In this document: positions 1 to 64,000 of the stretch, one piece after another
How the letters are laid out: every line of letters begins with the position of its first letter
Numbering within the stretch: position 1 is the stretch's first letter
Source of the DNA: Mugil cephalus
Lineage: Eukaryota; Chordata; Actinopteri; Mugiliformes; Mugilidae
Assembly (NCBI RefSeq): GCF_022458985.1
Contig: NC_061779.1
Location: 15,421,001 to 15,485,000, forward strand
DNA length: 64,000 nucleotides
Direction: 5' to 3'
Translations under genes and position numbers: made by a program
Notes under the pieces: model-generated
Told to the model about the DNA's origin: nothing
The model's database searches: none
The model's input: only the letters and a program-made list of their open reading frames with translations

Positions 1-496
1 AGGAAGACTGAGTGTAATTGTTACATCACTTATTTTTGTCTAACCGAAATATTCAGTTCACTTAAGGCACGTGAGACACAAAAGAAAAATACAAGAAAAT
101 AGTTGAAAGAAAGTTAAAAGAAAACATGATATTGTTTGATATTTTACAGGAAAGAAATTACTTTGATGATCAATTCAACATAGAAATGGTTGATTTTCAT
201 TTTCCATTAACTAAGTAATTGGCTGCCACCATTTAACTTCTGTCCTTTCTTTGGATTAGACATTGATTCATTTAAGAAAACAGTGCAGCTTTAATGTGAT
301 TACTTTACATCAATTTTCACTTGTAATAGTGATGAAACAAAATAGAAAACTGAGAAACACACGACAACATAATAAAATCACTGTTGAACTTAAATCTTAG
401 TGGTAGCAAACATGATATGTTTGATATCAAGAGTAGAAACATTCAGATAAACCGATCTGGTTAAAAACTCTACACGTGTCCAAGCGATGTGATTTT

Positions 497-1086
497 CTAC
501 GACATTTCCTGAAGAGGTGTGTCAGTCTGGGGTTCTTTACTTTTCCTCGGAGACTTCTTCGATTTCTGTTTCCTGCAAAGTAAAATAAATATTAATTGCA
601 GCAACATTCACGGTTAGTCATGATGCTATGTACTAGCTTGTGTCTAGAAAAAAGAAAATGCCTTACTTTGACCTTACAACTAGGAAGACCACGGTTATGA
701 TCACGGCGAATATGACGACTGCGAGCAAAACTCCAACGATGATTGCTGTAGAAGATTAACAGATTTGGATATGCGTAAATGGATTAGCTATTCAAATATA
801 TAAGAAACAAAACACTTTTATGGAGATTGTTGTGCTTAGTAAGAACCTGATACAGGTTATTTAAAAGCCTAAGTTAGCTTAAGATAAGGTCTCAAAGAAT
901 ACTATAAAATCTGGCCCAAGGTTTCAGTTCAGCAGTACAAAGTGTGTATTGTGTGTCGACAGACCGATGGGTGTGTCCGGCTCGTCCTCCTCCGGGTCAT
1001 CACCATCATCTACAAAACAAAAATATACAGTAGTTAATTGGTAAAAAAAAAAAAAAAAAAAAAAATTAGATTAACAATTGTGTTTA

Positions 1087-1118
<32 letters not shown>

Positions 1119-3096
1119 CTGTTAGTTTTAAAACATTAAGTGACGTATTGCCACATTTGAGAGGGGTGTGCTCACCGTGGATGCCATCACAGGTGGCGTT
1201 GCAGCTGCCTTGGTCAAAAAATCTGTTTCCGTTTCCCATGCATCCAGTCCAAAGGAATTTTTTGCACTTGTCGTGAACCGAATCATAGTAGTATCTCAAG
1301 AAACTGCCGCCGCATTGGCCGCTTTCCTTTTTAAAGTGGCAAGCATCGGAAGCTGCGTAGAGAAAACATCGTCCACATTATCATCATTGCTCAAACGCAG
1401 TCAGAGCAGTTGCCGTCAGTTCAGTTTGTTAAAAGTTTTATTTTAGAACCACAACTGAAGGATTATATGTGGAAGACCTGTCTATTATTAACTCTGTATC
1501 AAGTTTTTGACTGTCCAAGTACTCCTTCTCTTTCACCACTTGGTGGCGTATCACTAATACTCAATACTGACATATTTTTTCCTACAGCCTTTGAGGACAT
1601 TAAGTAATTATGAAGAAGTAAACTTTGAAAATAGTTGAGTCTATTGAACTGACACACAAATCAGCGCTGACAGCTTTAATGGTGCTAATTAACATTCTCC
1701 TTTTTCAGATGTGGCACAGTCATTACTGTCTATTGTCAGGTCGAGGCAGATAAGTGAAGAAGCCGTTGCAACGAAGGAGGCTTTATGATTATGCGCTCCT
1801 CTCATGGCCATAAAACTGTACCTCATCAGCCAATTCATGCTCCAAAGTCCTCAGAGAGGACAGGAGACATTTCTTTGGCCTACTTTTAGGCAACATTTCA
1901 TATTGTATCAGGCATAATGCATATTTACATCCTCTTACCGTCCATTGGGTATCTACTCTCAAAATTGGTTGAACAGTTTCTCAGGCACTCTCTTTCGTTA
2001 GCAAAGCGGTTGCCGTTGCCTCCTGCACCAAAGTAAAAGAAAGGCTTGCACTGATCTGTCTCGTGATCGTAAAACACGAAGAACTTGTATTCGTTGCCAT
2101 TCCCAGCATCAGAGGGTAACATACAAAAATCTGTTGGATGATAGAAAAACAAACCATACGTTAGATTTTATAAACAAAAAGGTTTGGTTCATGTTGCATT
2201 TTCATTAGAAGCACTGTTAGAGATTTAGCAGGTAAGATGACCAGCACACAGATATTGTAATGATATATGTTTCAGCAGAGGTCCTCAGTAGAAAAGTGAG
2301 TAATGTTTAACTAGCCTCATCACCAGAGACGCACTCCCTCTTTTTATGATGCAATAAAAACTGTAATTTATGGTACATTTTCAGTCCTCCCGCCCTTCGA
2401 AGGTTTCACAGACAGGAAATGGTTTCAAACGGTTCTTTTGTCCATAATTCATTTGATTTTGGGGGGACACTAAGCAACTATAACGAGAGGCGAGATGAAG
2501 TCGGACTCAGACAGAAGTGATCCCAGTGTTTAAAAGTTTGGAATTATGGAAGGAATTGTCCAGTCAGCTTAGTATAATCGGAAAGTAAACTTACAGTAAA
2601 AACCATCATTTCCTTTTTGCTCAGAGCTAAAGACAATCATTATTGGTTTCAGTTTCAGCAGGTCACAGCGTAAATATGAAATCAGCAAACAGGTAAAATA
2701 CAGCTATGTCTTGTTAGGCCTGCATTGTATTCAGTGCCCATTTATCCAAATGTTTCAGAGCAACAGGAAGACGATATAACCGCCATATTGTTCCGCTATA
2801 AGTGAAGGCGAATCTTTACCTCCTTCATTGGTTTCATTCAAATAAAGTGATTAGAAATAAACAAATGACAATCAATTATTTGTAATAAGCAGTAATGCGC
2901 CAATCTTCATATTTTTTCTCTGAAGATGAACCATGTGCTTGTAGAATGGCTTTTATGAAAACACACTACAAGCTATGAACATGCTCTAGTTTTTAACTAG
3001 CTGTAAGTTAGGAAGAAAACAGTTTGGTGTACCTGGAACGGTGTGGACAACCTGGAGTGCAGAAAAAACAATCCCCAAAACCAGAACGTGCTTCAT
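497..3096 (-). CDS. Two-Kunitz-domain type I membrane protein (SPINT2-like protease inhibitor)
   Basis: Six coding exons read on the minus strand: 3096-3033, 2130-1939, 1352-1176, 1009-965, 745-667 and 572-497. All junctions are GT/AG and phases agree; the product is 210 aa. Exon 1 encodes a signal peptide (MKHVLVLGIVFSALQVVHT). Exon 2 is Kunitz domain 1 and exon 3 is Kunitz domain 2. Exon 4 is a very acidic linker (DDGDDPEEDEPD). Exon 5 is one transmembrane helix (AIIVGVLLAVVIFAVIITVV). Exon 6 is a short Lys/Ser-rich cytoplasmic tail ending QEMS. This order resembles SPINT2/HAI-2, a surface inhibitor of trypsin-like proteases, but orthology is not shown. Domain 2 keeps all six cysteines (ACHF, GQCG, DKCK, TGCM, GSCN, ATCD) with Gly at the expected P1 position, which is unusual for a trypsin inhibitor. 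Domain 1 lacks the second and fourth cysteines. The start is the first ATG of the signal peptide. Confidence 0.85.
1087..1119. repeat. (CAT)n microsatellite
   Basis: About 11 tandem CAT units, preceded at about 1048-1065 by a poly-A run. Both lie in the intron after Kunitz domain 2. Confidence 0.95.
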
Positions 3097-3299
3097 TTTG
3101 CTGCTCGTCTCTGTGCAGTCTTCCCTGGAGTGAGGGAGGTTTGTAAACTACAGTGGGAGTGGGTAGTCTTTACTGACCTTTGGACCGCCATTTCCCTAAT
3201 GGTGACACCTTTAATCGAAACAGAAGTTTCAATCCCTGTTCTACTTTTGCTGCGGGGAACAGGTTTCGAAGGTCTTGCAAAATATTTGGTTGATTAGAC

Positions 3300-3592
3300 A
3301 TTTATTTATATATATATATATATTTAAAAAATCTTCCCCTATCCCCAATTTAAAGCGAGCCTATTCATTCCCCAGGTGAAATCCCATGTATGTATGTGTG
3401 TTTATGTCAGGTATGTTTATGTTTACGACAGTTGAACTACCACCGTACTGTTGCGTGTGTTTGAAATAAAAAACATCGATATCTGAACCTGTTCATTATT
3501 TGAAACGCTTAAAATTGAACTCAAAATGATCATAACCATGTATAATTATAAACTAGGTCAAGTTTAATATAGTATTGAAGACTTCTGCTCTA
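3300..3592 (+). mobile_element. hAT-like non-autonomous element, copy 3 (truncated)
   Basis: It shares phrases with the elements at 44194-44730 and 50024-50460: 'cctattcattccccagg' at about 3360, the 'ttgaaataaa' and 'ctaggtcaagtttaat' blocks, and a terminal 'attgaagacttctgctct' matching the 3' end of the 44.2 kb copy. The 5' half is missing or replaced by a (TA)n tract at about 3308-3323. It lies between the Kunitz gene start and the ca12 promoter. Confidence 0.55.
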
Positions 3593-3599
3593 CACACAG

Positions 3600-4500
3600 A
3601 GGTGTACTGCATGCTGTCAGTAATAATGTGTCTTTTTTCACTCACAATAATAAAAAAAAAGCAATGTCTGTGAATATTTTTCATTAAAAATTAGCTCATG
3701 ATACAGGTAGTTCATTCTCAGGGGAAGTTCCCTCTGTGGGTCAAATGAAGAGTAGTGCTGCTCAAAGCGTCACAATAGTTTGGGGTGTAATAAACGGGGT
3801 AAATCTGGGTCTGCTTCTTGCAACCTGTTTTTCTCTGCTCTACAAAAAAGACCACATGCTCGTGGATATATTTGTACATTCTCAGTCCATGTACAAAAGC
3901 TACAAAAAACTACTTTATGGCGTCAAAGTACGAACTCCCATCATTCTGAAAGTGATCCAAGTGAAGCAACAAATAAGTAAAACACATTCATGAATGTAGA
4001 GGGACTTTCAAATTAATTCCACAGGAGGAATTTAAGATAATTGTAGCTTGATCGCATTGTTAGGTTTTGTTTTGATCATATCTCTGCCGACTAACGTAAT
4101 GACCGAAGTACACTGGATGATCATAATATCTAGGTCAGTGCAATTAACAAACCAACCCGTTGAAGGGCGTGGCACAGGTGGCAATGGTATGAAAAAAAAA
4201 GGTAAAGAATACAAGAATACTATTACTGTATGTCGGGTTCAGAGTCTCTCGGTGCGTAATTATTCAGCGTGGCACACTTCTAACACCGACACATGTACTC
4301 CTCCAACTCATGACTTTACGATCCGGTCTGATCTGAGGTGGGAAACCCAAATGACTGACTTCGCCTGGACCGTAACGCGTGCATGGGAAGCCCTTCGCTT
4401 GGATGCGGTCGCCGCTGTTTCGCCGCCACTCTCCGGTGACCAGATGACTGCGGAGGCTGGTTTTGTTGTGGCTCTGACGTCAGGGCGAGCAACAATGAAG
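3600..4500. other. Intergenic, between Kunitz gene and ca12
   Basis: Open frames occur here on both strands (for example 4048-4629) but they overlap one another, resemble no known protein and lack exon structure. The right part includes the ca12 upstream region. I see no gene. Confidence 0.6.
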
Positions 4501-4513
4501 CCGACAACATGCG

Positions 4514-4520
4514 TATATAA
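4514..4520 (+). promoter_or_regulatory. TATA box of ca12
   Basis: TATATAA lies 97 bases upstream of the ca12 ATG in a relatively GC-rich stretch. This predicts transcription starting around 4545-4550. Confidence 0.65.
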
Positions 4521-4616
4521 GCCGGGTTGGAGGCTGGCGCTCCGGCGCTCCAACATCTTGCTCTGCACCGGGCTCATACCAGTACACCGCGGCAGGGAGG
4601 GCACCGGGGGACCAAG

Positions 4617-7600
4617 ATGCACTTTCTGACCTCCACCCCCATCCTTTTACTACAGCTGACTTTATTCGGCGCGCTGCACGGTGAGACATCTGAGGGATGT
4701 AAACTTTTGATGCACTTTGAAAGTTGTGTTAGATATTGGAGCCCTTCAGCGTTTGTCTGTCTTGAGCAGAAAGGATTCTTTAAGGCAGCTGTCTCCATCC
4801 ACCTGCACACGAGGATGAGGGTGACTTCAGTTCTGGACACTTGGCTTAGGCTCTTATTTTGCTTATCAAATGTACTTAACTTTACCGTTTAATATTTATT
4901 TAATGTACAGTGAGACAAAGTGTTCTCTTTTCGTTTCAGGTGCCAAATGGACTTACACTGGTAAGTCTGATAATGTTTTCCTCCCAGTTTATCAGTTGTA
5001 CATACATGGAGTCTTATATCTGTAAACTGTGTAGCTTTAGTTTTGGTGAAACAAGCTGATTTAGCTGAGTGAATTAAATTCCCTGCAAATGCAAATGCAA
5101 AAAAGAAAAAAAAAGAAAACAAAAGAAATGCTGCTCCTCCTGGTGACTTTTCTTGCTGCGAAAATTAGTACCTCGTCACCTCATGTGACTGTGAAGTTCA
5201 TCACTGACTCTAACACAACGTTTCATTTCAAGTGGTGGACTGCCTTAAGGTCTGAGGACAGGGACGCCCTGAACCGCGGACCTCTCTTATATAAACTGTG
5301 CTCACAGCATGACCCCTTGGCGTCGCGTCACTGCCTCTCAAATATCTGTTGCACTCAGGGACTTAATGTTAAAAAGTGAACGTAGGCTGGTGAAGCGGAG
5401 AAGTCTGGATGAAAATTAAGTTCTTGTTAGTAGAATCTCTGGTCCTGTTTCAAAGATAACTACATGGTATGGTAATTCTTCGTCTCTGGCACATTGTTCA
5501 AGATCTCTGCACAGCAATTTACGGTCAAATAATTATAGCCAGATGAAATTATACTTATGTTTAATTGAGACCAAAATTGAGACCTGAAGTGTTTTTATTA
5601 TAGCAGTGGCTTGGCATTAATAGGAGCAACTGGGCCTTTGTGGATTTTGTTCACACAATTGTTAATCACATACGTGCAGAAAACCGATACAACACCGAAA
5701 GGAAATTTATGTGATGCATCCAGTGCTGCATAAAGTACATAAACATTTGATTGTGAGCAGGACACATTAAATACTAACTAATGAAAATGAACAATGAAAT
5801 AATAATCACAAATCTTCCTGTAAGGATAATTCATTATGATAATATTTCACATAACTGGGATGGTTGAGGACATTTCTGAGGCGAGAGTTGATGTCACAAA
5901 AGAAAACCCCTCTGGGCTCCTCTTATTCCATCTTCCCTGTCATAATAGTGAGTAGTCTCTACGCCGGGTAGCACTATCTTTCTTTTGATGGGCCCATAGC
6001 CGAGTCATCTTCACCTCAACACTCCACCCTCTGGCTGAGAGTGAACCAAGAACCTTAACATGGGAAGAAAAATAAATGATACTTGTAGTTTCCCTACCCT
6101 CCACCGCGTGATGTTGAATATATTATTCACAGAGCGCCTCGTACACGTTGTCTAATTCGAGATTCTTTCTGCGTGTAAACGACCCGCATTAAAGAAATTA
6201 CCAACAGCCATTGATGTTCTGCCAAGGATTGCCAAGGGACCACTGAAGACCATTAAAGGTCCATTATTAAAGGATGGCCTGCGTCAAATTAAAACACAAA
6301 TCAAGTGGACAGTGAATAATTATAGCCATAAGAGTAACTGTCTTTCTTATTATAGAAGCCAAGTTTGGGCTTTGCGCTTTGCGCCAAACAAGTATTCAGC
6401 GATTTCGGCTTCACTTGATGCCTTTTGAGATGTCTTATACAATCAATCCACATTTGTCTGACAGTCAGGTTGGGGGGCAGGCTTCATGCTGCATCATTCA
6501 TCTTTAACCGCAGTCAGCTGGCACATGGTGAATGGTAAGCTTTTAGATGAATGTGGCTAAAGACCGTCCATTGAGAGGCTTTTACTGCACTTTCAGTTTT
6601 GTCACAATTTTGTCATTTCAGAATTGATACAGTCCATTCATTGCAAGCGGACAGCCTACTGGCCGTCATGTCTGAAAGCTCAGTGTGGGTTCTTACACTC
6701 TGATTGACACACTGAGTCTAAATATCAGAGGTTGACAGTTTCCTGATTTTCTTTTCCGTCGATTGCCCTCTTATTACATTGTTTTAAAGCCAACTGTTGC
6801 CTCATTGCCTTTGAAAATCACTGACGAACGTCCCTTTGCAGCCGAGGTCACTCTGTAAACCTCATGACACGATCTGCGAATGTGGGCATTTTTGGTGTCT
6901 TGTGCTTTACAGAAACCTCTCATTTGGAGAGAGACAACGTTCTCATTGGCTCTCCCTGTAAACAACAGCCTTGTTGTCACTCTCGCTGTTTTACAAAGGG
7001 CCGAGAGCAGTGCCAAAGGCCTCTCCCAGGCTGTCCTGTGCAATGATAATCATACATCTGTTTGATTATAGATAAAATGTTTAGTTGGCTAGAACAAGTC
7101 CTGGCCACTTTTGGAGCCATCTTCTATTCTAGGCTCACACTGGGATACATTTTGCTCATTTACATTTTAACATGAAGCATTTGAACATGTCTGTAGTTTT
7201 GGATAAGAGTATACTATGTGTAGAACCACTGCATAGTATATTATTGCCCATCATGTACATTTATGTTGTTGCAGGGGCAGAAGGAGAGCACCACTGGTCC
7301 AAGCATTATCCGTATTGTGGTGGCACTTATCAGTCTCCAATAGACATCACGCCAGATCTGCTGAGATTTGATCCAACGCTAAGTCCGATTGAGGTTCAAA
7401 ACTACAACCTGTCACCGACTGAGCAGCTCACTCTTGGAAATAACGGACACTCTGGTGAGTGTAAATCAGCGTTTCTAACCACAAAATTCAACGTGCGACA
7501 CACCATTTTCATTCCAGGTGACACAACTCTGTATCAAACCCAGCAAAGATTTAACAACGCCGCGTTTAGTGTGGCTTAGAATAGAGAAGTTCTTCAAATC

Positions 7601-10600
7601 AAAGCGATGCACTGGTCAATGTATTCATTAGAAATGGCCCCACATAAACATGGAGGCCTAATTTCTGGGTCAGCTTTAAGAAAATGATAGGAGGATTCTA
7701 CATATACCACAGCAATTTTCTATAATCACACTCTTATTATCTTTGCTGTTCTTTCTCCCAGAGAAAGGGCTCCATGTTTAGTCTGGGAAAATATGAGCAA
7801 AGACTATTCATCCACTACGTTTCTGCAGCAGCAAAGAAAACCAGTTTCAGTCAAATGTACTATATCTGCTTTATTTATAACAAAGCGTGAAATGCGCTAA
7901 ATGTAGGTACCAGACCGTAGACAACCAGACTCAAAGGCAAAAGTTATAAGCAGACGATAATGATTCTTCCACCAAACTGCGGTTTGCAATTTGAAGATGA
8001 CGACTCTGACATGTAATCTTGACGCGTTAGCATGATGTAGAAATTGCTGCTGAACATGCACATGATGGCCACGGAGTGTTGGTGACGATCACTGCTGCGA
8101 AATCTGTTTTGCCGATGACAAAGAGCACACGAATGCTTATGTGTGCACACCCGACGGGGCCCCATCACCGCAGGCCGGGTGGCATCATCAAGTGTGACGC
8201 GCGTTTGAAGCGAGCTGACATAGGTTTTCTCATGTGTAAGCATTCATCAGACACTGACGAACATGTCGCACCCTGCGTCACTCCCCCGTAAACTATCTTA
8301 AATCCAGCTGCACGGATGAGCGACTCGGGTTGAATGAAGTGGACATTTCTTGATCTCCCTCGTGTCACCTGAAGTTACTCTTTCCCCCCTTATGTGTGAT
8401 GGGATATTTTCGTTTTATTTCTTTTTATCCACAGTCCAAATATCATTGCCCTCCAAGATGCACATCTTGGGCCTGCCTCAGCGTTACACTGCAGCTCAGC
8501 TCCATTTCCACTGGGGCTCCTCCAGTCGGCCTGCAGGCTCTGAACACATGGTGAACAGTAAGCAGTATGCAGCAGAGGTAAACAACGCAAACAACACTTT
8601 TTACTGACTGATTTAAAAGGCGGTGGTGGAAAGCAGCTAAACCAATTCATGCTGTAATGATTTCACCACATGGATCAGTTGTAGTTAACAGCTAGTTTGC
8701 AGTTTGAGATTTTACAAATAAAACAGTATTGTCCACTTATGTGTTTATTGGTAATTGCATAGATCTAACATCTGCTGTGTTCATGACACATAAAATACTT
8801 GACGACTTTATGCACAAAAAACATTATAATAAAAATGGCTATTAAATCAAATTAAATGTTTGAGTTCATTTAAGTTCATCTGCGGCATCAGGTGACAGCA
8901 TCTCTGGCACCAGACAAATGACTTAGTAGTTTATGACCTAAACGTGTGGCATTTGACTGGCAGACGAATCGGAGACACAGACACCCTTCAAAGCTGACGT
9001 CGCTCAGGATGAAGAGACTCAGAATAGCTTTGCATCTGCATGTTGGCATGTTGACAGTTCTTTTTGTGCATCTCTCCCTTCGTTGTGCAGTCAGCTGTAA
9101 ATCACAGTTAATGTAATGAGTTAAATTTGAAAGCTGGAAACGAATCTTGCATTTTATCAATCAGATATCTTAGTTGCACGTAATTAAGGGAAGAAAAGGG
9201 ACATAAGTCAGTCTCAGTGTTTACGTTGTTCACATTACAGTATGTCAGCGTGTTAGTCCTGCGTGGTTTAAAGGATTACAGTGGCAGACTATTATATGCT
9301 CATCTTCTCAACCGCTTCTTGAAAGGAGTGTCTGTCTGCGCCATTTATTGTGTCAAGCCCTGTAAGCAGTTTTCACACAATTGTTGCACTTGAAGTAAAG
9401 CAGAGCACTTGACAGTAAAGCATAAATGTGATTGAGAATATGGGACTTTGATTTACGGTGACACTGAAATGGCTTCAACCTGTGTGCCCTTATTTTTTAC
9501 GTGACCGTGCCCCAGCTGCTGCAGCAGCACGGCCACATGTAAGGTGCTGTGGTTTGACCTGAGTTTCTGAGTGGACATGTCGAGAACATGCATCTTTTCA
9601 AGTCTCTCCAGGCTCCAGAACCACAGTTCCTTGATGACATGTTGTTCTTGAGGGATGGAATGATGGGAAGTTGAGGGTTTCCCAGAAGTAGTTCAAACGT
9701 GTACCTTGATTCCCATGAGAGAACAAAGCCCGTAAATACGATTGCATCATGTTTGGCGGGAATGGATGTTTTGGTGGATGCAAAAAGTCACGACCTAAGC
9801 AACCAACAGTCTCATTTACCTTCTGCACTAAACCATGGAGTATTTTTGAGGCACTGCGCTCGCAGGGCCCCAACAATTGCTTGGTTTGCCCGTTCTAGCA
9901 GCGCGTCCTTGACTGTTGTAAAGAAACACTTCTTACGCATTCAGTTTTGGATCATGATCTCGACATATTCCTCTTTGCATTTGCAGATGCACGTTGTTCA
10001 TTACAATTCAGACAAATACCCCAACATGTCGACAGCTGTGGATAAATCTGACGGCCTGGCTGTGCTGGGTGTCCTGATTGAGGTGAGTGATTTATTTAGT
10101 CTTTGTCTGTGAATCTGTTTTCATGGACTTGAACCAGCTACCTGTTTTTTCCTACACAGATTGGGGAGTTTAATCCAGCCTTTGAAGAATTTCTAAAGTT
10201 CATCAGTGGTATCAAGTTCAGGGGTGAGTCTAAAATAATGATTTCAGAAGTTGGGCTTTTTGCAGTTATGTGGTTGTTAAACAGCTGATTTCTGTTTCGC
10301 TGTCTCCGCCGTCAGATCAGAGAGTGCAGGTGCCTGGCTTCAACATCAGAGCTCTGCTGCCTGCGCGTTTGGATGAGTATTATCGCTACGATGGCTCGCT
10401 GACGACTCCTCCGTGCTACCCCAGCGTGCTGTGGACGGTGTTCAGGAATCACGTTACGATATCTCACAAACAGGTGCTTTAACACATTAAAAGACATTTC
10501 ACATTAGGTTTAATCGTTCGTCATTCACTCAACTGATGTGGATCTGTGTCTACAACTTGCTTTTGTTTGGTCATGTGTTTTCAGTTTCTGGCCTTAGCAA

Positions 10601-13600
10601 CAACCCTCTACTCCTCCCATGCCCAAGACTCAGCCCCTGTTCCACTGAACAGTAACTACAGGAAACCACAGCTCCCCGACAGCCGAGTTGTGCTGGTGTC
10701 GTTTAAGGAAGGTAAGTATGGTCTTGAAAATGGGCTTGCTTTATTGTTGGAGCATGAGTGACACGGTCACATGGACGGACTTAGCCGCTGCGCTGCTTTA
10801 ACAGTGGCTAAAAGACAGGTTTGGGTCGTTTGTACGCATTCACTCTTCACTCACGCTGTCTTTGGCTCGTATGGTATCACCTGCTTGCGGCTGAGCTTTT
10901 TTTGTTCATCATCCTTAAAGTTGATTGACCTTGATGAGCTTGTTCGAAAGTAGGCCATGTTTTAAGACCCATCAAATTAACCACCACTCTCACACACTGA
11001 GACCGTCTGCAGCCCTTAAATTTGTCTTTAAAAGCCCCACTTTTATGTGGTCGCCTGGTTTACCGCACTCTATGGTATTTAGGTCTGTATGGTGTGGTAT
11101 GAATGTGCATGTTTTCCCCATTTTCAGAGCTTCCCTCTCGGAGCTATGCTTTTCTAATGGCACATGTGCTGACATGGCGGCGTTGAATCCTACGCTGCTA
11201 GCTGTCTGGAGTGGCATTTAGCAGGTGATGGCTTGCGCTTTCAGTGTACCACCATGTTCACCGCTGTTGCATGCTGGGCGTGAAAGCCCAACGCCGTTTC
11301 AAGTATCCCATGTGCTGGGACGTTTAACAACACTGGCTCTGTGTCCGATGCAGGCAGAGGACTGCATGGTACTCTTACAGTCACACCTCCGTTCATGAGG
11401 AAGCGTGTCATTCAGCAGCTGCTGGTTGGCGACCTAGCAGACCTGGCTGACGAAGGCCTGTACCAGCTCCTTCCAAGTGGCTCGAAGAAGCTCCATGCTG
11501 GCAAGAAGAACGAGCAGACTGAGGCCCTGGCCAAGCCCAAACAACAAACGTTGAATGCGTCCCCTTGGAAGAAGAGCCAGACCAACCACCGTCATGTGGG
11601 AAAGTTTGGGCTGGCTGAAGACTCGCTGTGCTACGTCTCCTTGGAGCAGAGGGTTTTCCATCAGTTGAAACAGTCCCACGCTGAGAGCCAGCTGGTTCAG
11701 ACTCTCCGAGATACGGTTTTCCCTGAGCTCAACCTCAAGAGCTACCTGAGCTGTAAGTCAGACTTAGCTCTGCCCACTATCAGGCATATCCTCCGCGGGC
11801 GGCCGACTGATGAGGCCACCGAGTTGGATCGCTCTCTGACCAAAGCCTTGATGAATGAAAAGAAGACATCCACACCGGTGAAACACAACGTGCTGATGAC
11901 AGATTATCGTGGTCTTAACCCAGCGAGTGTTTCCAGGAAACCACACAGCCAGGGTTATCCACATCCTTGGCTTCTGCCAATGGAATGGGAAGACTAGAGA
12001 GATTCCAGGCATTTTATTATGACTTTGTGTAACAGACATCAGATGTGTGTCCTTCATTGAAAGGCTAATTTTCAAGCGGTGTCCTGAACTCTTTTAATCG
12101 GTCTTTGCGTAATGTATTTAATATTAAATTATTCTTTCCAGTATGTGCACATAATATAATCATTTTGATCATAAAAACGCTTCAGTAATAAAAAAAAAAT
12201 ACCCTAGTCATCACCAGTGACTGCGCTCAATACTGTTAATCAAACTGTATGTATATTTTTGTCATTCATCACGGCTTTGCATACTTTTTTTTTGTGTGTT
12301 GTTGTTAAATAAACTGCAACGAATCACAAATTTCTTGAGTGAATATCCATCCATAAAGCTTCATGAAGTACACTGTGTCTGACGGAGAACATTTATAGTG
12401 TTATTCGGGATGCCAAGTTCACTTCTATAGTATGGTAATTGTGGTGCTGTACTAGCAATTATTGTCTTACACAATGTAGAGATGTGGCTGAACCAAAAGA
12501 ATTTGCAAGAGCAGTACAATTTGTACTTCATATTCCCATTTACAATAAACAACCACTACTATACATAGGGAACGGCATCATGCTTGAGTCATACACGGCA
12601 GGTCACTCTCAGTTTATGTGACCGGAGCTATTTTTCTATAACATGTTGGTTCTTTACAGGCTCAAGGGAGGTTTGTACCTATCCTAGTATACTGGGGCAA
12701 AAAGAAGGAACTTATAGACACTGAACTTCTATATTTATATAGAAGAGTATGTAAAGCATGGAAGGTTTGGAGTGAAGTACATGTTGGAGGAGAGGAACGT
12801 TCAGTTTCAAACTACTGCAATGGTTTTCTTTCTGTCTTATTTTTATCCAGTCTTGTGTTTCTCTTATCTACAAGGGGAAAAACCGTAATTTAAATGAAAA
12901 GGATGCAAGTAAACTATGTCACAGATATATATGTGTCACAGGAAAATATGACCAGAGATGACATGGCGCTGCTTATATAACTGATATCATGTTAAATGAC
13001 GGTCCGAGAAGACTCCCTAACAGAGGGACTTTGAGATGACCTTTCTGCAACAACTAGGTCACCATATCTGCTTGTGTCATGAGAAGGTTTGCTACTTGTC
13101 CACACCCAGAAGGTCTGACTTCTGCATCATGGTTTTTTTTTCTGTCGTGATGCACATTTCCCTTTAACTCTTGGGGTGTCTGTTGAATTTTATCTTCTGT
13201 CTTTCTCTCTGTCACTCAGATGAAGTGTCTTGGATAAACACCGGTATGTGGCTTTTGTACATATTGTGATTCTGTACTCTTAGCTCACTCCTAATGCCGC
13301 ACTGAGGGATCCCAACTTTCCAGCACCTTATTTTTTGTGGGTGCACGAGTAAAATATTTCTTTACCCTTCGACGGTTCTGACTCTGCTAACTCTTTAATA
13401 GAGGAGTTAATAATATCACGTTTTAATGCTAATCAATTACCAAACTAAACCATAACTGCACTAAGATGGAATTTTGATAATAATGTTAGTATTTAACATA
13501 TCAGAAAACATGTTTTAATAAATACACGTATATCCACGTATGAAACTTTCAATTTAAAAAACACAGTGAAAATATTACATAAACCTTTGTGCCTCTCTTG

Positions 13601-14866
13601 CTTCATTTTCTGCAGGTTTACTGGTTCCTATACTGGTGATCGCTGCACTGGGATTTATTCTCACTGTCTCTTTAATATGCTGTCTATTAAGAAAAAAAAG
13701 GTAGGTAGAGGGCAACATAATAATGAAACAAGACTAACTGCACATAAAATCACATACGAGCTACTGTCATTTTCTGTGCCTTAAATTCCATCCAAGTCTT
13801 TATATGAGTCTGGACAGACACATATGTCAGCTACGAGTCGACTGAGAGGCTGACCACAGTCAGTCAACTCAATGATTTCAATCATAAACAAAAAGACTTG
13901 TCAGTGCTCTCAAATCATCCTTTTTGAAGATGTCTGTCCGTTTGAACTTTGAGTTAGGTTATTTCTGGAGAATGGTTATCCTTAATTGACCCGTACATCT
14001 GGGGTTTAGGAGTTGGTTTTATATGGGGTTGTGTCCTCATTAGATGGGGATTTTTTTAAATTTTTTTTTTTCTGGAAATGCCACCCTTCACAGAGTGACG
14101 CCACATAAATCATGAACCCATTTTGTGTAATTGTGGTTTTCTATAAACAACTAAGAGCGCCATGGAGAATATATCTTAGGTTTGCGTTACTGTTTGACTT
14201 GGGGGTTCATTGTGGTGCGTAATTAAGAACAATTAACTTTTTAATTTGGGAAGACGACCTTTGGAAGAAAATACTGGCACGTATCTAGCACTTATCGCTT
14301 GCTGTGTATTTACATAATGTCGGGTGGACAGATTCAGAACTACTTTTATGAATAGGGTGGTATTCGAAAATGATACAGTGATTTTGGTTTTAAGAGTTTA
14401 TATGAGCAACTACCGCAAAATCTGTCCTGGTTTCGCTGATGTATCTCTCCTAATCAGCTGACACAGTTTTGTTCCCTTCATTTCTTTGTTCTGATTATAT
14501 ACAGTCCACTTTTTGAAGGCATGAGACAGTCTATTCCTCTCAGTGGTAGGCTTTCTGCATTGAATATCCACCTCCCCACTTATTGCCAAACACCAACATC
14601 AGCAAATCTACTGTCTATCGTTAATCTCTTTAGTAACAACAGTGAGGAACTGGAGTGGAAAAGAAAACTAACAACTTCCCCAGAAAATAAAGAAATCCTT
14701 AGTTTTAATGCCCCATATCACATGACATCTTTCTCCTAAATCATGGAAATGGCGTGTATTTACATGAATGCGCAATTGTATTTTTAGATGTGCTGCTGAG
14801 CAAGACAAAAGCAGACATGATGGATACAACATTGGAGACAAAGATGAGTACGGCTCAAGAGTATAG
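4617..14866 (+). CDS. ca12: Carbonic anhydrase 12-like, extracellular and membrane-anchored
   Basis: Converts CO2 and water to bicarbonate and a proton outside the cell. Coding exons of the membrane form: 4617-4680, 4940-4960, 7275-7454, 8435-8577, 9987-10082, 10160-10223, 10316-10473, 10585-10711, 13220-13243, 13616-13700 and 14788-14866, giving 346 aa with consistent phases. Exon 1 is a signal peptide ([13 protein letters not shown]). The catalytic set is intact: zinc His in QLHFHWG and EMHVVH, the His64 proton shuttle in NNGHS, Glu106 in SEHMV, and Thr199 in LTTPPC. The extracellular-type cysteine pair is present (YCGG and PPCY). Exon 10 encodes the transmembrane helix ([17 protein letters not shown]), followed by an LLRKKR stop-transfer sequence and a short tail ending EYGSRV. 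ca12 is preferred to ca14 because all neighbours map to human chromosome 15. A polyadenylation signal lies at 16040-16045. An alternative last exon is listed separately. Confidence 0.9.
11354..11997 (+). CDS. ca12: Candidate alternative last exon of ca12: 214-residue soluble C-terminus
   Basis: A 644-base open stretch starts right after an AG acceptor (gatgcag) and ends in TAG. Exon 8 ends in phase 1 (KE + G) and this frame continues without a break (G, then [13 protein letters not shown]). Splicing 10711 to 11354 would give a 498-residue protein without the transmembrane exon. A polyadenylation signal follows at 12308-12313 (another AATAAA at 12187-12192), as expected for a terminal exon. 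The sequence is Lys/Leu/Ser-rich, has no hydrophobic segment and ends [12 protein letters not shown] do not recognise the domain. The alternative, a chance ORF, is made less likely by its length, its exact phase match and the downstream signal. The acceptor's pyrimidine tract is weak. Confidence 0.6.
12308..12313 (+). other. Polyadenylation signal for the soluble ca12 isoform
   Basis: AATAAA, 311 bases after the stop of the alternative last exon and well before the transmembrane exon. Confidence 0.5.
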
Positions 14867-16039
14867 CACATCGTTGTGGACTCCACTTCAGCTGACCTCA
14901 GTGAAGCTTCAGTTCTGACCATGAGAACATTGTCACTTTGCGTTGTGTTGTCAAGAAATTGACCCTGCGGGGATCAGTTTCAGCATTTATAGAGGCATGC
15001 AAGGTTTCAGTTGAAGTTTGCATGCAGCCCTGGGAAGCGTTTCTTTTCCCTCAAGCCACAGTGTTGACTTCCTTTGCTGTGTTGTGGCAGGCAGAACATG
15101 GTAGTTCTCCATGCTGGATGTTTTACACCGAATGACTAAAGGCAAGAGGCTTCTGTCCTCTCCAATCCCCCTTTACTTATTTGACATGATGTGCTGAGTT
15201 TCTTGAGGAGAACTCCAGCGGGAGCTTCCAGGCAAGGACAGTGGGAGCTGAAGTGGTGAGAATCTCAGGTCAAATCAGATCATGGCACCCCGGTCCCTCG
15301 GTCCGTCCCGGCATGGTGGAAAGCGCAGCCACAGTCCAAACAATAGGAGGATAAGAACCGACAGACATCCCTGATGGCCGGATGGCCTGAGAGGGATGGG
15401 CTGTACCGCATTTCCACCAACCCTGTAGTTAGAGTTGCTCTATGGATTTTATAATAAAAGGGTGCTTGGCTGCACACAAACACTGCTCCTTCCTTGTGAA
15501 TAATTTGGAGAAAAAAAAAGCCTTTTGTGTTTTCAGGCTGTATGTGGGCTGACCCCTAACCCCAGTCCGCCCGTTCAGATCACGAGACTAACGTCCCCAG
15601 CACTCCCAGCCTCTCAGATAGACCGTACAGTCATCCACAGGACTACTGGAGAAATATCACGTCACCATGTCACTTGCACAAGGTTTCCCTTAGCCGTTTT
15701 GGTATGACCTGGGTTTGCTGTACGCATGCATTTCATTTTAGACCCACTTTTTGATAATGTGCATTTACCTCCTCGTAAACTGTGTCACTGTTACTGTAAA
15801 CCCAAGTTTTATAGACTGATTAAATAGGCAATCTGGTAAAATGAGGAAATGTCGTAGTAAAACAAATACGAGCTGACTGAGGTTCCTCCAACACAACATG
15901 GTTTTGCCTGATGATTGCCGCTTCATTGTTCCCGTCTCGTTGCCATATTTTTAAAATGTGTCAAGATGTATTTGCTTTGTAAATTGTATTATTTGTGTAA
16001 CAATGGTCTAAAGTGGTTTGTTGGTGTACAGTATGTGTA

Positions 16040-16045
16040 AATAAA
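16040..16045 (+). other. Polyadenylation signal of membrane ca12
   Basis: AATAAA about 1.17 kb after the TAG at 14864-14866. The stretch 14867-16045 reads as 3' untranslated sequence with no gene of its own. Confidence 0.55.
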
Positions 16046-16239
16046 TGCAGAATAGCAAATTAAAATGTGTTTACAAATTCAGTCTGTATCTTCACTACTT
16101 TTTGTTGCCCAAAAATCAGTTCAGGCCCATTTTTAGGATGAAACCATCCACATGCAGACATACATTTTCATTGCATGTCAAGAAAAAAAACAACAACAAC
16201 AACAACAACAAAAAAAAAACAGAATTTGTTGAAAGGAAG

Positions 16240-16460
16240 AAATTATTCCCTTACTGATCCCTCATGGGGAAATTCCTTCTCTGCATTTTTTACCCATCTA
16301 TTTGTTCACATAGTAGTGTGTACAGTTGGAGCAGTGGGCTGCAGCCTTAGTTGGGCCGCACACAGGGAGAAAATTGGGGGTTAGCTGCTTGCTCAGAGCA
16401 CCACAGCCATGGACAGGACGGGTGACGAACCTGTGACCCTTCGGCCCCCTGAGCTGGGTT
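16240..16460 (+). repeat. Common teleost interspersed repeat (SINE/LINE tail type)
   Basis: Contains the phrases 'ctgatccctcatggggaaattc', 'gcagtgggctgcagcc', 'ttgctcagagcaccacagc' and 'gacgaacctgtgaccct'. I recognise these from a very common fish repeat family seen in many introns. The exact family name is not certain. Confidence 0.6.
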
Positions 16461-16724
16461 GAGTTTCCTTGAAAGTTTTTCATCCGAATGGCTTTTTCAG
16501 ATCTAAATTACTTGGGGTGAGTTTAGGTTTTTATTTGAAACGTGTGTGAGCGGTGGACACTTTAACCTCACACAGCTAGGGACAATCGATACTCGACTGT
16601 GATTAGTGTTATACAGACTAACAAGGGTGGTGTCCTTTTTTCCCCCCACAATTAATTGTACCTTAAAGACCTGTTAATGACCAGAAACATGACTAATGAA
16701 GAAATAAAGAAGCCACTTGAGTGA

Positions 16725-16728
<4 letters not shown>

Positions 16729-16789
<61 letters not shown>
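16729..16789. repeat. (AAT)n microsatellite
   Basis: About 20 tandem AAT units between ca12 and man2c1. Confidence 0.97.
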
Positions 16790-17112
16790 TACATCTGCTC
16801 TTGTTTTAACTTATTTAACTTTAACTTTTTTTTTTTTTTTTTTAAGATATTTATATATCCTGAAAGGCTGGGAATCTTCACAGACACAATTTAGTTTCCT
16901 TATTAGCAAAACCCCAGTGTTAAGGACAAGTATTTTCAATCTACCGAACAGAAGACACACAAAAACTTTAATGGTAGTAGGACTTGCGCACACACAGTCC
17001 ACCTGCTATCCATTCACTCTAGGACCTCGAAAAGACGTGACCCGATTTAACAGTGTTAAACAATACCGCCATCTCGCGCCAAGATATTGTAAATGCAACA
17101 AGAAAACGTTTT

Positions 17113-17120
17113 ACTTCCGG
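17113..17120 (+). promoter_or_regulatory. ETS-type site in the man2c1 promoter
   Basis: ACTTCCGG sits 112 bases upstream of the man2c1 ATG in a region without a TATA box. This is a common arrangement for housekeeping promoters. Confidence 0.45.
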
Positions 17121-17231
17121 GTCTTGGGTGACTATTCGAGTTTCTCTTCCACTCTTTACACATTCAGCTGCGTATTGTTGTTGTTACTGCACCTGTAAAT
17201 CTGCAGGTGTTGGCTTCGTGTTCGTTTCGTT

Positions 17232-20200
17232 ATGTATCACCTGCCCGTGCTGAAGAACAGGCGCACACTGCTCGAGAGAGCGGAGAAATTTATCTCTGAG
17301 ATTTATTTCACTGACTGCAACCTGAGGGGACGGTGAGGCTTATTTCATGCAGCTGAACTTTGTTGCTGACTTTGAATTAAACGATCTAAGTGGCTACAGC
17401 AGACCAAACAGCTGTTTTCACTGACGATGTTTTTCTTATTCATTCATTCTGATCATGCAGCACTAAGCGTCAGTCACAACTGTCATAATGTCAATAACTA
17501 GTTGGAGAGACTGCAATAGTGCATGGATGGAAAAAGAAAAACCTTTACATTTGAATTTCTATAATCATTAGGGCAAGGTTGTAATCTAAAATAAAAATGA
17601 AAACGTCCATAATATACAGTGCAAGTGGCTTTTTGGTGTCTTGGAGTCTCTTCCTGATTTGGAATCCAATAGAATTGCTATAAAGTCATGTGGTACAAAT
17701 TAAGATAGTGAGTTGTGTGCTTGGTCTCTTCAGGCTTTATGGAGACTCGTGTCCATTGGAATCCATCGCCTCCTTCCTTTCCCCTGCACGGATCCCATTC
17801 ACTGAAGCCTCCAAGCAGAACTTTGCACCTTATAAAGTTGGTGAAACCTTTGGACCAACGTAAGCGACGCTTTTTTTTCGAATTTATCACCCTCAGATCT
17901 TTTACATCCTTACTCAAGCTTAATGCTTATCTGAAGGTGGTGGACTAGCTGGTTTAAAGTGACCCTGGAAATCCCTGCGGCCTGGAGAGGGAAAGAGGTC
18001 CATCTTCTGTGGGAAAGTGATGGGGAAGGAATGGTGTGGAGAGATGGACAGCCAGTTCAGGTAATGTAGCAGCGGTGTGTTAACACCACACTACTTAAAC
18101 TACAATAAAGTGCAGGAATGATGTGGTTAACCCAGATGTAGATGGAACTGCATTGTGTAATGTGCTGTTTTGACCTGCAGGGCCTGACCAAGGATGGGGA
18201 AAAGACAAGTTACATCCTGTCAGAATGTCTGAAGGATGAGGAGCCCCACAGGTCAGCACACTAAAAGTGAATTTGTTTCTTCTTCTACTCAACAGAATTT
18301 TCATACATTACATATCACTCTTTAGTCTCACCTTGTACGTGGAGGTGGCCTGTAATGGTCTTTTTGGAGCTGGTCAAGGGTCCATGATTGCAGCTCCGGA
18401 CCCAAAAAGGAAGTTCTCTGTACAGAGAGCCGAGCTGGTGATATTTAACAGGGATGTGAGGCGGCTGCTCACGGATTTCGAGATGCTCGTGGACATTGTA
18501 AAGGTACTGTCTCTCAAACCAGGGCGGCATGATGTTACTTTACTGGGGAAAGACAAACATGAAAAACCGTACTCTTCATTTATAGGAACTCGGAGAGGGA
18601 GAGCAACGGGGCTACCAGGCACTCTTCACCGTCAATGAGATGGTGAACCTCTGTGACCCCTCTGATCCAAGCTCTTTCCCCAGAGTGCACAGTCTGGCTC
18701 ACAAATTTTTCAGCCAGCGCAACGGAGAAAGCCAGCACACTGTGCACGCAATGGGTCACTGCCACATAGACTCAGGTCTCAATATATATATGTTTCTTTA
18801 ATAAGTAGATCTCAATGCACCTCAATATACACTGCAGATATGAAGTATTTATTGAACATTCACACTTTAGAAAATTGGCTCTTGTTTGTATTGTTACCAA
18901 AACTAAGGTATGTCCACTCTTACTGGAGTGAAAATTTAAGAATAAATGTACATATTTCTGATACTAGTTTTATGTGTTTACATCCATAGCCTGGCTGTGG
19001 CCCTATGAAGAGACTATTCGCAAATGTGGCCGAAGTTGGGTGACGGCGATCGGTTTAATGGAGAAGGACCCAGAGTTTGTCTTTACCTGCTCTCAGGTAA
19101 TTCCGTGCTTACATACGAATCGTGAGGCTTATTTCAATCTGAACATTGGTCCTCATTTCGTTTCTTTTTGGTCCAGGCCCAGCAGTTCCAGTGGGTAAAG
19201 AGCTGGTACCCGGGACTCTTCTCTAAGATTCAGCATTACGTGAAGAAAGGCCAGTTCATTCCAGTCGGAGGAGCGTGGGTGGAAATGGTGAACCCAATCT
19301 TAAAAATCAAAACCATGTGTCTTGTAATGTTGGACCTGTACGTTGAGCACATTAAGGCTAATAATATATTTAACTGTTAGGATGGCAACCTGCCTTCAGG
19401 TGAGTCCATGGTCAGGCAGTTCCTGGAAGGCCAGCGTTTTTTTGACCGAGAGTTTGGGATGTTCTGCAAAGAGGTAGGAATTACTAAAAGGGGTCTACAT
19501 AACCTGTGTTCACTCACGCATGAAATGTCAGCTATGTGGCGTTATAAATTCAAAGTATATATGTTTGTGTTCTTTAGTTCTGGCTTCCAGATACGTTTGG
19601 CTACTCAGCCCAACTTCCTCAAATAATGCAGGGCTGTGGCATTGCCAACTTTCTGACACAGAAGCTAAGCTGGAATCTGGTCAACACCTTTCCTGTAAGT
19701 ATAAAACCCACACACTAAAACTACTTGAAGTGTTTTTCTTTTCACTTTCATTCATTTTTTAAGTTTTCATTTTCCCAAAGCATAACACATTTTTCTGGGA
19801 AGGTCTGGACGGCTCCAAGGTTTTGACCCACTTCCCACCTGGTAATTCCTACGAAATGAAAGGCAGGGTTGAAGAGGTGAGTTTCGATTACAGTAAGCGT
19901 GTCATGTTGAAAGCGGAGTGTGTGAAGAGTGTAGTTAATATATCTGCCCCTTGACGTGCCCCCTATCTCTTCCCGAAGCTGCTGAAAACCGTGAACAATA
20001 ACAAAGACAAGGGCAGAGCCAATCACAGTGCAGCTCTGTTTGGATTCGGGGACGGAGGGGGCGGACCCACCCAGCTGATGCTAGACAGACTGCACCTTGT
20101 CCAGGATACAGACGGCATTCCTAGGTCAGTTCAAACCGGCATTCGTCATTGACCATAACCAAACCCACGTCGAGACGGAAACCCTTCCTTCCTCCGTACT

Positions 20201-23200
20201 ATGATTGTAAATTGCAGTGGTTTTTCATTCGGGTGTGTCTAACGTATGAAGAAGTAGGGATATGAGACGTGTTTTGTGATGTCATTGTGATATTTTTAAC
20301 AATACCAGGTAAAACAGTCATGTACAAGTCAGAGTGAATGAGTGAATTGTTTTTTTGTTTTTTTTGGTCAGGATCCGGATGTCCAGCCCGGACAAGCTTT
20401 TCTCACAGCTTCAGGCTGACTCAGCTCTGCTGTGCACTTGGACTGGCGAGCTTTTCCTGGAGCTGCACAATGGTACCTACACCACACAGGCAGAGGTAGA
20501 CAAATTATCAAGAATACTCTTCCTAATACAAAACATATGCATCTATACTCTATCAATCAATCAAACTTTATTTATATACCACTTTACATAAAAGCAGCCC
20601 AAAGTGCTTCGCACAAATAAAACCATAAAGCATTACGATCAAGAAACCGCCCCACATATGTATAGGCGAATATATAAACACACTCACATACAAGCGCACA
20701 TACACAGGCACACACACGTCCACACTTACACTAATATACGCACTAAGAATTTTAAGCAAGACATGACAGGACACTCTCGGAGGACGATGTATAAATGCAT
20801 ATTGTTTAGGTTTAAATACTCACTGTTTACCAGCTTTAACAATCAAGTTTTTAATATGGGGTATGTGGTAGAAATTTGTTGTGGTGTCATGATGGCTGAA
20901 TATATTTGTAAAAGACATGTACAGATGGGGTATAATTACTTGTAAGCCTTTGAGGTAAAATTGTCCTACGCCTTACTACCGCACGACAGGAAAAGGGTTG
21001 CGATTCAGTCAAGGTCAGGCAGGAAATTCGCGTTAAGCGTACATGCTTTTAATTATTAATCGCTGTGTATATTCAGTGAGCAGATAAGTAGTAAAAGAAA
21101 TGAAAATGTCAGATGTTCAGATGATGCAGAGCTAATATTTGCACGCTTGCTTTTTTTTGTGTTCTCCAGATTAAAAGGGGGAACCGCCAGTGTGAGGCGC
21201 TTCTTCATGACATCGAGATAGCCAGCAGCTTGGCGCTGTGCAGAGACAGGACGTTTCTGTATCCGGTAGAAAAACTGCAGGAGCTCTGGAGGTTCAGTCG
21301 CTTTGATGACAATATTTATCTAAACCATGTAATTTTTATTATTATTATTATTATTATTTTTTTAAAAATGGAAACTGCTGTTTTTCCCCGTTATAGGCTG
21401 CTTCTTCTCAACCAGTTCCATGATGTGATTCCTGGCAGCTGTATAGAAATGGTTGTGAAGGATGCACTTAAATATTATGAAGGTAAATCATTCACTGCAA
21501 CAGCTGTCTTCACAATCTAAAAGGGTGTTTATTTAGAGTTTTCACGGCCACGGCCCCTGTCTTAGATATCCGTTGTGATGGTGCTGCGCTGCTCCGCAAG
21601 GCATGTGAGGTTTTGGGGTCGAGAGGCAGCTCCACCGGCGCGTTCAACACTCTGCCGTGGGAGCGCCAGGAAGTCGTCCAGATTCAGGATGGCGATGACA
21701 AACCTCGTCTGGGTACGTTTGATATAATTAGAATATTGACGCTCATTAAACTGCATCTAACTTCCCGTGGTGTGTGTGGCAGCTCTGGTGAGAGTTCCCA
21801 GCATCGGTGTGTCTCCGATCAATGACGCACAGCCTGTGACTCCAGTCTCTGTCACTGCGCAGGTGCGTTCTGTAAATAGAGAGATAACTTAATCAATGCC
21901 GCTCTGCTGTCCTTTCATGTAACGGAGTGTTGTGTAACGTTAGGCTGACGGCACCGTCCTCATGGAGAACGGGATTTTACAGACCGTCATAAACAAAGAT
22001 GGCACCCTGGCATCGCTGCATTTGCTCAGTGCAAACAGGTACGGTCAGGGCCCATGTGTAAAACATGTTTATATTTGCAGCAATGAGCTAATATTGGTCT
22101 TTTGGTTCTAGAGAGTCCATCTCTGACGGCTGTTGCGGGAACCAGTTTGTCATGTTTGATGATGTCCCTTTGTACTGGGACGCTTGGGACGTGATGGACT
22201 ATCACCTTCAGACGAGGTTTTTACTCTTACATCTGTAAAAAAAAAAAACATCAGAAAATTTACAAGAATGTATGATATTTTATATTATAAAAACTAACCG
22301 CTAGGAAGCCAGTGGTGGAGGTGCTGCAGCCTGCCCATGTGGTGTCCACTGGCGGGCTTCGGGGCAGCGTCAGCGTCACCCTCAGGGTCAGTGATAAAAG
22401 CGTCATCACGCAGGAGATTGTCATGGATGCCATGTGTCCTTACGTCAAGTTCAACACAGAGGTACACGGTGAAATGCGAAATTAAGGCGTCTTTAATAAA
22501 AAATACTTTTTTGTTTAGGAGAAAGCGTGCTGGTCTCAAATTCTGGAACCAAAAGCAAAAGATGCAAATACACATATCTGCATCTTCTGATTACAGGTGC
22601 AGTGGGAAGAGTCGCACAAATTTCTCAAAGTTGAATTTCCTGTGCGCGTACGCAGCCCTAACGCTACGTACGAGATCCAGTTTGGCCATCTACAGAGGCC
22701 GACGCACATGAACACGTCATGGGACTGGGCCAGATTTGAGGTATGACCTGGTTCAACGTGCTCCCATCCTCGAGTTTTTTAACCACAACACAAATGTCCC
22801 ACTTTGTCCCTGCACGCCTACAGTGTAGCACATCACATGTCAGTCCTGTAAGTAACTAATAATAAAATGCTTCACGTTGTTCATTGTGTATTCTTAGGTT
22901 TGGGGCCACAAATGGGCTGACTTGTCTGAACACAACTTCGGAGTGGCGCTGCTGAATGACTGCAAATACGGCTATTCAATTCACAAGAACACAATGACTC
23001 TGTCTCTGTGAGGTTTACCACAGGTTTACAATACAGAAATAGCGCACACTTCCAAATTTAAATCGCATCTAACGGTCAACGCCTCTGTCACAGACTGAGA
23101 GCGCCCAAGGCCCCAGACGCCACTGCGGACATGGGGACTCATCGTTTCGCATACGCAGTCATGCCACACACGGGTGAGCTGTCTTTCTGGTGCATTTTTA

Positions 23201-23768
23201 AAAATACTTCTTACAAACCAGCGGTTGCATGTGTACTTTTTTTTCCTTTTAATAGGATCTTTCCAAGATGCGTCTGTCATTCGGTGCGCATACAACCTCA
23301 ATTTCCCTCTGAGGTTAATCCAGTGCAGTCCTGACCTCGAGCCCTGGAGCGCCTTTTCTGTCGGCGCTCAGTCAGTCGTACTTGAGACAGTCAAACAGGT
23401 ATAAAATTAGAACACAAGTGAAAATAGTCAGAAACGGATTCTGCGCGGATATCTAATGGTTTTATTTACTGTAACAGGCCGAGGATGTGAAAGGCACGCT
23501 TGTCGTTCGGCTCTACGAGTCCCATGGAAGCAGCGTGACCACGACTCTGAGCACCTTCCTTCCGATCAGAGAGGCTTGGCAGTGAGTAACGTTTCCAAAT
23601 TTATGCTATTGTTTGACGTTGTTTTCCAAGAACAAAACTTATTTGTTTCCTTTCAGTTGCGATCTCCTGGAGAGGCGAGACGCCGGCCGACCAGTGCACC
23701 TCACGGCAGGGGGAATCACGCTGACTTTCAGTCCCTTCCAAATTGTGTCACTTTTGCTTATCTTGTGA
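17232..23768 (+). CDS. man2c1: Alpha-mannosidase class 2C member 1 (cytosolic, GH38)
   Basis: Trims mannose from free oligosaccharides in the cytosol. There are 26 coding exons: 17232-17332, 17734-17859, 17949-18060, 18181-18251, 18326-18503, 18586-18775, 18990-19096, 19177-19287, 19381-19473, 19578-19694, 19781-19876, 19979-20124, 20372-20495, 21170-21291, 21397-21482, 21566-21712, 21783-21862, 21944-22038, 22112-22216, 22305-22461, 22597-22740, 22898-23007, 23094-23173, 23256-23398, 23478-23581 and 23657-23768. Phases agree throughout; the total is 1018 aa (human about 1040). GH38 landmarks: metal motif [15 protein letters not shown], nucleophile Asp in [15 protein letters not shown], and [11 protein letters not shown]. 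There is no signal peptide, as expected for 2C1. Two donors are weak (after exon 6 and exon 14). A polyadenylation signal lies at 23899-23904. The 3' end faces that of neil1. Confidence 0.97.
20548..20730 (-). repeat. LINE 3'-tail fragment plus CA-rich tract in man2c1 intron 13
   Basis: 'atcaatcaatcaaactttatttatat...cactttacataaaagcagcccaaagtgcttcg' matches the 3' tail type of fish L2-like LINEs in reverse orientation. It is followed by a degenerate (CA)n stretch. Confidence 0.55.
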
Positions 23769-24014
23769 TCACATGCAGGCTTGCACGTCTCAAGGAAGTG
23801 TCCGGTTCAACGTCGTATTTAAACACACAATGTTGGACATCCGGAGTTTCTTAGAACACTTAGAATAGAAAAATACTGTGACTACTTTATAATGGATCAA
23901 TAAACACATTTGTACAACAGCTTCAGTAGAAAAATGTTTATTAAAAAGATTTAATCGTATAAAAAAATGTTTAAAACCGTTCTATAAAACAGGTGATTTT
24001 TTTTTGCTTTGTTT

Positions 24015-26579
24015 TTATTTGCCGTCTTTTCTGGTCACCCTCCCGTTTCGCTTCTGTGGACCTGCAACAAGGACAACCAGGAGATGAAAATTCTGTTTTC
24101 AAGATTTCCCATCAGTGCCATTCAGTAGATCAGAAAAGCCCTTTTTATTTTCAAACAAGAAAACGCCACAAGACCTGCAGTTGGCTCGCCACTGCTGCTC
24201 TTCCTCCTGCATGCTTTAGATCTCGTTTCTCGCTGCGGTGTGCTCATTTCTCGGGCCTTTTCAGCCTTTCTTCTCTTTGATCCGGTTTCCTTCCGATTTG
24301 CAGTCTTTTCTTTCTGTGGCGTTTTGGCCACACGTTCCTCTTTGATCAGTCTTTTCTTTACAGTGTTTTCAGAGCGGCTTCTGGCCACCTGACGGAAATC
24401 AAGCTGGAGTTAGAGCTACAGCTGCAGAGTTCACTACTGGTCATGCAAGAAGGGATGATATTCACCTTTTTCTTGTCTGTGTAATCATGGTCCTCCTCCT
24501 TCTTTACTCTCTTTTTTGCTTTGGGTGACTTTGAATCTTCAAAAGAGAAAAGAAAGAAGTCAGATTCTGAGGTATATTTTGACTGAATCGCTCACTTCCA
24601 AGCACACTGTGGTATTTCTTACTTTTTGGAGCCATGGGGCCTGGATCTCCCTAGAATCAGAACATGTGACATTAGTGACAGTGACTTATAAGTCCTTAAA
24701 TAAATAATTAAGTGTTTTTCCTTCAACTCACTCTGAACCACACAGTTCTGCCGTTGTGATCCCGGAGAGACTTCATCCCATCCACGTAGTAACACTGCAG
24801 CCATGCCTCAAAGGCAGAGTAGTCCGCCTTCTCCGGATCGTAGCCCTTTCCACCTAAGACCACACAATGTGTTGGAAAACAGGATGCCTCGACATAAAAG
24901 TTGACCTAATCTTTGACAACCCACCCATTTTCACAACCTCCAGAGGTACTGTATGGCAGAGTCTGAGCAGGTCATCAGCCTCCTGTTTCACCGCTTTTCC
25001 TTTCTTTATTTGTGGGGTTGTCTGGGCGGAATACAAGGCTAAACTGTTAGAAAAGTGCAAAGCAGTTGGGCTTGAGTGGGAAAAAAAATAAGAATGTTTT
25101 TCTGTCACCTTTGTGTCTGCAGTTTCATTTTTCACAGGCTTCATATTGTCGCATAAATCTTCTGTGGTAAGACCTTCGAGTACATCTCTGGCAGGCACAA
25201 AGGGTGGAATGTTTAATCTTTAAAAAAAAACAAAAAAAACATCAAGGTCTATTCTTTCATGAAACAGAGGCTCTTGTTCTCAAATTGTGTGAATCATTAT
25301 GTCTTCCCACACAAGACTTACAGTAGGCCATTCATATCATATATCTGCAAGACAATCATGAGAGATGATAAATCTTGGCACAAGTATTTTGTCAAAGCAA
25401 AACACCCAGAAAGAGAAACTTACAGAAGAATGTAAGTTTTTACTGGCTCTCTGGTCTGACCTTAATTCAAGAGGGATCATATCATAATTGAGCAGCGTGG
25501 CTCCTCTTGTTGCTTAATTGTAGCTTTTTGTTTGGGACGATTATTAATCAAGATCTGTTTGGCCTTGTTTTGTGTACGTGCCTCCGCCCTATTTTCTGTA
25601 GCCAGCAATCTAGCACAATAACACAAGCGCACAGTAGCCAAAGAACGCATAAACAGGAACGCTTGTGGTCTCTCTCTAAATTAAAGGATGTTGTGCAGTT
25701 AATTACATTACGGATGTAACTTGAGCCATGTGCCGACATGGAGAATCAATCTTCTTCGGTCTTTGCTGAACTCGCTGAAACCTGCTGTCACCATTCGTAG
25801 AAACAATTAGTTTGAAAGGTAATCTACAGAAGTTAATCACAACATGGCGTCTAATCCCCTTAATAAAGCCTGTGTGCATGCCCATTGTCGATATGGATCT
25901 CAATATGTCTTAGTGCATCACCTGAATAGGATTTCCGCCCTCAGGTAGTTCCCAATTCCGTTGAAGTACTTTTGATTGAGCAGAACTTCACAGATGGGTC
26001 TGTCAAAGGCCCGGTCGGACAGGTGTGACACAACGTTCTCCCTGCAAAGGTTTTTGACTCATCAGTGCGACAGTGATTCTTTAGTCAAGCAGATGACACA
26101 CAGGACGCTTTCGGCACAACTGACCTGAAGCTTTTGTACTCAAACATGATGCAGGGCCCTCTGTCAGCCTGCCACGTCCCATTGGGGTGCCAGCTGCCAA
26201 ACCTGCGTGCATCCACAAAGCTCAGCACTCTGCAGGGATTCTCTTTGGAAAAGAAGCGCAGATGGGCGTGCTTGGGCAACTCATCCTCTGCGGTGAAGCG
26301 GAAAAAGCCTGACATCCCGAAGCGAAAGACTATATCCATGGGCTCCACTGCTTGCCCTGCTTTCACTCTCTGTTTCGGATCATCACTCTTCATGGGCGTC
26401 AGCGTGAGCTTCACTTCCTTCCCTCTGGAAGTGGCTGTGATAATATATGCGTCACAGGTGAAGGGCACATCTGGGTTCTTGCTGACCTCGGACTTTCTGA
26501 CTGGTCCGGTGAACACCACGCCCTCACACATTTTGTTCACAAACAGGCTAGCCAGGTGCAGTTCTGGACCCTCAGGCAT
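24015..26579 (-). CDS. neil1: Endonuclease VIII-like 1 DNA glycosylase
   Basis: Removes oxidised bases in base-excision repair, in the nucleus. Nine coding exons on the minus strand: 26579-26125, 26041-25922, 25217-25109, 25003-24925, 24853-24732, 24650-24623, 24536-24466, 24388-24175 and 24061-24015. The product is 414 aa (human 390). The N-terminus MPEGPELHLASLFVNKM supplies the catalytic Pro2 and Glu3. SRGKEVKL holds the conserved Lys; RFGMSGFF, DARRFGSW and NGIGNYLRAEILFR (helix-two-turn-helix) follow. The zincless-finger region is GRTVWFRGDPGP. Lys257 in GGKGY matches human Lys242, the RNA-edited residue. The C-terminus is long, basic and low-complexity, as in vertebrate NEIL1. The last exon (GPQKRNGRVTRKDGK) is inferred from phase and splice sites. 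Upstream of the ATG there is a polypyrimidine tract and AG acceptor, so a 5' untranslated exon is expected. Confidence 0.94.
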
Positions 26580-26609
26580 TTTAGCTGGAACTATCTAAGC
26601 TGTATTGCA

Positions 26610-28100
26610 CCAGCGGAGAATAAAGCAAAGACAAAAAAAAATGATGAACATCAGCTAGAAGTGCAAGCTCTCATCTTTAATTTGAAGGTATTCACACCCA
26701 AATTGGAGGAAGGGTTTAGGAATGGCAACCATTTTTGTAAACAGTCCCTTCTTATCAGGACGCTCAATTCAGAAGCTGCTTTATGAACATGTGTGGAATA
26801 ACTCCATTTTTCCAGTCGCACTTAGGAAGTGTTGCTACAGAGACGCATGATGTGTTCCAGGCTACAAAAACAGAACACATCCATCAAAGCAGCAGGAGCA
26901 TTAGGAGAGGTCAGATCAACAGTAGATTCTGAACGGAATGAAAACAATACACTGGTGAGCTCTGCCATATAAAAACGGAACGGATGAACTCGTCAGGTTC
27001 CACCCAATGGTAAACAAAACTACTTCACAACATCTGGAGGACTCTTAGGGAGGGGGGACGTTTCATAATCCAAGCCCACTATAAAGACACATATACAGAG
27101 GGTTCACCACATGGTGCCAACTATTCAGACACCGTAAGAATGGAAAGACTAGATTAATGTAAAAATTTGAAACAAAAACAACAACAAAAAAAAAAAAAAT
27201 CAGAGCAAGGTTCAACTTCTACAAGACTGAATGGAGAAGTCATGATCTCCAGCACACAACGGCACCTGTAAAACACGGTGGAGGTACATGAGCTTCCATG
27301 CACTAATACGTTTGGTCACTTGTGTTGCTGACGATGTGACTCAACTTTAGAAACAGCCCGATTAATTCTCAAGTGAGTGAGAGTGTGCGTCACTAGTCCG
27401 GGTGTTGCTCTTTTCCGTGGAGAAGATCCTGAGATCAACGTGTGCTCGGATTTAAAATAAAAAGAAACAAAGATAATTATTCTGCAACAGGCAAGACTGT
27501 AACCAGATGTCAAGGTTTGTCGTTGGCAGGCATTTTACTTGCTGAAGACACAATAAAAGGCACAAAGACCTGGGAACCGACAACAACTGAACAGAGCTGC
27601 AGCAAAGTCCTGGGAAACCATGCACTCTTTGGTGACGTCCTTGGGTCTCAGACTTCAGGCGAGCACTGCCTGCAAACAATTCTAAAGAGTCCCCAATGAA
27701 CTATTTATTTACAATTATGTGAATTTGCAGAACAGGTTCTCTGACCCTGAAAACGGATGACTGTGTATAAAAATGGCTGTAGGTCCTACACATTTCCTTC
27801 AAGGTGGACAAGGATGTCCTCAATTTAAAGTAGAGAATGAGCATGTAAAGACAATATTCATAAAATCGTTCTAACTTCAGTGTGTTAGTTGAATGAACAG
27901 AACACACGACATGAGAAACCTCTATGATTTGACGACGGCCACACACGCAACAATGTGGCATTTAAGCTTAAACCCACATGGAGCGTATTTTCCTGGGTGT
28001 ACACATGAACCCTTTAAACCAGTCTGTGCAAAGCAGCGTTTCAGTTCGCCGGACAGGCAGTGAGAAGTGGGAGGTAACGATGGGCACAATGTTGCGCCTC
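26610..28100. other. Neil1 upstream intron / intergenic
   Basis: No convincing coding exon. A stretch at 26860-27310 contains 'cctgtaaaacacggtggaggta', reminiscent of the P-V-K-H-G-G-G motif of Tc1-like transposases, but the rest is too decayed to call. Other open frames here are short and mutually overlapping. Confidence 0.4.
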
Positions 28101-28126
28101 GTTTGCATTTTAAGTGCAAAACTTAC

Positions 28127-28260
28127 CCAAACCGGGGAGAATGATCGCGGCGACAAATACTTTCATCACCTGTGCAGTCTTCACTTTGAAAGGTTGCTAC
28201 ACTGACCAGGTATGGCACTTATCAAACAGCTTTCACAACGTGTGTTACAAAACATCGCGG
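28127..28260 (-). promoter_or_regulatory. Candidate neil1 5' untranslated exon with upstream ORF
   Basis: On the minus strand, a TCTCGCGAT-type motif (28262-28273) is followed by an ATG at 28166-28164 and a perfect GTAAGT donor at 28126-28121. Joined to the first AG upstream of the neil1 start (exon from about 26603), the upstream frame would end after 14 codons (MKVFVAAIILPGLA, then TAG). The transcription start and the splice are inferred. Confidence 0.35.
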
Positions 28261-28851
28261 AAATATCGCGAGACTTCCGCGTGTACCGCTGAATGTTGTT
28301 TTGAATGTTTTTTTTAATGTGTTACCTGTTTCTGATTCGAAAGGCGGGTTTTGTCCAGTTTTCTACGTTTTTGTTGTAAAAATAAATAAAATAAAATAAA
28401 ACAAAACATGTATTAGCAACGTAACAAATGCAAACCAACGCAGATGTATGCTGGGATATGTAGGCGTAATTGGAGAGGAGACATACAGCACATGCATCTG
28501 TGGTTCACGTTTTGTTTATTTGTGAGAATATCTAGGTAAACACAAAGTTCCAAAACATAATTCAAAACGTGTTAATACAGTCATACAATCAACATTTTAA
28601 TAAGTATAAATACAGTAATATAGATGTTTTATTTTTTTCTTCAGTGAGTCTGGACACGTGTCAACTAGTCATTAAATGTGGAATAAAAGTGCAAACATAT
28701 ATCAATCGATCCAAGATAGAAATGGGCATTTCATTTCATTCTGACATGACGAAATTCAATTCTAATTTTTCACTGTGAATCATGGGAGTATGGCACTTTT
28801 GGCAACATCGTTTGTTCATCCAGCTCTTGATCAGAAATTGTCCATTCTTCA

Positions 28852-31785
28852 TTATAGTGCATCCATCATAGCCTGGGCTTGTTTGAGCTCTGTAGACACA
28901 TAAATAAAAAGAATTTGAACAACATAATGAGATTTACAAAAGGTTAAAAAAAACATTTAAATAAATAAACATAATTGTGGTGTGCAATACTGACCGGCAA
29001 GCAAGACTCTGAACTTGTCTGCAGAGACATTGAAGACAGTTGTCTTTGCAGAGTCAGACTCGGCATCTCGCGTCTGTAATTTTAGCTGAACAACGGGTTC
29101 ATTTACTTCTTGCAGTTCACTGGAGCTCAGAACATAGTCGACTCGCCAGGAAACGCTGTCTAGTCGACCCACTGAAATTCATTAATAAGCAGAATAGACA
29201 GAACGCCTCAGTCAGCAGGAATGTCTTTGTCACCCTTTGAAATGGGGAAGATGGACAGAAATACTTACATCTCAGACTCGTCTCTCTTAGTTTGTCTTGC
29301 AGTGCGGAGAGTTTGTCTTCGTATGATTTGCACAGTCCGGTGGTGTGTTCTGAAGGAATGGGTGTTATTCGTTACCAGATAATCTCTTAAAAGTGTTAAA
29401 CAAATCACTAGCCTGCCTGTACAATAAAACAGATTTCACAAGCCAAAGTTCTTGAAACATATAAATATCTAACTATGTCCCAATCATTATTAGGGCAGAT
29501 ACTCAATAACAAATGGCTGGGATGGTTTAGGAGGCAAAAAAAACTTGATGGGGAAATGCCTATTAACAAATATCATTCATCATCAATGACAGTCAACAAG
29601 GAAAAGAAGAAAGAAAGAAAGAGTCTCTGTCTGGCAGAATGTTAATTCCACAAAGTCACCATGTACCACAACAGCCACTCTATTAATCAGTGTTGTCCTC
29701 TATACATTGTACATCATGCTCGTACTGTTTGCCCTCCAAGTGTCAATTCAGTACAGAGCATACTGTCCCCTTATCATCAAAAGACAATCACAGAAAGCTC
29801 CAAAGAAATAAAGACATGTCGTGCAGAATCTTGTTGATTTATTACTGCTCTAGGCTCACGTTTTTGGTCAAAATATTAAAATTTTACAAATATATAACGG
29901 TATTCAGGTACATACAGGGACTCATAAATGGACCCAGCGTGTCCTCTGAATCACATCTCTCAGGGAAAGAGTTTATTTATCAAATGTTTTTCCACCCTTG
30001 TTCCGTGCTTGTTCTTGATGAGCATTCAAGGACGGAAACAGGTGCAAGTCTTTTTTTGTCCCCCCAAACAGAGGAAACAGGCACAAGGACTGACCTTTTG
30101 GTAGACCAAGCTGCTGCAGCTCGCTGGACAGAGATTCACTGTCAACATCATGTTTTGCTGCACTGGAGAGAATGAAGCTGAGCACTGCCACACTCGCTTT
30201 GATGTCTCCACTCTCTGCAAAATGGATCGGTGACACAGCAGATTACAGACCGTTTCTCTGACAGTGGCTCTGCAGAAAAATCTATATCTCTGAGATGGCA
30301 GTGCTGTCCACTATACCACTGTGCCAGCCAGTATATACATTGCTCAATTTTATGTAATTTATGGCTACTCTCCAGTGAAAATAATGCACATATTGCTCTT
30401 TGGTGAATACTGTTCAGCAGAATAAATCACTGGTTCACTGACCTCACAGAAATCTGTAAAGTATGCTGTAAACATCCTGGTAGGACATAACACCACTTAA
30501 GTTAGCACTGGAGTTTCTGTACACATCTGCATGTCTTGTAAACAACACATTCTTTGGACTTCTTTATGGATGCCATCAATTTTACACTGAGCATAGAGCC
30601 AGTAAAGATAAATCTAAACTAGTAACTATGTAGAAGAAGAGAAGAAGAAGATTTTAAATATAAAACATGCGGTGACCATTTAAAACATGACTCTTTGTTG
30701 CACATTAAACATCATTTAAAGTCGCATTCCCCTTAACCACATGCTAATGTGATTATTAATATCAATCCGATTACTATAAATCTCATTAAGAGTGTAATTT
30801 ATGCACACATTCATTATGAAGATTACACTTTTACTGCAGAACCTTCACTGGAAGAAGATTTTAAATCAAGACTGCAGGCTTTAAACTTACATTTTTAATT
30901 AGTTCATCTTCTTGTCTCTTCTTGTTGACTGTGCTTATTTATTTTTTGCATGCTATTTGTGTTTGCTTTTGCAAGTGTTCGCACAGCACTCTGGTCAACA
31001 TTTGCAGTTCACAAAGGTGCTTTATTAATAAACTTAAACTACTACACAATATCTATTATGAGTGGTGGACTGAGTGTTTTATTTATGCTGACAGCAGCTT
31101 AAAAGCAGTTACATGTCTGGATGCCGCAAAGCTTAATACTTATCACTCTGTACCAGTAAAAAGGACACTTACCAAATTTTGCATCTGCAGTGAGCTTTGT
31201 AACTTTGTCATACTAAAAAAAGGCAGAGAGAAGACAGCACTGATCTGTGAAACGTGAAGCCTACAAACTGAATAATCAATGTGTGGAAATATATTTAAAC
31301 AACTTACATCAATGCCCTCCCCAAGCAAATCCTTCAGCACTTGTGCACAGAGGAGTTTCACCTTGACACTGGACTGAGACAGAAGACACAATCATTGTCA
31401 AAGACTAAGTGGAAAACATAACACTGTTTCACTGTTTATCTGCAGGACGTCTGCACTCACGAGTTTTGCTAATGTGCTGATTTCGGCAAGTACCCAGTCA
31501 GGGCAATCCAAGTCTCCACAGAAACGGAACCGCTAAAACAACAAGCGAGACATTTCATAGTTTAGTTTTTATGCTGCTTGTCAAGTGCATAAAAAAAACA
31601 CTTTTAGCGACAGTCATGTAAGGCTGCTAGCTTAGCCGCCTAGCTACGTGGAAGAAACAGTAAACAACGACACTGCAGAGGTAGAGTATCGCTCAATGCA
31701 TTTATAAATATTAGGGGTACATTTTCTATTAATTCAGCAGCGACCAAGCATTGAATGACACGATCAATAATAAAGTATTTACCAT
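28852..31785 (-). CDS. commd4: COMM domain-containing protein 4
   Basis: A member of the COMMD family, which acts in the Commander/CCC complex in endosomal recycling and NF-kB control. Eight coding exons on the minus strand: 31785-31783 (ATG only), 31532-31461, 31373-31308, 31212-31173, 30214-30095, 29349-29269, 29171-28995 and 28889-28852. The product is 198 aa (human 199). The N-terminus [19 protein letters not shown] is nearly identical to human COMMD4. LTADAKF and [13 protein letters not shown] mark the helical N-terminal domain. The COMM domain begins around [15 protein letters not shown] and ends [19 protein letters not shown]. The first coding exon carries only the start codon and ends exactly at the donor (ATG|GTAAAT); the fit to the known N-terminus supports it. 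Confidence 0.96.
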
Positions 31786-32339
31786 ATTTGTCCGTAAAAG
31801 AAACAAGGAAGAGACTGTTGTCCTACTTCTTCTTCGGCCAGGTAGTCTACAAGTGGCTTCGTCGTAATACTGCCCCGCAGTTTGGATTAAGGATGGCAGC
31901 CAGGACACATCTTTCATACAGTAGAATGCACTGCTACATAGGGAGGATTTCTTCCAGCAGTTTTGTAATTTTGCCTGGGTTTTCTAGACTAACTATGGGC
32001 GACACAACAACAAAAGGTATAATTTCTCCCCTAGAGTAAGGTATAAAGCACTGAATAAGAACATTTTTAGTGTCAGTCTGACCACACTGCACTTCCCGTC
32101 AAGAGACTTTCCCATCAGGGCTAAATCACACTTAAGCCCACAGAGACCAACCCTACTAATAAAGTGAGTTGTTCTACTCTTAATCTCTCCTTTGAGATCA
32201 CATTCCAGGTGGATAGTTTCAAGATCTGCATAGTCATGTGCAAAGTGAAAACAGCTGTTAAATCAGTACAGTGAAATTCTTACTTCTCCAACCTCCAAGC
32301 ATAAAAGCCAGAGTCTGAGAATGTGCTTTGTTTTTTTGT

Positions 32340-32600
32340 GCTATAAATACAGTCAGTGGGAGTGATGGGAATGTGAGGCAGTGCTATTGTTCTGGAGTCG
32401 GACGCCTTGAGAGTATAAAACTATTTCGTGAGTCTTGTTGTCTCTGATTTCCCTGTAGCGTCCCCCTGTTTGTGAGGAGGTTTTATAGTGGTTCGTGCTG
32501 TCCTTGATGATGTTGTGAGCTCTCCTGACAGCTCGGTTCCTATAATTATCCTGGAGTGATGGGAGGGCTACTACAATAATCAGTTGTGTATTTTTTTTAT
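32340..32600 (-). pseudogene. LINE ORF2 C-terminal remnant
   Basis: Minus-strand translation gives LPSLQDNYRNRAVRRAHNII, followed by GGRYREIR. This resembles the extreme C-terminus of fish non-LTR reverse transcriptases (repeat unit and small-helix region). There is no start and no catalytic domain, so it is a dead 5'-truncated copy. Confidence 0.5.
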
Positions 32601-32661
32601 TGTCACACATTGGAAAGCATTCCTGTCCTGAGTAGCGCAGTTCCCAAAACACAGGGTGAAC

Positions 32662-32697
<36 letters not shown>
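32662..32697. repeat. (AAT)n microsatellite
   Basis: 12 tandem AAT units, next to the LINE remnant. Confidence 0.95.
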
Positions 32698-33559
32698 TAC
32701 AGTAAGTAAGTGATATTTCAATATTTTTCTCAGGGTGGTTTAGGATTCATCTGGGTGTAATTACAATGTATGAATGAGTCTAAGCAGGAAGTCTCCACCC
32801 TTCCAAGATGTAAGTAATGCATTTTAGTCATTTTACCTTTATGCCAATCTAACAAAGACAGTCATCTATGTCATGTCTTAGCATATCCCTGTATAAAAGG
32901 AAAAGCAATCAGACTTTTTTTTTTAGGTAACCAGTCATGTTTCACGCTCCTACTACATGACTCATAAGAGTCAAGGATAAACGGATGTTCGGCCGTTCAA
33001 TGTCTCACGACTGCATTGCAAGTGTTTGCCCCTTCTGCTGTTTACTGATACTTGTTTCAGTTTGACGTAGTGATTCGTCTGCTTATCATTCACAAGACCC
33101 TCTTGAGTTTTTCAGCCACTCCGATCTCATAAAGAGCTCTTGTCCCATCTATCTGCATTTGTTTAGACCAAGTGTTTTAGACATGTCTGGGGTCCTTCTC
33201 CTTCCCTCTTGTCCTTATGAGTATGTTCTTGTGTCACACTGGGTGGTCTAAGTCAAATAGTAAATACCAATCTACAGCATGTTTTCAGGTTTATTGTAAA
33301 CTTTGAATCAAACTAAATGAACTTCATTTTATGTTGACAGGATTTGAGGACCCTTCAGCAGGACAAACGCACAACGCAAATTCAATGTAAATATGTGTGA
33401 AGCTCTAGTAGAACATAATTTAAGTGTAATTTAATTAAGTGTAATAACTGCACTCTTCGAAAGGGGGCACCATCCACAGATTTGGAATACACTGTGAGAA
33501 TAAATCAATTAATATCGTTCAATATAATAATATTATAATATTGCATCAGTAACCTTGTC

Positions 33560-34560
33560 AGTTACTGATGCAAATCTCATAAGATCAACACCCCCTACTG
33601 CCAACTGCGATTATCCTCCCCCTCATTACTGCCACCCTCCAATGATTGTTCCTCCTCCCTCCAATGATTGTTCACATTCAGACCATTGTGTCGTTCAGAC
33701 TCCCTCGCCAAAAAACGCTGTCCAAAAAATCGGAAACAAACTTAAACAATCTTTCATTACAACCTCTGCCCCCCACCATCAAAGCCCTCCACCTGCCCCC
33801 TGGTTTCCCTTACCGCATCCTCTCTTCCTGTACACTTCCGTCATCACTCAAAACAGCTGCCATAACCCCCATTCTCAAAAAACCTGGATCTGACCCAATG
33901 ATTTCAACAACCTCCGGCCCATCTCAAACCTCCCATCTCAAACAATCGCCTCTCGGCTTCACTCCCACAACAAACTCTACGAAGAATTTCAGTCTGGTTT
34001 CCGCCCCCGCCACAGCACCAAAACAGCTCTTCTTAAAATTACCAACGACCTCCTGACTGCTGCTGATTCAGGTCTCCTTTCCATCCTCATCCTCCTCAGC
34101 CTAACTGTGGCATTTGATCCAATTTCCCACTCAATCCTCATCAATAGACTCTCCGCCATTGACATCACTGACACACCTCTCCTCTGGTTCAAATCATACC
34201 TCTCCGGCCACTTCCATTAGATCAAGGTCAACTCCCACTGCTCCCAACCCTTCCTCGTCACATCCAGCATTCTTCAAGGCTCTGTCCTAGGACCCCTCCT
34301 TTTCCTCATTTACATCCTTCCCCTTGGCCACACCCTTACCCACTCCCTGGACACATCCCACCTGGATTATTGCAACTCTCTGCTCTCCAGTCTCCCCCTC
34401 AAATCACTTCACAAACTTCAACTGGTCCAGAACGCTGCAGCCCGTATCATAACTAGAACTCCCACCACCAGTCACATCACATCAGTTTTACAGCAACTCC
34501 ACTGGCTACCCATCTGCCAACACATCACTTTCAAGATCCTTCTTGTCTTTGTGATACTTT
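33560..34560 (+). pseudogene. Decayed LINE reverse transcriptase (L2/CR1-like)
   Basis: Read across frames, the plus strand shows reverse-transcriptase landmarks: an 'FRPISNL'-like block near 33915, YEEFQSGFRPRHSTKTALL near 33980-34030, a 'TVAFDPISHSILINRLS' block (usual AFDT) near 34100-34150, and [17 protein letters not shown] near 34280-34330. The polymerase core is then deleted, and a C-terminal block ([28 protein letters not shown]) follows. There are many frameshifts and stops. Confidence 0.75.
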
Positions 34561-34672
34561 TTACTTTAACTTGTTCTTTACAGTTACAGGAGTTTCCATA
34601 AGTAGACCATCACTTTCATATCTGAGCACAGTTGATGATCGTGTTATAACTAAAGAAACCCATCTAAATCTA

Positions 34673-35140
34673 AATAATACATTTTATTTATAAGCGCTTT
34701 CCAGAACCTCAAGGTCACTTTACAATGAAATAAAATGAAGGTGAAATACAAAATAAAATAAACATGAAAATAATAACATATAGTCAGTTTGAGGGTGACA
34801 TAGTCAGTTTGAGGGTGGGTAGGCCAAAATGAATAGATGGGTGAATTATTGTCCGGATATGGGGGAGGAAAGGAGTCATATCCGGACATTAACTCACTCA
34901 CCACATTCAAAACCACCTTAAAGACCCATCTATTCATTTTGGCCTACCCACCCTCAAACTGACTATTTTGATTTTATGGTCTCTCTATTCTTATTTAATT
35001 ACTTATTTACTTATTTACGATGATCTGTTATATGTTATTGTTTTCATGTTTATTTTATTTTGTATTTCACCTTCATTTTATTTCATCGTAAAGTGACCTT
35101 GAGGTTCTGGAAAGTGCTTATAAATAAAATGTATTATTAT
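34673..35140. repeat. Large inverted repeat made of two opposed LINE 3' ends
   Basis: The left arm (34673-34782) and right arm (about 35028-35138) are near-perfect reverse complements. They share 'ccagaacctcaaggtcactt' and the A/T-rich tail ending in (ATT)n. A nested second pair lies at 34793-34842 and 34923-34963 ('gggtaggccaaaatgaatag' and its complement). The right half reads as the LINE C-terminus (FKTTLKTHLFILAYP) and 3' tail in plus orientation. Confidence 0.8.
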
Positions 35141-35416
35141 TATTAATATAACAGAGTAATGGAAAATGATGAGAATACCGAAATAAATGAATTTAACGAA
35201 AGTGATAAGTATGAGCGAGCCTGAGAACGCAAATGGAACCTAATTTCTTTGAGTATTTATATAGTTTCTTAACTTTCTTCCATAAAAGAGTATTAACTAA
35301 CGATTGTACGTCTCATGATGTTAAACTCAGAAGTAGGACGAGAGAGAGACATGAAATCAAACATTTTCAATGAATGAAATCATGTTGGCATGAAAACACG
35401 TTATCAGAAACATTAA

Positions 35417-36455
35417 TTAGGGCTATGGGGCAACGCCCGAGGCCTAGCCCCTACAGCCGCAAACTGTAGGGGCTATTTTTGTCCCTTAACTCGTCCTACA
35501 GCTTGAAACAAGCGGTTCGATTGGGATCAGTGTGCTATTACTTTTCTTTCCGAAATACAAATTTTTCGTGGCGTAAGTCGCGAAAAACTGCAACAAATCC
35601 CCCCCCTCCAAAAAAAAAACGCAAAAAACACAGTTTTCCAAAGGTCTACTGGTCATACTTTCACCTACAGACTTCATTTAAACTTTGAAATGTAGACGCT
35701 AGCCTTGTGTATTGGTGTATTAATCCTCGTTTTGATAGGTCTTATAGTTTTTGATCAATCAGTGTTCAATGACCATGAAAAGTTCTGTCGAAATCAGTTT
35801 TAGAGTGTGCAAGCTTGTTAGAGTGAAGGCACTTGTGTGAAATGGCTTGAGATTTTTCTCTTTCCACACTCGTCCTAGTCACATTTTACACACTAGACAC
35901 ATGCTTTTTTTCCACTGTTGTAGACATACTTGTTCTGTCTCTCACAATGTGCTTGGCAAAGCAGTGAGACATACAGAATTTAAACTGCGAGCCTCTATTC
36001 GCGGTAAAGTACCTGTCTGCTCTCCGTTCACTCCAATGCAAAGATTTTCTGAGAGAAGGAGAAGGGACCGCTGTTTTTAACTCACGAGTGTGTCCAAAAT
36101 ATTTACTCTAGAAGGACAAAAAACATATCAAAGTCTTCAGGAAGACGCCCAAGGTCTGCTTGTTTTTCTCATAAGAGCTACCGTTTTGTCCCAGTGAGAC
36201 CAGCGAAAGCGGGAAAATCAGCCTATTTCATCATGTCTCTGTGTCTCGGCTCTGCGTGCTTCTGTCGTCATTGACGACCACTGTGAGTTGCCACGGGAAC
36301 CCCTGAGCCACAGGCCTGGGTCATGGAGGAGACCAATTCATTAATCAGGGACTCCTCTTAATGTCTCTGCTGATCCCTGTGTCCCACACACACTTGTGTC
36401 CCCGGCAGCAGCCCACTGTAGCTCTTTCAAAATTTCCCAGAGGGAATTTTCTAGT
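35417..36455 (+). mobile_element. Candidate non-autonomous Helitron/Helentron
   Basis: The right end has a short hairpin (AAAATTTCCC AGA GGGAATTTT) followed directly by CTAGT, the classic Helitron 3' terminus. The left end has a GC-rich hairpin (TAGCCCCTACAG...CTGTAGGGGCTA at about 35453-35475). Flanks are AT-rich (ATTAA / TTAAT). No Rep/helicase coding is seen. Confidence 0.5.
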
Positions 36456-36459
36456 TAAT

Positions 36460-37690
36460 TTCTACAACTTTCCTTAGTATCCTAATTCATTATAAGTAAA
36501 TTATAATAGTAAGCAACGCTACCTAATATCAACAAGAAGGAAAGGTAGATTATATTCGGCTAGGCTAACCAGTCTTGCTTTGTAGAATACAGATTAAAAC
36601 GCTATAACAGTATTACTTTTGTTAAACTTACATTCCAAAGACATTTCTTTAACTGGCCTCTGGATGGCAGATGGGCTCCATGGTAGAGACTTATAATTAA
36701 AAATAGACTACCTTCATCTAACTTTTCGAGCCAGAAAACGAACAAAACTGTAAATTGACACAAATCACAAGCTGAGTATTAAACATTGTAATTTTGGTTA
36801 CAAGTGTACATTTAGTAGTTCGTAGTTCTAGTCAGGGAGAGATCTTGCAGTTCTTAATTTATTTACGGTCTTTATCTCCAGGTGGTCCAGGCGCCGAGAA
36901 GTCTGGTCGTTCTTATCTCAGGTGCCTGTTGGTGAAAAGTATTAAATCCTTGTTCGTTGGCACGGGAATGTGCTTAAAAGCTTGTTTTATGGCTTTGTTT
37001 TATGGTCCCAGAAATCTGAAAAGGAAACAACAACCATCCTGTCCATCATGGACTGTCAGGGTCAGGGGAGAAATAAAATGTTCTCCTACAGGTGCTTAGC
37101 ATGCATAATATTTAGTTATGGCACTTCAGATAGAGCTGCAGATCAACCATATTCAAGTGTGCAGTTCATATCCCTATGTACCATCATCACAGTTGTCCTT
37201 CTGGGGCAATTGTTAGAACCTGCCATCGGCACATTTTGTATTTGTCTGAAGCTAAACCTAAACTTAACATGACCCCATCATCTTTAAATGGTCCATAAGC
37301 CTCATAATTCCTTCTAACACACCATTAATCGGGATATTATTAAAACAAGATTGATGATTTCGAAAATTCGCCCATTGCACAGTCACCTTTGTACCTGAGC
37401 TTTATGCGGCTTTTTCATTAATCCTTCCACCCACGTCTCCTTTGATGAGCTGCTCTGTCAATAGTGCTTGCTTTCTTCTCTAATAGGTAGACTAAATGGT
37501 CAGCGATCATAACGTTCCAGACTTTACAAATTCTTTATATGTTATATTATTATTATTATTATTATTTTTTTACTATATTTATGAAGAAATCTAATTCTGA
37601 TACTTTTATTGTTTTTTTCTGACAGAATGCTACTCTTCTACCAACTCCTCTTCTCTCATTCTCATCTTCTATAAGGATAGCTTGTCCTAT
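36460..37690. other. Intergenic, no recognisable feature
   Basis: AT-rich sequence upstream of sema7a. Open frames such as 36794-37099 and 36970-37272 overlap each other and resemble nothing known. Confidence 0.5.
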
Positions 37691-37930
37691 TCCAGCTCTC
37701 AATGGGCGAGAGGTGGGCTACTCCCTGGGCAGGTCGCTAGTCTATGACAGGGCTAACACAGAGAGACAGACAGCTATTCACACTAACACCTACAGCCAAT
37801 TTAGAATCACCAGTGTACCTAATGAGCATGTCTTTGGACAGTGGGAGGAAGCCAGAGTAGCTGGAGAAAATCACACGGCCACAGGGAGAACATGCAAACT
37901 CCATAGAACTCATCAAATCAAATGAATTTA
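37690..37930 (+). repeat. Common teleost interspersed repeat
   Basis: 'catgtctttggacagtgggaggaagccagag' and 'cacagggagaacatgcaaactcc' are hallmarks of a very common fish repeat. A related segment, in the opposite sense, lies at 46590-46720. Confidence 0.65.
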
Positions 37931-38983
37931 AACATTAAAAAGAGATGATCAGGATGGAGACTCTAGCTGTAGTGACGGATGAATTCAATTTTCCAGTCTT
38001 TTTCCAGTGCCAGTGAGCATGTGCTAGCTCGTGGTTTATGTATCAGACTACATTTCATTATTTTATAAATTTATTCTTGTCGTATTAACAGTCAAGCGTC
38101 TGTTTGGTAAATGTTTCACTTAATATGTTAATGTTTCATAATTGACTTTGTTTCAAAAATTCCAAAAACCTTGTAGCACATGCAGGTTGTAGATGCTGAT
38201 GTTTCCATATAAGGGAAAAAGGTCCAGACAGATGAGTCAGTAAACAGTCTGGCTTTCAATAGCTTTGCCAAGCTTTTTCTTTCAAACAGGGTTGTTCAGT
38301 CTCAAACTTTGCCTCCCTTCTTATGTCAGAGGACCACTCCTATCTCACACCACGACTAGTTTCATTAAGAGAAGTTTCATCTTTCTGACAATTTTGTGTA
38401 TCATGTGCTTTTTTTTTTAAAACACTGTTTGTCGCCATCTTCTCATGTAAAGCTTGTGTTCCATTTGCAATTCAGAGGGACAGCTTGGTTTCTTTGAAGT
38501 GGTGTTCCAAGGCACTAAGTCATTGTGGGTGTATTAGACAGGCGGTAGGCAGTACAATACGAGTATTTTATCAAATTAAAACAAGATCCACTTAAATCAT
38601 CCATATAAACTTACGTGGATGCTATATGTAGGCCTATATTATCACTGATTTGCCTTTCCGAGCAGGGAATTAAAGCCATAATATCTTTTTATTTTCCCTT
38701 CTGAGGTACCAGACAAAAACCGTGGGCTGCTTCTGCCATAATGGGTTAGTTTGTGTTATTGTGTGTGTGTTAGCCTGTTAGTACTGATCCGCGGTTCCCG
38801 GTTGTACCTGATCATCGGATCATCTTCTTCTTCTACAAACGACAATCGACATCACGTGAGAGGCAGCACTCATCGTTAGAGGAAACTTCATTCAGACGGG
38901 GAGGAGACACGATAAATGCTGCTGCAGTCGAGTTGGTAGTTGACGTTGAAAACTTAAGGGGCAACAGTAACGGACAGTCCGAC

Positions 38984-41900
38984 ATGAAGCGACTAATTTC
39001 CATTTATATCTGCCTTGCTGCGGATCTCCAGTCTGTCCTCGGCGTCGATTTGTGCGCCACGCCGATTCATGGATGCAAAAATATTCCAAGACTTTTGAGC
39101 AAAGGTAAATACACTTGTCAATACTCGACTGTAATCACTTGGTGACATTATTATTATTATTATTATTTTCTGCGGCGTCTTCATTTAAAATCATTGTGTA
39201 TTAGAGTCCTGTAGCCTCGTATTAAAATCCCTCGTAAGCTCATTATTGCCTGGTTCAGCTTCGGTTAGTCTGTGCCACCAGATTATGCTGCTCGTTCTCG
39301 CTTCATGTTTTGATGATTGACTTGGTTCAGTGTGACCATCAGTAACATCTCCACACGGGTGAAATATGACAGTCTGAACATTGTTTTTTTTTTTTTTTTT
39401 TTTTTTTTTTCCCTCTCAGATGATTACAGCATTGAATTTGGAGATCAATCCTATCAAAACCACAGCGTTCTCTTGTACCTGGAGGACTCTGCCTTGTACG
39501 TTGGAGGGGCAAATTCTGTTTTAAAGCTGGATATGGACAGCAGAAATATAAACAAGGTTGGCATTTCTGGATAGTTATGAACTACTGCCTGCATATTGTA
39601 TTTGATTTCATCACCTGCCTCCACATGTACCTTCTCTCTCTCACGATTTATTCTTGGCTTGACTTCTGCTCACCTTTTGAGTGTGGCAGTGTGAGACCCT
39701 GCTAGAGAGATCCTGATGAGACGCTTTCAGTGACATAAGATCCAGACAACCTGATCAGCTTCTATTACTCGCAATCCTACATTTTTAATGATAAAGGAAC
39801 TAACGATCATTGGCAGCAAGATGAAGCTGGATCTTCATTTCATTCATGAATATTTGTCTTTGCCAGGAGCAGGTGATGCAATTAAAGTAGAAGACATCTG
39901 ATCTCTGTCCTATTTTTCCATTCTTATCTATCATCCAGCTATTACAAATATTATGTGATCACCATTTTTGTGAAAGAGCCATTTCTTTAGCTAGCAGGCT
40001 AAGTGATAACAACTGTTTGTTTTCTCTTTAAAACATCTAATCGTAATCTGTCCTTGTTTGAAATCCTTGGTAACTTGTCCCTGGCAGATATTTCCTCTGA
40101 ACACAACAGGCCAGCAGGACTGCTCTGAGGTCAGTAGCTAAAAATATATATACTGTATATATTTTATATGACAATATATATTGCTTAATAGTCAGTTACC
40201 AAAATAAAATGCTGTGTGCGTGGCCTCTGTGTTACAGGGCCCCTGTGAAAATGTTATCACTGTCATGGAGAAGTTTGAGGACAGGCTGTTTGTCTGTGGG
40301 ACAAATGGACAGAAACCCCAATGCTGGAAGCTCGTAAGTCCAATGAACCACACTCTTAGTGCAGATGTGTTTCAAACGACGCGCAATTTGTTAAATCTCA
40401 ATGCATGTGCTGCATCAGCTCAGAGAACCACGCGCGTCGGCATGTTTGACACAAAGCACGCGTCATTTTCATAGAAAGTTAGACTTTAATACGTTTAAGG
40501 ATACATTTTTATTTGTGCAAACAAGATGGAAACATGTACAGTTAAAGGGAATTTATTGCAATTACACTGCTTCCTTCCAGCTTTGCTCTGGGTTGATACA
40601 ACATGCGTGCTCAATAATACGTAACAGAGTTCAGCATATTCCAAACTAATGGTGTCCAGGCAAAATATGGCACGGAAAAGCAAAAAGCAGCAACTGTCAA
40701 CAAACACAACCTTATCTTCATTATACAGCAGCTGTGCTATCAAGGCATGAATACGGTCATCGATCAACATTCGACTACTTGGCATTCTCTCTGTGGTCTG
40801 TTCTCATAGGCAGTGCAGAGCCAGAAGTGTGGCCGCACTGGCTCTGTGAGACATTAACATGATTAATGTTGCATTTCTCTGAAATATTGCAGTTCTTGTG
40901 ACTGGTTTGTTTTACTGGCAACCACACGCGAAAGCACATTAAAGCAATTGAGCTGGTTTTCTGATTAAACTTTAATTGGTCTGCTTTATAATTTAAGAAG
41001 GGTGTTGGGTGTTGTTTTGTTAACTTTATGGTGTAATGGGTTTTACATCACACTATACTTCGTTTTTCCTATGTCCACAGTCTCCCTCGGTGAGCAATCA
41101 GTCTCGTGAAATTGAGACGAGTTGCGATGGGACCGGCATCTCCCCGTTTTCCTCCACCCAGAACTCCCTGTCCCTCACAGCAGGTTTGTTTAAAGCAGCC
41201 TCCTCTTGCATAATTGTTTTCCCTGTTTTTGTTATTGAGAGACTGCATGCAGACTTATGTAACCGAATCGAGTCATTTTCCTTTGCTCCCTTTGATGTGA
41301 CGTGCTGTTTAGATGGGGATCTATATGCAGCAGCACCCTTGGAGGCAGATGGAAGTTTACTGGAGTTCAGAAGAAAAGCTGGGAAAAGAACTAAAGTCTG
41401 GATGCATTACAACTGGGCCTCAGGTCACTATGTGTAAATTCATAAGTACTGTGATTTCTTTCCGTACCAAAGTTAGAATAAACATATAGAAGAAATTGTA
41501 AATGTGCACCATGACGAATTACTTACATACATTAGTGACATGTAATCTGAAACATTTTTGTCCTAAAAACTGCCTTTAGCTTATAATGTCCACCCCCACA
41601 CTGCAATGGAACTACGTTTGATTCTGCTTTGCTGTACCAAGCATTTCAGCGTAGTCTGCTGAGACCACACAGCGGTTTAAGCAGGGGTATAACTTGCTAA
41701 TTTCTCTCGCACAGAGCCCACATTTATCGCTGCGTCCTGGGTAAAACAAAAGGATGACCCGGACAATGAGAAAATATACATCTTTTTTCGTGAAAAGAAC
41801 TCGGACACCAACCCAGAGGCTGATCCCTGGATATCTAGGGTTGCCAGAGTATGCAAGGTATGGTGGATTATTCATCTTACAGCAAAAGAAAATATTTTTT

Positions 41901-44900
41901 TGAGTGCTGAATTCACGTTGACCCCTTCAGCTCAGGTTCACTAAACAAGTTGATAACCACCAAAATCTTGTTCAGGTGGCATGGAAGGTGGATTCCATGT
42001 AGAATGACTAATTTATGAATGTTAGTTAGCTCTCAAGGTGCATTTTCCATGAACAATACCAGCCATGCTATTGCAGCTGATAACTGCTGTAGTGTGTACA
42101 AAAGGTGCCAGGTGCAGCCTCTTGACAAAACAGCCCCCCCTCCCACCTTCCCCACACCCTTTTGTTGAGACTGGTAGTGTTTCCTGTGGTAAAGATTAAA
42201 AGTCTTTGCTCTACTTCCCAAAGTTGTTTTTTTTTTTTTCATCCCCATCTTGTCCTGTTCCCCTTTGCTTTTCCTTGCTTTGTCAGATACACATGCAAAC
42301 TACAGATGTGTAGTTGATGAAAACACAGGAAAACATATTTTTCTACAGATGGAACCATAGTGTTCCCGGGACAGGGTTTGTTTCTTTAATAGCTGATGTT
42401 TTGCATGCTACTTTCACATATGCATGCATTCACTGTGGTGCTGCAGGATATTATTACACACCTTTGCTTAACTTTATTTTCTAATGGATACAACATGTTC
42501 TGTGTATTTTCTGCAACTGTGTCTGCTGTTTGTCCTACAATAACCCTTCCTGAATCTGCTGAACCGAGGAGGCACCATCTCTTAAATCAACCTTGTTCAT
42601 TGTTGACAATGACCTTTGAGTCTCAGAGGACCAATGATTTACAGTCTAATAAGTCGAGTGTGACATAACGTATGGCCCATTCTGAATCCCATTTTCACCA
42701 CCCATCTGACTTCATCCAAGGATGTAACGACAGTCAAATGGAATGACCTTTGGCTGACTTCGTCTTCCCCGCCTCACTGATGCAATCTGCCGGTATCATT
42801 TTTGTAGGTAGATGAAGGGGGATCGAAACAATTCCTCCAGAACATTTGGACCTCTTTTCTCAAGGCTCGGCTCATCTGCGGGTTTCCGAAGGAGTCGCTG
42901 TACTTCAACCGTCTCCATGACATTTTTGTGTTAGAGGCCGAGGACTGGCGTGACACCAGAGTTTATGGTCTTTTCACAAGCAGCTGGTTAGACAGTTTCC
43001 CTTCCTTATTTGTTGTAAACTTAGCAACCAGTTCCTTGTGTAGTTGCACAAACTCACGTTCAGTACACAGCATGGTTGAAAATCTATATCTCAAACCTCA
43101 GCTTTCCTATTTCTGCCTCCAGGAACTCTACAGCAGTTTGCATCTACACGATAGAAATGATTGAAAAAATATTTGAGAATTCACCTTTCAAGGGCTACAA
43201 CAAAGAGATTCCCAAACCAAGGCCGGGCACGGTAAGGAATTGTCATGTTGCTATGTTTGGTAGTCAGGAACTTCCTCTTATGGTTTTAATTTTGTATTTC
43301 TATTGGAGTTTACTCCCGCTCAGTGTGCAGAGTCTATGATACACCACCCACATGCACAAGCACATGGTTGTAAAATCAGGCATTACATAAATGGGCGGAA
43401 ACATGGAAAGTGCATGTCTTCACCACTCCATCATGTTCATTGTTTCCATCTTTAGATTGAAGTTTGTTTGAGTTTATTTTTTCGTTGCTGTAGAGCTAAA
43501 AGGATCCTTGAATGCATTCTGCCATTTCCTATCATTGAAGCACTCAATTGCACACCCCATTGAAACTGATTTCCATCTACTCTGCTGAACATTTTGAGAA
43601 AGTGTTCTCATCTGATTTGTTCTTATGTAACGTAAAGTACCTTATTATTATGCTTTGTATTCCATAACCCGAGTCAGTCCACAAACATTTAGCATTCATA
43701 CTGTGTTTCTGTATTCTCTCTCCAGTGTACACATCACTGTTTAGTAAGGCAAAGTTTGTGTTCATGTGTTTTTTAGTGTACGACGAACAGCAAAAGTCTA
43801 CCCCGGGACACTGTCGCAGTAGTGAAGGATTACCCAGAAATGACTGGCTGGGTTCACTCCCTGCATCACGCAGCTCCATTTTACATAAGCAGCAACAACT
43901 ACACCAAGATAGTTGTGGACCGAGTGCAGGCCGCAGACAACAAAACGTATAATGTTCTTCTCCTAAGCACTGGTAATTTTTTTTCCCTTCCAAAATACTG
44001 TATATCTAACCTGCACTGTTACTCCCCAGATAATAAAATTTCTAAATCGCTATGCCAACAGATACAGGAAACATCCATAAAGTATTAGAGGCTGGGTCAG
44101 AGCCTCTAATCATCTCTGAAATACAACTCTCCAACAACTCAACGATACACGCATTGAAGCTCGACTCTAAAAAGGTACGGTTACTTCATAACATAGGTCT
44201 TCAACGGGGGGTCCATGACCCCTAGGGGGTCCGTGGAGGTACTGCAAGGGGGTTGTAAAATCTTTTGTAAAAAATTTTTTTTAAATTTTCCCCCACAAAT
44301 TGAAATTTCTTCATAGTAGGGCCCACCCGTATCGCTGCCGACCCAATCACAAGGCCGTGTATTGCACACTACAGTTGGCTAAGAGCCTATTCAGTCCCCA
44401 TGTTCCTCACTCCCATCAGCCAACTACTGAGGCCAGAATGGCTTGGTGATTCACTGTCTCTATTTAGCGATGTTTAAAGTTAGAACATGAATCTGCCAGT
44501 TATTTTCTTTATCTGTTACCTTACTGTTGCACATGTTTGAACTAAATAAATGAATATATACATCTGTGTATTATTTGAATAGCCTAACATTGAATGCAAA
44601 ATGATAATAATAATGTATATTTATAAATAGCACTAGGTCGAGTTTAATAAAGAACGCATATAGTAGGTAGGGGGTCCCCCATTTAATCAGTTTGGGGTTC
44701 CTTTGCCTGAAAAATGTTGAAGACCCCTGCTTTATAAGGTTGTTTCTAAATGTTAAACACTGTGCACTGCAGTCTTCTCAGCACTGTGTTTCTGATAAAG
44801 TATATTAATGGCCCTCGGGCTTGTGGCAGAAGAGGGAGTGAGCAAGCGGGAACAGCAGTGGTCAACTCAGTTGGAGGATATTTTAAGATGGTTTCGCCTC

Positions 44901-47580
44901 ATAACATAAACTGCACAAGGGCGCGGCAAGGTAATGAAATACCAGATATTGTGCAAGTGCAGCCAAGGAGCAAATCCTTTTGCCCAACTTTGTGCAGTGC
45001 TGGCACTTCAGTCTCACGGTGTGTCTCTGCAAAAAGAGGTGGAAAAGGATAAAATACAGGATACTAAATACACCATCCACTTGTAGTTGGTCATAAGTGA
45101 TAATGTAGAGGGGTTAAAATGACATGTGTAATCTGAAGGGCGTTGCTCGTTTGTATGAGCCCCCCAAGAGAATGATTAATTTTGCCGTTTGCCTCAGCTC
45201 TGTTGAGTGTTATGGCACATCTCGGCTAATTGACTCACTTTGATGTTCCATGACGTCACCGTTAAGAGCTGTTTAGTTCCACTGTACCCATCATTAGTCA
45301 GCTGTTTTCTGCTGATAAACACTCCATGTGCCGTTGAAGACGAAAAAAAAAACAGAACTACAAGAAGAAGGAATGTCAAAATCACATGCATCAATGTGAG
45401 AACCTTCTTATCTGATGAATGTGTAAACACTGGGGGTGATTATTTGCAGGAGTATTCCCCAAAGCACCGTTATGAAATGACAATGTTGTGTTTAAAACTT
45501 GCTCCCAAAGGACCTATTTATGCAGTTAAGTAAAATTAAGTTTTTGTCTCCCTTTTTTACAGAAAAAGTTAATCGTGGGCTTTTCTGAGAGAATCTCTGT
45601 AGTGGACCTCCAGCGATGTCAGTATAACTCTTGTGCAGAATGCGTCCTGGGCCGAGACCCATACTGTGCATGGACCACGTCTGGATGCGTCCCAACTGTC
45701 CCGTAAGTGTGAGAGTGGCGGTCCAACCAAACAAAAGTCTTATCTAGTTCTGGCTCGCTTTCAGCATTTGCACCCAGGTGTGTCACACAATTAATATGTT
45801 GATGTAGCAGGAAGAAAAGAGACACATTTGGGCTTTCTTTTCTTTCTTTTTTAGGCAAATTTGAGTGTGACCTGTTGACTGTATATATATATAAATTTGA
45901 AGAAACTAAAATAATAAACTCAGTTCATTACGGACTTGGTTTATTCTGAATCCAGTTCACTTGAATTACTGTTGTGACAAGAAATGCAACAATAAGTGTG
46001 CAAATTATAACACAGACTAAGATTTAAATATTTTCAGTCAATATAAACAATAATAGTATTTCATGTATTACTCAGATTCACTGACTGGAGTAAAATCAGT
46101 GAACTGAATTGTCTGAGTCTGTGGTATTTCTGAGTCATTAAGCCAATTAAGCCGCCTGTCTGTTGGTAAGTCAGCTGTCTTTCTCTGAGCGCTTATGTAA
46201 GAACTTGTGTACTTAGCGGCAGGCAGGTGTAAGGACCTCGGACTTGTGCTTCCTGATTCTGCACGAAAGCAGCGTACAGACGCTGATCAGCTCTAGAACA
46301 AACCCTCAGTAATTCAGGTCTTGAAGTTGAGTGCTGTGGCTCCAGCCATCGCCATCTTGGCTGTGCCTGACTCTGCCTAACTCCTCCTGACTAATTCCAA
46401 TCGAGTTGAGGTGGATGAATGAAGCCTGCACTGACAGAGAGGAACCTGTGAGGACACTCAATCAGTCAAAGTGACCCAACTCTTAATCGTGGATAAGTAA
46501 AAGCCCTGGATACAAATTAAACCTTTCACATCCTGTAAAGAAAAAGCCAATCGCCATACAGTTGTCATGAGTGGGGATAATCGCTCTCTGGGTACATCGG
46601 CTTCCTCCCACCCACCAGAGACATGTACGTTAGGTTAATGGGTGATTCTAAACTGGCTGTGAGTGTGAGTGTGAATGGTTGTCTGTCTCTCTGTGTCAGC
46701 TCTGCCATCGACTGGCGACCTGCCAGTCTACTTTATTTTTGCTCTGGGGGTAAGGCTGGGTTCTGTAAAGCCCCTTGAGGCATTTTGTAATGCTGCTGTC
46801 ACCGTAGCGTGATGCCAGCAGCTAAAAAGGGATTTATTTCTTCCTGCTTTTGTGCATTAACTGAAAATCCAACATAGTTAACTGCAAGTACTACTATCAT
46901 TGTTTGCTACTCCATCATTCATACCCAGACTCTTTAATGAACTCTGGATCTTTTTATATCACGGTCAACGCAGTGGAAATGCCTGCTATCACTATGCTAT
47001 AGGGATATTATTTCCTGTTTTTAAATATCGATGCAAAAACAGACGCCAAATTACACACAATTAGACACTGGTGTTTCCTTTTTATTAACAGTGACGGCAT
47101 CCAGAATATCGTTGATGGGAATATAAGTGTGTGCCCTTCAACTGGAATAGGTAAGAAATTATTAAGCAGTTATCATTCCTACTACTATACACAACGGATT
47201 TGCTCACATCTCTATTCAATCCTTTTTGTTCGTTTGTTTCAGAGCAAGCGAAACGGACTAAACGCGACGATGTTTCAGCATCGGCAGTGCCTTCAACCAC
47301 AGTCCACAGTGTCCCCCTGGATGTCCCTTTCTATCTGTCCTGTCCTATAGACTCTTACCACGCTGTGTACACATGGCGGCATGAAGACAGAACCAGCCCA
47401 TGTCTGCAAATGCATTCTGACTGTTTGCACCTCATCACTAAGATGACACAAAAGGACTACGGCGACTTTGAGTGTGTTTCCACAGAGAAAGACTACACCA
47501 AAGTGGTGAAAAAATATCAGCTTACTGAGCTGAAGATCCCAGTGGAACGCAACATCGGAACGACGATATCGATATCATAG
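38984..47580 (+). CDS. sema7a: Semaphorin 7A
   Basis: In mammals this is a GPI-anchored semaphorin that signals through integrin beta-1 and plexin C1 in axon growth and immunity. Fourteen coding exons: 38984-39104, 39420-39556, 40088-40129, 40238-40333, 41081-41183, 41313-41423, 41715-41857, 42808-42986, 43123-43231, 43777-43972, 44062-44174, 45563-45702, 47092-47150 and 47243-47580. Phases agree; the product is 628 aa (human 666). Signal peptide LISIYICLAADLQSVLG. The sema domain spans exons 2-11 (FVCGTNGQKPQCW, DWRDTRVYGLFTSSWNSTAVC). The PSI domain is in exon 12 (CAECVLGRDPYCAW). The Ig-like domain is in exon 14 (YLSCPIDSYHAVYTW, DFECVS). The annotated frame stops at TAG 47578-47580 without a GPI signal; a GPI-like tail lies one frame over. 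The mammalian RGD site reads KVD here. Confidence 0.95.
39384..39410 (+). repeat. Poly-T tract at sema7a intron 1 acceptor
   Basis: 27 T residues followed by CCCTCTCAG, directly before exon 2. It serves as an extreme polypyrimidine tract. Confidence 0.9.
44194..44730 (+). mobile_element. hAT-like non-autonomous element, copy 1 (full length), sema7a intron 11
   Basis: Ends are inverted: left 'GGTCTTCAACGGGGGGTCC', right 'tgttgaagacccctgc'. The length of about 540 bases and the absence of an intact ORF suggest a MITE. The internal phrases 'gagcctattcagtcccca' and 'ccaactactgaggccagaatggcttgg' recur at 50.3 kb. Confidence 0.65.
46590..46760 (+). repeat. Common teleost interspersed repeat in sema7a intron 12
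   Basis: 'tcggcttcctcccacccaccagagacatgtacgttaggttaatgggtga' and 'gccatcgactggcgacctg' are familiar fish repeat phrases, complementary in sense to the copy at 37.7 kb. Confidence 0.65.
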
Positions 47581-47654
47581 AGAATGATGCATCGACTCTT
47601 GTCTCGCAGACAGTATTGATCACTGCTTTATCTATGTGGGCGATTTTCAGATAG

Positions 47655-50020
47655 CATGCGAGCAAACAACCATTTTTTTTCCTAATTCTTTTTTAGGCTC
47701 CTTTACTTCTACTTCAATGAAACTTGCAGCTAGTAACTATAACACTGGGCTGTGTTTATGGTAACACTGCGGTGTTTGCCAGAAAGGCTATATTTCAAGT
47801 TCTGCCTTTCACAACCACAACAAGACAAGTCACAGCAAGAAGAAGTTGAGCTGATAGAAAAGAACAACTGGTCGGCACCAGAGTAGAACTCGAATGATCG
47901 GGCGGGGTCCTAGCGGTGTTAGAAATAAAATTTCGCCACTTTACCCGGGTGGTGGTGGGGAGCTGGAGCTGAAATTTTAAGCAGACGATGGAGTGTGGTA
48001 GGTGGAAGAGTGACTGCCAGGAAGAGAGAGCAGCAGGGAAGGAAAACTGGAGAATAAGTGGTGTGCAACTGAGGTCAAACTGAAAGATCTGGCAGATTAT
48101 GAAGAAGGACCAGGGGAGGTTTATCTCAGATTCTAAAGGGGATGGGTCTCAGGTGTGAAGCCGTGATTGGCAACAGCCACGCCCAAACACAGGAGAGAGG
48201 GAAAAACATGGGACTAACAAGAAACAGAAAATGGCAGAAATGCGAGGGATTACCGCAAATTCTGCCACATTTTATCACACAACACAGCACTAAAATGTTT
48301 TGATTGTGAAGACAGCTGCAGACTGTCTGAAAAGCTGAAATCCATCCCCCGCTGGAGTGTGCAGATAATAGCTTACTCTTGTACAAGAGGGAAAGGAAGG
48401 GTCGAGCCCTGCTGGAACCTTGCTAAATTTTCCAGTTTTATTTTTCTGTTGGTGGGTCAATCCGGGTGAGATGTTTGTGACTTATGTAACTCAAGTAGAA
48501 GAACTGTGAACTGTACTAACATTATTGTAACACATTATTGTTACAATGCAATATTAAAGAATAGTAGTAGAAATAATGTGCATTACAAAACAACCCTACT
48601 AGAGCTACATAATGGATTTACTAATGAATGTCCATGTGCCTTGTGTTGCTTTAACTAGTATGAGTTCAGTTTAACAGTTACACAGTCTTTTCGTAGTCAC
48701 ATTTGGTACGAGTTAAGTTGGAAAAGTTGGAAATAAAAACTGAAATGTATTTATTTTTGCATATTTATTGAAGTTATTCTTTATTAAATAAAGCTGAAAA
48801 TCCAATGGTTGTCATGGTCATACCTCTCTTAGATTCTCTCAGAAGTATTTCACTCACTGTATGAAAAGGGCTGTATACGGGAGTGTGCGGAAACAGGAAA
48901 CAGTCGTCAAATCTGCCGTGTCCTGGCAAGGGGCTGCATGACATGCAACCAGGGGCATTATTCTCCATGGTAACTCACCCCCATGGAGCCCTCTGTGTGA
49001 TATTTGGCACCTCTGCCAGGAGCCCCCAAATTTTAAATAAAATACAAAAATGAAACAATAAGTATAATACCTTGAGTTTTTACACTTCGGTCTTGATCAC
49101 ATATTTGCTTACAAAACTGTGGTTCTAGCGCATTTTTTGCTGCTTGCGAGGCTTGAGCAAATGCAGCCACTGTCTTCCATGTCTATAGACCTTCAAACAT
49201 CACATTCTGAGGCTCAGTGAAGTTATTCTTATTCTTAGTTTCCCTTATTTCTTAAGTCACTGTCAACTTAGAATTACTTCCCCCTAAACTGTAAAAGAGT
49301 GTTGTGACTGATTAGCAAAAAATGTCCACAAATTTCAAGAAAAGGAAGAGCTCAGTTATATTTGATGTTTGCTTTAATATTTCCATAAGTACAGAACTGT
49401 GTGTGCTTCACAAACACTCAACATTTAAGACCTCTATGAAATAATAATAATTAAAGTAGCATTTATATGAGAAATTTCATGGACATATGTGATGTCTTCC
49501 TTCTCTAAATACAAAATAGTCACACTTTGGAAAGAATAAAATGATCTACTGACAGCAGAACTGATGTTGGTTTCATAAATATAAGCAACAGTGTTGACAA
49601 GAAATGCATTACCAGTAGGAGAAATTAACATTGCTGTTGGCAGTACTAACTTACTGCAGGCACAGTGTTCTGTGTACACACAACTGATGTCATCATTTTA
49701 TAATACACCTCTTCCACTCAAACAAATTCGAACAGATATTGATATTGCTACGCCAAAACAACAACGTTTATAAACCTATCTGACAGCCCTTCAGAAAGAA
49801 ACTTAAGAGACAACTTAAGGTGAGACCTCCTCAAAAAAATACAGCACTGAAGGAAAACCACAACACCAGGTTTCTGTGCCAGGATTCCAGTAGTTTCTTT
49901 GCAATGCAGCGACCCATTTACTTCCTATTTCTTTGACATTCAGGAGCCTGTAAACACGACTGATTTTCAAAGCTGTTGGTACAGTCAATTGCATGACAGC
50001 TCCTCCCCATTTTTTATATT
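47655..50020. other. Intergenic, no recognisable gene
   Basis: Downstream of sema7a, including its likely 3' untranslated region. Short overlapping ORFs only; none has splice signals or a familiar motif. Confidence 0.5.
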
Positions 50021-50023
50021 TCG

Positions 50024-50460
50024 CGGGGGTACGGCAGGGGGGTCGCAAAATATTTGGTTTCGCCCCCAAAATTTAAAATTCTTTAAATACACATTAATAT
50101 TAATCCAACATATTTTAGTAAAGGGATAAATGGAGGCAGAAGATGTCATCTTTCTTTCAACATTTCACTCATTCAGCGATACAGGAGCTGTCTCAACAGT
50201 GCACAGTTTGACACAGAGCGCCGCACTAGCTGTGAACTGTCAATCTGAACTTCCTGCCCACAGTGGGGCACCTATTGCTAGTGAGCCAACGATGAGGCCG
50301 CATATTACACGCTGACTGTCAGGTTGCAAGCAATTGGCCCGAGAGCCTATTCAGTCCCCAGGTGGATCCGAGACGCATGCTGCACTGTTAGCAGAAGAGA
50401 AGCTAACAGTGCAACTCGCTCCATTCTGCCAACTACTGAGGTTAAAATGGCTTGGTGATT
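50024..50460 (+). mobile_element. hAT-like non-autonomous element, copy 2 (partial)
   Basis: Starts 'gggggtacggcaggggggtcgcaaaat' and shares 'gaggccgcatattacacgctg', 'gagcctattcagtccccagg' and 'ccaactactgaggttaaaatggcttggtgatt' with the 44.2 kb copy. Its 3' half is missing or diverged. Confidence 0.6.
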
Positions 50461-51584
50461 CTATCTGCCACTTGAGGCTCTCCCCGCTCGGAGTCCTAGC
50501 AGATTGCAAGTCCGCTTGCAGAGGCCCTGCATCCTGTTTATGCAAAAAAAATGCACATAGTCCTGCCTGTGTGTTAGATTGCCTTGGAGATTGTCTAATT
50601 GGTGCCTTAAGAAATTTTGCGTTGTTTATATTTGTGTGTTTGTCTTCCTCGCTTTTTATAAACATGAAATGACACCAATTACTCTGACTTCCTTCAGCAA
50701 GGAAGCAAGCCCCAAGTCTGCTTTGATTGGCTGGGAATTCTTCTTCTTATGTTACAAACTGCAGATTATAATGGAACACAATAATCCAGGCATGTCATGT
50801 TTGTTACCCAACCCTGTGGTTGCTATGTTAAGCCACTTCAGACATTAATATTTATTTTTACACACAACAATGACATAACGGTATGTAAGTGGGTATGTGG
50901 GATTTTCTTTCCAGTCACGCATTGTTGACCAAATACCACATCAGTTTTAATTTGTTTTTTTTTTTATTTTTACAGTCACACCATGGATTTTCCAGTTGAG
51001 AAAGAGGCAGCACTGCAGGCTATTATTTATTTTCGGTACATGTGTCTCTCGCCTTGTGCATCTTTAATGCAGATTATTAGTCTGAGGTTAAACTGAAGCT
51101 AACACAACACCTGACCTCACTGCTGATACGACATCTGACCTCACTGCTTGTATAACACCCGACGTGGCAGCTAATTTTCTGCTGTGGTTAAGCTGCAGTT
51201 CACATGGACTGTAAATATGCAGACAGAAGTTGTGATCCGGGTGGAGGTAAACATGTTTTTTCATTGTTGTGATTCCTGGAATGTGGTTGTTTAGTCTGGA
51301 AGTCATTTCTGGTACCTCCCTGTTTAATTAAATCCAAGGAATTCTGCTACTACTACGACTGACGGTTTGTCCAAGGCTCATACTACATTACGAAATCACT
51401 TAACTATGAAACCGGATGGTGCCACCCTAGAGTAGCCACAATTTACTGGTACGGTGACGAAGCGTCTGGTGAACTGTTTCCTTGTATGACTAAACTTTAA
51501 TTGGTCTTATCATGTAGCTCCATGTTTGTCTGTTGTGCTTTGTAATGACAGGAATAGGGACAAAAGAATAATCTATATATATAT

Positions 51585-51870
51585 ATAAATATCAGAACAC
51601 TGACAAGGACAAGTACGAAAAGTAGCTGCTCCAAGGTTTCTCATGTGGGTTTTCAAAGATCCAAGTTTGATTAGTTCCTTTAACTTTAAAGTTTTCTGCA
51701 GGGAGTTCCAAATAGCAGGTGCAGAGTACTTAAAACAATGTTTACCAAATACAGAATGAGATTTTGGCATGTTTAATAATAACAAGTCTTTGGAATGTAA
51801 ACAGTAATTGCTTTGGGTTTTTGAGATGTTATTGCATAAGTAATCGGAGAGTACTCTAAGATAGTACATT
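51585..51870 (-). pseudogene. LINE ORF2 C-terminal remnant
   Basis: The minus strand reads DLLLLNMPKSHSVFGKHCFK, then YSAPAIWNSLQK and a KLGSLKTHMRNL end. This matches the usual end of fish LINE reverse-transcriptase ORFs (a 'F...AP..WNSLP...FK..LK.HL' pattern). It is 5' truncated. Confidence 0.6.
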
Positions 51871-53084
51871 ACATTTTCATTATTAATGAAAATATGCCAA
51901 TGTGTAAGGCGACGTGCTGCCAGAGACGGCCACTGAACTCGAGCGTATAAAGTGCAGTGATGAGTGAGGGCTTTGAAATCCGTGATGAATCTTAGGGCAC
52001 CAACACTGAAAGAAAAGGAAGCAAAACCTCATACTGTCAAAAATGTTGTTGTGCATAAGTTAATAAATCAACTAATAAATAAAAATCATCTTTGTCCCCA
52101 ATGAAATGTCTGCAGTTTTCATTTAATGAACGCAATTTCCGCTGAACACACTTTTTGTAGTGTAGTTCTATGTGAATAATTAATTTTCCCTGATGCTCTG
52201 TCTCCTACGTTTCCGCTTGGTGGGGCACAGCCAAGATGGCCCTGGCCTGTAGTGTTGTGGACCGGTGAACAGCTGGGCGTGAATGCGTGTGTACAGCACA
52301 CACTTCAATTATCCTTAGCTTGTGTTAGTAATATACCGTCCCTTATTCACATTTATACATTCATTGCATGATGAACAGAGTTGTCTACCTGGTTAGTGTG
52401 AGATTCAGAACTTACCACTTGAGCAGAAGTCAGAGATAAAAGATTTGGGACCCCATCGACCAGAGGATCTTATCATGTCTCAAGAAGGAAAATATAAAAC
52501 TAGGTCATTCAACCAGGAGTGGTTGAAGCAGAAAACTTGGTTAACCTGGGAGTTCTGTGCAACTTGGTGAGTCTAATTTATTTTTCATCTATACGGAAAT
52601 GATGATGTATTTTGCACTCACAGAGCTGTCCACCTGTCTGTGGTGCTGAAATGACTGTTTGGTTGTGGTACATTGTGTGTGGTGACTTTGTATATTGATT
52701 AATGTGTATTGGATGTGCACTGTTTACGCCATGAGCTGTGCATTGTGTTTTTAATGTTGTCACATTATAGTTTTGATGTTGAATATCTGATATAGTGAGA
52801 TCTTGAACAGCGCCATTTGCTGGCGCTTTGATATGATGATGTATGTCTTCAGATTGGCACAGTGGTGTCGTGTGGTCCGGCTTCGAGTCTGACTCTGGCC
52901 TTTCTCTGTGGAGTTTGCATGTTGCATGGGTTTACTCAGGCTACTGTGTTTTTGTTGTGAGGGTATTGATTATCTATTTTCCTGCATGACCCCAACAGAA
53001 ATTTGTCTTAGAAAAGGGTATAGTTTCCGGTGTAGACTCTGCCTGCCAACTTGGTCCCCTGGTATCAGTGTTAAAAAGAGGAGG

Positions 53085-53307
53085 AGGCGACACACCATTT
53101 GGCTGGCTGGCTGACAGCATTTCCACTTGTCCTGAGAATCAGAATCACAGATGGCTTGTTCTTTTCATTCATGCAGCCATAATCAAGGTTCAATATTCTA
53201 ACTGTTTCATCCAATGTAAGCAGTTTGTCTTCCTGTATTAACTGTTGCAGCATCAGCTTTACTTCCCAAGGGGCAACAGCTTCTAATACATCACACACGA
53301 CATCCAC
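53085..53307 (-). pseudogene. Possible transposon-associated protein fragment
   Basis: The frame contains AVAPWEVKLMLQQLIQEDKL, then LDETVRILNLDYGCMNEKNK and a PAKWC end. It reminds me of a family of repeat-borne fish proteins with an 'FDYG..N.KNKP...Q.WCL.R..P' pattern, but only one fragment is present and I cannot name it. Confidence 0.3.
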
Positions 53308-53426
53308 ACAAACAGCTCTTTTTCATGGAAGTACTGAAGTGTGTTCAAACAGGACTTACTGTTGGTACCTCTGGATGCAGTATTGTTCAGTATTACATGA
53401 CGTGGATAATAATTATTCATTAAATA

Positions 53427-54203
53427 TGCACTCAGTGGCCACTTTATTAGGTGCACCTGTTCAATTGCTTGTTAACACAAATAGCTAATCACCCAATCAC
53501 ATGGCTGCAATTCAATGCATTTAGGCATGCAGAGGTGATCAGGACAACTTGCTGAAGTTCAAACTGAGCATCAAAATGGGGAAGAACGGGGATTTAAGTG
53601 ACTTTGAGCGTGGTATGGTTGTTGGTGCCAGACGGGCTGGTCTGAATATTTCAGAAACTGCTGATCTACTGGGAGTTTCACACACAACCATCTCTAGGGT
53701 TTACAGAGAATGGTCCGAAAAAGAGAAAATATCCAGTGAGCGGCAGATGTGCGGGCGAAAATATCTTGTTGATGTGAGAGGTCAGAGAAGAATGGGCAGA
53801 CTGGTTCGATGCTGACCATGTCCATCCCTTTATGACCACAGTGTACCCATCTTCTGACAGCTACTTCCAGCAGGATAATACACCATGTCACAAAGCTCAT
53901 ATCATCTCAAACTGGTTTCCTGAACATGGCAATGAGTTCATTGTACTCCAATGGCCTCCACAGTCACCAGATCTCAATCCAATAGAGCACCTTTGGGATA
54001 TGGTGGAAGGGGAGATGTGCAGCCGATAAATCTGCAGCAATTGCGTAATGCTATCATGTCAATATGGACCAAAATCTCTGAGGAATGTTTCCAACCCCTT
54101 GTTGAAAGTTTGCCACAAAGAATTAACGCAGTTCCGAAGGCAAAAGGGGGTCCAACCTTTTACTAGCAAGGTGTACCTAATAAAGTTGCAGTTGAGTGTA
54201 TGC
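53427..54203 (+). mobile_element. Tc1/mariner element, internally deleted, with dead transposase
   Basis: Terminal inverted repeats: left TGCACTCAGTGGCCACTTTA..., right ...AATAAAGTTGCAGTTGAGTGTATGCA, both with 'ttaggtgCACCT'-type ends. Between them the N-terminal part of a transposase is visible (LSDFERGMVVGARRAGLNIS, with a helix-turn-helix GVSHTTISRVYREW) and, after a deletion and frameshift, the C-terminal catalytic part (QQDNTPCHKA, LQWPPQSPDLNPIEHLWDMV). The central catalytic region is lost. The element is about 780 bases, against roughly 1.2-1.6 kb for intact elements. Confidence 0.9.
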
Positions 54204-54689
54204 ACTTCATGTCATGAGAAACGCTTAAGGAGAGATGGGTCAATTTGGCATTCAATACTATATTGATACATTTATATCAAGTTTCAAAATGGCAGTCTAC
54301 CTGGACAAAGACACTGGTCATGACTTAAGTGTTAATTATGTTTTGGGGGGATTTGTTTTTGAAAATATTAGTCTTTAAAGATACATTTATGTATTCATGT
54401 TGAAAAATGAGTTATTACATTTACAAAACTTTGATGAACAGGTATTAAATGTCTGTATCCCGGGTGATTCATCGTCCAGGTAGGGATATAAAGACAGGGA
54501 CAGTCGCTCTCTGATATACTTATATTTGAACTTATATGAAGCCTTAGCTCTACAATCACTTATATGAAGGCGATAAATATCGATCACACTTCATTTAACT
54601 CTTAAATGTGTTTTACTGATTAATTCACCAGTGTAAGTAACTTTTCATGTAATTTCCGTCTCTACAGTAGACCAGCAAGAAAGACAGAG

Positions 54690-55740
54690 GTGGCGTCTGT
54701 AGTTTTGCCACCTGATGGTTCATGCTCCTCTCATCTCGTCTGTCTACTATCTATACTATTGAGAGACTCTCTCCGCACTGCTCTCCAAACTACAAAAATC
54801 ATGGAATTGATAAACTGGTCTCTCAACGCAATTGACACAGTTTTTGATGAGAAGCCTGGGTTCAGGGGAGCTGGAGCGTTCGCAGCGTGGCTACACGTGG
54901 CTACACGTGGCTACATGATGGATGCGTGGGAGAGGTGGCTGGTCGTGTGTCTGGCGGTTCTTTCCGTGGAGGACATTGAAGACATCTACCTATTCGGAAC
55001 CATGATTTCAGGTTTTTTGCTGATAGAATTAGGCATTGCCCTGATTTATCGAGGAAATCAAAGAACGATGACAGATGTCAAAAGCCCCACAAAGCTGCCC
55101 GACATGATTGAAGCGATGGGCAGAGCTGTTGGCTATAATCCGCAACTTGGATAACATCACGGAGAAGCTTCTGGCTTTGCAAAGGAGAATGGATCGTTTT
55201 GGAGGCAGGGGATGCCAGGCGGAAGCGACTCTCCAGGCCTACACAGACACACACATATGGACAGATATGCAATCACCCACCCTATCCCCACACCCAACAC
55301 CTTCGCTGGCTTTTTTTTACTCCCAGTGTGACGAGCAGGTCCATGACCAGCGCCTGGTGGCTGCAGGAACGGATGGCTGCTTGCTTGTGCTTGGTTATCT
55401 CTAACCCCCTCCCCACTCACATACCCCTCACCCATCTCCCACTGACCCCCTCCACTGATGCAAGTCCCGAGTTTTTCATGTTGTAAAGTGTATTTATCAT
55501 GTGTTCATGTTGCTGAGGCGTTTTTTTTTATGTTCCCACACTGTATTCCTCACAGTGTGTGGGGTTGCTTTTTCCTTCTTACCTCTCCTCGTGTCACGTC
55601 TCTCTTTTCCATACCCCGTCTTCCTCTCCTGTCTAGCCCCCATTGTCAAAAGTGTATGTATGTTTTTTTATATATGTATGGACGGGTTGATGGCTAATAA
55701 CTGGTACTTGCAACTAGTGACAATAAGGGGTTTTCATTCA
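54690..55740 (+). pseudogene. Unidentified repeat-like unit with a frame-shifted two-segment hydrophobic ORF
   Basis: From ATG 54801 the frame runs MELINWSLNAIDTVFDEKPG, then two hydrophobic stretches (WLVVCLAVLSV and IYLFGTMISGFLLIELGIAL) and a charged end, stopping at about 55154. The overlapping next frame continues with a plausible helical segment (LAIIRNLDNITEKLLALQRR), so the copy looks frame-shifted. A tandem 'ggctacacgtggctacacgt' sits inside. Pyrimidine-rich sequence follows, and the unit may end at 'aataaggggttttcattcat', a tail style typical of fish non-LTR elements. I do not recognise the family. Confidence 0.4.
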
Positions 55741-55749
55741 TAATGGGAC

Positions 55750-57150
55750 CAACTGATGAGTCTGCAGCAATATTTACCTAGCAAATCCAAAAAAATGGGG
55801 GTCCAATATTGTTGTGTGAGCTCGGGTGTCTAGCTTTGTGTACGAATCAATGGTTTACACTGGGAAGTTGTTCTGCAGCTGTACAGAAAGAGGCAGCTTT
55901 GACTTTTGTGTAATGCAAAGTTTGCTGTGGTCAAATGGGCAGACAACAAAACAGTCACCTCAGTGAGCTCCTCTAGCATTGTTATAACTTTGTATGCAAA
56001 ACATGAAAGAGAGTAGCTGATGAATTGCCTATAATATGTTTTAATAGTTCATCATATCATATGAAATATTGGAAATTTTTAATTTATACCCTAAATGGGC
56101 AATGTATCCTGGGAGACACAAACTTTAAAATGGAAAATAAAAATTATATTTTGAAAAAGATCATAGAATTGTGTTATCATAGCCTATAAACATCACAAAA
56201 TAAAAATTAATTATCTTTCTAAAATGTTATGTGCTTGCCCATATAATCAGAAGAGAGAATAAACTCGTACATAAAGAGAAGGTATAAAGCATCGACCCTG
56301 TATAAGTATTACTTGTGAAGGCCTGATACATGTTCAGAAAGTAGCAATCAGCTGACTAGGACAGTGGAAAGATGAGCCTGTGAGGCAGAATAGAGAACAA
56401 TAAGGAGCTGTTCTGAAGATAAAATAGTAGCAAAGGAGGGAGTCACGCAGCTGCACGGAGACATGGAGAAGATTGGTACAGGAAGCAGGTGATAAGGAAA
56501 GGGAGAGAGTCATGTAAATCCTGAGACAAGGGAGGATGAGGTCTGTCTTGACCAGGTGACCGGAGGACCAGAGTGGGGGCAGGGACCAGAACTGCAAAAC
56601 ATGAAAGAGAATAGCTAACAAATTACAAAAAAAAGTGATGGGAGAGTTAAGTCTAAACCACGACTCCTCCCCAGCTGTTGTCAACCAATCACATTCAATG
56701 TGTTGAAACTAAGATAATGCTGTGAATCTTGAGAAAAACCTCCTTTTCTGGGAGGTTAGCCAAGGTTAACTGAACAGACAAGGTCAATGCACGAATGATT
56801 ATATTCCAATAAACAGTTGAATAGACGGCAAGAAGTTGTCCTAGTTTTTCTTCCTGAAGAATCAACGAACACGCTGACACAAGCAAGGTCGTCAGCTCTG
56901 AACGGTGGCAACAAGAAACAAATGGGCTTTACCTTCAATGTCAACTGCAATCTTAAATCATTCTCAGAGAGGGCAGCACACCTTAGTCCTCACATTCACC
57001 TGTCAGGCTCACATTTCACCTGACACCGATGCCATCTGCTGCAGGTGGTGGGTCCATGGGGGTGCTTTTTGTCTTGCCCCTCCCCATGAGACCAATTTGC
57101 CATGAGAAACTCTACCAAGGAGACTTCCCCAGACAACATAACTCACAGGA
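55750..57150. other. Intergenic, no recognisable gene
   Basis: Mostly AT-rich. A minus-strand open frame at 56334-56684 has no recognisable motif or exon signals. Confidence 0.45.
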
Positions 57151-57159
57151 TCAAACCCC

Positions 57160-57570
57160 TGCACCAAGGTAAGGTAGTGACACTTCAGGGAGGAGGCTAT
57201 TCTTCAGGGTGGCCAGAACTATTGAGGTATCACACTGCTCTGCATCTCGGATATTAAAAAGGAGAGTTTGACCAATAGTCAAGCTTTGGATTCGGGAGGA
57301 GCAGTGGCAGACACAGCTGTGGTGAGGACGTAGGATGTACGATATGGTAACCTCCCTGCTTTTTGCAGCTGATTTAACTGGCTTCATCAGAGTGTGACCT
57401 CCAGCATGCACTTGCACAGTTTGCAGCCATATTGCAATGAGTGTGAATTGACTGGGCCAAAACCTTTAAGTCCAAGGCCATGGTGTTTGTGTTCCTACCC
57501 CAAGCAAGGGAACTGAAGGATCTCAGAGAGCTGTTCATGAGTCAGTGCTTTTAGATGCAGAGCTTAATCG
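57160..57570 (+). pseudogene. Decayed LINE reverse-transcriptase fragment
   Basis: Across frames, 'SLLFAADL' (degenerate from LLFADD), 'SECDLQHALAQFAAI' and 'KTFKSKAMVFV' appear in the order expected for fish LINE reverse transcriptases. Stops and frameshifts are frequent. Confidence 0.5.
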
Positions 57571-57610
57571 AGCTATGCTCAAAATTCGACTTTCTCACTA
57601 AAGTCCTTGT

Positions 57611-58135
57611 CACAGTTTACATGCAGCGCAAGAAAACCAAATAACTGTTCTCCTCTTCCACACTAGGTGGCGATACGTGTCTTTTCAGTGGGATAATACC
57701 ATGTTAATACGGCCCGATTTCCGGCTGACCTATTATGTGATATAATAAACAAGAGTCGTTCATGTGGCAGACCGGTATTTCAAACAACAACCATAGGAAT
57801 AATACAAAATTTTTTAATCTAGTACGTAATGTTCGTGCTACTTCTGGTGCAGGTAAGATCCGCGCTACCCCTCAGACGGTTCTTCTAGCGGTTCTGTTCC
57901 TCTTCTTCTACTGCGATCAGTTTTCTTGGACGTTTGTGTTCCGGGGTCACACGCCAGCACAGTGGTTGTGGAGCATGCGCACACACATTATCTGATTGAA
58001 AACTCTGATTCAAATTGCGTTATCTGGATGTCTCAATCGGACAATTACATGTTTACATGCACTTAAGTTCTCCGGTTATAGTCCGATTAAGGCAATAATT
58101 TTTTTTTTTTTTTCACGTACATGTAAACGCACTGA
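57611..58135. mobile_element. Candidate MITE with CAGTTTACATG-type inverted ends
   Basis: The left end 'CACAGTTTACATGCAGCGC' and right end 'CACGTACATGTAAACGCACTG' are imperfect inverted repeats. Near the right end, 'ttacatgcacttaag' and 'acatgtaaacgc' form further inverted pairs. No coding capacity; possibly a PIF/Harbinger or hAT derivative. Confidence 0.45.
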
Positions 58136-58139
58136 ATGA

Positions 58140-61100
58140 TGATACGATGGAGCAAGAGATCAACAGATTTTTTTTTTTGTGGCAACTGCAGTTATGCAGG
58201 AATGGCAAGAATAGCATTATGGTTCCTCCATGGTGGTTCCTCTGAAGGGTCAGCCTTAGACAAAGGGTGAGGAGCTCAGGCACGAGGAGGGAGCTCAGAG
58301 TAGAGGGGCTTCTTCTTTGTATTGAAAGGTGCCATCTGTGGTGGTTTTTGCATCTGGTGAGCATGTCTCCTGTGCACCTATACCATGCCAGGGGAGGTCA
58401 CCAGCATTACTTTGATTTTTGAGACATTTGGGGTCTCCTAACAAAGGCTGTACTATTTCGCCCATAAATCTTTTTGTCTATCTATGGCATTAAAAAGGCG
58501 ACACAAATGACTGTTTTCCAGAGTTGTACTCTGCATACAAATTCAGGATAGTGACTGAAGAGTTCAGAGTGAAATACAGAATTCAGAGTTCAGGTGAAAT
58601 ATAAATAAACACTGTTATACAGGATGTTTTTGTCAAACAAACAACAGCAACATCATATATTCTATTACAAGCAGTAACAACAACATTGACAGTAACAGTA
58701 AAACAACAAACAGGCTGCGACAGCTGCTGGAGGGGGATCTCTCTGTTAGTCCAGGTAGCTTCTCTTCAGCACAAAAATATCCAGGCCTGCTCTCATTCTC
58801 ACAAACCTATGAAGCACGCCAATTAAGCATCTCTGTTTCACAGAAATACTGCACACATGTAAGACACATTAAACCAACTGTGATATTTAACAAGCTGTTT
58901 AGAGTGTAACATCACCCACTGAAAAAATGTTTCTTTCGTGTTCTCTGAATCCCTTATCAATTATTGATTTCCTTCCGTGTCTCATTTTGTAGATTGAACG
59001 ATTCAACATCTTGCAGTTTTCAAATGTCACCAGTTGATGGCACTATTGCATCATTTGTAACAGAGCCGTGTATTGGACAGCTCTGATTTGTAATGTCAGC
59101 ACAATCTCTGAAACTTTATTGATACCTTGTATTTTCTACACAGTTTATATTTAAAGGTTGCATTTCAGACTAGAAGAGTCTGTTTAATGATTTAATGATG
59201 AGAAATATGTTAATATAATACGTCTTGTAAGAAAGATATTCATGAAGTAACTATACATGTTGTATATAGGCCTGCATATCTGGCATATAGGTGTTAACAT
59301 GTGGTAACCATGAAGTCTACTGCCATTACCACCACAATAAGATTCACAATGGTGAGTAACAAGTCTATAAACGGTCTCTTTCCTAAATCACAATTTGCAT
59401 TTAGCAGCAGAATTATAACTGTACCTGTTCCTGATGTACTCTTTTGAGTAGTGACAGGAGCACACAGATTTACATCATTTTCTTCTCCTCACGCCTTCAA
59501 AGAGAGACATGAAAGGCAATGTTTTACTGTACTATCAGACATGTCGACCCAAACACAGAAGTGAAGTGTCATTTCAGCGACATGTATTGACACCTTAAAC
59601 TCTCATGATGTGTTAATGCAAATACTGCCTTAAGAGTTCCTTAACTCTTTTAGGTTCTCCACAGATAATAAAGTATGTCCTATCATTACTTAAAGACTCA
59701 CTAAGTTAAGGTAACTCTTGAGATATAGCACCACTTTCTTTGTTGATAATGCTGACTCATCTGCACTTCTTGTTTATCGTTTTATTCATAAAATAGCAAT
59801 GTTCATAGTTGTATACGCAGAGTGATGATAAGTCGGCAAGTGAGTCATTAAGATTGTACTGATATAATTTTGACAGACTCAGATCTTTGAGGACGCCAGG
59901 TTGGGAATCAAAGGGCCGTAAAATAGGGCGATGAAGCTGTACCTCCATTACTTCTACCATGGAGAACTTGAATGCAGTTATCAGCATTAGAAATCGCCAA
60001 GCAACAACACCTCAGGTTAGCATGGCTTGAAGATTTCAAATTTGAGATGATCTAATTCCAAACGATGGTGGAAATGTAACTGCATGCGTGGTTACTCCTG
60101 TGAAGCATGGACGAGGAGCTGGGATGTTGTGACACCTCCTGGCTCTGTAAGGACTGTTTGAACACAAAGAGTGATAGATAGTGGACCTCATCAGGCAATC
60201 TGACCTCGACAGTCATCTAACAAGTTGCAATAGTCTGGGACGAGTTATATCATAGAGTGAAGGGACATGAGGTGCACTAAATATATATGTGTATTAGGGG
60301 TACTTACAGACTGTAGGAAACCACATATAAACCTGGCTGTTGTTCTTTTTATTCCCAAAAACACAAAACAACAAGAATACTGCAAGCAACTGACTGTTTT
60401 GACTAGCTTCGTTTTTATACCCTCCCTTCAGGTGATTAGTTGGAAGAGCCTATATTTAGAGGGGAGCACACCAAATGAAACACTTCATATTTACACGAGC
60501 CCAACACCATATGAAACAAAGCAGAAACAGTATGTATTTACATATATATAAATTCGGATCAATACATAAACAACACAAATACTCAATCTTGTTACATCAA
60601 CCAGCACAGGTTCTGCTTCCCCTCTCTCCCCCACCTTCATACAGTGGTTCAGTCCATGAGTTCACGAACAGGTGTTTGGGGTTACGCGACTTTTTTTTTT
60701 TTTTTGAGGTGAGTATCGCCATTTCGATTAATATACTGACTTAAAACGTATTGTTATTTTCTTTTGAGACCATCAAGATGGAAATAAATCTAACTATAAA
60801 TTATTGGTAAGAAACTGTCAAACCGTACTCATAAATGTTTCTTTTCACACAGGCGGGATGGCCCAGGACACCTTGTGTCCTCAAGTACCATTTTTCATTA
60901 CCACTGTAAACACAACAAGCAAACGGCAAAATGTTAACTCAACAAAACATGAACCAATACATGTGCGTAAATAATAATTTGATAGTGCTCTGCACTGGCT
61001 CATCAATGTTATAACACACTGTATAAAGTGAAGGACCCCTGGTTTTCATTACAATGGCTGAGAGAGAAGAGTGTGCAAAGTTGGAAAGAATTTAAAATGC

Positions 61101-61950
61101 AACATATTTTCAAATCCCAATTGGTTATCGTATAATTTTATTTTTAATACAAAGATTTTTGACGATTCAAATAAGGAAGAAAAGAAGAAAAAAGTTGGAC
61201 ATTGGGAATAACCTTGGAGAAGGCGTGTACAAATTCTTTACCGGCATTTTGGAGGCCACCTGTTATGAAATTAACTTTTTATTGCCCAATGACGCCATGC
61301 TGAGCTGTGGTGTAGAGACTTATCCTTGTTACACCGTCACCAGTATTTATTTTGAGTGAAAGTATTGATTTAAATGAGTGGCAGACCCATGATTCTGCGC
61401 TGGTATGGGACGTCGAGCTATTGCCTTTTTGGTGTTCACACTGTAGTACACCAGATGATGGCAGCACCTGAACAGGAAACGAGTCTCTTGGAACACTAGC
61501 AGCAATTCAACCGAATCAAACATTTGAACTATGGCGACAATATGTATTTAAAAAAATAAAATAAAATAATAATGCGCTTAAAATCCCGAGGTAAACATTC
61601 AAAGCTAACCAGGGGATTGGTTGTGTAAACTAGCCTGCGCATGGATGAGCTGTATCATAATGTGACTTTAACATTATACGCCACTTTAAATCTTTTTTAC
61701 TAGACTGCACATAAACTCTTCAGTGTTGTCACAATGAAATCCTATCAAACAATATACGACTCGTCTCGTGATTTAAACTACTTCATGAGTGTATAGTTTT
61801 TCAGCCTCAATTTGTTTTTATGGTTAAATATGTTCGTACAGAGCAGGACATTTTTCTGTGTAGTTGCAGCTCGACTGCAAACTCTTTGTTGAGACCTTTA
61901 GTTAAAGACAATAAGTCAAACCGAATGAGGTCAAAGATTATGATTGGGTC
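58140..61950. other. Intergenic, no recognisable gene
   Basis: AT-rich upstream region of islr2. No repeat family, conserved exon or RNA gene could be identified by eye. Short ORFs are scattered and overlapping. Confidence 0.45.
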
Positions 61951-61994
61951 GGATTAATAAATTAAACATAAGATCTTAAATTATGAATTTTCTT

Positions 61995-62326
61995 TCAGGG
62001 CGGAGGAGCTTCTGTGTCTTTAATAGTGAGGAGAGAGATGGGAGAGGCTGCGCGTTCATGTTTCCTTTTCTCGCCCCGCATCGGCGGGAACGCGCAGTGG
62101 ATCCCTCACTCGCTGGAGAGAGGAAAAAAGCGCCGTCGGACTGCAACAGGGACTGACCGGAAAAAATGTTCCCTCCACAGCCCTTCATCAACGTTGTCTG
62201 CGAAAAGCATTTGAAAGATTCCACAACGTGCGAGGACTCCAGTTTTTTCGACCATTGAACTTGTTTGAGAGGATTGTAAACTCCGACGATTTGTAAGACA
62301 CAGGAACTGAAGTCAGCATTGGACAG
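61995..62326 (+). other. islr2: islr2 5' untranslated exon
   Basis: A purine- and GC-rich segment ends at the donor ACAG|GTAAGATG (62326/62327) and would join the acceptor at 63056, ten bases before the islr2 ATG. It holds an upstream ORF at 62166-62258 (30 codons, beginning MFPPQPF). The start of the exon is not determined. Confidence 0.5.
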
Positions 62327-62866
62327 GTAAGATGATTCGGTTGTTAATGAGGCACTTGCTGCATCTAAAAGATGAAAAAATACAGACCTTGAGCATCATC
62401 CACATAGAGGCTAAGACTGAAGAAATATCTTCATTGATCAATGACTCTGGATCTCAAGGGGCATTAGTGCTTAAGTCATAAAAGCAAAATGGAAATAACG
62501 CAGTTTATGTCCTGCTGAAAGTAAAACGTTTTTGATTGAGTGCATAAACTACTTGACATCACAACACCATGTAAAGCGCCTGTTTGTCTGGACCAGATTG
62601 TGAGAGTGCGCTCAGAGCAGGAGAGACCATCTGACTCTGAAATGTCTGCAAAACTGATGCGCAACATATGTGCCTGTTGTTAAGCCAAGGCTGTCAAATA
62701 CTCCTCAAACATTGTTATTTTGTGCACTACAGAGGACAAAAGGAAACTTTGCATCAGATGAATGGCATCTGCAGCATTTCATATTCAGAGTTCTGTTGTT
62801 TTTATTGTAAATGTCCATATTTTGTGTCTTTTATGCATTTCAATTTATACTAAATGGCTTTAATGT

Positions 62867-62915
62867 CCCCCCCCCCTCCCCCCCCCCCACCCTTTTTTAA
62901 AAAAAAAAAAAAAAA
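62867..62915. repeat. C-rich / A-rich low-complexity tract
   Basis: About 24 bases of nearly pure C, then T6 and a run of A residues, inside the first islr2 intron. Confidence 0.95.
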
Positions 62916-63065
62916 GAACCCTTCAATAAAAGGCATGAGAATTTATGAGACTTCCAGAGTTGCTACATTTCCGCTGGTGTAATGGACATAATGGCTGTTA
63001 TATAAATCTATGATCAGTGCTGTCTTTGGTTAATGTCTGCTAATTGATGCTTGCAGGTGGAGAAA

Positions 63066-64000
63066 ATGGCGAGAAGGCTCCTGCAGCTCCTTTCCTTGTG
63101 GACGATTGTGATTGGTGCTGTGCAGTGCTGCCCAGAGCTCTGCAACTGCCAGGATAAATTTTCACAAAAATTCGCTGATTGTGCTTATAAAGATCTGCTG
63201 GTGGTACCTGTTGGTCTCCCATCCAATGTTACCACCGTGAGCCTTTCTGCCAATAAGATCAAATTACTGAAAAGTAAAAGCTTTGTCAGTATCACTCAGG
63301 TCACCTCTCTGTGGCTGGCACACAATGAGATAGTCACAATAGAGACGGACACCTTGGCTCCGCTGGTTCAGCTTCGCAACCTGGACATCAGCTATAACAA
63401 AATTGTGAACTTTCCGTGGGAAGAGCTGCACAACCTCACAGCCCTGCAGCTCCTGAAGATGAACAACAATGAGATGGTGAACCTTCCAAAGGATGCCTTT
63501 TCCACGCTCAAAGACCTGCGGTCACTTCGCATTAACCACAACAAGTTTACCACCATTGTGGAGGGAACCTTCAGTGCTCTCTCCTCTTTGTCCCATCTGC
63601 AGATTTTTAGCAATCCCTTTACATGCTCTTGCAGCCTGGAGTGGCTGAGGGATTGGATCACGACAGCTACAATTTCTGTCCCTGACTCAACCGCAATTTT
63701 ATGCGAGGCCCCTGCACACCTGAAGGGCACGATGGTTACAAAGATTCCTAAACTTGACTGTGAGGCCCCTACTGTTTTCATAACATACCAGCCAGACATA
63801 AAGATCTCAGATATCTATGAGGGTTACATGGTCATCTTAAACTGTGTGACAAAGGGGAGCCCCGTCCCACAGGTCACCTGGGAAGTCACGGCTGGAAATC
63901 AAAATTATCTGTTCCCCTTGCCATCTACCAGTGAAATAAACGATTTGCCAATTAATGATGTAACAACCAACAACAGATTTCTTGTTTTTAGGAACGGCTC
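63066..64000 (+). CDS. islr2: ISLR2 (LRR-Ig membrane protein, Linx), 5' part, truncated by window end
   Basis: A neural cell-surface protein that modulates receptor tyrosine kinase signalling and axon guidance. The ATG lies ten bases after a consensus acceptor (CTTGCAG at 63056). The single coding exon runs open for 311 codons to the window edge. Signal peptide LLQLLSLWTIVIGAVQC, then an LRRNT cap (CCPELCNCQDKF, FADCAYKDL), five leucine-rich repeats (VTSLWLAHNEI, LRNLDISYNKI, LQLLKMNNNEM, LRSLRINHNKF among them), an LRRCT cap (NPFTCSCSLEWLRDW, ILCEAP), then the start of an Ig domain (VILNCVTKGSPVPQVTWEV). FADCAYK and VTSLWLAHNE are shared with human ISLR2. Position near sema7a fits human 15q24. 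ISLR, the paralogue, is the alternative; the missing C-terminus would decide. Confidence 0.9.
   Translation, partial: MARRLLQLLSLWTIVIGAVQCCPELCNCQDKFSQKFADCAYKDLLVVPVGLPSNVTTVSLSANKIKLLKSKSFVSITQVTSLWLAHNEIVTIETDTLAPLVQLRNLDISYNKIVNFPWEELHNLTALQLLKMNNNEMVNLPKDAFSTLKDLRSLRINHNKFTTIVEGTFSALSSLSHLQIFSNPFTCSCSLEWLRDWITTATISVPDSTAILCEAPAHLKGTMVTKIPKLDCEAPTVFITYQPDIKISDIYEGYMVILNCVTKGSPVPQVTWEVTAGNQNYLFPLPSTSEINDLPINDVTTNNRFLVFRNG

Follow-up and report, generated by a model that had tools for sequence, protein, structure and literature searches.

Several described proteins owe a C-terminal part to a captured retroelement or to exon replacement. In the LAP2alpha isoform of TMPO and in ZNF451-L2a, the alternative last exon is a single large one that was captured from the ORF1/gag of a DIRS1-like element (Abascal et al. 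2015, PMC4495291). These gag exons possess their own polyadenylation signal, are accompanied by peptide evidence and show dN/dS values of 0.38 and 0.16; in TMPO, the gag exon replaces a part including the transmembrane region (PMC4495291). Domesticated metaviral capsid genes of mammals are derived from the capsid part of the Gag of Metaviridae (PMC11011659). A comparable architecture among carbonic anhydrases is that of fish CA VI-pentraxin, whose extra C-terminal domain arose, in the opinion of the authors, when an exon of a transmembrane ancestor was replaced; the molecule has been shown as a protein and is pentameric, presumably through its pentraxin domain (PMC5723433). An earlier note on the present locus likewise named fish CA6 with pentraxin as an example of secreted carbonic anhydrases with extra C-terminal domains.

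The locus considered here is intron 8 of the ca12 gene of Mugil cephalus, contained in a stretch of 64,000 nucleotides (C10:15421001-15485000), hereafter the window, to whose first letter all positions refer. The best reading of this locus, to which a probability of about 0.43 can be given from the sequence, is that ca12 has an alternative last exon derived from a captured gag, which would give a soluble secreted CA12. As in LAP2alpha, the candidate exon is a gag piece that would serve as a last exon, is followed by a candidate polyadenylation signal and would replace a transmembrane part. The likely source differs, being a Ty3/gypsy-type Gag in place of the DIRS1-like ORF1, and the host is an ectoenzyme. 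Like the mammalian metaviral capsid genes, the ca12 fragment appears to come from the capsid part of a Metaviridae Gag. Those mammalian genes are mostly stand-alone, whereas the ca12 fragment lies inside another gene and in phase with its host. With CA VI-pentraxin, the predicted ca12 product shares the addition of a C-terminal domain to a carbonic anhydrase, but it belongs to another paralogue and carries another domain. Among the matches listed in one literature library there is no report of a gag-derived last exon of ca12 or of a teleost ca12 splice variant, and the ca12 exon is likewise absent from the matches listed there on gag domestication in fish, on TE fusion genes and on CA XII or CA VI with pentraxin or splicing. 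If the exon is used, it would represent a further gag capture, from a retroelement class other than that of LAP2alpha, in which an alternative last exon puts a soluble module in the place of a membrane anchor. It would also, in that event, be a second way for a carbonic anhydrase of fish to become secreted and multidomain.

The ca12 gene and the open frame in intron 8

The ca12 gene lies on the forward strand and comprises 11 exons with AG/GT junctions throughout and a single open frame of 346 residues. Exons 1-4 (4617-4680, 4940-4960, 7275-7454 and 8435-8577) and exons 5-8 (9987-10082, 10160-10223, 10316-10473 and 10585-10711) together encode, within 4617..10711, a signal peptide, assigned by position, and the carbonic anhydrase domain, assigned by its match to CA XII. 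Exons 9-11 (13220-13243, 13616-13700 and 14788-14866; 13220..14866) encode the transmembrane anchor, recognised by eye, and the cytoplasmic tail. The best solved-structure match of residues 23-283 is CA XII, with 340 bits versus 283 bits for CA14. The gene thus combines the domain closest to CA XII with a membrane anchor, as is characteristic of carbonic anhydrase 12, and its identification as ca12 in the earlier note is borne out. Exon 8 ends just past the catalytic domain in phase 1 with the donor GTAAGT, and intron 8 extends over 10712-13219, with a GC content of 0.40 outside the open frame.

Other features were noticed in the window. Two minus-strand frames upstream of ca12 (1084-2167) look by eye like Kunitz inhibitor domains, perhaps of a SPINT-like membrane protein. 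On the minus strand, 26088-26594 match Pfam Fapy_DNA_glyco (E 3e-14) and represent an exon of a DNA glycosylase that by eye resembles NEIL1. At 51576-52028, also on the minus strand, a frame of 151 codons looks by eye like the terminal part of a LINE reverse transcriptase ORF; the Pfam search with it gave only a Colipase-like match below the cut-off.

The open frame in intron 8 occupies 11284-11997 and has 237 codons. Its part from 11354 to 11997 (forward strand), 644 bases including the stop codon TAG at 11995-11997, is preceded by AG at 11352-11353, is in the frame that matches exon 8 and is followed by AATAAA; the length, the AG, the phase and the AATAAA had been reported in the earlier note, and the coordinates confirm them. 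This part is the candidate coding portion of the alternative last exon. The joining of exon 8 to 11354 would yield a product of 498 amino acids, in which 213 residues follow the shared Gly codon, and exons 9-11, with the anchor and tail, would be skipped. The 213 residues have a pI of 9.5 and two cysteines, and their highest 19-residue hydropathy, 0.69, corresponds to no transmembrane-like stretch.

The length and composition of the frame bear a strong coding signature. Not one of 2000 dinucleotide shuffles of intron 8 produced a frame of 237 codons; when the GC-rich stretch 11100-12100 was shuffled, 5 of 2000 did so. The GC content by codon position is 0.587/0.399/0.629, and the contrast between positions has a z of 4.6 against shuffles; an equal or higher score is found at 36 of the 126,722 window positions of the two strands, the top listed place being the same stretch read antisense. 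The GC content of third positions is well above that of the rest of intron 8 and of the gag relatives described below. At fourfold sites, GC makes up 58 of 104 in the frame and 87 of 165 in ca12, and 0.40-0.44 in three gag relatives. Over the final 53 codons the third-position value is lower, 0.49, which counts against the best reading. Rfam and tandem-repeat scans gave no match. The shuffles, the codon-position composition and protein homology support the suggestion of the earlier note that this is coding sequence, or once was, and it is likely that the frame is coding still.

Homology of the frame to Gag and related copies in the genome

The earlier note regarded the residues encoded in intron 8 as a basic domain of unrecognised kind. 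This description has to be abandoned, as about half of the residues are derived from a retrotransposon Gag. In a tblastn search of the genome, frame residues 91-195 of 236 aligned with a Gag of contig C4, 35% of the 105 residues being identical (E 6.4e-8), and this was the sole significant relative found with the frame; a second relative, on contig C5, appeared at E 0.002 with a permissive limit. The reverse search with the C4 Gag recovered the window frame with E 9.7e-8 among 32 places. Comparison by hhalign of the frame with a profile of seven relatives, built with the window frame left out, gave a probability of 94% and an E of 1.4e-7 over 90 columns. A profile HMM scored the frame at 33.8 bits, compared with 8.4 bits at most in 2000 shuffles, and among the best 12 of 1706 window segments it found only the frame itself. 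The securely homologous segment of about 105 residues lies at 11557..11868 (forward strand), as placed by a local tblastn comparison and supported by the tblastn search, hhalign and the HMM; from its position in Gag, it probably represents the N-terminal part of the capsid.

The flanking parts of the frame are less clear. The stretch 11395..11475 (forward strand), which starts at the first in-frame ATG (11395), is a possible remnant of the Gag N-terminal domain, with 31-35 of 2000 shuffles as good; the whole frame scores 0.7 bits against the profile of this domain, lower than the stretch alone. The resemblance of the C-terminal tail (11860..11994, forward strand) to the Gag major homology region was within noise, with 85 of 2000 shuffles as good, and was rejected. 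With homology this weak at both ends, a secure origin is lacking for about half of the 213 residues. No zinc knuckle is reached before the frame stops, so that it does not show the combination of capsid major homology region and zinc knuckle. Judging by its sequence, it is a truncated piece and not a full Gag.

An unrelated frame might resemble Gag by chance, and the restriction of secure alignment to about half of the residues speaks for such an explanation; it is nevertheless very improbable, given the agreement of the forward and reverse searches and the distance of the HMM score from that of the best shuffle. A Gag-derived origin of the intron 8 frame is almost certain.

Searches of protein family and structure collections contributed little. 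Pfam has no family matching the frame and a PDB sequence search with it gave no match; Pfam searches with the seven relatives returned unrelated weak names only (best E 0.016), and it seems that Pfam has no model for the Gag of these relatives. The seven-relative profile gave 12 weak PDB matches up to E 10, of which the best two were CCHC-type proteins (E 0.098 and 0.31), followed by retroviral nucleocapsids (E 3.7-5.5) on the zinc-knuckle part and by unrelated proteins. No relative was found in the viral_contigs collection, scanned with the frame and with a Gag relative, or in genome_contigs and phages, these collections being viral or prokaryotic.

The relatives in the genome indicate the kind of the source element. 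Downstream of the C4 Gag, at a distance of about 3-5 kb and on the same strand, lie an RNase H domain and an integrase which, from their order and strand, would belong to the same element. The 32 places found with the C4 Gag, some of which are pieces of one copy, include four frames of 587 codons. Near-identical gag frames of 581-587 codons are present on contigs C1, C5, C19 and C11, and among the young copies (the four 587-codon loci with two others) pairwise identity is 96.9-99.7%. The copy on C1 has at its end what we take to be a CCHC zinc knuckle; it is followed by a frame that stays open over all of the 3 kb retrieved, 1000 codons, and contains reverse transcriptase and RNase H. The order of pol domains is therefore RNase H before integrase in the C4 element and reverse transcriptase before RNase H in the C1 element. 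A Ty3/gypsy (Metaviridae) type is the likelier reading, not the only one, since retroviruses share this pol order. It seems that the 581-587-codon frames belong to a young LTR element family of this genome whose Gag has no Pfam model.

Isolation and retention of the fragment

The fragment in intron 8 appears to stand alone in the genome. A DNA search of the 635 Mb genome (24 contigs), skipping simple repeats and very common words, found intron 8 nowhere else, and no blastn match between the exon and the retrieved gag loci exceeded 16 bases. Outside the frame itself, pieces of Gag, the protease region, reverse transcriptase, RNase H and integrase gave no match in the window better than E 0.8. 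A search of 10700-13300 for an LTR-like long repeat pair found none. A 24-base stretch of intron 8 outside the exon (10981-11004) matches several gag copies at 91.7% (E 0.005) and was taken for a chance match in a CA-rich stretch. A processed retrocopy was also considered in view of an A-run at 12187 and was set aside: of the four families of direct repeats listed, one pair flanks the frame (11139/12623, 19 bases, 79%), and it does not adjoin the A-run.

The isolation and divergence of the fragment suggest an old insertion; neither of them gives a date. The age matters for another explanation, according to which the frame is a non-functional gag relic, recent enough or lucky enough to have kept one open frame, with the phase and the AATAAA motifs due to chance. 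In favour of such a relic, the matched stretch is free of stops in 17 of the 32 places found with the C4 Gag, the query and the window frame included. Neither AGs in phase nor AATAAA motifs are rare here, as detailed below. The probability that a neutral frame stays intact was calculated analytically, with assumed transition bias and indel ratios, as 0.23-0.38 at 0.02 substitutions per site, a level that such a relic could well survive, as 0.025-0.09 at 0.05 and as 0.0006-0.008 at 0.1, where it is below 1%. The case against a neutral relic consequently rests on the insertion being old, and the genome, for which the searches found no similar DNA elsewhere, no pol in the window and no LTR-like pair around the frame, gives no sign of a recent one. 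The elevated third-position GC is also opposed to neutral decay, and the relic is an unlikely explanation. Since neither a second copy nor, in the window, a trace of pol was found, and since the frame has a coding signature and a host-like fourfold GC, it has probably been kept as coding sequence.

Predicted use as an alternative last exon of ca12

The following course of events would account for the locus. A Ty3/gypsy-type LTR retrotransposon may have been inserted long ago into intron 8 of ca12, leaving as a remnant a part of gag, namely the capsid-region segment with flanking residues. This piece would have acquired, or brought with it, a splice acceptor and polyadenylation signals and may have been kept, presumably by host selection, as an alternative last exon. 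Splicing from 10711 to 11354 would then exchange the transmembrane anchor and tail for approximately 213 basic, soluble residues, and the predicted product would be a secreted CA12 of 498 residues consisting of the signal peptide, assigned by position, the catalytic domain and the 213 residues.

Capsid domains self-associate in Gag, and oligomerisation is therefore a natural guess for the role of the added part. The capsid-derived residues could serve as an oligomerisation module, like the presumed role of the pentraxin domain in fish CA VI. The fit to ca12 lies in the phase, in an acceptor score within the range of real acceptors and in the placement of the exon between the catalytic domain and the anchor. 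Capsid domains are cytoplasmic, and one that enters the secretory pathway would be unusual, which counts against a secreted CA12. The fuller proposal, that a regulated last exon makes a secreted CA12 oligomerised by its capsid domain, so that a Gag domain would act as an extracellular module of an ectoenzyme, independently of LAP2alpha and CA VI-pentraxin, is doubtful.

Both features of a last exon of the LAP2alpha kind, an in-phase acceptor and a downstream polyadenylation signal, are present, and their chance levels can be stated. The candidate acceptor AG at 11352..11353 (forward strand) has a score of 6.6 on an acceptor matrix and ranks 8th of the 151 AGs scored in intron 8; the ten real acceptors of ca12 score between 3.0 and 13.4, so that the candidate falls among them. 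A stronger acceptor, with a score of 10.2, is located upstream at 11128. Three of the six AG-defined starts in 11284-11397 have the phase of exon 8, so that chance would be expected to supply such an acceptor, and taken alone it is weak evidence. Candidate polyadenylation signals AATAAA, found by motif match on the forward strand, are located at 12187 and 12308 (12187..12313), with a third at 12544, and ATTAAA occurs at 12123. Of 500 shuffles, 9 had as many as three AATAAA motifs in the 1222 bases after the stop; 94 had a first AATAAA at most 311 bases from the stop, and its nearness is therefore unremarkable. Phase and AATAAA are thus weak support for a real alternative last exon.

The same coding signature could belong to an independent host gene of Gag origin that lies within intron 8 in the orientation of ca12, is driven by a promoter of its own and shares no protein with ca12. 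Such a gene would start at the ATG at 11395, giving about 200 amino acids, or further upstream, in an exon spliced to 11354. The first in-frame ATG does fall approximately where the weak similarity to the Gag N-terminal domain begins; its context is poor, however, with T at -3 and A at +4, and the frame is open for 37 codons upstream of it with no other ATG there. A nested gene is rather unlikely. It seems that the frame, if coding, is somewhat better taken as an alternative last exon of ca12 than as a nested gene.

Upstream of the candidate exon, the strong acceptor-like AG before 11128 and a donor-like CAG/GTGATG after 11224, noticed by eye, would delimit a possible exon of 97 bases (11128-11224). 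If joined to ca12, this exon would meet a stop, again as read by eye.
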